From Blautia sp. (GTDB lineage: Bacteria; Bacillota; Clostridia; Lachnospirales; Lachnospiraceae): a stretch of 48,491 bases of DNA. The position numbers were made by a program, and so were the translations under genes. The notes under the pieces are model-generated. The model was not told the origin of the DNA. It worked only from the letters and a program-made list of their open reading frames with translations, and made no database searches. Of the stretch, positions 1-48,491 are shown one piece after another. The DNA lies in contig JAFUCO010000030.1 of the NCBI GenBank assembly GCA_017459635.1, positions 1-48,491 of the forward strand. The letters run 5' to 3'. Each line of letters begins with the position of its first letter. Positions within the stretch are counted from its first letter, which is position 1.

Positions 1-16
1 AGATATGCAAGGAGAT

Positions 17-96
17 GCCAGTTTATGCCGGATTTCAATGAAATCGAAAATCGCGGAAACCCGCATAAAATAAGGCAAAACGCGGCATAAGCTGGC
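17..96. repeat. Inverted repeat upstream of the phosphatase gene
   Basis: Arms at 17-30 and 83-96 are 14 nt long and complementary at 13 positions (GCCAGTTTATGCCG and CGGCATAAGCTGGC). The 52-nt loop is A-rich and repeats fragments of the arm. A frame open from base 1 stops inside the right arm at 88-90, so the segment could hold the last codons of an upstream gene, but nothing in that peptide is recognisable. Confidence 0.4.
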
Positions 97-106
97 AAAA
101 AACTGC

Positions 107-589
107 ATGATAAAAATTTTATTCATTTGCCACGGCAATATTTGCCGTTCGCCCATGGCGGAGTTTATTTTTAAGAAGATGGTTGAGGATGAGGGACTTT
201 CTTCTCGGTTTGTTATTGCTTCTGCGGCTACAAGTACTGAGGAGATATGGAACGGAACAGGAAATCCGGTTTATCCGCCGGCTAAGGCGGAGCTCAGGAA
301 GCATGGTATTTCATGTGAAGGGAAAAGGGCTGTTCAGATTAAGAAAAGCGACTATGATAAATATGATTTCATACTTGGTATGGAAAAATTCAATCTTCGC
401 GGCATGATGCGGATCCTGGGGAGTGATCCGGAGAAGAAGGTTGGGCTTCTGATGGATTATACGGACTCTCCGCGGGATATTGCGGATCCATGGTATACGG
501 GAGAGTTCGGAAGTACGTATCGTGATATCGTAGAAGGGTGCGAAGGCTTTCTTGAATACCTTAAAGAGAGAAAGCTTGTGTGGAATTAA
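107..589 (+). CDS. Low-molecular-weight protein-tyrosine phosphatase
   Basis: A 160-residue cytosolic phosphatase of the LMW-PTP family, which hydrolyses phosphotyrosine (and, in some bacterial members, phosphoarginine) through a cysteinyl-phosphate intermediate. The P-loop CHGNICRS begins at residue 8, giving nucleophile Cys8 and Arg14 in the C-x5-R arrangement, and the general-acid motif DPWY is at 127-130. Length and end-to-end architecture are normal for the family. The ATG at 107 is chosen because the family starts only a few residues before the P-loop; the ribosome binding site in front of it is poor, so translation may be weak or coupled to an upstream gene outside the window. No kinase or capsule gene lies nearby to suggest its substrate. 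The stop codon directly abuts a foldback repeat. Confidence 0.9.
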   Translation: MIKILFICHGNICRSPMAEFIFKKMVEDEGLSSRFVIASAATSTEEIWNGTGNPVYPPAKAELRKHGISCEGKRAVQIKKSDYDKYDFILGMEKFNLRGMMRILGSDPEKKVGLLMDYTDSPRDIADPWYTGEFGSTYRDIVEGCEGFLEYLKERKLVWN

Positions 590-744
590 GGCACTGTCCA
601 CAAATAACTTCCGAAATCTGCTTGTCTAAATTCCGCCCTGACTGCGTTGTCGTCGGTCGCCGCAGCCCGCTGCGCCTCCTTCCTCCGTCTTGCAGGGCGA
701 AATTTATCCTTCGCATCTTTCGGAAGTTATTCATGTACAGTGCC
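590..744. repeat. 155-bp foldback (MITE-like) palindromic element
   Basis: The two ends, 590-616 and 718-744, are near-perfect inverted copies (GGCACTGT...CTTCCGAAA). Imperfect complementarity continues inward, including TAAATTCCGCCCTG against its partner around 690-707, so most of the segment folds into one long hairpin with a GC-rich tip. It is flanked by TAA on both sides (587-589, which is the phosphatase stop codon, and 745-747), a possible 3-bp target duplication. Short open frames inside it look like artefacts of the palindrome. Confidence 0.7.
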
Positions 745-801
745 TAACAGTCATTTCCTGTTGTTCTTATATGACCTGCGAACTTTGTCGATGTCTTTTT
801 C

Positions 802-830
802 TTTACATTTCATGTCCGGGAGGATATAAT
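802..830 (+). promoter_or_regulatory. Sigma-A-type promoter of the DUF5688 gene
   Basis: TTTACA at 802-807, a 17-nt spacer and a perfect TATAAT at 825-830, about 84 nt before the start codon. It lies just outside the foldback element. Confidence 0.75.
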
Positions 831-913
831 CAGTGGTATATCCAGTCTGACACTCAGAACACAGATCTTTATGGGCATTCGCCCGGTATTCCACTGAAAG
901 GAAAAAATGAAAA

Positions 914-1867
914 ATGACGAGAGAACATCAGGCATTTGTAAACGATTTACAGGCTGAACTCTTAACGACAGATGAATTCAAGACACATAAGTTTCGTATT
1001 TTGGATCATATGGATATAATACCTGAAAGCGATATTATGTCCGGTGAGGCAAGGGTGTACTTTGAATGTGGGGATAATAAAGACATTAAACAGGTATGCT
1101 CTGTAAAGATCGGGGATCTTTTTGCCTATTATGAGGATGGATGCGATATCAGGACCATTGCTGAGAAGATATTAAACCATCTTAACATGATCTATGATAT
1201 GGGAATCGAGAAGATGGCGTCCGAGATAACGGACTATAGCAGGATAAGCAGCAGGCTTTTTGTGCGGCTTTTAAATTATGATAATAACAGGAAGGCTCTG
1301 GAGCAGGCTGTTTACCGTCGGGTAGGAGATGTTGCAGAGGTGCTGTATATCAAGGCGGGTGAAAATGAAGGAGTGCTGACAAGCACCAAGGTCAGGAAGG
1401 ATTTTCTGAGAATATGGAATATGGATGAGAACCAGGTTTTTGATAAGGCTCGTTCCAATACACTCGTAAACAATCCTCCAAGATTATATGACTGGAGAAA
1501 GCTGCTGTTTGACTGTGGATATGAAGGCGATGAGTTTATGGGGGAATCGGGAAGCAATGTTCTGACCAGGGAACCTGCGGGAAACTGCATTACTACAAAA
1601 AACAAGACGAATGGAGCAGTGGCGGCTTTTCTGCCCGGTGTGCTGGAAAGAGTATCCGAACTTCTGGAATCGGACCTCTATATTGCTTTTACAAGTATTC
1701 ATGAAGTGATGGTGCATTCAGCTGAGCAGGCAGAGCCTTCAATGCTAAAGGATGTGCTTGGCTCCACGATAGATGAATGCACTCAGGAAAATGACATACT
1801 GTCCAGAAATATTTTCTTCTTTGACAAAGGGAAAAAAGAACTTACGTGTCTTGATATCCCTGCCTGA
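914..1867 (+). CDS. DUF5688 family protein of unknown function
   Basis: A 317-residue soluble protein with no signal peptide or membrane segment. Overall composition and segments such as the late FTSIHEVMVHSAE stretch match my recollection of DUF5688, a family common in Lachnospiraceae genomes with no established activity. The ATG at 914 follows AAAGGAAA with good spacing; an ATG at 907 is in another frame. The gene has its own promoter (802-830) and is followed by a strong bidirectional terminator, so it is probably monocistronic. No catalytic motif could be recognised. Such genes are often numerous and variable within one genome, which would suggest an accessory role, but nothing next to it reveals a partner. 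The family assignment is moderately sure; the function is unknown. Confidence 0.65.
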   Translation: MTREHQAFVNDLQAELLTTDEFKTHKFRILDHMDIIPESDIMSGEARVYFECGDNKDIKQVCSVKIGDLFAYYEDGCDIRTIAEKILNHLNMIYDMGIEKMASEITDYSRISSRLFVRLLNYDNNRKALEQAVYRRVGDVAEVLYIKAGENEGVLTSTKVRKDFLRIWNMDENQVFDKARSNTLVNNPPRLYDWRKLLFDCGYEGDEFMGESGSNVLTREPAGNCITTKNKTNGAVAAFLPGVLERVSELLESDLYIAFTSIHEVMVHSAEQAEPSMLKDVLGSTIDECTQENDILSRNIFFFDKGKKELTCLDIPA

Positions 1868-1898
1868 GCTCTACAGCTTCAGCTGTACATGTATTAAA

Positions 1899-1957
1899 CA
1901 AAACGAAGGAGCCGGCGGCTCAGCCCGGAAGAGCTGAGCCGTCAGCTCCTTCGTTTT
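1899..1957. terminator. Bidirectional intrinsic terminator shared by convergent genes
   Basis: A long hairpin with an AAAACGAAGGAGC arm near 1900 and its complement ending at about 1956, flanked by A-runs on the left and T-runs on the right. The minus-strand gene's stop codon and last codons lie inside the stem, so its C-terminal residues are encoded by terminator sequence. Confidence 0.85.
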
Positions 1958-3212
1958 TATCCGGCAGCCAGATGTGAACGGTTTTTATCCTGTTGCCGTT
2001 AAATTCATCAACTGCCAGAAGTGTTCCATCCTCAAGGATCATTTTCTGCCCGGAGGTGGGCAGTGAATCAAGCTGTTCTATAATATATCCTCCAATCGAA
2101 TCATATTCGGTTGAATTAAGGGAAAGACCAAGAGCTTCATTGATATCGTCAAGCCGTGCGGAGCCTGACGCAAGATATTCTTTTCCGGGCTGTACGGTGA
2201 TAAGATCTTCCTGCTCGTATTCATCATATTCATCGCGTATCTCACCGACGATCTCCTCGAGCAGGTCTTCCAGAGTTACAAGACCGGCGGTTGCCCCGTA
2301 TTCGTCAAGGACGAGAGCCAGGTTGACGGATGCCTTGCGCATCTCCAGAAGAAGGTCGGCAGTGGGCTTGTGTTCATAAGTGAAGTATGGTTCTCTCAGT
2401 ATATCATGTATTGAAAGCTCGCTTTCCTGAGTGTTAAGAAGCAGATCCTTCATATTTATAGTGCCTATGATGTTGTCCGTGGAGTCTTCATAGACAGGGA
2501 ATCGTGTATGACGGTGCAGACGGAATATTTCCAGAAGCTGTGACTCGGTTGAATCAACATCTACTATGTCCATATCGATGCGCGGAACCATTACATCCCT
2601 GGCAGTCGAATCACCGAAGTCAAACACATTGTAGATCATCTGCTTTTCTTCTTTTTCAATAACACCATCTTCCTGCCCGACATTTACAAGAGTCCGCAGC
2701 TCGTTTTCTGTCATGATGTTATTCCTGGCATCGGGGTCTATATGAAGAATGCGCATTATAAGACGCTCGAGCATATTGACTATCGAAATGACAGGCGTAA
2801 AAAGTACCATCACAACGTAGATTACCGGGGCATAGGAGAGCGCTGTTTTTTCGGCATGCAGGCTTGCGAGTGTTTTCGGGGTTATCTCGCCGAAAAGGAG
2901 GATGAAAAGCGTCAACAGTCCGGTTGCAGCACCGACGTATATATTACCCCATATATGTATGGTTACGCTGGTCGTGAGGGCGGAGACAGCCATGTTTACT
3001 ATATTATTCCCTATCAGGATAGCACTGAGCATCTTGGCGGGCTGTGAAATGACTTTGTTAAGCGTTACAGCCCGTTTGTTTCCTTCCTCGATAAGCGAAC
3101 GCACCCGTATATGGCTTACTGTGGTAAGCGCGGTTTCTGCGGAAGAGAAAAACGAAGACAGCGTTATCAGTATAACGATGGCTGCCAGGTCGATAATAAT
3201 TTCCGTATTCAA
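1920..3212 (-). CDS. CorC/CNNM-type (HlyC/CorC family) membrane protein with CBS domains
   Basis: About 430 residues in the DUF21 - tandem CBS - CorC_HlyC order. An N-terminal transmembrane block includes the family signature SSFFSSAETALT and FGEITPK; paired CBS domains follow in the middle (segments RDVMVPRIDM and LALVLDEYGATAGLVTLEDLLEEIVGEI), then a CorC_HlyC tail. Relatives take part in Mg2+/Co2+ homeostasis or efflux; the hemolysin name is historical. The start is taken at a TTG (3210-3212), six bases after GGAGG; an upstream in-frame TTG at 3249-3251 would add 13 residues but has no clear ribosome binding site. It is transcribed divergently from the SCIFF operon from its own promoter. 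The transported ion cannot be read from the sequence. Confidence 0.88.
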   Translation of the reverse strand: MNTEIIIDLAAIVILITLSSFFSSAETALTTVSHIRVRSLIEEGNKRAVTLNKVISQPAKMLSAILIGNNIVNMAVSALTTSVTIHIWGNIYVGAATGLLTLFILLFGEITPKTLASLHAEKTALSYAPVIYVVMVLFTPVISIVNMLERLIMRILHIDPDARNNIMTENELRTLVNVGQEDGVIEKEEKQMIYNVFDFGDSTARDVMVPRIDMDIVDVDSTESQLLEIFRLHRHTRFPVYEDSTDNIIGTINMKDLLLNTQESELSIHDILREPYFTYEHKPTADLLLEMRKASVNLALVLDEYGATAGLVTLEDLLEEIVGEIRDEYDEYEQEDLITVQPGKEYLASGSARLDDINEALGLSLNSTEYDSIGGYIIEQLDSLPTSGQKMILEDGTLLAVDEFNGNRIKTVHIWLPDKNEGADGSALPG

Positions 3213-3280
3213 AATACCCCTCCAATTCAGATCCGATGTAAGAAGTAACAATAAAAGAGACAGGCATAGGACTGAAAAGT

Positions 3281-3309
3281 ATTATAATTCTATATGCCGG
3301 TTTTTTCAA
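3281..3309 (-). promoter_or_regulatory. Sigma-A-type promoter of the CorC-like gene
   Basis: On the minus strand TTGAAA (3304-3309), a 17-nt spacer and perfect TATAAT (3281-3286), 69 nt before the chosen start. It sits back to back with the SCIFF promoter. Confidence 0.75.
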
Positions 3310-3336
3310 GTTCCCTGTGTTTCTCAAAAAAAGCTC

Positions 3337-3365
3337 TTTAAAAATGAAAAGCGCTGTGATATACT
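3337..3365 (+). promoter_or_regulatory. Promoter of the SCIFF operon
   Basis: TTTAAA (3337-3342), a 17-nt spacer and TATACT (3360-3365), 35 nt before the SCIFF start codon. The -35 box is weak and the -10 box good. Confidence 0.6.
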
Positions 3366-3400
3366 TACGAGAGCGACTATCTAAAGAGGAGGAAATATTG

Positions 3401-3541
3401 ATGGAACATATCAAAACACTTAACACAAAGAATCTGCAGAATACCGTAAAGAAGGGTGGATGCGGCGAATGCCAGACATCCTGCCAGTCAGCATGCAAGA
3501 CATCCTGCACAGTCGGAAATCAGAGCTGCGAACATAAGTAA
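3401..3541 (+). CDS. scfA: SCIFF ranthipeptide precursor (six cysteines in forty-five residues)
   Basis: A 46-residue peptide with cysteines at 21, 24, 28, 32, 36 and 43, exactly the SCIFF pattern, with threonines interspersed in the C-terminal half. In characterised SCIFF peptides the partner radical-SAM enzyme joins cysteine sulfur to side-chain carbons of residues such as threonine, giving a sactipeptide-like ranthipeptide. The N-terminal 20 residues (MEHIKTLNTKNLQNTVKKGG) are the conserved leader. The ATG at 3401 is chosen because AGGAGG lies eight bases upstream; a longer frame from 3317 has no such site and would break the conserved N-terminus. The maturase gene follows 212 nt later and secDF comes after it, the usual neighbourhood. 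The biological role is debated; a quorum or signalling function has been proposed for ranthipeptides. No dedicated protease or exporter lies next to it. Confidence 0.95.
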   Translation: MEHIKTLNTKNLQNTVKKGGCGECQTSCQSACKTSCTVGNQSCEHK

Positions 3542-3577
3542 GATTGATCCAGGCAACCGTTTTTTCGCGAAGGCTGA

Positions 3578-3603
3578 AAGCCCCGCAGGCTCCTGCGGGG
3601 CTT
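3578..3603 (+). promoter_or_regulatory. Intercistronic GC-rich hairpin between SCIFF and its maturase
   Basis: A perfect 12-bp stem (AAGCCCCGCAGG with its complement) closes on a 2-nt gap, so in practice a 4-6 nt loop. It is followed by CATAATTG rather than a T-run. It looks like an attenuator or a 3'-end-stabilising stem that would let more peptide than enzyme be made from one promoter; a full terminator is less likely because no new promoter is obvious downstream. Confidence 0.65.
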
Positions 3604-3753
3604 CATAATTGCATAGGATCTTAAACTGCATCGGCAGTTTTATGGTCCGTACCCGCCCGGGCTGCTTTTGAGGTGATCTATCTCAGGCACCCTGGAAAAG
3701 TGATAAAACGATGCCGGTGAACTGTGATCTGAAAAATGGAATGGAGTGTGTGT

Positions 3754-5118
3754 ATGAGTCTGATTCACCGCTATCGGAGCAATGGATACAACATTGTTCT
3801 GGATATCAACAGTGGATCCATTCATCTGGTGGATGATGCTGCTTATGATGTGCTGCCATATCTGGAGGAGCATGTGGATGATGATGAGATAGTGTCGCGC
3901 CTGTCAGGGACATATCCTGAGGCGGACATACGTTCATCCATAAGTGAGTGCCGGGAGCTGGAAGCACAGGGGATGCTTTTTACAAAGGACATATATCGCG
4001 AGGCGATAGATGCATTTACGGGAGCACGGCAGACAGTTGTAAAAGCACTTTGCCTGCATGTTGCCCATGACTGCAATCTTGCCTGCAGATACTGCTTTGC
4101 GGAGGAGGGTGAGTACCATGGCCGCAGGGCGCTTATGTCATTTGAGACGGGAAGAGAGGCGCTTGATTTCCTGATAGCGTCTTCCGGAAACAGGACAAAC
4201 CTTGAAGTGGATTTTTTCGGCGGCGAGCCACTGATGAACTGGGAAGTTGTCAAACAGCTCGTAGCCTACGGAAGGTCAAGGGAAAAGGAGTGCAATAAGA
4301 AATTCCGTTTTACCCTTACGACCAACGGCGTCCTGCTTAATGATGAGATCATGGAGTTCTGCAACCGTGAGATGGGTAATGTGGTTCTCTCGATAGATGG
4401 CAGGAAGGAAGTCCATGACAGGATGCGCCCGTTCAGAAGCGGCCATGGCAGCTATGACATGATAGTCCCGAAGTTCCTGAAGTTTGCTGAGTCACGCGGC
4501 CAGGAAAGGTACTATGTAAGGGGAACCTTCACGCATTTCAATACGGATTTCGCATCTGACGTGCTTCATCTGGCTGATCTGGGCTTCAAACAGATATCGG
4601 TTGAACCGGTGGTTGCCCCTAAGGATGAACAGTATGCGATCACGGAAGAGGACATCCCTGTGATATTTGAACAGTACGACTTCCTGGCACGTGAAATGAT
4701 AAAACGTGAAAAGGAAGGACGCGGATTCAATTTCTTCCATTTTATGATCGACCTGACAGGAGGGCCCTGCGTTTACAAACGGCTGAGCGGATGCGGTTCA
4801 GGAACCGAGTATCTTGCTGTTACGCCCTGGGGTGATCTTTATCCCTGCCACCAGTTTGCGGGGGAGGAGAAGTTCCTGCTTGGAAATGTCCGGGAGGGCA
4901 TCCTGCATCCAGAGATCAGTGAAGAGTTTGGCAGATGCAATGTTTATTCAAAGCCGGAATGCGCAGACTGTTTTGCAAGGTTTTACTGCAGCGGCGGGTG
5001 CGCGGCAAATGCCAGCCATTTTACCGGTGAGATCACAGGCAATTACAGGATCGGATGCGAGCTGCAGCGTAAACGCGTTGAGTGCGCCATCATGATCAAA
5101 GCCGCGTTTGCGGAGTAA
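3754..5118 (+). CDS. scfB: SCIFF maturase, thioether-forming radical-SAM/SPASM enzyme
   Basis: A 454-residue radical-SAM protein that installs thioether cross-links in the SCIFF peptide. The N-terminal roughly 90 residues (HRYRSNGYNIVLDINSGS onward) resemble the precursor-binding RRE-like region of this family. The [4Fe-4S]-AdoMet motif is CNLACRYC with Cys107, Cys111 and Cys114. The C-terminal SPASM region is cysteine-rich (GGPC, SGCGSG, YPCHQF, CADCFARFYCSGGC) and should hold two auxiliary Fe-S clusters. The ATG at 3754 is preferred because GGAG sits seven bases upstream and the family starts near this position; an ATG at 3736 would add six residues. The gene lies 24 nt before secDF and is probably co-transcribed with it. 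Confidence 0.95.
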   Translation: MSLIHRYRSNGYNIVLDINSGSIHLVDDAAYDVLPYLEEHVDDDEIVSRLSGTYPEADIRSSISECRELEAQGMLFTKDIYREAIDAFTGARQTVVKALCLHVAHDCNLACRYCFAEEGEYHGRRALMSFETGREALDFLIASSGNRTNLEVDFFGGEPLMNWEVVKQLVAYGRSREKECNKKFRFTLTTNGVLLNDEIMEFCNREMGNVVLSIDGRKEVHDRMRPFRSGHGSYDMIVPKFLKFAESRGQERYYVRGTFTHFNTDFASDVLHLADLGFKQISVEPVVAPKDEQYAITEEDIPVIFEQYDFLAREMIKREKEGRGFNFFHFMIDLTGGPCVYKRLSGCGSGTEYLAVTPWGDLYPCHQFAGEEKFLLGNVREGILHPEISEEFGRCNVYSKPECADCFARFYCSGGCAANASHFTGEITGNYRIGCELQRKRVECAIMIKAAFAE

Positions 5119-5142
5119 TTTTTACAGAAGAAGGGAAAAGCA

Positions 5143-7545
5143 ATGAAGAAGAGCAGAGGTATTGCAGTACTGCTGATCATGGTCCTTATTACCGCCTTTT
5201 TGTGCTATACGGCGGCAGTCGGAATCGGACCGGAAAAGAGCGGTTCTGCGAGGAACATTAAGACTGGTCTGGATCTTTCCGGCGGTGTCAGTATTACTTA
5301 TGAAACAAAGGAAAGCAATCCGAACAGCGCAGACATGAGCGATACTATCTACAAGCTGCAGAAGCGTGTAGAACAGTACAGCACCGAGGCACAGGTTTAT
5401 AAAGAGGGTATCAACCGTATCAACGTTGAGATCCCCGGAGTCAGCGATGCCAATTCAATCCTTGAGGATCTTGGAAAGCCCGGATCACTCTGCTTTATAG
5501 AGCAGACGGACGAAGAAGGCAATTCGAACTTCTCCTACAGTTCAACATCAGGAAACTACGAGCTTGACAGGACTCTCGATGAGATACGTGAAGCGGGCTC
5601 TGTAGTACTTGAAGGTACGGATGTTGCTGATGCTCAGGGCGGAGCTATCCAGACAAACAATAACTCCACAAGAGAGTACGTTGTAAGCCTTACCCTTACG
5701 GATGACGGCAAAACGAAGTTCGCCGAGGCAACAGCAGCAAATGTGGGCAAGCAGATAGCTATCGTATATGATAACGGAATCCTCAGCGCTCCCCGTGTCA
5801 ATGAAGCCATCGGCGGAGGAAGCGCGCAGATCACCGGTATGGACAGTGTTGAGGAGGCACAGAACCTGGCTTCCTATATCAGGATCGGTTCGCTCAGCCT
5901 GGAGCTTGAAGAGCTTCGTTCAAACGTTGTTGCGGCACAGCTCGGTGTAGAAGCTATTGCGACTTCACTCAGAGCTGCAATCATCGGTCTTATAATCGTT
6001 ATGCTGATCATGATCATCGCATATCGTGTTCCGGGTGTGGTAGCTTCACTGGCGCTTGTTCTTTATACAACGCTTATCCTTATCCTTATCGATGCTTTCG
6101 AGATTACCCTTACCCTTCCGGGTATTGCCGGTATCATACTTGGCATAGGTATGGCTGTTGACGCAAATGTTATCATTTATGCCCGTATGCAGGAAGAGAT
6201 AGCGGCCGGCCAGACGGTACACAGCGCCATCAAGGCGGGCTTCAGCAAAGCTTTCTCGGCAATATTTGACGGCAACATTACCACACTTATCGCGGCCGTG
6301 GTGCTTATGTATCTTGGCTCCGGTACAGTTAAGGGCTTTGCATATACCCTGGCCCTTGGCATTATTGTGTCAATGTTCACTGCCCTTGTTATTTCCCGAT
6401 TTGTTATCTATGCGATATATGCTGTAGGGGTACGTGATGAGAAATTCTACGGAAAAGCAAAGAACCGAAAAGTCTTTGATTTCCTTGGAAAGCGTAAGAC
6501 GTTCTTTATCATATCGATCGTGCTTATCCTTGCAGGCCCTGTTTTCATGGTGATCAACAGCGGTATGGGCAACAAGGCGCTGAATTACAGCCTTGAGTTC
6601 TCTGGCGGTACAGCAACCAATGTTACCTTCAATGAAAACATGGATCTTGCGGATATCGATGCAAACGTGGTACCGATAGTTGAGAAGCTTACGGGCGACA
6701 AGAATGTGCAGACTACCAAGGTTGTCGGCACAAACCAGGTTATCATCAAGACCAGGTCGCTTACTCTTGATGAGCGTGAAGCTCTCAATAAGGCACTTGT
6801 AGATGAGTTCGAAGTGGACGAGGATCTGATACAGGCAGAGAGTATCAGCGCAACAGTAAGTAAAGAGATGCGTAATGATGCCATTATGGCAGTCATTGTT
6901 GCTACTATCTGCATGCTTCTGTACATCTGGTTCCGTTTCAAGGATATCAGGTTCGCAAGCAGCGCGGTCCTTGCACTGCTGCATGACGTTCTTGTTGTCC
7001 TTACCTTCTATGCGATCGCAAGAGTATCGGTGGGCAATACATTTATCGCGTGTATGCTTACTATCGTAGGTTACTCGATCAACGCTACTATCGTTATCTT
7101 CGACCGTATACGTGAGCATCTGCACGGACGCACTGACTCGGATACGCTGGATGATATTGTAAATACAAGTATCACCGAGACGCTGACACGAAGCATTTAT
7201 ACTTCGCTCACCACCTTCGTTATGGTTACGGTGCTGTTTATCTTCGGTGTCTCGTCGATCCGTGAATTTGCTGCTCCGCTGATGGTTGGTATTATTGTCG
7301 GCGCTTACTCCTCAATATGCATCACAGGCGCACTCTGGTACGTCATGAAGAGGCATGTAGGGGCAGGTAAGGAAACTGCAAAGGCCGTGGCTCCGAAGGC
7401 GGCTGCAGCTGCAGGAGCTAAAGCATCGGCAACAGTTTCCAACACAAACAACGGACAGAAAGAGCCTAAGAAGAAAAACCGCAAGCGTGTACAGGAGAGG
7501 CTGGCCCGCGAGGCAGAAGAAGCAAAGAAGACAGAGGAACAGTAA
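5143..7545 (+). CDS. secDF: Fused protein-export membrane protein SecDF
   Basis: An 800-residue fusion of SecD and SecF, RND-family partners of SecYEG that use the proton motive force to complete preprotein translocation. The SecD half has one N-terminal membrane segment, the DLSGG motif at 44-48, a long extracellular domain and a five-helix block containing GIGMAVDANVIIYARMQEE. The SecF half starts near residue 450, repeats the pattern with EFSGG at about 485-489, and has TIVGYSINATIVIFDRIRE in the membrane. Fusion occurs in several Firmicutes. The last 65 or so residues form an Ala-rich then Lys/Arg/Glu-rich cytosolic tail (KKKNRKRVQERLAREAEEAK), longer than needed for the fold. The gene follows the SCIFF maturase closely, and recJ comes next after a hairpin. 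There is no in-between terminator with a T-run, so one long operon is likely. Confidence 0.95.
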   Translation: MKKSRGIAVLLIMVLITAFLCYTAAVGIGPEKSGSARNIKTGLDLSGGVSITYETKESNPNSADMSDTIYKLQKRVEQYSTEAQVYKEGINRINVEIPGVSDANSILEDLGKPGSLCFIEQTDEEGNSNFSYSSTSGNYELDRTLDEIREAGSVVLEGTDVADAQGGAIQTNNNSTREYVVSLTLTDDGKTKFAEATAANVGKQIAIVYDNGILSAPRVNEAIGGGSAQITGMDSVEEAQNLASYIRIGSLSLELEELRSNVVAAQLGVEAIATSLRAAIIGLIIVMLIMIIAYRVPGVVASLALVLYTTLILILIDAFEITLTLPGIAGIILGIGMAVDANVIIYARMQEEIAAGQTVHSAIKAGFSKAFSAIFDGNITTLIAAVVLMYLGSGTVKGFAYTLALGIIVSMFTALVISRFVIYAIYAVGVRDEKFYGKAKNRKVFDFLGKRKTFFIISIVLILAGPVFMVINSGMGNKALNYSLEFSGGTATNVTFNENMDLADIDANVVPIVEKLTGDKNVQTTKVVGTNQVIIKTRSLTLDEREALNKALVDEFEVDEDLIQAESISATVSKEMRNDAIMAVIVATICMLLYIWFRFKDIRFASSAVLALLHDVLVVLTFYAIARVSVGNTFIACMLTIVGYSINATIVIFDRIREHLHGRTDSDTLDDIVNTSITETLTRSIYTSLTTFVMVTVLFIFGVSSIREFAAPLMVGIIVGAYSSICITGALWYVMKRHVGAGKETAKAVAPKAAAAAGAKASATVSNTNNGQKEPKKKNRKRVQERLAREAEEAKKTEEQ

Positions 7546-7565
7546 CATAATATTTCCTATCAGAA

Positions 7566-7598
7566 GCAGGACCCGGGAGCTATGCGCCCGGGTTCTGC
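7566..7598 (+). promoter_or_regulatory. Intercistronic hairpin between secDF and recJ
   Basis: A 12-bp stem (GCAGGACCCGGG with its complement, one G-U pair) and a 9-nt loop, with no following T-tract. Probably an RNA-processing or partial-attenuation stem within the operon. Confidence 0.55.
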
Positions 7599-7621
7599 CT
7601 GTAGTGAGGAGAGTGAGAAGC

Positions 7622-9346
7622 GTGGCAAGATGGGCTGTATATGCAAAAAAAGCGGACTTTAAGGCGATAGCTGAGAAATATGGCATTGACCAGGTGACAG
7701 CGCGGATCATCAGAAACCGTGACGCGGTCACGGATGAGGAGATCCGGCAGTATATTAGCGGCAAACTGTCCGATTTGCCATCCCCGCACCTGCTCAAGGA
7801 TGCAGACAAAGCGGCAGGCATTCTCGCCGGAAAAATAAGCGAAGGCAGGCACATACGGATACTTGGCGACTATGATATTGATGGTGTTTCAGCCACATAT
7901 ATCCTCAAAAAAGCACTGAAGGAAGCCGGTGCAGATGTAGATCATTATATCCCGGACCGGATACTTGACGGTTACGGGATAAACGGACAGATCATCGAGA
8001 AAGCCATTGCTGACAATGTCGATACGATAGTAACATGCGATAACGGGATCTCGGCGGCTGAAGAAATTCAGGCAGCGAAAGACGCCGGAATGACAGTGAT
8101 CGTTACGGACCACCATGAGGTTCCATATACGGAAGAGGACGGGGTGATCACACATATTATCCCTCCTGCAGATGCGGTTGTTGATCCTAAACAGCCAGAC
8201 TGCCAGTATCCGACGGATACAATATGCGGCGCTGTGGTGGCCTTTAAGGTAATGCAGGTGCTCTATGAGCTTATGGGTCTTCCGCCGGAAAAGCTCAGCC
8301 CTCTGGTAGAGATCGAGGCTGTCGCGACAATCGGTGATGTGATGGAGCTTAAAGGAGAAAACAGGATCCTTGTGCGGGAAGGTCTGAAACGGCTGGAAAA
8401 AACGAAGAATACAGGGCTGCGTGCGCTGATACGGGCCTGCGGCCTGGAGAATAATCATCTGACGGCTTACCACATCGGGTTCGTTATCGGCCCCTGCATA
8501 AATGCAAGCGGCAGGCTTGATACAGCAGCCAGGGCCCTGTCTCTTCTTGAGGCTGAATCAGAGGACGAGGCGGCCGTTATTGCGGGAGAACTGTTTGACC
8601 TGAATGTCAGCCGCAAGGCGATGACAGAGGAAAGCATAAATGAGGCGCAGCGCATCATAGAGGATGAAGGATACCTTGATGACCGCGTGCTTGTTGTTTT
8701 TCTGCCGCAGTGCCATGAAAGCCTTGCGGGAATTGTGGCCGGCAGGATAAGGGAAAAGTATTACAGACCCACCTTTATTATAACGCGTGGACAGGACTGC
8801 GCGAAGGGAAGCGGACGCTCTACCGATGAATACCCCATGTTCGATGAGATGTCGAAGCTTGGGGATCTGTTTATCCGTTTTGGAGGGCACAAGAAGGCGG
8901 CGGGCTTTTCGATAAGTGAGGATAATATACCTGTGCTGCGGAAGAGGATCAATGAACAGTGTACGCTTAAGGACAGTGAACTTACACCGAAGGTATTGAT
9001 AGATGTGGCCGTTCCGATACATTATCTGAGCAGAAAGCTTGTGAGGGAGATCGATATGCTGGAGCCTTTCGGAAATGGAAACCCCAAGCCTCTTTTTGCC
9101 CAGAAGAACCTGAGGGCTACGGGGGCAAGGATCGTAGGGAAGAACGGCAATGTGGTCAAAATGAAGCTTCAGGAGCAAAGCGGTTTTTCGATGGAAGCGA
9201 TATATTTTGGTGATGCGCAGGCTTTTATGCGGGATGCAGGAAACGGCGTCAGCCTTATGGCTGCATACAGACCTGAGATAAACAATTACAGGGGTATGGA
9301 ATCACTTCAGGTTATAATTACAGATTACGTTGTAAAGAGTAATTAA
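7622..9346 (+). CDS. recJ: Single-stranded-DNA-specific 5'-3' exonuclease RecJ
   Basis: A 574-residue DHH-family exonuclease acting in recombinational and mismatch repair. DHH motifs are in order: GDYDIDG (Asp83, Asp85, Asp87), CDNGIS, VTDHHEV (Asp163-His164-His165) and the CGAVVAFK segment. The DHHA1 nucleic-acid-binding region has FGGHKKAAGFS, and the C-terminal OB fold includes LEPFGNGNPKPLF. The start is taken at GTG 7622, ten bases after AGGAG; the open frame extends back to 7487 inside secDF, but that stretch is Arg-rich and looks non-coding. The length is typical of clostridial RecJ. It lies between secDF and apt, the standard clostridial order. The fold and metal ligands are intact, so an active enzyme is expected. 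Confidence 0.94.
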   Translation: MARWAVYAKKADFKAIAEKYGIDQVTARIIRNRDAVTDEEIRQYISGKLSDLPSPHLLKDADKAAGILAGKISEGRHIRILGDYDIDGVSATYILKKALKEAGADVDHYIPDRILDGYGINGQIIEKAIADNVDTIVTCDNGISAAEEIQAAKDAGMTVIVTDHHEVPYTEEDGVITHIIPPADAVVDPKQPDCQYPTDTICGAVVAFKVMQVLYELMGLPPEKLSPLVEIEAVATIGDVMELKGENRILVREGLKRLEKTKNTGLRALIRACGLENNHLTAYHIGFVIGPCINASGRLDTAARALSLLEAESEDEAAVIAGELFDLNVSRKAMTEESINEAQRIIEDEGYLDDRVLVVFLPQCHESLAGIVAGRIREKYYRPTFIITRGQDCAKGSGRSTDEYPMFDEMSKLGDLFIRFGGHKKAAGFSISEDNIPVLRKRINEQCTLKDSELTPKVLIDVAVPIHYLSRKLVREIDMLEPFGNGNPKPLFAQKNLRATGARIVGKNGNVVKMKLQEQSGFSMEAIYFGDAQAFMRDAGNGVSLMAAYRPEINNYRGMESLQVIITDYVVKSN

Positions 9347-9358
9347 ATATGTTATACT
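9330..9358 (+). promoter_or_regulatory. Promoter in front of apt
   Basis: TTGTAA (9330-9335), a 17-nt spacer and TATACT (9353-9358). It overlaps the recJ 3' end and lies 33 nt before the apt start, so apt and rel can be expressed apart from secDF-recJ. Confidence 0.65.
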
Positions 9359-9391
9359 ATCATAATAAATTTTTTCGGGAGGAACTGCAGC

Positions 9392-9916
9392 ATGAAGAAA
9401 CTTGAGGAATATGTAAGAAGCATACCTGATTTTCCGGAGCCGGGGATTATTTTCAGGGATATCACCAGTATACTTCAGGATCCTGACGGGCTCAGGCTGG
9501 CCATCGATGAAATGCAGGCTTTTCTGGAGAACCTGGATGTTGACGTTATAGTAGGAACCGAATCACGCGGGTTTATTTTCGGAATGCCTATAGCATATAA
9601 TCTGCATAAACCGTTCGTACCTGTCCGCAAAAAAGGAAAGCTCCCCTGCGAGACCATCTCCAGAAGCTATGACCTTGAATACGGCCAGGCAACGATAGAA
9701 ATTCATAAGGATGCGATAAAACCGGGTCAGAAGGTTGCGGTTGTAGATGACCTTATCGCGACCGGCGGAACCGTCAAGGCAGCCATCGAGATGATCGAAG
9801 AGCTTGGCGGGGAAGTTGTTAAGTGCGTGTTTCTGATGGAGCTTGCCGGGCTTAACGGGCGCGCCGCCCTTGCCGGATATGATGTGGATGCAGCCATAAC
9901 ATACGAAGGAAAATAA
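9392..9916 (+). CDS. apt: Adenine phosphoribosyltransferase
   Basis: A 174-residue type I phosphoribosyltransferase that makes AMP from adenine and PRPP in purine salvage. The start MKKLEEYVRSIPDFPEPGI is the classic Apt opening with the PDFPEPGI adenine-site segment. The PRPP-binding loop is VVDDLIATGGT near residues 116-126, and the flexible-loop region RKKGKLPCETISRSY is in place. GGGAGG precedes the ATG at a good distance. It stands directly before the stringent-response gene, the usual order in Clostridia, and has its own promoter overlapping the end of recJ. Length and all catalytic segments are normal. Confidence 0.96.
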   Translation: MKKLEEYVRSIPDFPEPGIIFRDITSILQDPDGLRLAIDEMQAFLENLDVDVIVGTESRGFIFGMPIAYNLHKPFVPVRKKGKLPCETISRSYDLEYGQATIEIHKDAIKPGQKVAVVDDLIATGGTVKAAIEMIEELGGEVVKCVFLMELAGLNGRAALAGYDVDAAITYEGK

Positions 9917-9923
9917 AAAAAGA

Positions 9924-9964
9924 CTGCTGTTCATGGCTCAGCTGCAGGCGGCTTTGAACAGCAG
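9924..9964 (+). repeat. Intergenic hairpin between apt and rel, related to a dispersed repeat
   Basis: CTGCTGTTCA (9924-9933) pairs with TGAACAGCAG (9955-9964) around a loop that itself contains GCTGCAGGCGGCT. The loop and the following GGAATGGTAAACAG resemble the intergenic repeats at 14640-14687 and 31350-31461. There is no T-tract, so termination is unlikely. Confidence 0.5.
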
Positions 9965-10006
9965 CAGGAATGGTAAACAGATTTCAGGCAGAGAGGTGGT
10001 GATTCT

Positions 10007-12337
10007 GTGGCGGAAATAATCAGCAGCGTATCAGCAGAAAAAAACAATACAGAGATTGACCGGACAAAGCTTGAATCCGTTATCAGGGCGGATGCTTCTG
10101 TTAAAGCAATGAATGATTTTACCAGCCCTGATGATCTTTACCGGGAACTGATCTCCAGTATCAGAAAGTATCATCCTTCTGCGGATATCTCGATTGTCGA
10201 GAAGGCTTACCGGACAGCGAGCGAGGCTCACAAGGACCAGAAGCGCAAATCCGGAGAACCTTATATAATACATCCGCTCTGTGTGGCTATTATCCTTGCT
10301 GATCTTGAGCTTGATAAAGAGACCATTGTGGCGGGTCTTCTGCATGATGCGGTCGAAGACACCTGGATGACTTATGAAGAGGTAGAGAAGGAGTTCGGCG
10401 AGGAGGTTGCCCTGCTTGTTGACGGGGTTACCAAGCTGGGACAGTTTTCCTACGATGCAGACAAGCTGGAGGTCCAGGCGGAGAACCTGAGAAAGATGTT
10501 CCTTGCAATGGCCAAGGATATCAGGGTCATCCTGATAAAGCTTGCTGACCGGCTCCACAATATGCGTACGCTAAAGTACATGAGGCCTGAAAAGCAGAGG
10601 GAAAAGGCGCGCGAAACAATGGATATTTACGCGCCTATCGCCATGCGTCTTGGTATTTCGAAGATCAAGGTGGAGCTGGATGATCTGGCACTTAAATATC
10701 TTGAACCCGAGATATACTATGATCTTGTTGAGAAGATTGCTCTAAGAAAGAGCGTCCGTGAGGACTTTGTAGGCAGGATAGTAGGAGAGGTCGAGCAGCA
10801 GCTTGTCGAATCCGGGATAAAAGCCCGTGTAGACGGGCGTGTAAAGCACTTTTTCAGCATCTACAAGAAGATGGTGAACCAGAACAAGACCATCGACCAG
10901 ATATATGACCTGTTTGCGGTCCGTATCATTGTGGATTCCGTAAAGGACTGTTATGGCGCGCTCGGTGTAATTCATGAGATGTACAAGCCGGTTCCCGGCA
11001 GGTTCAAGGACTACATCGCGATGCCGAAATCGAACATGTATCAGTCCCTGCATACAACTCTTATAGGCCCTTCCGGGCAGCCGTTTGAGATCCAGATACG
11101 CACATTTGAGATGCACAGAACTGCCGAGTACGGTATTGCGGCCCACTGGAAGTATAAGGAATCCTCCGACGGCAAGGCTCCGGTTGGAAAGAGTGAGGAG
11201 GAAAAACTGAACTGGCTCCGTCAGATCCTGGAATGGCAGAGGGATATGTCGGACAACAAAGAGTTCATGAGCCTTCTGAAGAACGATCTTGATCTTTTTG
11301 CGGACAGTGTATACTGTTTTACACCTCAGGGTGATGTGAAAACTCTTCCCAGCGGGTCTACGACCATCGATTTTGCCTACAGTGTTCACAGCGCGGTCGG
11401 CAACCGAATGGTGGGAGCCCGCGTTAATGGAAAGCTTGTTCCCATCGAGTATCAGATCAACAATGGCGACAGGGTAGAAGTCATCACTTCGCAGAACTCG
11501 CAGGGACCGAGCCGTGACTGGCTGAAGGTGGTGCGCAGCACCCAGGCGAAGACAAAGATAAACCAGTGGTTCAAGAAGGAACTGAAGGAAGACAACATAC
11601 TGAAGGGCAAGGAACTGCTTGCCCAGTATGCAAGGGCCAAGGGATATAAGATATCCGTATATATGAAGCCTGCTTTTGTAGAGCAGGTACTGAGTAAATA
11701 CGGTTTCCGTGACTGGGATTCAGTCCTGGCAGCCATAGGACATGGAGGCCTTAAAGAGGGACAGGTATTCAACAAGCTGTTCGAGGCCTGGCAGAAGGAA
11801 AACCAGAAGAATATAACCGATGAGCAGGTGCTTGAGGTAGTTGCTGAAAATAAGGAAAAGATGCATCCTACACGCAACAAGGGCGGGATAGTTGTCAAGG
11901 GAGTCCATGATGTTGCGGTAAGATTCAGCAAATGCTGCAGCCCGATTCCCGGGGACGAGATAGTAGGCTTTGTCACAAGAGGCCGCGGCATAACCATCCA
12001 TCGTACGGACTGCGTGAATGTGATCAACATGTCCGAGGCGGACAGGACACGGCTTATTGAAGCCGAATGGCAGGCACCGGAGAGCAGGCAGGAGGAGAGG
12101 TATACTGCCGAGCTCCACATTTTCGCCAATAACAGGACAGGGCTTCTGGTTGATCTGTCAAAGATCTTTACTGAACGCAAGATAGATGTACGCAGCCTTA
12201 ACAGCAGGGCCAACAAGCATGAAAAAGCGACTATTTCGGTGACATTTGCAGTCGAGAGCAAAGAAGAGCTTCACAGCCTTATCGAAAAGATCCGCCAGGT
12301 GGAAAGCGTGCTTGACGTTGAAAGAGCAACAGGATAA
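10007..12337 (+). CDS. rel: Bifunctional (p)ppGpp synthetase/hydrolase of the RelA/SpoT family
   Basis: A 776-residue long RSH enzyme that sets (p)ppGpp levels. The N-terminal HD hydrolase domain is intact, with YIIHP, LLHDAVEDT and KLADRLHNMRT. The synthetase domain follows with YDLFAVRIIV, PGRFKDYIAMPKSNMYQSLH and QIRTFEMHRTAEYGIAAHW. A TGS domain (CFTPQGDVKTLPSGSTTIDF), a zinc-finger/helical region (FSKCCSPIPGDEIVGFVTRG) and a C-terminal ACT domain complete the standard order. With the HD residues present this should be a Rel-type enzyme able both to make and to degrade the alarmone. The start is GTG 10007 after GAGAGGTGG. The gene is followed 18 nt later by an MBL hydrolase, consistent with one transcript. 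Confidence 0.95.
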   Translation: MAEIISSVSAEKNNTEIDRTKLESVIRADASVKAMNDFTSPDDLYRELISSIRKYHPSADISIVEKAYRTASEAHKDQKRKSGEPYIIHPLCVAIILADLELDKETIVAGLLHDAVEDTWMTYEEVEKEFGEEVALLVDGVTKLGQFSYDADKLEVQAENLRKMFLAMAKDIRVILIKLADRLHNMRTLKYMRPEKQREKARETMDIYAPIAMRLGISKIKVELDDLALKYLEPEIYYDLVEKIALRKSVREDFVGRIVGEVEQQLVESGIKARVDGRVKHFFSIYKKMVNQNKTIDQIYDLFAVRIIVDSVKDCYGALGVIHEMYKPVPGRFKDYIAMPKSNMYQSLHTTLIGPSGQPFEIQIRTFEMHRTAEYGIAAHWKYKESSDGKAPVGKSEEEKLNWLRQILEWQRDMSDNKEFMSLLKNDLDLFADSVYCFTPQGDVKTLPSGSTTIDFAYSVHSAVGNRMVGARVNGKLVPIEYQINNGDRVEVITSQNSQGPSRDWLKVVRSTQAKTKINQWFKKELKEDNILKGKELLAQYARAKGYKISVYMKPAFVEQVLSKYGFRDWDSVLAAIGHGGLKEGQVFNKLFEAWQKENQKNITDEQVLEVVAENKEKMHPTRNKGGIVVKGVHDVAVRFSKCCSPIPGDEIVGFVTRGRGITIHRTDCVNVINMSEADRTRLIEAEWQAPESRQEERYTAELHIFANNRTGLLVDLSKIFTERKIDVRSLNSRANKHEKATISVTFAVESKEELHSLIEKIRQVESVLDVERATG

Positions 12338-12355
12338 CGGAGGACAGAGATTCAT

Positions 12356-13009
12356 ATGGACAGCAGGATCATGCTGAGGGCCGCAGTGCTTGGGCCTATA
12401 GGAACAAATGTATATTTTGTAAAGAATACGGAAACAGATGAGATGTTCATAGTGGATCCGGCTGATGATGCCTTTCGTATTAAACAGGCAGTACGCAGCA
12501 TGGAAGGGAGTCCTGCTGCGATCCTGCTCACCCATGGGCACTTTGACCACATCATGGCAGTGAAAGATATAAAGGATGAATATAATATTCCGGTATATGC
12601 CTGCCGTCAGGAAGAGGAAGTCCTTAAGTCGCCTGCAGCCAATCTGTCTGCGGGTTATGGGATGAGCATATCGATTGAAGCAGACCGTTATCTGGAGGAT
12701 AACGAAGAATTTGAATGCGCGGGCTTTAACATCAGGATGCTGCATACGCCTGGCCATACACAGGGCAGCTGCTGCTATTACCTGGAGGAAGGAAAGCTCC
12801 TTTTCAGCGGGGATACGCTTTTCCATGGCTCTGCCGGGAGAACGGATTTCCCAGGGGGAAGCATGACGGAGATAGTCCGCAGTCTGCATATGCTTACGGA
12901 AACACTGCCGGAGGACACGGTTGTGCTTCCGGGACACGAATCAGCTACAACGATAGGTGATGAAAAGAGGTATAACCCGTTTGTACAGAATAGCGATTCA
13001 TTTTATTGA
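12356..13009 (+). CDS. MBL-fold metallo-hydrolase (glyoxalase II-like)
   Basis: A 217-residue metallo-beta-lactamase-fold hydrolase of the short glyoxalase II/YcbL type. The metal motif is HGHFDH (His60, His62, Asp64, His65). Later ligands are in HTPGHTQGS, FSGDTLF and LPGHES. Relatives act as thioesterases on hydroxyacylglutathione or other thiol esters, or as general hydrolases; the substrate cannot be told here. The family commonly follows rel in clostridial genomes, as seen in this window. The ATG at 12356 has AACGGAGGA upstream. Its 3' end overlaps the start region of the next gene, hemZ, which suggests translational coupling. Confidence 0.88.
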   Translation: MDSRIMLRAAVLGPIGTNVYFVKNTETDEMFIVDPADDAFRIKQAVRSMEGSPAAILLTHGHFDHIMAVKDIKDEYNIPVYACRQEEEVLKSPAANLSAGYGMSISIEADRYLEDNEEFECAGFNIRMLHTPGHTQGSCCYYLEEGKLLFSGDTLFHGSAGRTDFPGGSMTEIVRSLHMLTETLPEDTVVLPGHESATTIGDEKRYNPFVQNSDSFY

Positions 13010-14537
13010 CAGGGATTTTGAACATGATATCTTTGAGCTGATCCGTGCGTTTTATCCCGAAGCCGAATTCATCGTCACGTATCAGGATGCTGAAGGGATG
13101 GAGCCTCATAAAACGGAGGTGCCTGAAGAAGAGCAGCCGCAGTGCGATATGGAATTCCGCGTATGGGAAGAGGATGGCATTTACAGGATAGAATACCGTG
13201 CAGAGAATGATTCCGGCATTATAGATGCCGGTTCTGAAAAGGAAGGGCAGCCCGGTTTGTTGCAGGAGGATGCCCTTTTATTACGCAATCCCCGCCGGAT
13301 AAGAAAAGCAAAAAAGGACAGCATCAAATATGAACTTTATAAAGTACTGACAAAGCTCTCAGGGAAAACTCTTCCCTGGGGAAATCTTACCGGGATAAGG
13401 CCGGCAAAGATAGCCATGGGGCTTCTTGAAGAAGGCCGCAAAAATACTGAGATAGCGCAGGAGATGAGGGAGCGTTATATGGTGAGCCCCAAAAAGGCCG
13501 CGCTTGCCATTGCGATAGCAAACCGTGAACGGGATCTTCTGAAAAATATTGACTGTGATAACGGGTACAGCCTTTACATAGGAATTCCCTTCTGCCCGAG
13601 CATATGCCTTTACTGCTCCTTCAGCTCTTCACCTTTATCTGTCTGGGAAAAGCGTGTTGATGATTACCTGGATGCACTTATGAAGGAAGCCAGGGCGGTC
13701 TCGCTCATCATGAAAGAAAAAGGACGCCATCTGGATACGGTATATATTGGAGGAGGGACACCCACTACACTGAAGCCTGACCAGATGAGGCGGCTTCTTA
13801 ATGAAGTGATGGAGGATTTCCCGGTATCAAATCTTGAAGAGTTTACGATAGAGGCGGGAAGACCGGACAGCATCACCGCTGAAAAGCTTAAGGCAATGAA
13901 AGAATTCCCGGTGAGCCGTATATCTGTTAATCCGCAGACCATGAATCAGCAGACACTGGACATTATCGGGCGCAGGCATACCGTTTGGCAGACACGGGAG
14001 GCATTTTATCTTGCGAGGGAAGCCGGGTTTGATGATATCAATATGGACCTTATCATTGGGCTTCCGGGTGAGGATGAAGCCATGGTATCACATACACTTG
14101 ATGAGATCAAGCTGCTTCAGCCTGACAGCATGACAGTACATTCTCTTGCAGTAAAAAGGGCGGCGCGCCTTAACATATTCAGGGATCAGTACAGGGAAAT
14201 GACCTTTGAGAATAATCAGCAGATCCTCGACCTTACGATGCAGGCGGCATACAGTATGGGGATGAGCCCGTATTACCTGTACAGGCAGAAGAATATGAAG
14301 GGCAATTTTGAAAATGTCGGATATTCTAAGGTTGACAAAGCCGGGATTTACAATATACTGATTATGGAAGAAAAAGAGCCGGTCATCGCGCTTGGAGCCG
14401 GAGGCGCTTCGAAGCTTGTGATCAGGGACAGCCAGCGTATTGAAAGAGCGGAAAATGTAAAGGATGTAAGAAACTACATCATGCGCATCGATGAAATGAT
14501 AGAGCGGAAGAGAAATGCGATAGAGCTATATCTTTAA
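12981..14537 (+). CDS. hemZ: HemZ-like radical-SAM protein (putative coproporphyrinogen dehydrogenase)
   Basis: About 518 residues. An N-terminal region of some 160 residues, with the WGNLTGIRPAKIAMGLLEEG segment typical of HemZ, precedes the radical-SAM core. The cluster motif is CPSICLYCSFSS (Cys205, Cys209, Cys212 from the TTG start), followed by TVYIGGGTPTTL and INMDLIIGLPGE. The family is annotated as oxygen-independent coproporphyrinogen III dehydrogenase, but it is close to HemW-like heme chaperones and the real reaction in anaerobes is not settled. Start choice: TTG 12981 has AAGAGG nine bases upstream and fits the family N-terminus; GTG 12957 and ATG 12960 are alternatives. It overlaps the MBL gene by at least 29 nt. 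No other heme genes are in the window. Confidence 0.85.
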   Translation: MYRIAIHFIDRDFEHDIFELIRAFYPEAEFIVTYQDAEGMEPHKTEVPEEEQPQCDMEFRVWEEDGIYRIEYRAENDSGIIDAGSEKEGQPGLLQEDALLLRNPRRIRKAKKDSIKYELYKVLTKLSGKTLPWGNLTGIRPAKIAMGLLEEGRKNTEIAQEMRERYMVSPKKAALAIAIANRERDLLKNIDCDNGYSLYIGIPFCPSICLYCSFSSSPLSVWEKRVDDYLDALMKEARAVSLIMKEKGRHLDTVYIGGGTPTTLKPDQMRRLLNEVMEDFPVSNLEEFTIEAGRPDSITAEKLKAMKEFPVSRISVNPQTMNQQTLDIIGRRHTVWQTREAFYLAREAGFDDINMDLIIGLPGEDEAMVSHTLDEIKLLQPDSMTVHSLAVKRAARLNIFRDQYREMTFENNQQILDLTMQAAYSMGMSPYYLYRQKNMKGNFENVGYSKVDKAGIYNILIMEEKEPVIALGAGGASKLVIRDSQRIERAENVKDVRNYIMRIDEMIERKRNAIELYL

Positions 14538-14639
14538 CCGTCAATGATGAGTGCAGTCAGCTTTTAAACGGGAGATCCGGCATCTGATGGAAGAAAAACC
14601 TGCAGGGCAGTCTCCCGGATTCAGGAAGCGGAAAAAGCC

Positions 14640-14687
14640 GTTACCATTCACGGCCCGGCCGCAGGCGGCTGAACTGTGAACAGTAAC
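14640..14687. repeat. Intergenic hairpin of a dispersed repeat family
   Basis: GTTACCATTCACGG (14640-14653) pairs with CTGTGAACAGTAAC (14674-14687) at most positions; the loop holds CCGGCCGCAGGCGGCTGAA. The CGCAGGCGGCT and GTGAAYAGTAAC parts recur at 9940-9975 and near 31440-31461. A smaller stem, CGGGAGA (14569-14575) with TCTCCCG (14611-14617), lies just upstream. Confidence 0.55.
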
Positions 14688-14703
14688 AGTATGGAGGAAA
14701 CGG

Positions 14704-15387
14704 GTGGAAGATTATCTTGAAAAATTCGGACTGGACATATCGGCGCTTTCCCCGGAGGAAACAGCCGTTGTACAGTACAGCATGGAATCCGAACTCAGAC
14801 ATGGCGTGGTAGTGAGCAATCTTGCATTTGCCGTATCGCGGGAGATGGGGCTGCCCGAAGAAATATGCCTTGAAACAGCCCTTGCCGGGATGCTTCATGA
14901 CATCGGCAAGCTTAGACTTAAAGGGTATATTAATGGACAGAAGGAAGACTCGCTGATGGTGGAGGAGCTGCGCTATGTCAGGATGCATTCCATGCTTGGA
15001 TATGAAGAACTGAAGAAAAGCAGTTATTCCGATTATGTTCTGAAATCGGTCCTGCACCATCATGAGAACTATGATGGGACCGGATATCCAGACAATCTCT
15101 CCGGGAGGGATATACCACTTGGGGCAAGGATCATACGTGTATGTGACGTATATACGGCTCTTCGTTCTGACAGACCTTACAGAAGGGCATTCGACGGGAA
15201 TACTGCCATGGAGATGATGATCGAAGAGGTCAAGGATTTTGATATGGAGATTTTTCTGGCTTTCCTGCGCGTAATGCACGATCCGGCACAGCACATAAGG
15301 CAGGATACACCTGCACTTGATGCTCTGCTTTTAAAGGAACGTGCAAAAAGCCATAACACTGATAAGACATACAAGGAGGAAAAATGA
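14704..15387 (+). CDS. HD-GYP domain phosphodiesterase
   Basis: A 227-residue stand-alone HD-GYP protein. The HD pair is in MLHDIGKL (His65-Asp66). The extended motif is HHHENYDGTGYP beginning at residue 118, followed by IPLGARIIRVCDVYTAL and RPYR. HD-GYP proteins hydrolyse cyclic di-GMP or related cyclic dinucleotides. There is no receiver or other sensor domain, only about 30 N-terminal residues before the HD region, and the C-terminal end is short. The start is GTG 14704 after GGAGGAAACGG. Its stop overlaps the hisS start codon (ATGA at 15384-15387), so the two are translationally coupled. Activity looks plausible because the metal ligands are present; the substrate is not determinable from sequence. 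Confidence 0.88.
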   Translation: MEDYLEKFGLDISALSPEETAVVQYSMESELRHGVVVSNLAFAVSREMGLPEEICLETALAGMLHDIGKLRLKGYINGQKEDSLMVEELRYVRMHSMLGYEELKKSSYSDYVLKSVLHHHENYDGTGYPDNLSGRDIPLGARIIRVCDVYTALRSDRPYRRAFDGNTAMEMMIEEVKDFDMEIFLAFLRVMHDPAQHIRQDTPALDALLLKERAKSHNTDKTYKEEK

Positions 15388-16634
15388 CGCTGAAAAAGAA
15401 ACCTGTGACTGGTATGAAGGACATCCTTCCTTCAGAAATGGAGATCCGCAACTATGTTATCAATATGGTAAGGGAGACTTATGGGACTTTCGGCTTTTCG
15501 TCCATAGAGACTCCATGTGTGGAACATATTGAAAATCTGTGCAGCAAGCAGGGCGGTGAGAACGAAAAGCTTATTTTCAAGATCCTGAAGAGGGGCGAGA
15601 AGCTTAAACTTGATCAGGCGTCTGAAGAGTCCGATCTAGTGGACTCAGGACTCAGATATGACCTGACAGTACCGCTTTGCAGATACTATTCAAACAATGC
15701 GAATTCGCTGCCTGCACCGTTTAAGGCACTCCAGATGGGCAATGTATGGCGGGCTGACCGTCCCCAGAGAGGGAGGTTCCGCCAGTTCATGCAGTGCGAT
15801 ATCGACATTCTGGGCGAGAATACCTATCTGGCCGAGATAGAGCTCGTGCTTGCTACAACGACGCTTCTTGGAAAGCTGGATTTTCATAATTATTCCATCC
15901 GGATAAATGACAGGCGCATCCTTAAGGCGATGGCCGCCTACAGCGGTTTTCCGGAGACGAGCTATGACACGGTATTCATAATCCTCGACAAGATGGACAA
16001 GATCGGAATCGAAGGCGTCAGGGAAGAACTTGCGAATGAAGGTTTTTCAGCTGATTCGATAGATACCTATCTTTCAATGTTCCAGGAGGTAAGGGACGAT
16101 GTGACAGGAGTCCGTTACCTTAAGGAGAAGCTTCGCGATGTCCTTGATGCGGAAGTGGCAGAGGATCTTGAAACGATAATCAGTACGGTTGAAGAAGTCA
16201 AAACCGGTGATTTCAGAATGTGTTTTGATCCGACCCTCGTACGCGGCATGTCCTACTATACAGGGCCTATATTCGAGATATCCATGGACGAGTTTGGCGG
16301 CAGCGTTGGCGGCGGCGGCCGGTATGACGAAATGATAGGCAAGTTTACCGGCAATAATATCAGTGCCTGCGGTTTCTCGATCGGTTTTGAAAGGATAGTC
16401 ATGCTCCTTCTTGAGAGAGGATACAGGATTCCTGACAGCAGGGGCCGCAAGGCATATCTGATCGAAAAGAATATGCCGGCAGATAAGATGGCGGATATCA
16501 TCCGTCAGGCGACTGAGGAAAGGCAGAACGGTATAAACGTAAATATTTCCATCATGAAAAAGAACAAGAAATTTCAAAAGGAACAGCTCTCTTCGGAGGG
16601 ATATACTGAGATTGTTGAATTTTACAGGGATTAA
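15384..16634 (+). CDS. hisS: Histidyl-tRNA synthetase
   Basis: A 416-residue class II aminoacyl-tRNA synthetase that charges tRNA-His. Motif 1 surrounds the N-terminal VTGMKDILPSE segment; motif 2 is in VWRADRPQRGRFRQFMQCDI; the histidine-specific loop is RGMSYYTGPIFEI with GGGGRYDEM following; motif 3 is CGFSIGFERIVMLL. A shortened C-terminal anticodon-binding domain follows. The ATG overlaps the stop of the HD-GYP gene, and GGAGGAAAA lies just ahead. No T-box leader is visible, so any response to charging must arise elsewhere. aspS follows 15 nt later, the conserved clostridial order. Confidence 0.95.
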   Translation: MTLKKKPVTGMKDILPSEMEIRNYVINMVRETYGTFGFSSIETPCVEHIENLCSKQGGENEKLIFKILKRGEKLKLDQASEESDLVDSGLRYDLTVPLCRYYSNNANSLPAPFKALQMGNVWRADRPQRGRFRQFMQCDIDILGENTYLAEIELVLATTTLLGKLDFHNYSIRINDRRILKAMAAYSGFPETSYDTVFIILDKMDKIGIEGVREELANEGFSADSIDTYLSMFQEVRDDVTGVRYLKEKLRDVLDAEVAEDLETIISTVEEVKTGDFRMCFDPTLVRGMSYYTGPIFEISMDEFGGSVGGGGRYDEMIGKFTGNNISACGFSIGFERIVMLLLERGYRIPDSRGRKAYLIEKNMPADKMADIIRQATEERQNGINVNISIMKKNKKFQKEQLSSEGYTEIVEFYRD

Positions 16635-16649
16635 AGGAGAGAATGACTC

Positions 16650-18449
16650 ATGGCTGAGAGCATGAAGGGACTGCACAGGACCTGTCGCTGTGCAGAAGTT
16701 ACAGAACAGATGGAAGGAAGCACCATAACCCTGATGGGATGGGTTCAGAAGGTGCGTAATATCGGCGGCGTAATATTTGTGGATCTGAGGGACCGTTCAG
16801 GGATCATGCAGCTGCTGTTTGAAAATGATGAAAGAGGAGTTGACGCCGAAGGCTTTGATAAGGCTGCTTCCCTCCGCGCGGAATACGTGCTCGCCGCGAC
16901 GGGCGTAGTTGAAAAGCGCGGAGGCGAGGTCAACAAAAACCTGGCAACAGGTTCTCTTGAGCTTCGTGTTGGCTTATTCCGCATACTGTCCGAATCGGAG
17001 GTTCCGCCGTTTGAGGTGAAGGAAGACAGCAAAACGCGTGACGAAGTCAGGCTCAAATATCGTTATCTTGACCTCAGAAGACCTGATATCCAGAGAAATC
17101 TGATGCTCAGAAGCCGTGTAGCGATGCTTACCAGAAAGTTCTTTGCCGAGGAAGGCTTCCTTGAGATAGAAACACCTATGCTGGGAAAGACAACTCCTGA
17201 AGGAGCCAGGGACTATCTGGTACCGTCCAGGATCCATCCCGGATGCTTCTATGGTCTTCCGCAATCCCCGCAGCTTTATAAGCAGCTGCTGATGTGCTCG
17301 GGATATGACCGCTATATACAGATCGCGAGATGCTTCCGCGATGAGGACCTGAGGGCTGACAGACAGCCGGAGTTTACCCAGATAGACATGGAGCTTTCCT
17401 TTGTTGACGTGGACGATGTTATTGACGTAAATGAGAGATTTCTTGCATACCTGTTCAAGGAGGTCCTTGGAGTGACTGTGCCGCTTCCGATTGAGAGGAT
17501 CACCTGGCAGGAAGCCATGGATCGTTTTGGATCGGACAAGCCGGATATGCGTTTCGGCATGGAACTCTGCGATGTAAGTGATATCGTTAAGGACTGCGGT
17601 TTTGCCGTATTTACAAACGCGCTTGCCTCCGGCGGCTCTGTAAGGGGAATTAATGCAAAGGGACAGGGCGGAATGCCCCGCAAGAAGATAGACAAGCTTG
17701 TTGAGTTTGTGCGAGGCTATGGCGCGAAAGGCCTTGCATATATAGCTATAAATGCGGACGGCACAAGGAAATCCAGCTTTGCCAAGTTTATGACAGAAGA
17801 AGAGATGGATGCACTTGTTAAGGCTATGGACGGAGAGAACGGGGACCTGCTTCTTTTTGCGGCCGACAGCAAGAAGCTTGTCTATGATGTGCTCGGTGCG
17901 CTGCGCCTTGAGCTGGCAAAGCAGATGGATCTTCTGGATAAGAATGAATACCGTTTTGTATGGGTGACCGAGTTCCCGCTCCTTGAGTGGAATGACGAGG
18001 AAAACCGCTATCAGGCAATGCACCATCCGTTTACAATGCTGATGGAGGAGGACCTGCAGTATCTTGATTCAGATCCCGGAAGAGTACGCGCAAAGGCTTA
18101 TGATATAGTACTTAACGGCAATGAGATCGGTGGTGGCTCGGTACGTATCCATCAGGATGACATACAGGAAAAAATGTTCGAAAAGCTTGGCTTCACTAAG
18201 GAGCAGGCTCATGAACAGTTCGGTTTCCTGCTTGATGCATTCAAATACGGAGTTCCGCCTCACGCAGGACTTGCCTATGGCCTTGACCGTCTTGTAATGC
18301 TCATGGCTAAAGTGGATTCTATCCGCGACGTAATAGCTTTCCCGAAGGTAAAGGATGCCTCATGCCTCATGACAGAATCACCCTCAATGGCAGACGATAA
18401 GCAGCTGGAGGAGCTTCATCTTATTGTAAGAAACGAAAGTGCTGAGTAA
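16650..18449 (+). CDS. aspS: Aspartyl-tRNA synthetase
   Basis: A 599-residue bacterial-type AspRS. An N-terminal OB-fold anticodon-binding domain (MGWVQKVRNIGGVIFVDLRD) is followed by the class II core with QSPQLYKQLLM, the motif 2 region RCFRDEDLRADRQPEFTQID, a GAD insertion in the middle, and motif 3 GLAYGLDRLVMLM near the C-terminus. The full-length bacterial insertion suggests AspRS of the common bacterial branch; whether it also makes Asp-tRNA-Asn depends on gatCAB and AsnRS elsewhere. It ends the long housekeeping series and is followed immediately by a strong terminator. It lies 15 nt after hisS with AAAGGAGAG as ribosome binding site. Confidence 0.96.
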   Translation: MAESMKGLHRTCRCAEVTEQMEGSTITLMGWVQKVRNIGGVIFVDLRDRSGIMQLLFENDERGVDAEGFDKAASLRAEYVLAATGVVEKRGGEVNKNLATGSLELRVGLFRILSESEVPPFEVKEDSKTRDEVRLKYRYLDLRRPDIQRNLMLRSRVAMLTRKFFAEEGFLEIETPMLGKTTPEGARDYLVPSRIHPGCFYGLPQSPQLYKQLLMCSGYDRYIQIARCFRDEDLRADRQPEFTQIDMELSFVDVDDVIDVNERFLAYLFKEVLGVTVPLPIERITWQEAMDRFGSDKPDMRFGMELCDVSDIVKDCGFAVFTNALASGGSVRGINAKGQGGMPRKKIDKLVEFVRGYGAKGLAYIAINADGTRKSSFAKFMTEEEMDALVKAMDGENGDLLLFAADSKKLVYDVLGALRLELAKQMDLLDKNEYRFVWVTEFPLLEWNDEENRYQAMHHPFTMLMEEDLQYLDSDPGRVRAKAYDIVLNGNEIGGGSVRIHQDDIQEKMFEKLGFTKEQAHEQFGFLLDAFKYGVPPHAGLAYGLDRLVMLMAKVDSIRDVIAFPKVKDASCLMTESPSMADDKQLEELHLIVRNESAE

Positions 18450-18453
18450 TTAA

Positions 18454-18500
18454 AAATGGAGGCTGTGAAAAAAGTTTTACTTTTTTCACAGCCTCCATTT
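18454..18500. terminator. Bidirectional terminator between aspS and the lipoprotein gene
   Basis: A perfect 21-bp stem (18454-18474 with 18480-18500) and a TTTTA loop. It begins five bases after the aspS stop, ends eight bases from the stop of the convergent lipoprotein gene, and has A/T-runs within both arms. Confidence 0.9.
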
Positions 18501-18507
18501 ATTGTTG

Positions 18508-19614
18508 TCAGTTTGTCTGGTCGTAGGTTTCGTCTATTTCTATAGAGCCGAACAGGGCGTCGCCGAAGGCTTTTCCGGGGTCGGTGAGTTTCCATGAGAC
18601 ACCGTCATTTTTCAGGTTAAATGTTATGTTGCTGTCATTGACGGCAGTATTCTCATCAAGACATCTGAGGAGAAGCTCTCTTGAATGGGTAAGGCGGGTT
18701 TCGGCGCCGTCGATGACGGCATCAGCTGTGCCAAGGTATGCATCCATCTGAGAGTGGTAATTATCCATAATGGCGTCGCTGTCAAATGAGGTTATGCGTG
18801 CTTCGACCTCTGCAGAGCTTTTATTTATGGTGCTTCCAAGTACTTCGTAGTTGAAATGCTCATGGGCCTGCTCTGCCATCGCATTGTAAATGCTGCTGAG
18901 GGTATCATCCGAATTGTTTATCAGTTCAGCTATCCCGAGGTAATTGCACAGGTCATCGATGTTCATTTTACGTATCGTATTAAGATAAATATTGAGAGTT
19001 TCCTCCGGGGTGAGGATATATGAATCAGAAAGCCAGGTGATAAGCCCGCCTACGAGCTGGTTTTCGAGGACGGATGTGTGATTTACTCTCCATCCGGCAT
19101 CTGTTTTTGAAAGCCGCAGTGTACAGTCTGACTCTGTAAATTCATATTCACCTGTTTTAAGAAGGTGGTTGAGGAGAAGATATCGTTCCTCCGTAGTCAT
19201 TTTGCTGCTTTCGCCGGCGGCCTCGTCTTCTATCGATTCCCTCAGGGAAGAGGAGGCAAAATCTTTTGACAGTGATTTGGCGTCAATGGTTTTAAGACGT
19301 ACGGAGGCACTGGCAGTCTTGCCGTCATCAGAAATGTCTGCAGACAGGATTTCATAGTCGAAATTCTTGAAGAAGAGTGAAAAGACATCCTTCACTTCTT
19401 CTGTGCTGGACATATCCGGAGACCATGAATCATCGTGAAACAGTTCAGTCTGGCTTAAGTATGAGTATGCCTCATCCGGATCCAGGCTTTTGAGAGGATC
19501 CAGTTCCGCGGCTACTGCCTTTCTGACTGCCGTATTGATATTTCCACCGCATCCGGCAGTTAAAAGCAGGATAATACTTAAGAATGTATATAGCACATGT
19601 CTGGCGGCTTTCAT
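18508..19614 (-). CDS. Secreted lipoprotein with two tandem NTF2-like repeats
   Basis: A 368-residue exported lipoprotein of unknown function. The N-terminus MKAARHVLYTF is followed by a hydrophobic run and a lipobox ending LTAGC, so Cys becomes the lipidated residue. Two similar halves follow: one around SLDPDEAYSYLSQTELF to the VRLKT segment, the other around LTPEETLNIYLNTIRKM to the ARITSFD segment. Each has an N-terminal helix pair, then FDYEILS/FNYEVLG and a charged strand, an arrangement like NTF2-like or DUF4878/DUF5105-type domains. The ATG at 19614 is chosen over 19728 because it directly precedes the signal sequence and has AAGGA nine bases ahead. It is transcribed divergently from the exporter operon and could be an accessory subunit; this is inference from position only. 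Confidence 0.75.
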   Translation of the reverse strand: MKAARHVLYTFLSIILLLTAGCGGNINTAVRKAVAAELDPLKSLDPDEAYSYLSQTELFHDDSWSPDMSSTEEVKDVFSLFFKNFDYEILSADISDDGKTASASVRLKTIDAKSLSKDFASSSLRESIEDEAAGESSKMTTEERYLLLNHLLKTGEYEFTESDCTLRLSKTDAGWRVNHTSVLENQLVGGLITWLSDSYILTPEETLNIYLNTIRKMNIDDLCNYLGIAELINNSDDTLSSIYNAMAEQAHEHFNYEVLGSTINKSSAEVEARITSFDSDAIMDNYHSQMDAYLGTADAVIDGAETRLTHSRELLLRCLDENTAVNDSNITFNLKNDGVSWKLTDPGKAFGDALFGSIEIDETYDQTN

Positions 19615-19714
19615 GAAGGTCGTTCCTTTCTGGGAATGTTCTGAATTATGCTCGTAAATCATGTGTTGCCTCATGCACAAAAATATTATGGAGGTACATG
19701 AAATAGTCCTGTTC

Positions 19715-19743
19715 ATTATAACAGACATTTATATGTTTGTCAA
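19715..19743 (-). promoter_or_regulatory. Consensus sigma-A promoter of the lipoprotein gene
   Basis: On the minus strand a perfect TTGACA (19738-19743), a 17-nt spacer and perfect TATAAT (19715-19720), giving a leader of about 95 nt before the start codon. This is the best consensus promoter in the window. Confidence 0.88.
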
Positions 19744-19853
19744 AAAAAGTGCACTGTTCTCGACTCTTTTTTGGGACTTTTCTTCTGCAGTGCTGCGCTT
19801 GAGGCTAAAAGGATGAAAACTTTGTGAAAACTATTGCAAAAATTCAGGATAGC

Positions 19854-19882
19854 TTTAAAATTCCGTAATAACCTGTTATAAT
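19854..19882 (+). promoter_or_regulatory. Promoter of the two-adaptor exporter operon
   Basis: TTTAAA (19854-19859), a 17-nt spacer and perfect TATAAT (19877-19882), 30 nt before the first start codon. The poor -35 box suggests weak or activator-dependent expression. The roughly 110 nt separating it from the divergent promoter contain no obvious operator palindrome. Confidence 0.65.
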
Positions 19883-19912
19883 AAACGGGTAATAATAGGT
19901 GGGAGGTTCATC

Positions 19913-21517
19913 ATGAAAAAAGGTGCTGTCGCTGCCCTGATCGTACTGCTTGCCGGCGCAGGAGGGGCTGCCGGGTGGTATTATTATAATGGCGGAAGCT
20001 TCATTCCGGCCGTAGAGAGCAAGAGTACTGTATATGCGACGCTTGTGAGCACCATAATGGGCAGAATATCCGGCGCGGAAAACCGGTTTGCCGGAGTGGT
20101 TGAAGCGCAGGAGACTGTAGCAGTCCAGAAGGATCCCGACCGTAAGGTGAGCGAGGTAAAGGTCAAAGTCGGGGATGAAGTGAAAAAAGGCCAGATACTT
20201 TTTGAATATGATCTGAGCAGCATAGAAGACAAGCTCAATGAGGCAAGGCTGGAGCTGGAACGTCTCCAGAATGAAGCAATAGAAATAACAAACCAGATCA
20301 ATACGACCGAGGCTGAAAAGACAAAAAAGGAAAATGCTGATAAGCAGCTGGAGCTTATGATACAGATACAGCAGGCTCAGCTCAATCTGAAAAAAAATGA
20401 ATATGACCAGAAGAGCAAAGAGGCCGAGATCGTGCGTCTTGAAAATGCTACCGGAAATACGCTTGTGACAAGCGAGATCGACGGCATTGTACAGAAAATA
20501 GATACAAGCAAGCTCAGCACTGCAGACGATACGGCTGCTGTGACCGATTCACTGGAGCAGTCAGGATATAACTCCGGGACAGAAAACTCAGGTGATGCGT
20601 TTATCACCATACTGAGTACCGGAGAGTACCGTGTAAAAGGTACTGTAAACGAACTGAACCGGAGCGAGATAGTTTTCGGGCAGGGAGCCATAATAAGATC
20701 AAGGGCTGACGAGACGATGACCTGGCATGGCATTATGGGAAATGTGGACAGCCAGAACAGTAAGACAGCCGGGAGCAATGATATGTACTCCTCCTATGGA
20801 AATGATTCGATGACATCTTCGAGTTCCTATCCGTTCTATGTTGAACTTGAATCATCTGAAGGACTGATGCTCGGCCAGCATGTGTACATTGAGATCGACG
20901 TAGGACAGGAGGAACAGAAAAGCGGGATATGGCTTCAGGAGGATTTCATTGACGGCCTTGATACGGACGAACCGTTCGTTTGGGCAGCGGATGAGAACAG
21001 CCGGCTTGTAAAGAAACCGGTCACCCTTGGCGAACATGATATGTACGAGCTTAAGTACGAGATCCTGGACGGTATCACCGAGGATGACTATATAGCATTT
21101 CCTTCCCGCAGCCTTGAAGAAGGAATGCCTGTGAAGCCCGGTACACTTGACCAGACTGTAATATATGATGATTACGATGAGTCCTATGACGATGAATACG
21201 GAATGTATGACGAGTACGGCGAGTATGGCGATGAGATGTATGATGAATCGTACGATATGATGCCGGGTGAGGAATATGCTGACGAGGATGGAGTATATAA
21301 GAATGAGATCGGAATAGATTCCGGTGAAATATTTGATGATACCGAAGTGTGGGATGATTCCTGGTACATGGATGAGAGCACAGGGGATGAGCCGTACGTG
21401 ATGGAAGGCGATGAAGTATATGTCGTTGATGATGCTGAAATGGGTTTTCCTGATGAGAACGTCGAGATCATAGACGATTTCCCTGAGGACTACCCTGAAG
21501 AAGACAGTTTCAACTGA
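19913..21517 (+). CDS. MacA/HlyD-like membrane fusion protein with an acidic tail
   Basis: A 534-residue periplasmic-adaptor-type protein for a MacB-like ABC exporter. One N-terminal membrane segment (about residues 5-25) is followed by a half-lipoyl/barrel region (FAGVVEAQETVAVQ, VKVGDEVKKGQILFEYD), a coiled-coil hairpin at about 85-175, the returning lipoyl half (SEIDGIVQKID) and a barrel segment (GEYRVKGTVNELNRSEI). From residue 418 to the end runs a 117-residue tail dominated by Asp, Glu and Tyr (DDEYGMYDEYGEYGDE); by my count 48 acidic residues and one lysine. Such a tail is not part of the standard fold. In a monoderm the adaptor would sit outside the membrane, reaching into the wall. 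It is the first gene of an operon with an ATPase, a second adaptor and a permease. Confidence 0.85.
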   Translation: MKKGAVAALIVLLAGAGGAAGWYYYNGGSFIPAVESKSTVYATLVSTIMGRISGAENRFAGVVEAQETVAVQKDPDRKVSEVKVKVGDEVKKGQILFEYDLSSIEDKLNEARLELERLQNEAIEITNQINTTEAEKTKKENADKQLELMIQIQQAQLNLKKNEYDQKSKEAEIVRLENATGNTLVTSEIDGIVQKIDTSKLSTADDTAAVTDSLEQSGYNSGTENSGDAFITILSTGEYRVKGTVNELNRSEIVFGQGAIIRSRADETMTWHGIMGNVDSQNSKTAGSNDMYSSYGNDSMTSSSSYPFYVELESSEGLMLGQHVYIEIDVGQEEQKSGIWLQEDFIDGLDTDEPFVWAADENSRLVKKPVTLGEHDMYELKYEILDGITEDDYIAFPSRSLEEGMPVKPGTLDQTVIYDDYDESYDDEYGMYDEYGEYGDEMYDESYDMMPGEEYADEDGVYKNEIGIDSGEIFDDTEVWDDSWYMDESTGDEPYVMEGDEVYVVDDAEMGFPDENVEIIDDFPEDYPEEDSFN

Positions 21518-21630
21518 CTTTAAAGCTGCGGCTCTGAGACAGGCTGTCCATTAAAAAACGAGACAGGCAGACCGGGAGACTTATGCAGCGGCAGTGCTGC
21601 TGCGCATTATATGTAAACTTAAGGAGAGAT

Positions 21631-22311
21631 ATGGGAAACGGACTGATCCTCGACCTGAGGGGCATTTATAAAAATTACTATCAGGGAAAATATGTAGTTG
21701 AAGCACTACGCGATGTCAGCTTCCAGATGGAGGAAGGTGAATACGTGGCGATCATGGGACCTTCGGGATCAGGAAAGAGTACACTTATGAATATAATAGG
21801 CTGTCTGGACCAGGCTACAAGAGGGAGTTTTTATCTGGACGGTCAGGATGTGAGCAAACTGAGTGAAAACGAGATGTCGGATATTCGCCTTAAGAAGATC
21901 GGGTTTGTATTTCAGAGTTTCCATCTTCTTCCGCGGCAGAGCGCGTTGACAAATGTTGAGATGCCGCTCAACTATGCGCATGTACCCAGAAAGGAGAGGC
22001 GGGAAAGGGCGTTAAGGGCACTTGAAAGGGTGGGCCTTGCCGACCGTGTGGACTTTCGGCCGAATCAGCTTTCGGGCGGACAGATGCAGAGAGTGGCGAT
22101 CGCGCGTGCCATGGTCAATAATCCACGGCTGCTTCTTGCCGATGAGCCGACAGGAGCACTGGACAGCCGTTCGGGGGCAGCTATAATGGAACTGTTCCAG
22201 AAGCTTAACGAAGAAGGTGTTTCGGTACTGATGATCACACACGATGCAGAGATCGCATCACATGCAAGGCGGGTCGTAACCATCCGTGACGGAATCCTTA
22301 AGGAGGAGTAA
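21631..22311 (+). CDS. MacB/LolD-type ABC transporter ATP-binding protein
   Basis: A 226-residue ATPase of the MacB/LolD/YknY group. Walker A GPSGSGKST is at residues 43-51; the Q-loop is in GFVFQSFHLLPRQSALTNVE; the signature is LSGGQMQRVAIARAM; Walker B is LLLADEPTGALD; the H-loop is in VLMITHDAEIASHA. The start at 21631 follows AAGGAGAGAT; a frame from 21583 would add 16 residues with no matching site. It is the only ATPase in the operon and would form a homodimer with the permease at 24851. It ends four bases before the second adaptor. The 113 nt between the first adaptor and this gene hold only small stems and a GCAGCGGCAGTGCTGCTGC palindrome. Confidence 0.92.
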   Translation: MGNGLILDLRGIYKNYYQGKYVVEALRDVSFQMEEGEYVAIMGPSGSGKSTLMNIIGCLDQATRGSFYLDGQDVSKLSENEMSDIRLKKIGFVFQSFHLLPRQSALTNVEMPLNYAHVPRKERRERALRALERVGLADRVDFRPNQLSGGQMQRVAIARAMVNNPRLLLADEPTGALDSRSGAAIMELFQKLNEEGVSVLMITHDAEIASHARRVVTIRDGILKEE

Positions 22312-22315
22312 AAGC

Positions 22316-24826
22316 ATGGGCAAAGCGAAAAGATGGATCGCCGCGCTTGTTGCTGTATCCCTTGCAGCTGCAGGCGGTTATAAGGGCCTTATGTATCTGA
22401 AGGAGAAAAACACTCCTGAGGTAATCGTTGTCGATGTAGGACAGCTGATACAGGAGGATTATTACAGCTTTGATTATGGCGATTCTTCGCTTTCGGGATC
22501 CATCACGACAAATGTGATCCAGAATATCAGGATAGATAAGGACGTAATCGTAAAGGACCTTCTTGTAAATCAGGGTGATCCCGTAAAGCAGGGGGATCTT
22601 CTGATGACTATTGATACAACTCTGGACGAGATGGAACTGGGACTCAGGGATCTTGAGCATCAGAAGCTTCTTATTGATCTGGAAAAAGCACGTGACCGGC
22701 TTTACAGTCTTCAGCATGGAGGGCCGATTACAGTTTCTGACGGTTCCCAGGACGGAAGCTCTGGTGAGAGCGCTCCGGACGGCAGCACTTCGGATGAAAG
22801 CTCTGTAGTGATCATCGGAGCCGCGATGAGTGCAGGAACACATTATCTTGCGGCCGCGTTTCCGGGGATTCTGGCAGCTGACCTGATATCTGACGGGGGA
22901 GAACTTACATCGCAGGGAGGAGATCTGAGCACCGAAGGAGAATATGCCGGGTACGAGGATCTTACCCAGGACGTGCCAGGCAGTACGGATGATTATTTTA
23001 TAGATGAGGGAGCAGATATCGGCATCACTGATACTATTGAAAGCGGAGACCAGATACTGGAAGGCGGAGGACAGGAATACTCCGGGGACATCACCTATAC
23101 GGAGGATCTTTTTGAACCGGCAGATGATATCGGCGATGGGACTGAGGATCTGCTGACGGATGAAGACATTACAGGCGATATCAGTACTCTGGTCGAAGAA
23201 ACAGATGACGCAGAAGGCGAACTGGTTCCGGAAGGCCCGGAGACGACACCTGTACCAACTGTAACACCCGTACCGACAGACGTTCCATTTAAAGTGCCTG
23301 ATCCTTCCGGCGACAAAGAAACTTTTTATGACGTCCTGGATTATGATGCCATACCTTATGAAGGCGAAGGAACCGAAGAGAAACCATATGTGTTCCTATG
23401 CAGTTCGGATGATGATTATATATACATTAAAGGCAGGTTCCTGAATGTAATGAGGGGATTTGATCCTGAAGGCAAGGCGTCTGTACATGAAGGGGGATAC
23501 TGGTACCAGCTGGAATTCTATGAAGATGACATATATGGGGAGGCGTCAAAGGACATTGAAGGGACAGCCGGTACTGGAGAACTCGTGACAGATGACTACT
23601 CTGGCGTGTCGGACTATGCGGGCAGCCCTGATTATGCAGATGCTGCAGGCTATGCAGATGGTATGGATTATGCAGAGGGCATAGAAGCTGCAGATGACAA
23701 AGCCGGTGAGGATGATTCATATTATGCAGATGGTGATGATTATACGTATGATGACGACTATACATACGGTTCAGACTATGATGAGGATTATGGATACACA
23801 GGTGAATCCGGCTACCTGATCTATACCTTCCCGCGCTATGCGTTAATAAACGGGGGCGGGGATGATGTATTTGACAAATACTGGGAAAAGGTTAAAGAAA
23901 ACGGCCGTTGGAACCCGGATGATGAAGAGAGATTTTATATCTACAATGCAGTCGGCGATGACTACTATATTCCTTCTGACGATGGAGAGTATTATGAATA
24001 TGAAGAAACCTGGGAGGAAGAATACGAGGACACTGAAGAAGAAAATGGCATGACGCGTGAGGAAGCGATAAAAGCAGCGGAAGATAATATACGCAGTCTG
24101 GAATACCAGGTAAAAGCATCCGAGGTAAATCTTGCCAAACTCCGGAAGAAATGCGAGATAAAAGAAATATACAGCAGACTTGACGGGACGATAATTTATG
24201 CCGGAAACCCGGACGCAGGGACAAGCAGCATGGATTCGTTTCTCCGCGTCAAGAGCCAGGAGGGATTTTTTGTCAGCGGACAGGTCAGTGAAATGATGCT
24301 GGACCAGCTGGTTCAGGGAACAGTCATAAAGTGTACGACTGATATGGGAGAAACCTTTGACGCCGAGGTGATAGAGGTTGCTGAATATCCCGAGTCGCAG
24401 GATTCAGGGAGCAGCTCGTATTACTATGATGGCAATCCGAATGCCTCTGTGTACGGATTTACCGCTTCGATCGCAGACCAGGATCTTGACATCAGTGAGG
24501 AAACGTATCTGATGTCAGTGGTTCTGCCGGAAACGGAAGCGGAGGAGGATCATTCACTTACGATAAACAAAGCCTTCGTAAGGTCGGACAATGGGCGCAG
24601 TTATGTTATGAAGGACCGGGACGGCGTGCTTGTGAAGCAATATGTACGCGTCGGCAAGACGGATTCGTACGGATACACTATAACTATTACAGGCGGACTT
24701 CGGAGATCTGACAAGCTTGCATTTCCGTACAGCGAAGATGCTGTTGAAGGAACCAGGACGACAGAAGGCAGCCTGGATCAGCTTTATGAGAACGATTACA
24801 GCAGCTTAATGATGATGCCGGGCTGA
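22316..24826 (+). CDS. Second HlyD-like adaptor with a giant acidic insertion
   Basis: An 836-residue adaptor, more than twice the usual size. An N-terminal membrane segment and first half-lipoyl stretch (IVKDLLVNQGDPVKQGDLLM) lead into a helix ending near residue 132. The returning helix starts only near residue 571 (MTREEAIKAAEDNIRSLEYQ), followed by the second lipoyl half (SRLDGTIIYAG) and barrel domains. The roughly 440 residues between contain Asp/Glu/Tyr/Gly/Ser-rich low complexity, a Thr-Pro linker (TTPVPTVTPVPTDVP), a segment that looks folded (YVFLCSSDDDYIYIKGRFLN, GGYWYQLEFYEDD) and then DY/GY repeats. The insertion sits at the tip of the coiled-coil hairpin, where other adaptors meet outer-membrane or wall partners. 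The start at 22316 has AGGAGG ten bases upstream. The frame is continuous; no frameshift is needed. Confidence 0.8.
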   Translation: MGKAKRWIAALVAVSLAAAGGYKGLMYLKEKNTPEVIVVDVGQLIQEDYYSFDYGDSSLSGSITTNVIQNIRIDKDVIVKDLLVNQGDPVKQGDLLMTIDTTLDEMELGLRDLEHQKLLIDLEKARDRLYSLQHGGPITVSDGSQDGSSGESAPDGSTSDESSVVIIGAAMSAGTHYLAAAFPGILAADLISDGGELTSQGGDLSTEGEYAGYEDLTQDVPGSTDDYFIDEGADIGITDTIESGDQILEGGGQEYSGDITYTEDLFEPADDIGDGTEDLLTDEDITGDISTLVEETDDAEGELVPEGPETTPVPTVTPVPTDVPFKVPDPSGDKETFYDVLDYDAIPYEGEGTEEKPYVFLCSSDDDYIYIKGRFLNVMRGFDPEGKASVHEGGYWYQLEFYEDDIYGEASKDIEGTAGTGELVTDDYSGVSDYAGSPDYADAAGYADGMDYAEGIEAADDKAGEDDSYYADGDDYTYDDDYTYGSDYDEDYGYTGESGYLIYTFPRYALINGGGDDVFDKYWEKVKENGRWNPDDEERFYIYNAVGDDYYIPSDDGEYYEYEETWEEEYEDTEEENGMTREEAIKAAEDNIRSLEYQVKASEVNLAKLRKKCEIKEIYSRLDGTIIYAGNPDAGTSSMDSFLRVKSQEGFFVSGQVSEMMLDQLVQGTVIKCTTDMGETFDAEVIEVAEYPESQDSGSSSYYYDGNPNASVYGFTASIADQDLDISEETYLMSVVLPETEAEEDHSLTINKAFVRSDNGRSYVMKDRDGVLVKQYVRVGKTDSYGYTITITGGLRRSDKLAFPYSEDAVEGTRTTEGSLDQLYENDYSSLMMMPG

Positions 24827-24850
24827 GCCCGGTCTGGAGGCAGAGGCTTT

Positions 24851-26104
<1,254 letters not shown>

Positions 26105-26107
26105 AAT

Positions 26108-26152
26108 AGGGGATGTGCAAAAAGTCTTACTTTTTTCACGGTCCCCTTTTTT
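26108..26152 (+). terminator. Intrinsic terminator of the exporter operon
   Basis: An AGGGGA/TCCCCT outer stem, GTG/CAC and AAAAAGT/ACTTTTT inner stems, followed by a run of six T. It starts four bases after the permease stop. Confidence 0.85.
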
Positions 26153-26178
26153 GCTGGAGCGGAACTCTTTGTCTGCTC

Positions 26179-26207
26179 TTGTATTCGTTGAGAAACTGTG
26201 CTAGTAT
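26179..26207 (+). promoter_or_regulatory. Promoter of the DegV-family gene
   Basis: TTGTAT (26179-26184), a 17-nt spacer and TAGTAT (26202-26207), 39 nt before the start codon. Confidence 0.55.
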
Positions 26208-26246
26208 ATGTAACTGAAAATTTGTTACGGGAGGGTTGAAACAAAT

Positions 26247-27125
26247 ATGAGCAGTATTGCAATCGTAACAGACAGCAACAGCGGGATTACGCAGGAAGAG
26301 GGCAGGCGCCTTGGGATCAGTGTGGTTCCGATGCCTTTTTTTATAGATGGAGAGCTTTACCTTGAGGATATAAATCTTTCACAGGAGGAGTTCTACGAGA
26401 AACTCAAAAAGGATGCCAGGATATCGACATCGCAGCCAAGCCCCGGAGACCTGTGTGATCTTTGGGACAGGCTCCTTAAGGACTATGATGAAATAGTATA
26501 CATTCCAATGTCAAGCGGGCTCAGCACATCCTGCGCAACAGCCCTGATGCTGGCGCAGGATTATGAAGACAGGGTGCAGGTGGTAGATAATCAGAGGATT
26601 TCCGTCACACAGAGACAGTCTGTCATGGATGCGATGGCAATGGCCCGCGCCGGGATGAACGCGTCAGAGATACGCAAGGTGCTTCTTAAGGAAAAAATGA
26701 ACGCCAGCATCTATATAACCCTGGAAACACTCAAGTATCTTAAGAAGGGCGGACGTATAACGCCGGCTGCTGCAGCAATTGGTACGGTACTTAATCTTAA
26801 ACCTGTCCTGCAGATACAGGGAGATAAGCTTGATGCGTATTCAAAGGTCCGGGGGAAAAAACAGGCGATGAAGGTAATGATGAAGGCTGTTCGAAAAGAC
26901 ATCGATACCCGCTTCGCATCTGACATGAAAGAAGGCAGGCTGCTGCTGCAGGGAGCTTATACCGGCAACCAGGAGGAAGCATCCGCGTTCGCGGAGGAAG
27001 TGCTCCGTGAATTCCCTGAGTTTAATGACTGCCGTATGGATCCGCTTTCACTCAGTGTATCCTGCCATATCGGATATGGCGCGCTTGCGCTTACGGTGAC
27101 AAGGACCGGATTTAAGACTGAATAA
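26247..27125 (+). CDS. DegV family fatty-acid-binding protein
   Basis: A 292-residue DegV/FakB-type protein. These proteins bind a fatty acid and, in the FakA-FakB system, present it for phosphorylation. Landmarks are the opening IVTDSNSGI, the STSQPSPGD loop, the fatty-acid carboxylate-contacting IYIPMSSGLSTSCATA segment and the LKYLKKGGRI region before the second domain. The ATG at 26247 follows GGGAGGG. There is no fakA or DAK-domain gene nearby, so whether this copy works as a FakB is open. It appears to have its own promoter and stands before argS with a 131-nt structured gap. Confidence 0.93.
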   Translation: MSSIAIVTDSNSGITQEEGRRLGISVVPMPFFIDGELYLEDINLSQEEFYEKLKKDARISTSQPSPGDLCDLWDRLLKDYDEIVYIPMSSGLSTSCATALMLAQDYEDRVQVVDNQRISVTQRQSVMDAMAMARAGMNASEIRKVLLKEKMNASIYITLETLKYLKKGGRITPAAAAIGTVLNLKPVLQIQGDKLDAYSKVRGKKQAMKVMMKAVRKDIDTRFASDMKEGRLLLQGAYTGNQEEASAFAEEVLREFPEFNDCRMDPLSLSVSCHIGYGALALTVTRTGFKTE

Positions 27126-27129
27126 CCAG

Positions 27130-27230
27130 ACTCAGCCGCCTTTGACTGAGCCGTGAATGGTACCCGGCAGCTGTTGCAGAAGACAGTAACGATGCGTAAT
27201 ACTCCGGATATGGTATTAAGCAGCCGGGTA
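27130..27230. repeat. Structured intergenic stretch between degV-like and argS
   Basis: CTCAG (27131-27135) pairs with CTGAG (27146-27150), and TACCCGGC (27161-27168) pairs perfectly with GCCGGGTA (27223-27230) across a 54-nt gap. The GAGCCGTGAATGGTA part matches the dispersed repeat seen at 31350-31461. It was checked for a T-box in front of argS; no specifier hairpin or T-box core is visible. Confidence 0.4.
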
Positions 27231-27256
27231 TCGATAATAAAAAGGGGAATGATAGA

Positions 27257-29023
27257 ATGAAAAAACTGATGGATCATATGACGGAAGAGCTTTCATCTGC
27301 ATTTGAAAAAGCAGGCTATGACCCGGCGCTTGGAAAGGTTACAGTATCCAACCGGCCGGATCTGTGCGAATTTCAGTGTAACGGCGCTATGGCCGGGGCA
27401 AAAAAATACAGAAAAGCTCCTTTTATGATTGCTGAGGAAGTAGCAGAGAATCTGAAAGGCACCCGCCTTTTTGAGAAGGCGGAGGTTGTCAAGCCTGGCT
27501 TTATCAATCTGGATCTCAGTAAGGAGTTTCTTGCGGAGTACCTTGTGTCCATGGATTCGGATCCGATGCTTGGAGCAGACCGCGCTGAAAAACCGGAAAC
27601 CATAATTATAGACTATGGCGGACCGAATGTGGCAAAGCCCCTGCACGTAGGCCATCTGAGATCGGCCATAATTGGCGAAAGCATTAAAAGAACAGGCCGC
27701 TTTTTGGGACACAATGTGATCGGAGATGTTCATCTTGGCGACTGGGGTCTGCAGATGGGCCTTATCATCACCGAGCTTAAGCACAGATCTCCGGAGCTTG
27801 TATATTTTGATGACAGCTTTAAAGGCGAGTATCCGAAGGAAGCGCCGTTCACGATAGGAGACCTGGAGGAGATATATCCTGCAGCCAGCGCGCGTTCAAA
27901 GGAAGATGAGGAATACCGCGGCGAGGCGCTTGAAGCAACAGAACAGCTGCAGAACGGGAAACCGGGATACATGGCTCTCTGGAACCATATCATGAAGGTA
28001 TCTGTTGCAGACCTGAAGAAGAATTATGAGAGACTGAACGTAGAGTTCGACCTGTGGAAGGCGGAATCGGATGCGCAGCCGTATATCCCTGATATGGTAC
28101 AGCGGATGATAGATGAAGGCTTCGCCTATGAGGATCAGGGTGCCCTTGTGGTCGATGTACAGCAGGAAGGAGACACAAAGGAGATACCTCCCTGTATCCT
28201 GCTTAAGTCGGATGGAGCTTCACTTTATACAACAACCGACCTTGCGACTATCGTCGACAGAGCGAAAAATTATGACCCTGACGAAATACTTTATGTTGTT
28301 GACAAGCGACAGGAGCTTCACTTCGAACAGGTTTTCAGATGCGCCCGTAAGACAGGACTGATCGGCGGGGACAAGAGGCTTGTTTTCCTTGGCTTCGGGA
28401 CGATGAACGGAAAAGACGGCAAGCCTTTCAAGACCAGAGAAGGCGGCGTAATGCGGCTCGAAAACCTGCTGAGTGACATTGAGAATGAGATGTACAAAAA
28501 GATCATCGAAAACCGCAGCGTCAAGGATACGGATGCAGAGGGGACGGCGCAGATAGTAGGACTTTCGGCTGTCAAATACGGTGATCTTCAGAATCAGGCT
28601 ACCAAGGACTATGTGTTCGATATTGACCGCTTTACGTCATTTGAAGGCAATACCGGTCCGTATATCCTGTATACGATAGTAAGGATCAAGTCGATACTGG
28701 CGCGTTATGTGGAAGAAGGCGGCAGCCTTTCCGGGCTTAGTATTCTTCCCGCTATAAATCAGAGCCATAAGAACCTTATGCTGCAGCTGGCATCCTTCGG
28801 GCAGGTAGCAGAGAACGCGTTTGTGGATAAGGCGCCTCACAGGATATGTGCATTTATATATGAAGCAGCAAACGCCTTTAACAGTTTTTATCACGAGACA
28901 AAGATCCTTGGGCAGCAGGATGAGGCTGTAAAGGGATCACTGATCGCGCTGCTGTGCCTTACAAGAAAGGTTCTTGAGCAGAGCATTGAGCTTCTGGGGT
29001 TCTCGGCTCCGGAGCGCATGTAA
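27257..29023 (+). CDS. argS: Arginyl-tRNA synthetase
   Basis: A 588-residue class I synthetase for tRNA-Arg. The N-terminal Add-1 domain leads to the signature HVGHLRSAIIGES preceded by YGGPNVAKPL, the HIGH-type motif. The catalytic domain continues with GDVHLGDWGLQMGL and SDGASLYTTTDLATI. The usual KMSK is replaced by a diverged loop (MNGKDGKPFKTREGG), normal for many ArgRS. The DALR anticodon domain ends in PERM. The ATG at 27257 has GGGGA eight bases upstream; the nearby ATG at 27249 is followed by a stop. It is followed 21 nt later by a HAD phosphatase. Confidence 0.95.
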   Translation: MKKLMDHMTEELSSAFEKAGYDPALGKVTVSNRPDLCEFQCNGAMAGAKKYRKAPFMIAEEVAENLKGTRLFEKAEVVKPGFINLDLSKEFLAEYLVSMDSDPMLGADRAEKPETIIIDYGGPNVAKPLHVGHLRSAIIGESIKRTGRFLGHNVIGDVHLGDWGLQMGLIITELKHRSPELVYFDDSFKGEYPKEAPFTIGDLEEIYPAASARSKEDEEYRGEALEATEQLQNGKPGYMALWNHIMKVSVADLKKNYERLNVEFDLWKAESDAQPYIPDMVQRMIDEGFAYEDQGALVVDVQQEGDTKEIPPCILLKSDGASLYTTTDLATIVDRAKNYDPDEILYVVDKRQELHFEQVFRCARKTGLIGGDKRLVFLGFGTMNGKDGKPFKTREGGVMRLENLLSDIENEMYKKIIENRSVKDTDAEGTAQIVGLSAVKYGDLQNQATKDYVFDIDRFTSFEGNTGPYILYTIVRIKSILARYVEEGGSLSGLSILPAINQSHKNLMLQLASFGQVAENAFVDKAPHRICAFIYEAANAFNSFYHETKILGQQDEAVKGSLIALLCLTRKVLEQSIELLGFSAPERM

Positions 29024-29044
29024 TAAAGTTTACAGGAGACAGGA

Positions 29045-29692
29045 ATGTATAAGGCTGTATTATTTGACCTGGACGGGACTCTTACAGATTCAGGCCCGGG
29101 AATTATGCGGAGCGTACAGTATGCGCTCGAAAAGATCGGTCATCCGGAGGATGACCTTGAGGCGCTGCGCTGCTTTGTAGGGCCTCCGCTGCTTGAGCAG
29201 TTTATGGAGTTTGCAGGTATAGATGAAGAGACAGCAAGGACTGCGATCGAATATTATCGTGAGAGATATGTACCTGTTGGAATGTTCGAGAATGAGCTTT
29301 ATCCGGGAGTCACTGACCTGCTTGATGAGCTTTCGCAGAAAGGCTACATTCTGGCCGTGGCATCATCAAAGCCTGAAAAATATGTCGTTGAAATACTAAA
29401 GTATTTCGGGATAGAAGGGTATTTCAGTGCTGTAGTCGGGTCGGAGCTTAATGAAACCCGGACAAAAAAGAACGAGGTGGTTGAAGAAGCGCTGCATCGT
29501 CTTGGCCTGTCAGACAGACCGGAGGAGGCCGTGATGGTAGGTGACAAGTCGCACGACATAATTGGCGCAAGGATGGCGGGAGTTGAGTGCCTTGCCGTAT
29601 CATATGGCTATGGTACAATGGAGGAACTGACATCCTCAGACCCGCTCAGGATAGTCAGGAGTCCGTATGAGGCAGGACTTTTTTTTCAATAA
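29045..29692 (+). CDS. HAD-family hydrolase (phosphoglycolate phosphatase-like)
   Basis: A 215-residue HAD superfamily phosphatase. Motif I is FDLDGTLTDSG with Asp8 and Asp10; a helical cap (residues about 16-80) includes the FVGPPLLEQF segment common in Gph/PpaX-type enzymes; motif II is VASSKP; motif III Lys and motif IV are in TKKNEVVEEAL and MVGDKSHDIIGA. It resembles phosphoglycolate phosphatases, pyrophosphatase PpaX and 5'-nucleotidase-like proteins; the substrate cannot be assigned. ACAGGAGACAGG precedes the ATG. It lies between argS and a CPBP protease with short gaps, so it is probably co-transcribed with both. Confidence 0.88.
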   Translation: MYKAVLFDLDGTLTDSGPGIMRSVQYALEKIGHPEDDLEALRCFVGPPLLEQFMEFAGIDEETARTAIEYYRERYVPVGMFENELYPGVTDLLDELSQKGYILAVASSKPEKYVVEILKYFGIEGYFSAVVGSELNETRTKKNEVVEEALHRLGLSDRPEEAVMVGDKSHDIIGARMAGVECLAVSYGYGTMEELTSSDPLRIVRSPYEAGLFFQ

Positions 29693-29715
29693 CGCCGCTC
29701 AGGAGGGAAAACGTA

Positions 29716-30555
29716 TTGTTCCGACTGTGGCGGTATATCTACCCTGCCGGGATACATTTCGGCATTAGTAATGTTCTTCAGCTGTTCTACCTTCTGGCAC
29801 TTTCGGCATTCATCGGAGGAAGAGCCTTCTATGAAGGCGGTCTTATAAACCGTTATGTGATAGAGCTTACCGGACTTACAGGACTGCTTACGACAGTACC
29901 GTGTTTTCTGCTGTACAGAAAGGACCAGAGGAACAGGGAGTACGGACGCATGATACCGAAGCCTGCCGGCAGCAGGATAGAGGTTCCGGGAATGATCCTG
30001 CTGCTGTCGCTTGGGGCTGCACTGTCGCTTTACGGCAATATTATCGTCAACTTTTTTGCACGCTACATTGATCTGAATATAGAAGGCTATTCAGACCAGA
30101 TGGAAGTATTCGAGAACGGTAAGAGCCTGCTGCTCCTTATCATTTTTATGGGAATAGTCGCGCCTGTCGCCGAAGAGGCAGTATTCAGGTGGCTAATATA
30201 TCTGCGCCTGAGGGACGCCGTCGGGATATTTCCGGCACTTCTGATATCATCACTTTTCTTCGGAATATACCATGGGAATCTGGTGCAGGCGGTATATGCG
30301 GGGCTTCTGGGGGCTGCATTTGCGTTTTCAATGGAGATGACGGGAAGCATTCTCAGCCCTGTTCTGCTGCATGTTGGAGCAAATGGTTATTCGCTTGTGC
30401 TTGACGAGCTTGCAGGGACAGCGGCATCCGGAACCGCAGAATCGATTATTGATTCTTTTTATGGCATTTCGCTTATGGCAGGTATTTTGATTATCGGCGT
30501 GAGCTTCATATGGATGATACGAAGAGGAAGAGTACGCGGTTATCGGGCTGTTTAA
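29716..30555 (+). CDS. CPBP family intramembrane metalloprotease
   Basis: A 279-residue polytopic membrane protein with about seven hydrophobic segments. CPBP motifs are present: EEAVFR (Glu153, Glu154, Arg158), a histidine in GIYHGN (His186) and another in LHVGANGYS (His219). Characterised relatives process prenylated proteins in eukaryotes (Rce1) or act on peptides and bacteriocin immunity in Firmicutes. The start is TTG 29716, nine bases after AGGAGG, the only well-placed site. The catalytic residues are intact. Its role is unknown; the substrate is not evident from argS or the pseudouridine synthase around it. Confidence 0.88.
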   Translation: MFRLWRYIYPAGIHFGISNVLQLFYLLALSAFIGGRAFYEGGLINRYVIELTGLTGLLTTVPCFLLYRKDQRNREYGRMIPKPAGSRIEVPGMILLLSLGAALSLYGNIIVNFFARYIDLNIEGYSDQMEVFENGKSLLLLIIFMGIVAPVAEEAVFRWLIYLRLRDAVGIFPALLISSLFFGIYHGNLVQAVYAGLLGAAFAFSMEMTGSILSPVLLHVGANGYSLVLDELAGTAASGTAESIIDSFYGISLMAGILIIGVSFIWMIRRGRVRGYRAV

Positions 30556-30588
30556 CGCTGCGGTCATACATTAACGTGGGGAAAATGC

Positions 30589-31287
30589 ATGCAGAGGCTG
30601 GACAAATATCTTGCGGATGCCGGAACCGGCTCACGCAGCGAGGTAAAGAATATTATAAGGAAAGGACGCGTAACGGTAGGGGGCCGAAAGGAGACCATGC
30701 CGGATGCGAAGGTGGGAACGGGGCAGCAAGTATGTGTTGACGGACGTCCCGTGACAAAAGCACCGGAGCATGTATATTATCTTATGAACAAGCCTGCAGG
30801 GGTGATAACTGCTACAGAGGACAGGGCAGAGCGGACAGTTCTTGACATCCTGCCGGATGATCTTCCTTATATTACACCGGCAAGGCGTAAAAAGCTTTTT
30901 CCTGTTGGAAGGCTCGACAAAGATACGGAAGGGCTGCTTCTTATCACAGATGACGGCGCCCTTGCACACAGGCTTCTGTCCCCTAAGCATCATGTAGAGA
31001 AGGAATACTATGCAAGGATAGAAGGAAAACTCTGCCAGGATGCTGAAAGAAGATTCGAACTTGGCATGGATATCGGTGACGGAGATAAGACGCTGCCGGC
31101 AAAGCTGATACGTATATCTGATTCGGAGATACGCGTGATACTTGTGGAAGGAAGGTTTCACCAGGTCAAAAGGATGGTATCAGCCTGCGGGGCAGAGGTC
31201 GTATACCTTAAGCGTGTCCGGATGGGAGATCTGACTCTCCCGCAGAGCCTTTCTGCCGGAATGTGTGGTTACTATTCACGGCCGTAA
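30589..31287 (+). CDS. RsuA-family 16S rRNA pseudouridine synthase
   Basis: A 232-residue pseudouridine synthase with an N-terminal S4 RNA-binding domain (RLDKYLADAGTGSRSEVKNI) and the catalytic domain. The catalytic aspartate is Asp110 in GRLDKDTEGLLLITDDG. Further motifs are YLMNKPAGVITAT and EGRFHQVKRMVSACG. The short length and domain order point to RsuA (small-subunit) rather than RluB/RluE, but the exact target uridine cannot be read. The stop codon lies inside the left arm of a perfect 24-bp palindrome. It starts 33 nt after the CPBP gene. Confidence 0.9.
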   Translation: MQRLDKYLADAGTGSRSEVKNIIRKGRVTVGGRKETMPDAKVGTGQQVCVDGRPVTKAPEHVYYLMNKPAGVITATEDRAERTVLDILPDDLPYITPARRKKLFPVGRLDKDTEGLLLITDDGALAHRLLSPKHHVEKEYYARIEGKLCQDAERRFELGMDIGDGDKTLPAKLIRISDSEIRVILVEGRFHQVKRMVSACGAEVVYLKRVRMGDLTLPQSLSAGMCGYYSRP

Positions 31288-31344
31288 GGAAATATACTCT
31301 GCTCTGCCATGCTTGCATGAGCAGAGCAGAGTATATTTCCTTAC
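31284..31344. repeat. Perfect 24-bp inverted repeat after the pseudouridine synthase
   Basis: Arms 31284-31307 and 31321-31344 are perfectly complementary; the 13-nt loop contains CATGC/GCATG. The stop codon (31285-31287) is in the left arm. A T-run is missing after the stem, unlike the other terminators in this window, so it may be a 3'-end stabiliser, a weak terminator or a mobile palindrome. Confidence 0.75.
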
Positions 31345-31349
31345 AGGGT

Positions 31350-31461
31350 CTGAGCCCTTCATGAGGAATTCAGCCGCGAAGCGGCGGTGAAGCCCGTAAG
31401 GGCGAGTTTCCGAATGGAGGGCTCAGGCCCAGCCACTTGCGGCTGGGCCGTGAATAGTAAC
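31350..31461. repeat. Multi-hairpin dispersed intergenic repeat
   Basis: CTGAGCCCTTCAT (31350-31362) pairs with ATGGAGGGCTCAG (31414-31426). Inside are smaller stems (AGCCGC/GCGGCG and GCCC/GGGC). Next to it GCCCAGCC (31427-31434) pairs with GGCTGGGC (31441-31448), then CGTGAATAGTAACA. Parts recur at 9924-9975, 14640-14687 and 27146-27160. An antisense open frame over this region looks spurious. Confidence 0.6.
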
Positions 31462-31500
31462 AATGTGTGTCCCGGCAGACTGCAGCGGCTGAATTTTTTC

Positions 31501-31529
31501 TTTACAAACATATGCAGGTATGATATACT
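31501..31529 (+). promoter_or_regulatory. Promoter of rpsB-tsf
   Basis: TTTACA (31501-31506), a 17-nt spacer and TATACT (31524-31529). It leaves a leader of about 110 nt before rpsB. Confidence 0.75.
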
Positions 31530-31550
31530 GTCAAAGTTGCTGATATGACA

Positions 31551-31621
31551 CGCGTGGTGATACGGAAGAGACGGTGCCCTTGGCATGTAATGCAGGGTCT
31601 CTCCGGAATATGACCCGCGCG
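31551..31621 (+). promoter_or_regulatory. Structured rpsB leader RNA (candidate S2 autoregulatory element)
   Basis: Outer stem CGCGTGG (31551-31557) with CCGCGCG (31615-31621); middle stem CGG-AGAGAC (31563-31572) with GTCTCT-CCG (31597-31605); inner stem TGCC/GGCA (31575-31585). The whole domain lies between the promoter and the ribosome binding site AAAGGAG. Autoregulated leaders before rpsB are known in other bacteria; membership of a known class is not established here. Confidence 0.5.
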
Positions 31622-31648
31622 GATGAATAACCAAAAAAGGAGAAAAAA

Positions 31649-32395
31649 ATGAGCGTTATTTCAATGAAACAGCTTCTCGAAGCAGGTGTTCATTTCGGAC
31701 ACCAGACCCGCAGATGGAACCCCAAGATGGCTCCTTACATCTATACCGAGCGCAACGGTATCTACATCATCGACCTTCAGCAGTCTGTAGGCATGGTAGA
31801 CGATGCATACAATGCAATCGCTGATATCGTGGCAAACGGCGGAACTATCCTTTTTGTAGGTACCAAAAAGCAGGCTCAGGACGCAATCCGTACAGAGGCT
31901 GTCCGTTGCGGACAGTTCTACGTAAATGAAAGATGGCTCGGCGGTATGCTTACCAACTTTAAGACTATCCAGAGTCGTATAGCCCGTCTGAAACAGATCG
32001 AGAGAATGGAAGAGGACGGTACCTTTGATGTACTGCCGAAGAAAGAAGTCATTGCACTTCGCAAAGAGATGTCAAAGCTTGAAAAGAACCTTGGCGGTAT
32101 TAAGGAAATGAAGAGAATTCCTGATGCCATCTTCATCGTTGACCCGAAGAAGGAAAGAATCTGCGTACAGGAAGCTCATACTCTTGGCATCCCGCTTATC
32201 GGAATCTGCGATACCAACTGTGATCCGGAAGAACTTGACTATGTTATCCCGGGTAATGATGATGCTATCCGTGCAGTCAAGCTGATCGTTTCAAAGATGG
32301 CTGACGCCGTTATCGAAGCAAATCAGGGCAAGACAGATGATGTCAGCGAACTCACAGAAGAATCCGGAGAATTCACCGAAAATACTGAAGAATAA
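31649..32395 (+). CDS. rpsB: 30S ribosomal protein S2
   Basis: A 248-residue S2 protein, a late-assembling component of the small subunit at the head-platform junction. The opening [20 protein letters not shown] and the segment [12 protein letters not shown] are diagnostic, as are [12 protein letters not shown] and the late [14 protein letters not shown]...[12 protein letters not shown]. It ends in an acidic tail ([14 protein letters not shown]). AAAAGGAG precedes the ATG. It is co-transcribed with tsf from a promoter at 31501 after a structured leader. pyrH and frr, which often follow tsf, are not present. Confidence 0.97.
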
Positions 32396-32453
32396 GCATA
32401 ATTGTCCGGAACAGATACGAATAAGCATTACTGGATTCGAGGAGGAATTATAA

Positions 32454-33392
32454 ATGGCTATTACAGCTGCAATGGTTAAGGAACTTAGAGAGATGACAGG
32501 CGCCGGCATGATGGACTGCAAGAAAGCCCTTACTGCTACCGAGGCCAATATTGAGAAGGCTGTTGAATGGCTTCGTGAGAAAGGCCTTGCAACAGCACAG
32601 AAGAAAGCCGGACGTATCGCGGCAGAAGGTATCTGCAAGACAGTTGTTTCTGATGATGAGAAGAGCGCTGTTGTTGTGGAAGTCAATGCTGAGACAGACT
32701 TCGTTGCAAAGAACGAGAAATTCCAGAATTATGTGGCAGAGGTTGCTTCTCAGGCAATAAAGACTGCTGCGAAGACTATTGAGGAATTCCTTGATGAGCA
32801 GTGGATCTCTGATGCAGGCAAGACTGTTAAGGAAGCTCTGGCAGCTCAGATCGCAGTCATCGGTGAGAACATGAACATCCGCAGATTCGAAAAGGTATAT
32901 GAGGAGAACGGATTCATCGCTTCTTACATCCACATGGGCGGAAAGATCGGCGTTCTTGTAGACGTTGAGACAGATGTTGTAAACGACGACATCAGAGCTA
33001 TGGCAAAGAACATTGCAATGCAGATCGCAGCTCTTAAGCCTCTCTATGTAAACCGCAGCGAGATCAGCGAAGATTATATTGCACATGAGAAGGAAATCCT
33101 TCTTGCCCAGATCATGAACGACCCGAAGGAATCCCAGAAACCGCAGAAGGTTATCGATGGAATGATCAACGGCCGTATCAACAAGGAACTGAAGGAAATC
33201 TGCCTTATGGATCAGGTCTATGTAAAAGCAGAGGACGGAAAGCAGACAGTCGCTCAGTATATAGGTGAAGTGGCTAAAGCAAACGGCGCAAAGATCGCCA
33301 TCCGTAAATTCGTGCGTTATGAGACCGGCGAAGGAATCGAGAAGAAGCAGGAGAACTTTGCAGAAGAAGTTGCAAAGCAGATGGGAGTATAA
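32454..33392 (+). CDS. tsf: Elongation factor Ts
   Basis: A 312-residue EF-Ts, the nucleotide-exchange factor for EF-Tu. The N-terminal UBA-like domain starts AITAAMVKELREMTGAGMMD with the conserved CKKALTAT segment, and the core shows VEVNAETDFVAKNEKF, which contacts EF-Tu. A dimerisation-type subdomain and a C-terminal module (VRYETGEGIEKK) follow. Length is slightly above the usual. GAGGAGG precedes the ATG, 58 nt after rpsB. A clear terminator ends the rpsB-tsf unit. Confidence 0.97.
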   Translation: MAITAAMVKELREMTGAGMMDCKKALTATEANIEKAVEWLREKGLATAQKKAGRIAAEGICKTVVSDDEKSAVVVEVNAETDFVAKNEKFQNYVAEVASQAIKTAAKTIEEFLDEQWISDAGKTVKEALAAQIAVIGENMNIRRFEKVYEENGFIASYIHMGGKIGVLVDVETDVVNDDIRAMAKNIAMQIAALKPLYVNRSEISEDYIAHEKEILLAQIMNDPKESQKPQKVIDGMINGRINKELKEICLMDQVYVKAEDGKQTVAQYIGEVAKANGAKIAIRKFVRYETGEGIEKKQENFAEEVAKQMGV

Positions 33393-33413
33393 TACTGCCA
33401 TAAAGATATAAAT

Positions 33414-33449
33414 AAAGGCCGTCATGCATCAGCGTGACGGCCTTTTTCT
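33414..33449 (+). terminator. Intrinsic terminator of rpsB-tsf
   Basis: AAAGGCCGTCA pairs with TGACGGCCTTT around a 10-nt loop (33425-33434), followed by five T. Confidence 0.92.
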
Positions 33450-33451
33450 GA

Positions 33452-33546
33452 TGCTCCCGCCTGAAAGATGTTTACCACGATAACCAGCGTGCTGAGATTG
33501 TGGAGGATACACTTTTACTGTTGCTCCCGCCTGAAAAATGTTTACC
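33452..33546. repeat. Two 25-bp direct repeats, 70 bp apart
   Basis: TGCTCCCGCCTGAAA-x-ATGTTTACC at 33452-33476 and again at 33522-33546, identical except at one position. They lie between the tsf terminator and the Asp3-like gene's promoter. Multiple terminal repeats of this sort occur at ends of IS21-family elements, but no transposase is present. Two copies are too few for a CRISPR array. Confidence 0.7.
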
Positions 33547-33608
33547 CGGACCTTAGCATACTTAAGAAATCAATTATTAATAAAATTAACAAAAATTTAA
33601 AATAATTG

Positions 33609-33637
33609 TTGCATTTCTGAGAGATGGGTAATATAAT
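33609..33637 (+). promoter_or_regulatory. Promoter of the Asp3-like gene
   Basis: TTGCAT (33609-33614), a 17-nt spacer and perfect TATAAT (33632-33637), 37 nt before the start codon. Confidence 0.7.
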
Positions 33638-33673
33638 AGAATCAGAATTATTATGAAATATGAGGTGGGCAAC

Positions 33674-34423
33674 ATGGCAGACAAGAATGTAATATATCTG
33701 ATCAGCTGGGATGATGCATCAGATAACAGATCAAAGGATGTACGCTTTTCAGCAGTAGATAATGGGCTGGTTATGGCTGAGAGTCTTACATCTTTTGCAG
33801 GTGAGGTAATACGGGAATGGCGTTCGCCTATGCCCGGGCTTGAAGGCACAGCAGGCCTTCCTGTTCTGGAACCCGGCGCGAGGTATCACCTACGTATTTT
33901 TGAAAATGAACAGCCCAAAAAGGCAGTAGCTTTCCGGCTCACCTTTTATGACGATATAGGAGAAGTCCTCTCCTTCCAGGAGATGAAAAAGAAATCCTGT
34001 GATTTCAAATATCCTGAGAATGCTGCCGGTTACTCTATTTCAGCAATACATAACGGATATAAGAAGCTGTTCTTCCATCATATGGAGATATGCAGGGCTG
34101 AGGATTACATAGTAGGGCAGCTTTTAAATCCAAGCGAGGATAAAAAAGTAGTAAATGTCATATTCCTGGATCCTGGTGAAGATATGCTTACGCTTCCGGA
34201 CAGAAGAGTGATTGATAATATCTGCAATCTGTTTGTGATCTCAGGAACCACCAAAGCTTCTCTTGAGCTCCAGCAGGCTGAGCAGAAGCTTCCCCGCGGT
34301 TTTGCAGGATTTAATAAGGTTAATTTTGTAGGAGCCGGTGATCATTCCTGCGATCTTGCCGTTAAGTTTTCGAAAAAATATGGAAACGGGCATGCATACC
34401 GCTTCAGGGAGATGATCAGCTGA
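33674..34423 (+). CDS. Asp3-like accessory Sec protein, orphan, with an extra C-terminal region
   Basis: A 249-residue protein. Residues about 10-140 resemble Asp3 of the accessory SecA2/SecY2 system, which helps glycosylate and export serine-rich adhesins: the core VIREWRSPMP...GLPVLEPG, the strand AFRLTFYDDIGEVLSFQ, and FKYPENAAGYSISAIHNGYK followed by LFFHHMEI match the family pattern. The last 105 or so residues (from AEDYIVGQLL, with NVIFLDPGEDMLTLPDRR) are not part of typical Asp3 and I do not recognise them. No secA2, secY2, asp1, asp2 or adhesin gene is in the window. The ATG at 33674 with GAGGTGGG upstream is preferred over ATG 33653. It has its own promoter. The assignment rests on motif memory and should be treated as probable. 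Confidence 0.65.
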   Translation: MADKNVIYLISWDDASDNRSKDVRFSAVDNGLVMAESLTSFAGEVIREWRSPMPGLEGTAGLPVLEPGARYHLRIFENEQPKKAVAFRLTFYDDIGEVLSFQEMKKKSCDFKYPENAAGYSISAIHNGYKKLFFHHMEICRAEDYIVGQLLNPSEDKKVVNVIFLDPGEDMLTLPDRRVIDNICNLFVISGTTKASLELQQAEQKLPRGFAGFNKVNFVGAGDHSCDLAVKFSKKYGNGHAYRFREMIS

Positions 34424-34495
34424 ACATCCGTCAGTATAGAACAGCATATGCAGATGTAATGCTGCTGTCATGGCCCTAAATAACGATGCAAAAGG

Positions 34496-34535
34496 AGCGC
34501 AGGCATCCGCTTTATATCCGGCGGATGCCTGCGCT
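34496..34535 (+). terminator. Hairpin terminator after the Asp3-like gene
   Basis: A perfect 15-bp stem (AGCGCAGGCATCCGC with its complement) and a 10-nt loop, followed by TTGCTT, so a short T-tract only. It lies 72 nt after the stop codon, and the next promoter begins five bases later. Confidence 0.75.
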
Positions 34536-34539
34536 TTGC

Positions 34540-34568
34540 TTGACGCGGGGCTTTATGAATGGTATAAA
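34540..34568 (+). promoter_or_regulatory. Promoter of the DUF5685/J-domain pair
   Basis: TTGACG (34540-34545), a 17-nt spacer and TATAAA (34563-34568), 83 nt before the DUF5685 start codon. Confidence 0.65.
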
Positions 34569-34651
34569 GTATACATGGAAAGAGGCCATGAAAAATATGG
34601 ACAGTGCAGTTGGCTTAAGACAGAAAAGACCTGACGACAGGTGGTGGATAT

Positions 34652-35497
34652 ATGTTCGGATATGTGACGATAGACAAACCGGAACTCAGATTCAGGGAGT
34701 TTGATACATACAGGTCATACTACTGCGGACTCTGCCGTGAGCTGCGGGAAGGATACGGAGTACCGGGACAGCTTACTCTGACCTATGACCTGACATTTGT
34801 GATCCTGCTGCTTGAAGGGCTTTATGAGCCCGAGGTGCAGGAGGGAAAGACAAGATGCGTTATCCATCCGTTCATAAAGCATCCTGTCAGGAAAAGCGTT
34901 TTTACCGGATACGCGTCCGATATGAATATAATGCTGAGCTACTATAAATGCCTGGACGACTGGAATGATGAGCACAGGATCACACGGAAGGCATTCGCAG
35001 AGGCTTTGAAGAAAAAGGCTGCAGGGGTAGAGGGAAAATATCCGGAAAAATGTGAGATGATAGTGCTTTATCTGGAGCGCCTGAGCACTCTGGAAAAAGA
35101 AGAGGTTCACGATATCGATGCGCTTTCCGGATGCTTCGGGCATATTATGGAAGAAATATTTACCTGGAAGCATGATGTCTGGGAAAAGGATCTTCGCAGA
35201 ATGGGCTTTTATCTGGGAAAATACATATATATACTGGATGCATTTGAGGATCTTGAGGAGGATATGAAAAACGGAAGCTATAATCTGCTGAGCTTCATGT
35301 CTGAAGATCCGGACCGCGGAAAAAAGATCGAAAAGCTTCTCACAATGATGCTTGCGGAAAGCTGCCGTGCTTTTGAACGTCTTCCGGTAGTGATGCATGC
35401 CGATATTATAAGAAACATTTTATACTCAGGAGTGTGGACAAGGTACAGGGCCGTGCTCCGTAAACGAAATAAGGAGAACATGAAAGAAAATGTCTGA
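34652..35497 (+). CDS. DUF5685 family protein with two Asp-rich helical motifs
   Basis: A 281-residue, largely helical soluble protein matching DUF5685, a family often found beside a J-domain gene in Lachnospiraceae. It opens [20 protein letters not shown] followed by YYCGLCREL, with a Cys-x2-Cys. Two Asp-rich motifs stand out: DDWND at 102-106 and DAFEDLEED at 196-204 (Asp196, Asp200, Asp204), the second followed by MKNGSYNLL. The spacing and the D-x3-D-x3-D-x3-G pattern resemble the metal-binding motifs of class I isoprenoid synthases such as squalene/phytoene synthases. This likeness is my inference. GGTGGTGG lies ahead of the ATG. It overlaps the J-domain gene by eight bases, a sign of translational coupling. 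Confidence 0.75.
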
Positions 35498-36113
35498 TCC
35501 GTACAGTGTCCTCGGAGTGGGAAGAAATGCCACGGATGAGGAAGTAAAGAAAGCATACAGGCAGCTGAGCCGGAAGTATCATCCGGATGCAAACATCAAC
35601 AATCCGAACCGTGCGGCAGCAGAAGAGAAGTTTAAAGAAGTGCAGCAGGCCTATGAACAGATAATGAAGGACAGGGAGTATGGGAGAGATACTTCTTATG
35701 GCGGGTTTGGCAGCTTTGGAGGACAGGAGAGCGGTTATCAGGATGAGGAGGCACTCAGGCGCAAGGCTGCAGCGAATTACATTCAGAACAGCCATTTTCA
35801 GGAAGCCATGAATGTGCTCCAGGGGCTTAAGGAAAGAAACGGGGAATGGTATTATCTTTCTGCCATGGCGAACATGGGTGTCGGCAATAATGTGATCGCT
35901 CTTGAGCACATGCGCACCGCTGTGAATCTGGATCCGGGAAATGCACAGTACAGAATGCTGCTGCAGCGCATGGAAGGCGGGGGAAGCTGGTATATGGATC
36001 AGAGCAGGCCTTTCAGCGTAGTCCAGGGCGGCGATGATATGTGTCTTAACGTTTGTCTTGCAAATCTTGCCTGCAACCTGTGCTGCCCGGGTGGAGGAAT
36101 ACTCTGCCTGTAG
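35490..36113 (+). CDS. J-domain protein with a cysteine-rich C-terminus
   Basis: A 207-residue DnaJ-type co-chaperone. The J domain occupies residues 1-65: [20 protein letters not shown], then the HPD tripeptide in RKYHPDAN, which stimulates DnaK. It continues with a Gly/Tyr-rich linker ([14 protein letters not shown]) and a TPR-like helical region ([35 protein letters not shown]). The last 25 residues hold six cysteines ([19 protein letters not shown]). It lacks the zinc-finger and C-terminal peptide-binding domains of DnaJ, so it is a class III J-protein with a specialised client. The most obvious candidate partner is the overlapping DUF5685 protein; that is inference from context. Confidence 0.88.
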
Positions 36114-36137
36114 TCCTGAGCCTGTCCGCCGTTCCGG

Positions 36138-36167
36138 TTGACAGAGCATAAAGATTTGTATTAAAAT
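36138..36167 (+). promoter_or_regulatory. Promoter of the first cell-wall protein
   Basis: Perfect TTGACA (36138-36143), an 18-nt spacer and TAAAAT (36162-36167), 59 nt before the start codon. Confidence 0.65.
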
Positions 36168-36226
36168 AATGGAAATATCCTGTAATGCAGGAGACCATAA
36201 ACATATGCAACATACAAGGGGGGCTT

Positions 36227-37687
36227 ATGAAAGACAGGGAATGCAGTTCATCTTCTTTTAACCGTGCTGCGCACAGGCTTTTTATCATCCTGGGGCTGGT
36301 AATGCTGATATGTGCGGCGGCTGCGCCGGTCAGCGTAAATGCAGCCGTCAAAAAGGGTTTTGTAAAGGAAAAAGGTTCATATTATTACTATGAAAGCGGA
36401 AAAAAGGTAAAAGGCTTTAAAACGATCAATTCCGCAAAATACTATTTTGATGCAAATGGCAGGATGAAAACCGGCTGGTGCACCATCGGCAAAGACAAGT
36501 ATTTCTTCCAGTCAAACGGCAAGATGACTACCGGTTGGAAGACCGAGGGTACAAAGCGCTATTATTTTACCTCTGACGGTAAAATGGTCAAGGGAAGGTA
36601 CCTCTACGACAAGAAGAAGCGCACCTACCGCTATTTTGCTGCTTCAGGGCAGATGGTAAGAGGCTGGTATACAGTTCCCGACGGAAATAAGATCTATTTC
36701 AGCTCCAATCCTTCTTATCTTGGAAAAGACGGCATAAAGCAGTTCGGCTTTGTGAAGGTAGGGAATTTTACATATTATTTTAAGAGCGGGACCGGTTATC
36801 TTACCAAGGGATGGATCACACGCAAATCGGACGGGGCAAGGTTTTACCTTGATCCGGCAAGAAACGGTGCGCTGGTAGTAAACACTACAAAAGTTCTTGA
36901 CGGTGTCACGTACATTTTTGACAGCAAGGGAGTTTCGTCAATTAAACTGAGCCCTGTGGGAACTGTTACAAGAGCGGCGGGCGCTGAAAGGACCATCAAG
37001 AATTATCTGCTTAACGCGCTGCAGCCATGTGGGCGTGTGCTTTACATCTGGGGCGGCGGCTGGAATCAGGGGAATATTAAAGGCGTGCCTTCTTCGTGGA
37101 CAGACTGGTACAACAGCCAGGGCAGCAGCTTCAATTACAACAATTACAGGGATCTCAGCGCTGCCAACCGCGCAAAGGGCCTTGACTGTTCGGGCTTTGT
37201 AGGCTGGGCGGCATACCAGATAATGCAGTCCTCCTCATATGCGGGATATGGCTATACAGTTGTCTCCGGATCGGTCGGTGGAAGCTATATCGGCCGCGGC
37301 TGGGGAAGCATTCTTACGCAGTCGCAGCTGGCGGCAAGCGGCTATAAAATGTACCCGGGCGATATAGGATACGATGCGAACCATGTGTGGATCATTGTCG
37401 GGCAGTGTAAGGACAAGAGCTGTGTTGTACTGCATTCTACTCCGCAGGCGGGAGTGCAGCTTTCCGGAACACCTACTCCTTCAGGCAATTATGACAGCCG
37501 TGCCGTGCAGGTGTGTGAGCGTTACATGCGCCTCTATCCAGGCTTCAGCAGATTCCCATACAGGACATCCTGCGGGAATTTCATCACAAGGAGCAATTAC
37601 TTCAGATGGAACCGCAGCACTCTGGCCGACCCGGACGGTTTTATGAACATGAACGCCGAGCAGGTTCTGTCGAATCTGTACAGATGA
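36227..37687 (+). CDS. Secreted cell-wall-binding protein with an NlpC/P60-like catalytic domain
   Basis: A 486-residue exported protein. A signal peptide (hydrophobic LFIILGLVMLICAAAAP, likely cleavage after VNA) precedes some eight 20-residue aromatic repeats of the choline/glucan-binding type (for example GWKTEGTKRYYFTSDGKM), reaching to about residue 245. The C-terminal half is NlpC/P60-like: catalytic Cys321 in GLDCSGFVGWAAY and a histidine (His386) in ANHVWIIVG. Such enzymes cleave peptide bonds in peptidoglycan stem peptides. The ATG at 36227 with GGGGGG ahead is chosen over 36185. It is a close paralogue of the next gene, both ending in the same NRSTLADPDG block. It has its own promoter and is followed by a strong terminator. 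Confidence 0.88.
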   Translation: MKDRECSSSSFNRAAHRLFIILGLVMLICAAAAPVSVNAAVKKGFVKEKGSYYYYESGKKVKGFKTINSAKYYFDANGRMKTGWCTIGKDKYFFQSNGKMTTGWKTEGTKRYYFTSDGKMVKGRYLYDKKKRTYRYFAASGQMVRGWYTVPDGNKIYFSSNPSYLGKDGIKQFGFVKVGNFTYYFKSGTGYLTKGWITRKSDGARFYLDPARNGALVVNTTKVLDGVTYIFDSKGVSSIKLSPVGTVTRAAGAERTIKNYLLNALQPCGRVLYIWGGGWNQGNIKGVPSSWTDWYNSQGSSFNYNNYRDLSAANRAKGLDCSGFVGWAAYQIMQSSSYAGYGYTVVSGSVGGSYIGRGWGSILTQSQLAASGYKMYPGDIGYDANHVWIIVGQCKDKSCVVLHSTPQAGVQLSGTPTPSGNYDSRAVQVCERYMRLYPGFSRFPYRTSCGNFITRSNYFRWNRSTLADPDGFMNMNAEQVLSNLYR

Positions 37688-37733
37688 TCATATTATCTGT
37701 GACAAAACCGGTATAAATTATTATATTTTCGTT

Positions 37734-37786
37734 AACATAAGAAAAAAGGCAGGACATTTTGTGTGTTTTGCCTTTTTTCTTATGTT
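37734..37786 (+). terminator. Terminator between the two cell-wall paralogues
   Basis: AACATAAGAAAAAAGGCA (37734-37751) pairs perfectly with 37769-37786; the T-rich right arm supplies the U-tract in the plus direction. It lies 46 nt after the stop codon. Confidence 0.9.
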
Positions 37787-37832
37787 TTGCTACAAGATAT
37801 TGTTTGCATATGTCACAGATTTTACTTAACTG

Positions 37833-37861
37833 TTGACTTTACAGAAGTTATGTCATATAAT
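37833..37861 (+). promoter_or_regulatory. Promoter of the second cell-wall protein
   Basis: TTGACT (37833-37838), a 17-nt spacer and perfect TATAAT (37856-37861). The predicted leader is about 125 nt. Confidence 0.8.
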
Positions 37862-37863
37862 AT

Positions 37864-37891
37864 TTAACGTGAGCGTAACATAAACGTAATT
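37864..37891. promoter_or_regulatory. WalR-like direct repeat at the transcription start
   Basis: On the minus strand AATTAC-N5-TGTTAC-N5-CGTTAA, three hexamers 11 bp apart (plus-strand TTAACG, GTAACA and GTAATT). The Bacillus WalR consensus is TGTWAH-N5-TGTWAH. The site lies just downstream of the -10 box, where binding would repress. Confidence 0.4.
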
Positions 37892-37994
37892 TATACGGTA
37901 AAGATTGCGCGTATCAAATGGGAGAGATAAGGGTTTGCAGGCAGTAACACTATAAATAGCGCATCAGCGCCGGATTTTTTAAGGATGGTATTAT

Positions 37995-39557
37995 ATGCAG
38001 AGTATTGGCAGGAAAATCAGGATGATAGCCGCAGTCTTCTTTCTGCTTTTTGCCGCAGCCGGCATCTCAACGGTATTAGTGAGCGAAAATGTTGAAGCAG
38101 CAACAGCTAACGGCTTTGTTACAAGGGGCGGGAATACATACTATTATAAAAACGGCAAGATGGTCAAAGGCTGGCTTACTCTTAATGGTAAGAAGTATTA
38201 TTTCTGGAGCACCGGTGTCCAGAAACAGGGCTGGCTTACACTTTCAGGAAAAAAATATTATTTTGCAGCTTCATCAGTTCCGGCCAACCGTTACATGGCT
38301 ACCGGCTGGAGACAGGACAAGCAGGGAGTACGCAGATATTTCGACAGCAACGGAGTTATGGCTACCGGCTGGAAGACTATAAAAAACGAGAAGTACTTCT
38401 TTGAGTCAAACGGCGCGATGAAGACCGGATGGAAGACTGAGGGAACAAAACGCTACTATTTCCAGAAGTCCGGTATCATGGTGCGCAATAAGCTTTACTA
38501 TGACCAGTCAAAGAAAGCTTACAGGTTTTTTACCCCTTCAGGTGTAATGGTAAGGCAGTGGTATACAACCTCTGATGGAAACAAGAGGTATTTCAGTTCC
38601 ACGCCAAATGTACTTTCGACAGACGGCCTTATGCAGACCGGTTTCACGAAGATAGGCGACAGAACATTCTACTTCCAGGCAAGCACAGGTTACCTTCTTA
38701 AAGGCTGGGTTACCCGTAAGTCTGACGGAGCAAAATTCTACATGGATCCCAACAAGAGCGGGTCCATGGTAGTAAATACGACCCGTGTCATCAGCGGTGT
38801 GACATATGTGTTTGATAAGAACGGCGTTGCAACCGTAAAAACCGTTGTGTCACAGACCACAAGCAGTGCAAAGACTATCAAGAATTACCTTAAGAATGCT
38901 CTTCAGCCTGTAGGACAGTGCCTGTATGTATGGGGCGGCTGGGGACATGCGACTACCAAAGGCGTTCCTTCTTCATGGAAAACCTTCTATAACAGTTATG
39001 CTAACGGCTATAACTATAATAGCCACCGTTTTGAGATTTACAATGGTGTTGACTGCTCGGGCTTTGTAGGCTGGGCAGCTTACCAGGTGATGCAGACCAA
39101 GTCGGGCGGACCTAATTATACGGTTGTTTCCGGAAGCGTTGGCAGCAGCTATGTAAGCCGCGGCTGGGGCAGCATTATTACTCAGTCAGCTCTTGCCGGA
39201 AGCAATTACAAGATCTATGCAGGTGATGTGGGATATGACAGCGGTCATACCTGGATCATGCTCGGACAGTGCGCTGACGGCAGCTGCGTTGTGCTTCACT
39301 CTACAAACAATGCGGGAGTCCAGCTTGCAGGTACACCTACACCGGCCGGAAATTACTCAAGCCAGGCAGTTGCTCTTGCAAAGAAATATATGGCAAAATA
39401 TCCGAATTATACAAAGTACCAGTCAATGTATAAGCCGTCAACGGGCAACTTCATCAAGCGCGGGAATTTCCTCCGCTGGAACAGAAGCACTCTGGCTGAT
39501 CCGGACGGCTACCTCAAGATGACGGCAGACAAGATCCTGGCTGATCTTTATAAGTAA
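37995..39557 (+). CDS. Paralogous secreted cell-wall-binding NlpC/P60-like protein
   Basis: A 520-residue paralogue of the upstream protein. The signal peptide (IAAVFFLLFAAAGISTVLV) is followed by about nine aromatic repeats (GWLTLNGKKYYFWSTGV and the like) to about residue 280 and an NlpC/P60-like domain with catalytic Cys354 in GVDCSGFVGWAAY and His418 in SGHTWIMLGQ. It has one more repeat than its neighbour, and the N-terminal part differs most. The leader of roughly 125 nt and the WalR-like repeats suggest control by a cell-wall two-component system. A strong terminator on each side makes it monocistronic. No choline residues or toxin modules are visible, so binding is more likely to glycans or teichoic acid than to choline specifically. 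Confidence 0.88.
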   Translation: MQSIGRKIRMIAAVFFLLFAAAGISTVLVSENVEAATANGFVTRGGNTYYYKNGKMVKGWLTLNGKKYYFWSTGVQKQGWLTLSGKKYYFAASSVPANRYMATGWRQDKQGVRRYFDSNGVMATGWKTIKNEKYFFESNGAMKTGWKTEGTKRYYFQKSGIMVRNKLYYDQSKKAYRFFTPSGVMVRQWYTTSDGNKRYFSSTPNVLSTDGLMQTGFTKIGDRTFYFQASTGYLLKGWVTRKSDGAKFYMDPNKSGSMVVNTTRVISGVTYVFDKNGVATVKTVVSQTTSSAKTIKNYLKNALQPVGQCLYVWGGWGHATTKGVPSSWKTFYNSYANGYNYNSHRFEIYNGVDCSGFVGWAAYQVMQTKSGGPNYTVVSGSVGSSYVSRGWGSIITQSALAGSNYKIYAGDVGYDSGHTWIMLGQCADGSCVVLHSTNNAGVQLAGTPTPAGNYSSQAVALAKKYMAKYPNYTKYQSMYKPSTGNFIKRGNFLRWNRSTLADPDGYLKMTADKILADLYK

Positions 39558-39579
39558 GATCCTGATTTAAGAATTATAC

Positions 39580-39625
39580 AAAAACCCTTTCCTGTCTGCT
39601 GTTAAAGCAGCGGGGAAGGGTTTTT
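39580..39625 (+). terminator. Terminator after the second cell-wall protein
   Basis: AAAAACCCTTTCC (39580-39592) pairs with GGGGAAGGGTTTTT (39612-39625), with an inner CTGCT/AGCAG stem, and ends in a T-run. Confidence 0.88.
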
Positions 39626-39770
39626 GCTTTTGTTCGCCAGACAGGTACAGCGCAGCATACGGACGGAACATAAAGCGGCTTTAAAGGGTTTTTTTGACTG
39701 TGCATGGGAAGAAAATGAGTTAAGTTCAGCCCGGATCTGCAGGTATGAGATGTGAATAATAAAACATAAA

Positions 39771-39787
39771 TGTTACAAAATTATAAA
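39771..39787 (+). promoter_or_regulatory. WalR-like box upstream of the PcsB-like gene
   Basis: TGTTAC-N5-TATAAA, close to the WalR consensus TGTWAH-N5-TGTWAH. It lies 19 nt upstream of the -35 box, where binding would activate. Confidence 0.4.
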
Positions 39788-39805
39788 GAAAATGATAAAA
39801 AGTTC

Positions 39806-39834
39806 TTGCTTTCTATTTGGTGTTGTGATAGTAT
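39806..39834 (+). promoter_or_regulatory. Promoter of the PcsB-like gene
   Basis: TTGCTT (39806-39811), a 17-nt spacer and TAGTAT (39829-39834), 70 nt before the start codon. Confidence 0.65.
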
Positions 39835-39853
39835 GACAAAAGATGGATAGAAA

Positions 39854-39881
39854 AATTACAAAACTATTACAAAGTATTAAA
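39854..39881 (+). promoter_or_regulatory. Triple 11-bp-period repeat downstream of the PcsB-like promoter
   Basis: AATTAC-N5-TATTAC-N5-ATTAAA, the same phasing as the repeat at 37864-37891. It lies within the 5' untranslated region. Confidence 0.35.
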
Positions 39882-39904
39882 GTATTATTGCGAGGTTGAT
39901 AAGA

Positions 39905-41506
39905 ATGAAGAAAAAAGCGTTTTGCCTTATGATGGCGCTCCTGCTTACAGCACAGGGTGCATTCTCGGCGGCTGCATCTCCTTATACAGAAGAACAGCTT
40001 CTGGAGTATCAGGCATGGACCAGTGCCCAGCTGGACGCGACTTATGCTAAGATAGATTCCCTCTGGGCAGCAAGACAGCAGCTGCAGAGCGAGATCTCCG
40101 AACTGGATGAAACGCTGGTGCAGGTGATGGTGAGCATTGAAATGCTTAAAGGCGACATCACCCAGAAGGAAGAGGATATCGCAAAGACCGGCAAGAGCCT
40201 TCAGAAGGCAGTAAATGCAAAACAGGAGCAGTACGATTCCATGAAGGAGCGTATACAGTACCTTTATGAAAAGGGCGGAGACGACGCCTGGTTCCTGATG
40301 CTCCTGAATGCCGACAATGTAGCCGACCTTCTTACCAAGGCTGAGTATACACAGAAGATGTATGATTCAGACCGTAAGTCGCTTAAAAAATATGTGAACA
40401 CGATCAATCAGGTGAAAAACCTTCAGAATCAGTATGAGAGTGAAAAAGCTGATCTTGAGGAGATGGAGCTTTCCCTTGAGGATGAGTCCAGGGAGCTCGA
40501 AAACCAGATCGAAATAAGAAAGCAGACTTCATCGGATTACGACAATGAGATAGCATACGCGCAGCAGCAGGCCAATGATTATGCGGCGCTCCTGTGGGAA
40601 CAGCAGGTAGAGCTTGAAAAACTGGTTGCAGAGCGAATAGCGGCAGAAGAAGCGGCAAGACGCGAGGCTGAGGCATATGCGCTGGCAATGGCAGCGGCTG
40701 CTGAAGAATCATCCGGCGGGTATGACTATGACGACGGCGGCTCGTCTGACGGTTCCGGCTATGACGGCCAGATATATACAGAGAGCTTTACCGAGGACGT
40801 ATATGATGATGAAGGAAATGTTGTAGGGACAACTACCTACACTACACAGTACGACGCATACGGAAACGTGCTCGGAGAAGGAACAACTACAGGACAGTAT
40901 GATGAGGACGGGGACCTGGTTGGACAGGAGACTACCGGCAATCTCATTGATGATACTGAGATCTACTCGGATGATACGGATACTGATTCCGGAGATTATG
41001 AGTATATAGAAGACTATCCGGACGATGAATCCGGCAGTACAGATTCATCAGATTCAGGCAGCTATGACTATGAATATGATGAATACGGAAACGTGATCGA
41101 CAGTGATAATACGGTCACTGATTACAGCGGATCCACAGGAAGCTCCTATTCAGGCGGAAGCTCCTCAGGAAGCTCTGTAGCCGATTATGCTACACAGTTC
41201 GTAGGCAACCCCTATGTATGGGGCGGTACAAGCCTTACAAACGGCGCTGACTGCTCAGGTTTTGTGCAGAGTGTTTACGCAAACTTCGGTGTCAGCCTTC
41301 CGAGAACTTCGTACGAGCAGCAGACAGCAGGAACAGAAGTATCCTACTCTGACGCCCAGCCCGGAGACCTGATCTGCTACGGCGGTCATGTGGCCATCTA
41401 TCTTGGCGATGGAAAGATAGTCCATGCTTCAAACTCAAGGGATGGTATAAAGATAAGCAATGATGCCACATATCGCACAATACTTTCAGTAAGAAGACTC
41501 GTATAA
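39905..41506 (+). CDS. PcsB/CwlO-like coiled-coil peptidoglycan endopeptidase (NlpC/P60)
   Basis: A 533-residue secreted protein. The signal peptide (FCLMMALLLTAQGAFSAAA) is followed by a long coiled coil at about residues 35-265 with the family landmark YLYEKGGDDAWFLMLLNADN, then a linker of about 160 residues rich in Gly, Ser, Asp and Tyr with imperfect repeats (YDAYGNVLGEGTT, YDEDGDLVGQETTG, YDEYGNVIDSD), and an NlpC/P60 domain at the C-terminus (Cys450 in GADCSGFVQSVY, His495 in YGGHVAIYLGDG). Coiled-coil NlpC/P60 proteins such as CwlO and PcsB are activated at the membrane by FtsEX. The start is ATG 39905 (GAGG nine bases ahead), not the in-frame TTG 39896. No ftsEX genes are nearby. It directly precedes the alpha-operon ribosomal genes. 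Confidence 0.9.
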   Translation: MKKKAFCLMMALLLTAQGAFSAAASPYTEEQLLEYQAWTSAQLDATYAKIDSLWAARQQLQSEISELDETLVQVMVSIEMLKGDITQKEEDIAKTGKSLQKAVNAKQEQYDSMKERIQYLYEKGGDDAWFLMLLNADNVADLLTKAEYTQKMYDSDRKSLKKYVNTINQVKNLQNQYESEKADLEEMELSLEDESRELENQIEIRKQTSSDYDNEIAYAQQQANDYAALLWEQQVELEKLVAERIAAEEAARREAEAYALAMAAAAEESSGGYDYDDGGSSDGSGYDGQIYTESFTEDVYDDEGNVVGTTTYTTQYDAYGNVLGEGTTTGQYDEDGDLVGQETTGNLIDDTEIYSDDTDTDSGDYEYIEDYPDDESGSTDSSDSGSYDYEYDEYGNVIDSDNTVTDYSGSTGSSYSGGSSSGSSVADYATQFVGNPYVWGGTSLTNGADCSGFVQSVYANFGVSLPRTSYEQQTAGTEVSYSDAQPGDLICYGGHVAIYLGDGKIVHASNSRDGIKISNDATYRTILSVRRLV

Positions 41507-41522
41507 ATCGTGAATTTTTTCC

Positions 41523-41551
41523 TTGCAAAGAGGCGCGTCCCGTGCTATTAT
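41523..41551 (+). promoter_or_regulatory. Promoter of the rpmJ-rplQ operon, embedded in a terminator
   Basis: TTGCAA (41523-41528), a 17-nt spacer and TATTAT (41546-41551). The -10 box lies at the tip of the terminator hairpin at 41533-41570. Confidence 0.6.
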
Positions 41552-41570
41552 AGCATGTGGACGCGCTTTT
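41533..41570 (+). terminator. Terminator of the PcsB-like gene
   Basis: GCGCGTCC (41533-41540) pairs with GGACGCGC (41559-41566), with an inner GTGCTA/TAGCAT stem, followed by four T. It shares sequence with a promoter. Confidence 0.8.
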
Positions 41571-41634
41571 CGGGTTGTATAAGTGCGCCCTTCTGCAGAC
41601 TTAAGTTTTTAACAAATGGAAAGGAGGATTTCCC

Positions 41635-41748
41635 ATGAAGGTAAGATCATCTGTAAAACCGATCTGTGAAAAATGCAAAGTCATTAAGAGAAAAGGTTCT
41701 ATCAGGATCATATGTGAAAATCCGAAGCACAAACAGCGCCAGGGTTGA
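41635..41748 (+). CDS. rpmJ: 50S ribosomal protein L36
   Basis: A 37-residue protein too short for most gene tracks. The sequence [20 protein letters not shown] continues with [17 protein letters not shown]; Cys11, Cys14, Cys27 and His32 form the zinc site of the C+ type of L36. AAGGAGG lies ahead of the ATG. It is the first gene of the rpmJ-rpsM-rpsK-rpsD-rpoA-rplQ unit. infA, which usually sits just before it, is absent here, and a cell-wall hydrolase gene takes its place, so the alpha operon has been separated from the spc operon. A zinc-binding form suggests no zinc-free backup is required in zinc-replete growth. Confidence 0.97.
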
Positions 41749-41788
41749 TAAGCGTATGAAACCTGCAGAACAGCGGCTGCAGCAAAAA

Positions 41789-41850
41789 TGCTTCCGTCAT
41801 AGCAGTTTTGCGGCTGCATAAGCAGCGTGTATTGCCTAATACCGGAGGCA
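41789..41850 (+). promoter_or_regulatory. Three-way-junction RNA between rpmJ and rpsM
   Basis: P1 pairs TGCTTCCG (41789-41796) with CGGAGGCA (41843-41850); P2 is GCTGC-ATAA-GCAGC (41813-41826); P3 is GTATT-GCCT-AATAC (41829-41842), directly stacked on P1. All three stems close with at most one G-U pair. It is a candidate ribosomal-protein autoregulatory leader; the ligand is unknown. Confidence 0.5.
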
Positions 41851-41901
41851 TCGCGCAAAGCGCGGAAAATCCGGAAAGGCCGCGCAAAGAGAATCGCGGC
41901 T

Positions 41902-41989
41902 GGGTGTTATACCGAGACACCCCAATTAGGAAATGAAGGCGTTTGACAGATACACCCCATTTCACCTTGCCGGTACGGCAAGTGGTGTA
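41902..41989 (+). promoter_or_regulatory. Further leader hairpins upstream of rpsM
   Basis: GGGTGT (41902-41907) with ACACCC (41917-41922); CACC-TTGCCG (41963-41972) with CGGCAA-GT-GGTG (41976-41987). An alternative outer pairing TACACC (41951-41956) with GGTGTA (41984-41989) excludes part of the second stem, so a switch is conceivable. Confidence 0.4.
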
Positions 41990-42035
41990 CGGATCAAAAA
42001 AGCTTTCTTATTATTAGAATGGAGGAAAACAGTAC

Positions 42036-42404
42036 ATGGCTCGTATAGCTGGTGTAGACTTACCAAGAGAAAAACGTGTGGAAATCGGTCTTACTTACAT
42101 CTATGGGATCGGCAGATCCAGCGCGACAAAGATCGTAGCTGAGGCTGGCGTAAATCCTGACACCCGCGTCAGGGATCTCACCGATGAAGAAGTCAAAAAG
42201 CTTAGCACTGTCATTGAAGAGACAATGACCGTTGAAGGTGATCTGAGAAGGGAAATCGCTCTTAATATTAAGAGACTGCAGGAAATCGGCTGCTACAGAG
42301 GGATCCGTCATCGTAAAGGACTTCCGGTCCGTGGCCAGAAGACCAAGACGAATGCAAGAACACGCAAGGGTCCGAGAAGAACTGTTGCAAACAAGAAGAA
42401 ATAA
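42036..42404 (+). CDS. rpsM: 30S ribosomal protein S13
   Basis: A 122-residue S13 of the small-subunit head, which contacts the P-site tRNA and forms subunit bridges with the 50[21 protein letters not shown] and the [13 protein letters not shown] helix-hairpin-helix are diagnostic, as are [20 protein letters not shown] and [20 protein letters not shown] in the basic C-terminal tail. ATGGAGGA precedes the ATG. It is separated from rpmJ by 287 nt of structured leader, unusually long for this operon, and followed 39 nt later by rpsK. Confidence 0.97.
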
Positions 42405-42443
42405 ACACTGTTGATAAAAAGGAAAGCGTAGGTTAGTTTTAAA

Positions 42444-42836
42444 ATGGCAAAAACCACAAGAAGAACGACAAAGCGTCGTGTCAAGAAAAACGTTGAACAT
42501 GGTCAGGCACATATCCAGTCTTCCTTCAACAATACTATCGTCACTCTGACTGACAATGAAGGAAATGCTCTTTCATGGGCAAGCGCAGGCGGGCTTGGCT
42601 TCAGAGGTTCAAGGAAATCTACCCCTTATGCAGCGCAGATGGCAGCAGAGACAGCTACCAAAGCTGCCCTGATCCATGGCCTGAAAACAGTTGATGTTAT
42701 GGTAAAAGGTCCGGGCTCCGGACGTGAAGCGGCTATCCGTGCTCTTCAGGCGTGCGGCCTTGAAGTTACCAGCATCCGTGACGTGACACCCGTTCCCCAT
42801 AATGGATGCCGTCCGCCAAAACGCAGAAGAGTCTGA
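42444..42836 (+). CDS. rpsK: 30S ribosomal protein S11
   Basis: A 130-residue S11, located at the platform near the mRNA exit. Landmarks are [35 protein letters not shown] and the C-terminal [19 protein letters not shown]-type tail (here [18 protein letters not shown]). The Arg/Lys-rich N-terminus ([17 protein letters not shown]) is normal. The ribosome binding site is weak (GTAGGTTAG), consistent with translational coupling to rpsM. Confidence 0.97.
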
Positions 42837-42853
42837 TCAGGAGGTTAATTGAC

Positions 42854-43447
42854 ATGGCAGTAAACAGAGTACCTGTCCTTAAAAGGTGCAGATCACTTGG
42901 TCTGGAACCGTTATATCTTGGTATTGACAAGAAATCAACCAGAACACTGAAGCGCGCAAACCGTAAGGTTTCTGAGTACGGAATGCAGCTGAAGGAAAAA
43001 CAGAAAGCCAAATTCATCTATGGCGTTCTTGAGAAGCCGTTCCGCAACTATTATCTGAAGGCTGACAGAATGCAGGGACAGACAGGTGAAAACATGATGG
43101 TCATGCTGGAAAGCAGGCTTGACAATGTTATCTTCCGTCTTGGCTTTGCAAGAACACGCAGAGAGGCCCGTCAGATCGTTGATCACAGACATGTGACCGT
43201 AAACGGCAGGATCGTTAACATCCCGTCATACCTCGTAAAGGCCGGTGACGAGATCGAGATCAAGGAAAAAGCTAAAGGATCCCAGAGATACAAAGATATC
43301 CTTGAAGTAACAGGCGGCAGGATGGTTCCTGCATGGCTGGATTCTGATCAGGAGAATCTTAAGGGAACCGTAAAAGAGCTTCCGAAGAGGGAAGATATTG
43401 ATGTTCCTGTAAATGAGATGCTCATCGTCGAGTTGTATTCTAAATAA
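42854..43447 (+). CDS. rpsD: 30S ribosomal protein S4
   Basis: A 197-residue S4, a primary 16S-binding assembly protein and often an operon repressor in Firmicutes. It opens MAVNRVPVLKRCRSLGLEP and carries the S4 RNA-binding domain MLESRLDNVIFRLGFARTR with VDHRHVTVNGRIVNIPS. The N-terminal region lacks the zinc-binding CxxC cluster of the C+ form, so it is a C- type. The ATG at 42854 follows CAGGAGG; longer frames from 42806 overlap rpsK and are unlikely. It ends 126 nt before rpoA. Confidence 0.96.
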   Translation: MAVNRVPVLKRCRSLGLEPLYLGIDKKSTRTLKRANRKVSEYGMQLKEKQKAKFIYGVLEKPFRNYYLKADRMQGQTGENMMVMLESRLDNVIFRLGFARTRREARQIVDHRHVTVNGRIVNIPSYLVKAGDEIEIKEKAKGSQRYKDILEVTGGRMVPAWLDSDQENLKGTVKELPKREDIDVPVNEMLIVELYSK

Positions 43448-43573
43448 TGTCTGTAAATAACAGTAACTGTTCGAGACAGATACGAATTAAGGAACACACT
43501 GACGCAGCCCGGATGAGGCCCGGCAGAAGCCGGACCTGAAATACTGAAACATCCATACAGGAGGGATTGTATA

Positions 43574-44533
43574 GTGTTCGATTTCAATAAGCCCAAAATT
43601 GAAATTAAGGAGATTTCCGAGGACAAAAAATTCGGAAGATTCGTGGTCGAGCCCCTGGAAAGAGGATATGGCACTACCCTTGGCAACTCTCTCAGAAGAA
43701 TTATGCTTTCTTCGTTGCCGGGTGCAGCTGTGAGTCAGGTGAAAATTGACGGTGTACTTCATGAATTCAGCTCTATTCCGGGCGTGAAGGAAGATGTAAC
43801 CGAAATAATCATGAACCTGAAAAGCCTTGCCATAAAGAACTCAAGCAGTGATAATGAGCCGAAGATGGCATATATCGAATGCGATGGCAAGGGCGTTGTG
43901 ACAGCTGCTGACATTCAGACAGACCAGGATATCGAGATCATCAATAAGGATCAGGTAATTGCTACCCTTAACGGCGGTGCTGACTGCAGGCTTGTGATGG
44001 AGCTCACTATTACCAAGGGACGCGGTTATGTAAGCGCCGATAAAGGTAAGAGCGAGGATATGCCGATCGGAGCCCTTGCGGTCGATGCTATCTATACTCC
44101 GGTTGAGAGAGTAAACATGATAGTTGAGAATACACGTGTAGGTCAGGTTACCGACTATGATAAGCTGACACTGGACGTATATACCAACGGTACTCTTCCT
44201 CCGGATGAAGCCGTGAGCCTTTCAGCAAAGGTTCTGAGCGAGCACCTGAGCCTGTTCATCGATCTTTCAGAGAACGCTAAGAACGCTGAGATCATGGTCG
44301 AAAAAGAAGACGACGAGAAAGAGACTATCCTTCAGATGAGCATTGACGAGCTCGAACTTTCGGTTCGCTCGTACAATTGCCTGAAGAGGGCAGGAATTAA
44401 TACCGTTGAAGAGCTGTGCAGCAAGACATCGGATGATATGATGAAGGTTCGTAACCTGGGCCGCAAGTCACTCGAGGAAGTACTTGCCAAGCTTAAAGAG
44501 CTGGGACTTCAGCTGCAGCCTTCAGAAGAGTAG
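43574..44533 (+). CDS. rpoA: DNA-directed RNA polymerase alpha subunit
   Basis: A 319-residue alpha subunit. The N-terminal domain, which dimerises and holds beta and beta-prime, includes [20 protein letters not shown] and [20 protein letters not shown]. The acidic linker ([17 protein letters not shown]) leads to the C-terminal domain with [20 protein letters not shown] and [19 protein letters not shown], which contacts UP elements and activators. The start is GTG 43574 after GGAGGGATTG. The gap from rpsD holds a CCGGC-AGAA-GCCGG hairpin and an AACAGT/ACTGTT palindrome, a possible S4 binding site or processing signal. Confidence 0.97.
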
Positions 44534-44641
44534 ATAATTGGAAAAAGGCGGTCTGACCGCCATAGATTGCAGTGGATGCCAGACACCGGGCAGTAAGACC
44601 GAACAAGCATGTCCGGATGTCCCACAGATGGAGGAATAAAG

Positions 44642-45178
44642 ATGGCAGGATACAGAAAACTCAGCAGAACTTCTGATCAGAGGAAAGCACTCCTCAGGAA
44701 CCAGGTAACAATGCTTCTTTATCACGGAAAGATCCGTACAACTGAAGCAAAGGCAAAGGAGATCCGCCGTATAGCAGAGTCCCTGATAGCTTCAGCTGTC
44801 AAGGAAAGAGACAACTTTGAGACCGTTACCGTTACAGCAAAGGTTCCGCGCAAGAATGCTGACGGCAAGAGAGTCAAAGAAGTAGTAGACGGCAAGAAAA
44901 AGACCGTATACGACGAAGTTCAGAAGGAAATCAAAAAAGATGCTCCCGGAAGACTTCATGCACGCCGCGAGATGCTGAAGGTGTTCTATCCTATCAAGGA
45001 AGTACCGGATAAGGGTGCCGGCCGCAAGAAGAACACAAAGCAGGTTGACATGGTCGAAAAGATGTTCAGCGAGATCGCTCCGAAGTATGCGAACCGTAAC
45101 GGTGGTTACACACGTATCGTAAAGATCGGTCCGCGTCACGGCGATGGTGCTATGGAAGTTCTGATCGAGCTGGTATAA
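44642..45178 (+). CDS. rplQ: 50S ribosomal protein L17 with a lineage insertion
   Basis: A 178-residue L17 at the polypeptide exit side of the 50S. The core [19 protein letters not shown] and [12 protein letters not shown] are typical, and it ends [17 protein letters not shown] followed by MEVLIELV. Compared with the common length of about 120 residues it has a charged insertion at about residues 52-103, including [20 protein letters not shown]. Related long forms are, as I recall, usual in Lachnospiraceae. The ATG at 44642 is chosen over 44609 because GGAGG lies immediately ahead. It ends the operon; a terminator follows. Confidence 0.95.
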
Positions 45179-45247
45179 GAATAAAGTGGCTGCATGGCGC
45201 CGTACATAATGCGCCTGTGCAGAAACGCATAAAAAAGATATTTTTAT

Positions 45248-45285
45248 CGCTGCGGTTCGGATTTTCTGTGCCGCAGCGTTTTTTT
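45248..45285 (+). terminator. Terminator of the alpha ribosomal operon
   Basis: CGCTGCGG (45248-45255) pairs with CCGCAGCG (45271-45278), followed by seven T. murT begins 14 nt later, so some read-through may drive murT-gatD; no separate promoter is evident. Confidence 0.9.
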
Positions 45286-45299
45286 GAAGGTACATGTTT

Positions 45300-46637
45300 A
45301 TGGGAATCAGATGCACGGCCGCTGTACTGGCGGCAAAAGCGACAGGCTTTTTTTGCAGGCTGACCGGAAAGCAGGGTGTTACCCTTGCCGGGAAGGTCGC
45401 ACTTGCAGTCTGCCCGGATATCCTTCCGCAGCTGTCAGGACAGGTGAGAAAAAAAATCTTTGTTACCTGCGGAACCAACGGGAAGACGACCACGAACAAT
45501 ATGCTTGCTTCAGCTATTGAGGCTGAGGGGTATAAGGTAGTATGCAACCATACAGGATCAAATATGCTGAACGGTGTGGCTGCAGCATTTGCCCTCAGCG
45601 CAAAATGGTATGGTAAGCTCGACGCGGATTATGCTGTGATAGAGGTTGATGAAGCTTCAACCAGGTATGTCTTTCCCGCAATACATCCGGATTATATGCT
45701 GATGACAAATCTGTTCCGTGACCAGCTTGACAGGTACGGTGAGATCGATATAACAATGAACATTCTGGAAGAGATGATCCGGACTGTTCCAAAGATGAAG
45801 CTGATAATAAATGCTGATGATGCTCTTTCCGAATTCCTTGCAGAAGACTCGGGCAACCGTTTCGTTACCTACGGTATCAGCCGCCCCGTAATTAAGGGCA
45901 CCGCAAATGAGATCCGCGAAGGACAGTTCTGCAAGAAGTGCGGGACCAGGCTCAGTTATCGCTTTTATCATTACAGCCAGCTTGGAGATTATTCCTGCCC
46001 GAAATGCGGGTTTAAAAGGCCTGTGCCGAAATATGACGGATATGATGTCGATGTATCGGATAATATCTCGTTCTGTGTGGAGAACAGAAGACTCTCCGCT
46101 TCATACCGGGGCTTTTATAACGTCTATAATATACTGGCAGCATATGCGGCAATGAGGACGGCGCGTATTCCAGTCGAACATTTTCAGAAGATGCTTGATG
46201 GCTTTCATCCGGAAAACGGAAGGATGGAGCAGTTTAATTATAAAGATACCCGCATAATTTTAAACCTTGCCAAAAATCCGGCCGGCTTCAACCAGAACAT
46301 TGCCTCGGTCATGCAGGATACGTCGCCAAAGGATATTATAATAGTTATAAACGATAACGCCCAGGACGGGCGGGACATCTCATGGCTGTGGGATGTTGAC
46401 TTTGACGCGTTTGGCGACAGCAGCATTAATTCCATAACTGTGAGCGGAATAAGGTGCCACGACATGCGCCTGAGGATGAAATATGTGGATATTCCTGCAC
46501 TGCTTGAGAAAGATGTTGAGACTGCTGTCAGGAAGAGGGCAGAGGACGGGGTGAAAAACCTGTATGTCCTGGTGAATTATACGGCGCTTTTTGATACCAG
46601 AAATATACTTAAAAGGCTGGAGGATAGTAAAGGATGA
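45300..46637 (+). CDS. murT: Lipid II isoglutaminyl synthase, MurT subunit
   Basis: A 445-residue Mur-ligase-like protein that, with GatD, amidates the D-glutamate of lipid II to D-isoglutamine. The P-loop is CGTNGKTTTNNML; the central domain shows IEVDEASTRYVFP and MTNLFRDQLDRYGE. A zinc ribbon of the MurT type has CKKCG and CPKCG about 30 residues apart. The C-terminal DUF1727 domain carries LNLAKNPAGFNQNIASV and VINDNAQDGRDISWLWDVDF. ATG 45300 is preferred over 45294 since GAAGG lies nine bases ahead of it. It overlaps gatD by four bases. Its place next to rplQ is not the usual operon partner. Confidence 0.93.
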   Translation: MGIRCTAAVLAAKATGFFCRLTGKQGVTLAGKVALAVCPDILPQLSGQVRKKIFVTCGTNGKTTTNNMLASAIEAEGYKVVCNHTGSNMLNGVAAAFALSAKWYGKLDADYAVIEVDEASTRYVFPAIHPDYMLMTNLFRDQLDRYGEIDITMNILEEMIRTVPKMKLIINADDALSEFLAEDSGNRFVTYGISRPVIKGTANEIREGQFCKKCGTRLSYRFYHYSQLGDYSCPKCGFKRPVPKYDGYDVDVSDNISFCVENRRLSASYRGFYNVYNILAAYAAMRTARIPVEHFQKMLDGFHPENGRMEQFNYKDTRIILNLAKNPAGFNQNIASVMQDTSPKDIIIVINDNAQDGRDISWLWDVDFDAFGDSSINSITVSGIRCHDMRLRMKYVDIPALLEKDVETAVRKRAEDGVKNLYVLVNYTALFDTRNILKRLEDSKG

Positions 46638-47359
46638 AAATCACGATAGGGCATCTGTACCCCGACCTTTTAAATCTGTATGGCGACAGGGGTAATATAA
46701 AGTGCCTCGAAAAAAGATGTGAATGGCGAGGAATTGAAGCCGAGACGATCCGTTTCGAGTTAAATGATAAGATCAGCTTCGATAATCTGGACATAGTTCT
46801 GCTTGGAGGTGGTTCTGACAGGGAACAGATGATAGTATGCACAAGGCTGCAGGAGATCCGGGAGGATTTTCAGCAGTATGTTGAGGACGGCGGAGTAGTA
46901 ATAGCTGTATGTGGAGGGTATCAGCTGCTGGGCCATTATTACCGTACAGAGCAGGGAGAGATGAAGGGACTGAGCCTTGTTGATCTTTATACTGAACAGG
47001 GAGAGGGCCGCCTGATAGGTAATGTTGTGCTTAAGAGCGATCTTTTCGATATGCCGGTCACAGGATTTGAAAACCATGGGGGCAGAACGACACTTGGCAA
47101 TTGCAGACCTCTTGGAAAAGTGATCAGCGGATTTGGAAACGATGGAAAGAGCGGATATGAAGGAGCGGTATACAAAAATGTGATAGGGACCTACCTTCAC
47201 GGGCCGGTGCTTCCGAAAAATCCGGATCTTGCGGACTACCTTATAAAGAAAGCCCTGGAGAGAAAGTACGGGAAAGCTGTAAGCCTTTCACCTCTTGATG
47301 ATACAGAGGAAAAAGAAGCGAACGCATATATCTTTGAACGCTTTGCAGGAAAAAAGTGA
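46634..47359 (+). CDS. gatD: Lipid II isoglutaminyl synthase, glutaminase subunit GatD
   Basis: A 241-residue class I glutamine amidotransferase of the CobB/CobQ type that delivers ammonia to MurT. The nucleophile is Cys93 in AVCGGYQLLGHYY; the catalytic histidine is in GTYLHGPVLPKNPDLADYL. It opens with ITIGHLYPDLLNLYGDRGN, typical of GatD. The start codon overlaps the murT stop (ATGA), so the subunits are translationally coupled. A weak AGCGG/CCGCTTTT hairpin follows at about 47360-47392, perhaps a terminator, before the rubredoxin promoter. Confidence 0.94.
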   Translation: MKITIGHLYPDLLNLYGDRGNIKCLEKRCEWRGIEAETIRFELNDKISFDNLDIVLLGGGSDREQMIVCTRLQEIREDFQQYVEDGGVVIAVCGGYQLLGHYYRTEQGEMKGLSLVDLYTEQGEGRLIGNVVLKSDLFDMPVTGFENHGGRTTLGNCRPLGKVISGFGNDGKSGYEGAVYKNVIGTYLHGPVLPKNPDLADYLIKKALERKYGKAVSLSPLDDTEEKEANAYIFERFAGKK

Positions 47360-47450
47360 GCGGATTATTTGTCTGAAATGCCGCTTTTCCGGTAAAAACA
47401 AGGAGAGACAGACTTCAAATATAAAGGCAAAATACTAATTGGCAAAAGTC

Positions 47451-47479
47451 TTGCAAAGCAGGTTTACGGAATGTATAAT
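47451..47479 (+). promoter_or_regulatory. Promoter of the rubredoxin gene
   Basis: TTGCAA (47451-47456), a 17-nt spacer and perfect TATAAT (47474-47479). A small CCGAAA/TTTCGG stem (47489-47504) lies in the short leader and includes GGAG in its loop. Confidence 0.75.
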
Positions 47480-47536
47480 TATGTCTATCCGAAAGGAGTT
47501 TCGGAAACCAACAAGAAATAGAAGGGAGCAAATAAT

Positions 47537-47695
47537 ATGCAGAAATATGTTTGCGAGCCATGCGGTTATGAATATGATCCTGCTGTAGGCGATCCGGACA
47601 ATGGTATTGCTCCGGGTACAGCTTTTGAGGACCTCCCGGATGATTGGACATGTCCAATCTGTGGAGTTTCAAAGGACGAGTTTGTACCTGCATAA
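47537..47695 (+). CDS. Rubredoxin
   Basis: A 52-residue one-iron electron carrier. The four ligands are in CEPCG (Cys6, Cys9) and CPICG (Cys39, Cys42), with the usual aromatic residues (Tyr4, Tyr11, Trp37) around the iron site and the family segment [16 protein letters not shown]. In anaerobes rubredoxin passes electrons to rubrerythrin, superoxide reductase or flavodiiron proteins in oxygen and peroxide defence. GAAGGGAG precedes the ATG. It is monocistronic, between its own promoter and a terminator. No partner oxidoreductase is adjacent. Confidence 0.97.
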
Positions 47696-47705
47696 CAGTG
47701 AATCG

Positions 47706-47746
47706 AGGTGCCGAAAGCCAGGGGGGCTTTTGACACCTTGTTTTTT
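47706..47746 (+). terminator. Terminator after rubredoxin
   Basis: AGGTG/CACCT outer stem and CGAAAGCC/GGCTTTTG inner stem (one G-U), ending in TTGTTTTTT. Confidence 0.85.
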
Positions 47747-47768
47747 CCGGGGAGATAAGGGGCTGAAT

Positions 47769-48491
47769 ATGGCAAAATACAACAATCAGAAAGCTAAAAT
47801 ACTATTTTTGCAGCAGATGTTGTATGAAACGGGGGAGAATCATACAATATCCATGCAGATGATACTGGATAATCTTCAAAAAAGAGGCATCAGAGCGGAA
47901 CGGAAGAGCATTTACGACGATATGGATGTACTTCGCTATTTCGGGATGGACATCAGGTACAGGAGAGAACGGCCCTCAGGATACTATCTTGAAAAACTTA
48001 CTGAGGCTGCGGAAAAAATGCCTGAGCCTGTATACACGCCTCATGCTGAGCCTGATGAAAATGAAGCGGTACTGGAAAATGAAGCGGTACCAGATGATGA
48101 AGTGATACCGGATAATGAAGCGGTACAGGAGACTGAAGCAGCAGGTGAAGATAACGCTATAGCAGAGGCTGAGAGCGGTTCGGAGTACTATAAAGACCAG
48201 GCACCTGATTTTACTTCATGGATGAAGCCTGAAAGCAGCAGCCGTAAGAAACAGATGAAGCTTCAGTGCACGGACAGCGGGCACGGGCTCGCCAGAAGTT
48301 ATTTCGGTGACAGTGCGGAGTACAGGAAACGGGAAGACGGTTATTATATCATAACAGCACCGCTGCAGGAGACGTCCGGCTTTTTTGGCTGGGTGACAGC
48401 ATCAGGCGGGAACATCCGTATTATTAAGCCTAAAAAGACTGCTCAGGCTTACCGTGAATACCTTAAGGGCATAATAAAGGATTATAAAGGA
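47769..48491 (+). CDS. WYL-domain transcriptional regulator, cut by the window end
   Basis: The first 241 residues of a DeoR/YafY-like regulator; no stop codon before the edge. The N-terminal winged helix is at about residues 5-70 (AKILFLQQMLYETGENHTIS, RKSIYDDMDVLRYFG). The part near residues 172-225 (DSGHGLARSYFGD, GYYIITAPLQETSGFFGWVT) resembles the C-terminal (WCX) region of WYL proteins. In between is an acidic linker with five imperfect six-residue repeats around NEAV, where the WYL core would normally lie. WYL proteins sense nucleic acids or nucleotides and often regulate defence or envelope genes. The start ATG 47769 has GGGGAGATAAGGGG ahead. The target is unknown. Confidence 0.7.
   Translation, partial: MAKYNNQKAKILFLQQMLYETGENHTISMQMILDNLQKRGIRAERKSIYDDMDVLRYFGMDIRYRRERPSGYYLEKLTEAAEKMPEPVYTPHAEPDENEAVLENEAVPDDEVIPDNEAVQETEAAGEDNAIAEAESGSEYYKDQAPDFTSWMKPESSSRKKQMKLQCTDSGHGLARSYFGDSAEYRKREDGYYIITAPLQETSGFFGWVTASGGNIRIIKPKKTAQAYREYLKGIIKDYKG
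48054..48141 (+). repeat. Imperfect 18-bp tandem repeat in the WYL regulator linker
   Basis: Five degenerate copies of an 18-nt unit of the type GATGAAAATGAAGCGGTA, in frame, encoding DENEAV-like hexapeptides. The phase is preserved throughout. Confidence 0.75.

Follow-up and report, generated by a model that had tools for sequence, protein, structure and literature searches.

A second MacA-like adaptor in a Blautia MacAB-like operon, with a long acidic, domain-bearing insertion very probably at its hairpin tip

Excerpts of three papers describe the systems closest to the locus examined in this study. The tip of the adaptor MacA docks onto TolC, and the role of adaptors in bacteria without an outer membrane has been posed as a question (PMC5985334); the conservation of the hairpin in Gram-positive adaptors has been called puzzling (PMC4338810). 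In the Spr0693 hexamer of Streptococcus pneumoniae, tip residues 142-163 were left untraced, and the apex of the modelled assembly stands approximately 154 Å from the membrane, a height like that of the inner wall zone (PMC5768738). YknX of Bacillus has been reported to bind peptidoglycan (PMC5985334), and a single pump has been found to require two different adaptors, TriA and TriB (PMC4338810).

This study investigated an adaptor gene in a 48,491-nucleotide stretch of Blautia DNA (the window), which was taken from a 2.67-Mb draft genome that is 66.8% complete. Loci from related genomes are designated by L numbers and genomes by G numbers.

The operon and the family of adaptor B

The gene of interest, adaptor B, is the open reading frame at 22316..24826 on the forward strand, which encodes 836 amino acids. 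An alternative in-frame GTG lies upstream at 22286; the ATG at 22316 is supported as the start because the three closest relatives (L193, L194, and L195) share the N-terminus MG(K/R)AK(R/K)W. Inspection of the sequence identified a hydrophobic segment following Lys/Arg as a putative N-terminal membrane anchor (residues 6-27, 22331..22396).

B is the third gene of a four-gene operon, all on the forward strand, in the order adaptor A, ABC ATPase, adaptor B, and permease (A-N-B-P). Adaptor A (19913..21517, 534 aa) combines a short hairpin, with a span of 83 residues, and an acidic C-terminal tail of approximately 125 residues. It scored 31.3 bits against PF13533 (cut-off 29.8) and 51.2 bits against TIGR01730, which is below the cut-off of 94.9, and it matched MacA (4dk0, E = 2.3e-5) and Spr0693 (5xu0, E = 0.0012) in the PDB. 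The ATPase (21583..22311) is of the MacB/LolD type (PF00005, E = 1.7e-36), and its best NCBIfam match was the ATPase part of MacB at 267 bits, short of the 966 bits that the model requires of the whole fused protein. The permease (24851..26104, 417 aa) matched MacB_PCD (E = 3.2e-31) and FtsX (E = 6.7e-19) and, among PDB chains, MacB (5lil, E = 4.1e-55), Spr0695 (5xu1, E = 2e-50), and the extracellular domain of YknZ (5f9q, E = 1.4e-8). The similarity detected by PADLOC was limited to the ATPase and the permease, and the plasmid search returned no match.

The initial annotation had described B as HlyD-like. The results confirmed that B is an adaptor but revealed that the name is too broad, the partner being a MacB-type permease. 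The window sequence alone scored under the Pfam cut-off (24.4 versus 29.8 bits) and the NCBIfam cut-off (34.9 versus 94.9 bits), and it matched no PDB chain. A profile built from 50 B proteins matched Spr0693 (5xu0) on both sides of the insertion, in two separate stretches (E = 1.5e-23). On the basis of this match and the covariation described in the next section, B has the arrangement of the adaptor superfamily, namely a split lipoyl domain flanking a hairpin, followed by a beta-barrel. The second lipoyl half, the barrel, and the membrane-proximal part correspond to residues 613-826 (24152..24793) in the match to 5xu0, and residues 578-826 are 69% identical to those of L193 and L194. Assignment to the type-I HlyD adaptors was rejected, the TIGR01843 score being 22.6 bits against a cut-off of 208.65. 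Judged by its partner genes and the profile match, B is a MacA/Spr0693-like adaptor. Because the permease matches MacB and Spr0695 and the B profile matches Spr0693, we regard the locus as a MacAB-like system with two adaptors. Like MacA-type adaptors, B is encoded with an ATPase and a permease of the MacB type (PF00005, MacB_PCD, and FtsX). However, it lacks the short closed hairpin tip of that type, which adaptor A has; the corresponding region spans 65-738 residues in 123 B proteins. These 123 complete distinct proteins, and the genus throughout, show the same architecture, which led us to reject gene fusion and assembly error as the origin of B.

Two further genes were found near the operon. 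A divergent gene (18508..19728, reverse strand) encodes a DUF5105 protein (PF17118, E = 9.4e-9) that appears lipoprotein-like by eye and is a possible functional neighbour. Such a divergent gene lay within 1.5 kb upstream of the operon in 37 of the 104 loci for which 2 kb or more of upstream sequence was available, and at 1.6-1.8 kb in another three; loci were not made distinct for this count. A histidine kinase gene was detected near the operon in 21 of the 130 loci that extend 2 kb or more downstream, downstream of the permease in 20 of the 21, and the kinase domains were confirmed for L037 and L081. These neighbours hint at regulation or partners.

Hairpin arms and the insertion between them

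According to the initial annotation, the arms of the B hairpin are separated at the tip by an acidic insertion of approximately 440 residues. Alignment and covariation placed arm 1 at residues 101-134 (22616..22717) and arm 2 at residues 576-612 (24041..24151). The insertion between them (residues 135-575, 22718..24040), defined by alignment and profile ends, comprises 440 residues in the multiple alignment or 447 by the profile boundaries and carries a net charge of -105, which bears out the size and acidity first proposed. These boundaries are the ends of alignments or profiles and may shift by several residues.

We analyzed the pairing of the arms by using mutual information with average-product correction in 123 B proteins (effective number 91). 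The best antiparallel band set the end of arm 1 opposite the start of arm 2. When the columns were permuted 500 times, this band was reached 3 times; sums 189-196 contained 16 of the arm block's 20 strongest couplings. The uninterrupted hairpin of adaptor A, used as a positive control, was reached in 0 of 500 permutations, and three negative controls within B were reached in 46, 69, and 408 of 500. On these findings, it is very probable that the arms of B pair as a hairpin; because they covary in antiparallel register, the insertion is placed at its tip. This supports the topology proposed in the annotation and is at odds with the possibility, also raised there, that the two arms do not pair.

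The 139 loci with B yielded 125 distinct proteins after those with identical C-terminal 400 residues were merged, and the length statistics cover 123 of them, L082 and L108 having been dropped because the contig cuts the gene. The truncated B proteins of L195 and L209, together with G180 and L263-L265, stand outside all counts of 123 and 125. Insertion length had quartiles of 170, 265, and 323.5 residues, reached at least 440 residues in 6 of the 123 proteins, and was shortest in L062 and L069 (65 and 107 residues). The hairpin span of adaptor A ranged from 72 to 92 residues, with a median of 82, in 120 A proteins; all measurements of A refer to proteins longer than 330 aa.

The Thr-Pro linker named in the annotation is present in the window protein at residues 308-325 or thereabouts (23237..23290), and 67 of the 123 insertions contain a 15-residue window holding at least eight Pro/Thr. 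Pfam domains were detected in single insertions, namely FctA, a pilin isopeptide domain (L206, E = 4.9e-14), Big_2 (L072, E = 4.7e-19), and Cna_B (E = 2.7e-9), the bearer of the last not being among the five insertions in which it was sought. The PARP acidic repeat model matched 6 of the 123 insertions and the PT repeat model 2. All these are sequence types of extracellular stalks. A few insertions also had NCBIfam matches to adhesin and TonB models, which probably come from composition. Neither the 19 Pfam families matched by the 123 insertions (E up to 0.01) nor the 25 NCBIfam families listed of 28 included a LysM, SLH, or peptidoglycan-binding family; a weak match to an amidase protein was obtained (E = 0.0059).

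Within the acidic linker of the window protein, near residues 176-191 (22841..22888), a pattern match located the hydrophobic motif HYLAAAFPGILAADLI. It was kept in 30 of the 34 B proteins of the Blautia group, compared with a mean of 4.6 and a maximum of 10 for shuffled linkers, the pattern having been composed after the sequences were inspected and being out of register in a few of the 30 bearers (L193, L194, and L103). The group of 34 was selected by us according to how the loci are titled, their genus kinship, and their nearness, and it includes L087 and L100, which are not titled Blautia. Among the other B proteins, 23 of 89 contained the motif. DNA tandem repeats were rejected as the source of the acidic loop, none being present in the window gene; L195 carries an 18-bp repeat in 5.4 copies.

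The tip domain and its distribution

The initial annotation had noted one folded-looking segment within the insertion, at residues 333-408 (23312..23539). The results revealed that this segment belongs to a conserved domain of approximately 95 positions, which follows a pattern like PYxGxGTxEDPYxFLC...GSFLN...LEI...G.L...W...G and includes near-invariant G, P, N, and E positions; a domain profile built without the window sequence matched residues 337-409 at E = 2.6e-20. The segment is, however, only the first part of the domain, which a loop seemingly splits in the window protein. Residues 409-498 (23540..23809), a 90-residue stretch rich in Asp, Tyr, and Gly, align with 24 residues in L193 and L194 and seem to interrupt the domain. 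By eye, residues 499-548 (23810..23959) may supply its C-terminal strands, which the automatic alignment does not place in the domain.

Searches of Pfam, NCBIfam, and the PDB yielded no credible match for the tip domain. The best Pfam match had an E value of 0.046 for 1 of 23 members, and the sole PDB chain, 5v8d, was set aside at E = 0.65. In these three libraries, the tip domain did not correspond to a common domain already described, as the annotation had allowed it might.

The domain was found in 115 of the 125 distinct B proteins, with one copy in 109, two copies in 5, and three copies in 1. All 123 complete proteins carry a tip insertion of some length, very different from one protein to another; the expectation that the insertion is present in all orthologues held to this extent, but the domain occurs in 113 of the 123 only. 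All copies lay within the insertion in each of the 113 domain-bearing proteins for which both of its ends were located. In the B protein of G180, the tip is short, rich in Pro/Thr, and devoid of the domain. Because of this tip, the short insertions of L062 and L069, and the 10 of 125 proteins without the domain, neither the length nor the domain appears to be strictly required.

When the domain was searched for in sampled genomes, it was found in 32 of 200 from the family (own genome included), within B in all 32, the domain of G018 having been assigned to B by matching open frames. It was found in 9 of 246 genomes from the order, always within B, and in 2 of 291 from the class, namely the own genome and G584 (locus L213). 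In the phylum, 2 of 249 genomes gave a match, the own genome and G204; the latter match, to a recombinase-like frame at E = 0.0023, was judged false. The L213 protein is small and secreted, and inspection by eye indicated a membrane segment at its C-terminus. The domain profile matched it with a probability of 93 over 54 columns, covering part of the domain only, which weakly suggests a homologue of the tip domain.

B is a core gene of the genus: it was present in 63 of 64 genomes, counting its own, and in all 34 of the better ones. A single-sequence search detected B in 47 of 200 sampled family genomes, again including its own. The B profile, at E = 1e-15, detected it in 2 of 196 sampled class genomes, the own genome and G180 of the same family; B is thus seldom encountered in samples taken from beyond the family. 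The A-N-B-P order was complete in 75 of the 80 named loci, the best 80 of 177 relatives, and the other five stop at contig ends. All 80 contain the tip domain, a biased count because all query proteins bear it. Among 40 loci fetched from further genomes, the order was clear in 37; no ATPase gene separates A from B in L034 and L059, and the B protein of L058 scored slightly nearer to A. In a second family of the order, beyond Lachnospiraceae, all four genes were found in 5 of 6 fetched loci (L206-L208, L210, and L211), and the sixth, L209, begins inside B. G479, a genome counted within the same genus, and Blautia sp. Marseille-P3087 (L102) have B proteins that are identical over 701 aa, on which basis the genus is taken to be Blautia.

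A quick tree was built from the 123 B proteins with insertions removed. Domain presence required 5 changes on it, compared with a mean of 14.3 after shuffling; the tree raised long-branch warnings and is not decisive. Because of the small number of changes and the retention of the domain in the second family, we consider it probably ancestral in the order and subsequently lost or replaced several times.

Possible roles of the tip and comparison with known systems

The explanation that we consider best as a whole, and hold at roughly even confidence, is that B is a second MacAB-like adaptor whose tip forms a stalk with a domain at the level of the wall. A and B together would build an adaptor ring on the permease, and a short helical barrel would span the zone from the membrane to the wall. 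At the wall, where the adaptor of a diderm meets TolC, the tips of B would open into acidic stalks rich in Pro, Thr, and Glu that bear one to three copies of the small domain into or through the peptidoglycan. With such a tip, the pump would be fixed and oriented within the wall, and its cargo would leave through a hydrophilic exit of negative charge. This cargo would most likely consist of peptides that are cationic or amphipathic, which is what has been proposed for YknXYZ and Spr0693-0695. The wall-spanning spacer suggested by the initial annotation is favoured by the Pro/Thr/Glu-rich stretches, by the FctA, Big_2, and Cna_B modules, and by the height of the Spr0693 assembly given in the excerpt of PMC5768738; the crossing of the wall is what we infer from them. 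The peptidoglycan binding reported for YknX, the precedent of TriA and TriB, and the partial similarity of the domain to L213 also speak for the overall explanation. Against it, no known wall-binding family turned up among those listed for the insertions, each of the three surface modules occurs in one of 123 insertions, and neither length nor domain seems indispensable. The annotation's other two suggestions, a metal- or cation-binding bristle and a cargo receptor, are conceivable alternatives. A more specific version, which we propose tentatively, is a single ring of alternating A and B subunits, in which A would form a constant barrel and the tips of B an acidic, domain-bearing corona that would cross the peptidoglycan and replace the outer-membrane channel of diderms.

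The charge of the insertions is also consistent with an acidic brush that, together with the domain, binds substrates outside the cell, such as cationic antimicrobial peptides, and passes them to the pump or shields the membrane. The insertion is net acidic in all 123 proteins (mean -0.163 per residue), excerpts of PMC5985334 and PMC5768738 link monoderm MacAB-like pumps to peptide resistance, and a histidine kinase gene lies near 21 of 130 operons. However, the C-terminal tail of adaptor A is even more acidic than the B tip (median length 88.5 residues; net negative in all 112 tails of at least 20 residues), and acidity is therefore no peculiarity of the tip; the remainder of B is mildly acidic as well (mean -0.065). 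We consider such trapping of cargo rather unlikely.

A hairpin tip without a partner might instead simply gather functionless insertions. The very wide length range, the absence of the domain from 10 of the 125 proteins, and the divergence of the linker would suit this view: between the window protein and L193 or L194, identity was 69-73% in the arms, lipoyl domain, and barrel, 39-43% in the domain, and 28% in linker 1. Nevertheless, the tip of adaptor A, which likewise has no outer-membrane partner, holds its span at 72-92 residues. The near-invariant G, P, N, and E positions of the domain, its occurrence in two families, its few changes on the tree (5 versus 14.3 after shuffling), and the hydrophobic motif in 30 of 34 proteins, albeit by a pattern composed after inspection, also render mere tolerance improbable.

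That the tip domain detects wall precursors or stress and then gates the pump or signals to the neighbouring histidine kinase seems more doubtful still. The kinase (21 of 130 loci) and DUF5105 (37 of 104) neighbours and a conserved hydrophobic motif that could dock agree with a sensor, but the kinase gene is oriented opposite to the operon in 17 of the 21 loci, and the remaining 109 loci yielded none. A plug of the adaptor channel formed by the insertion and its hydrophobic motif, conserved within an otherwise acidic linker, is highly improbable, since up to 738 residues per subunit and, in single cases, Ig-type modules would hardly fit a helical barrel of approximately 31 Å, the width given for Spr0693 in the excerpt of PMC5768738.

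The preferred reading, a wall-level tip on a second adaptor, gains interest from the pairing of adaptors in a common gut lineage, in which the tip of B is opened and bears acidic stalks and its own domain, and that of A remains short. This contrast between A and B makes the role of the monoderm hairpin tip testable, and the analysis adds a protein domain that is missing from the libraries searched (Pfam, NCBIfam, and PDB). Titles and abstract openings in the open-licence PMC literature disclosed no published account of the B insertion. As judged from sequence, the new element would be a MacAB-like pump variant with a tip domain absent from those libraries and located at an unusual place.

Among known systems, Spr0693-Spr0694-Spr0695 of S. 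pneumoniae similarly belongs to a monoderm and joins an adaptor to an ATPase and a permease of the MacB type. However, it has one adaptor, with approximately 22 untraced turn residues according to the excerpt of PMC5768738, whereas two adaptors are encoded here, and the tip of B, at 65-738 residues, carries a domain. YknWXYZ of Bacillus is likewise a monoderm system with an adaptor and a MacB-like permease, YknZ (5f9q) being matched by the permease of this locus. It differs in having one adaptor together with YknW, and the excerpt of PMC5985334 mentions no tip domain; YknX was compared by description only. The presence of two distinct adaptors per pump is shared with TriABC-OpmH (PMC4338810, in excerpt), a diderm RND pump for which the likeness is an analogy drawn without sequence comparison. 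MacAB-TolC shares the MacB transporter and the MacA-type adaptor; in that system the tip of MacA docks onto TolC (PMC5985334, in excerpt), whereas the tip of B appears open and decorated.

A second operon in the same genome

The genome to which the window belongs was found to carry a second operon of the same type, A'-B'-P', at locus L034 (contig C104, 1774-6587, minus strand), the permease P' of which is 78% identical to the permease of the window operon. The ATPase gene was absent between A' and B', and a blastp search of the frames of at least 100 aa across the whole contig C104 revealed no ATPase. The ATPase encoded in the window might also serve this second operon. At the loci L059 and L264, too, A and B are not separated by an ATPase gene.

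Elsewhere, this genome encodes a large surface-type protein that contains SdrD_B and DUF11 repeats in a frame of 1451 aa (L257, 6460-10815, minus strand).

The divergent DUF5105 gene

A DUF5105 gene (18508-19728) is divergent from the A-ATPase-B-permease operon. On its strand lies a promoter-like site (19715-19743) that matches 12-of-12 and has a TG preceding its second hexamer; sites of this kind, of any quality, numbered 12 in the whole region, versus 10.8 in shuffles.

Acidic segments and inserted modules of the adaptors

The C-terminal end of adaptor A (21143-21517) forms a tail rich in Asp, Glu, Tyr, and Met, and the homologues with tails of at least 20 residues all had net negative tails (112 of 112). 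Within the otherwise acidic linker of adaptor B lies a hydrophobic motif of the YLAAA..P.LLAA type (22841-22888), which is kept among the Blautia-group B proteins.

In one relative, adaptor B is divided between two adjoining frames (L265, 2406-4189). The adaptor B insertion at L206 comprises, according to Pfam, a Spy0128-like (FctA) pilin domain, together with a long Ser/Glu/Lys/Pro repeat, and that at L209 contains a sequence that by eye resembles the L206 pilin domain. Such an insertion places a pilin-type module within a pump adaptor.
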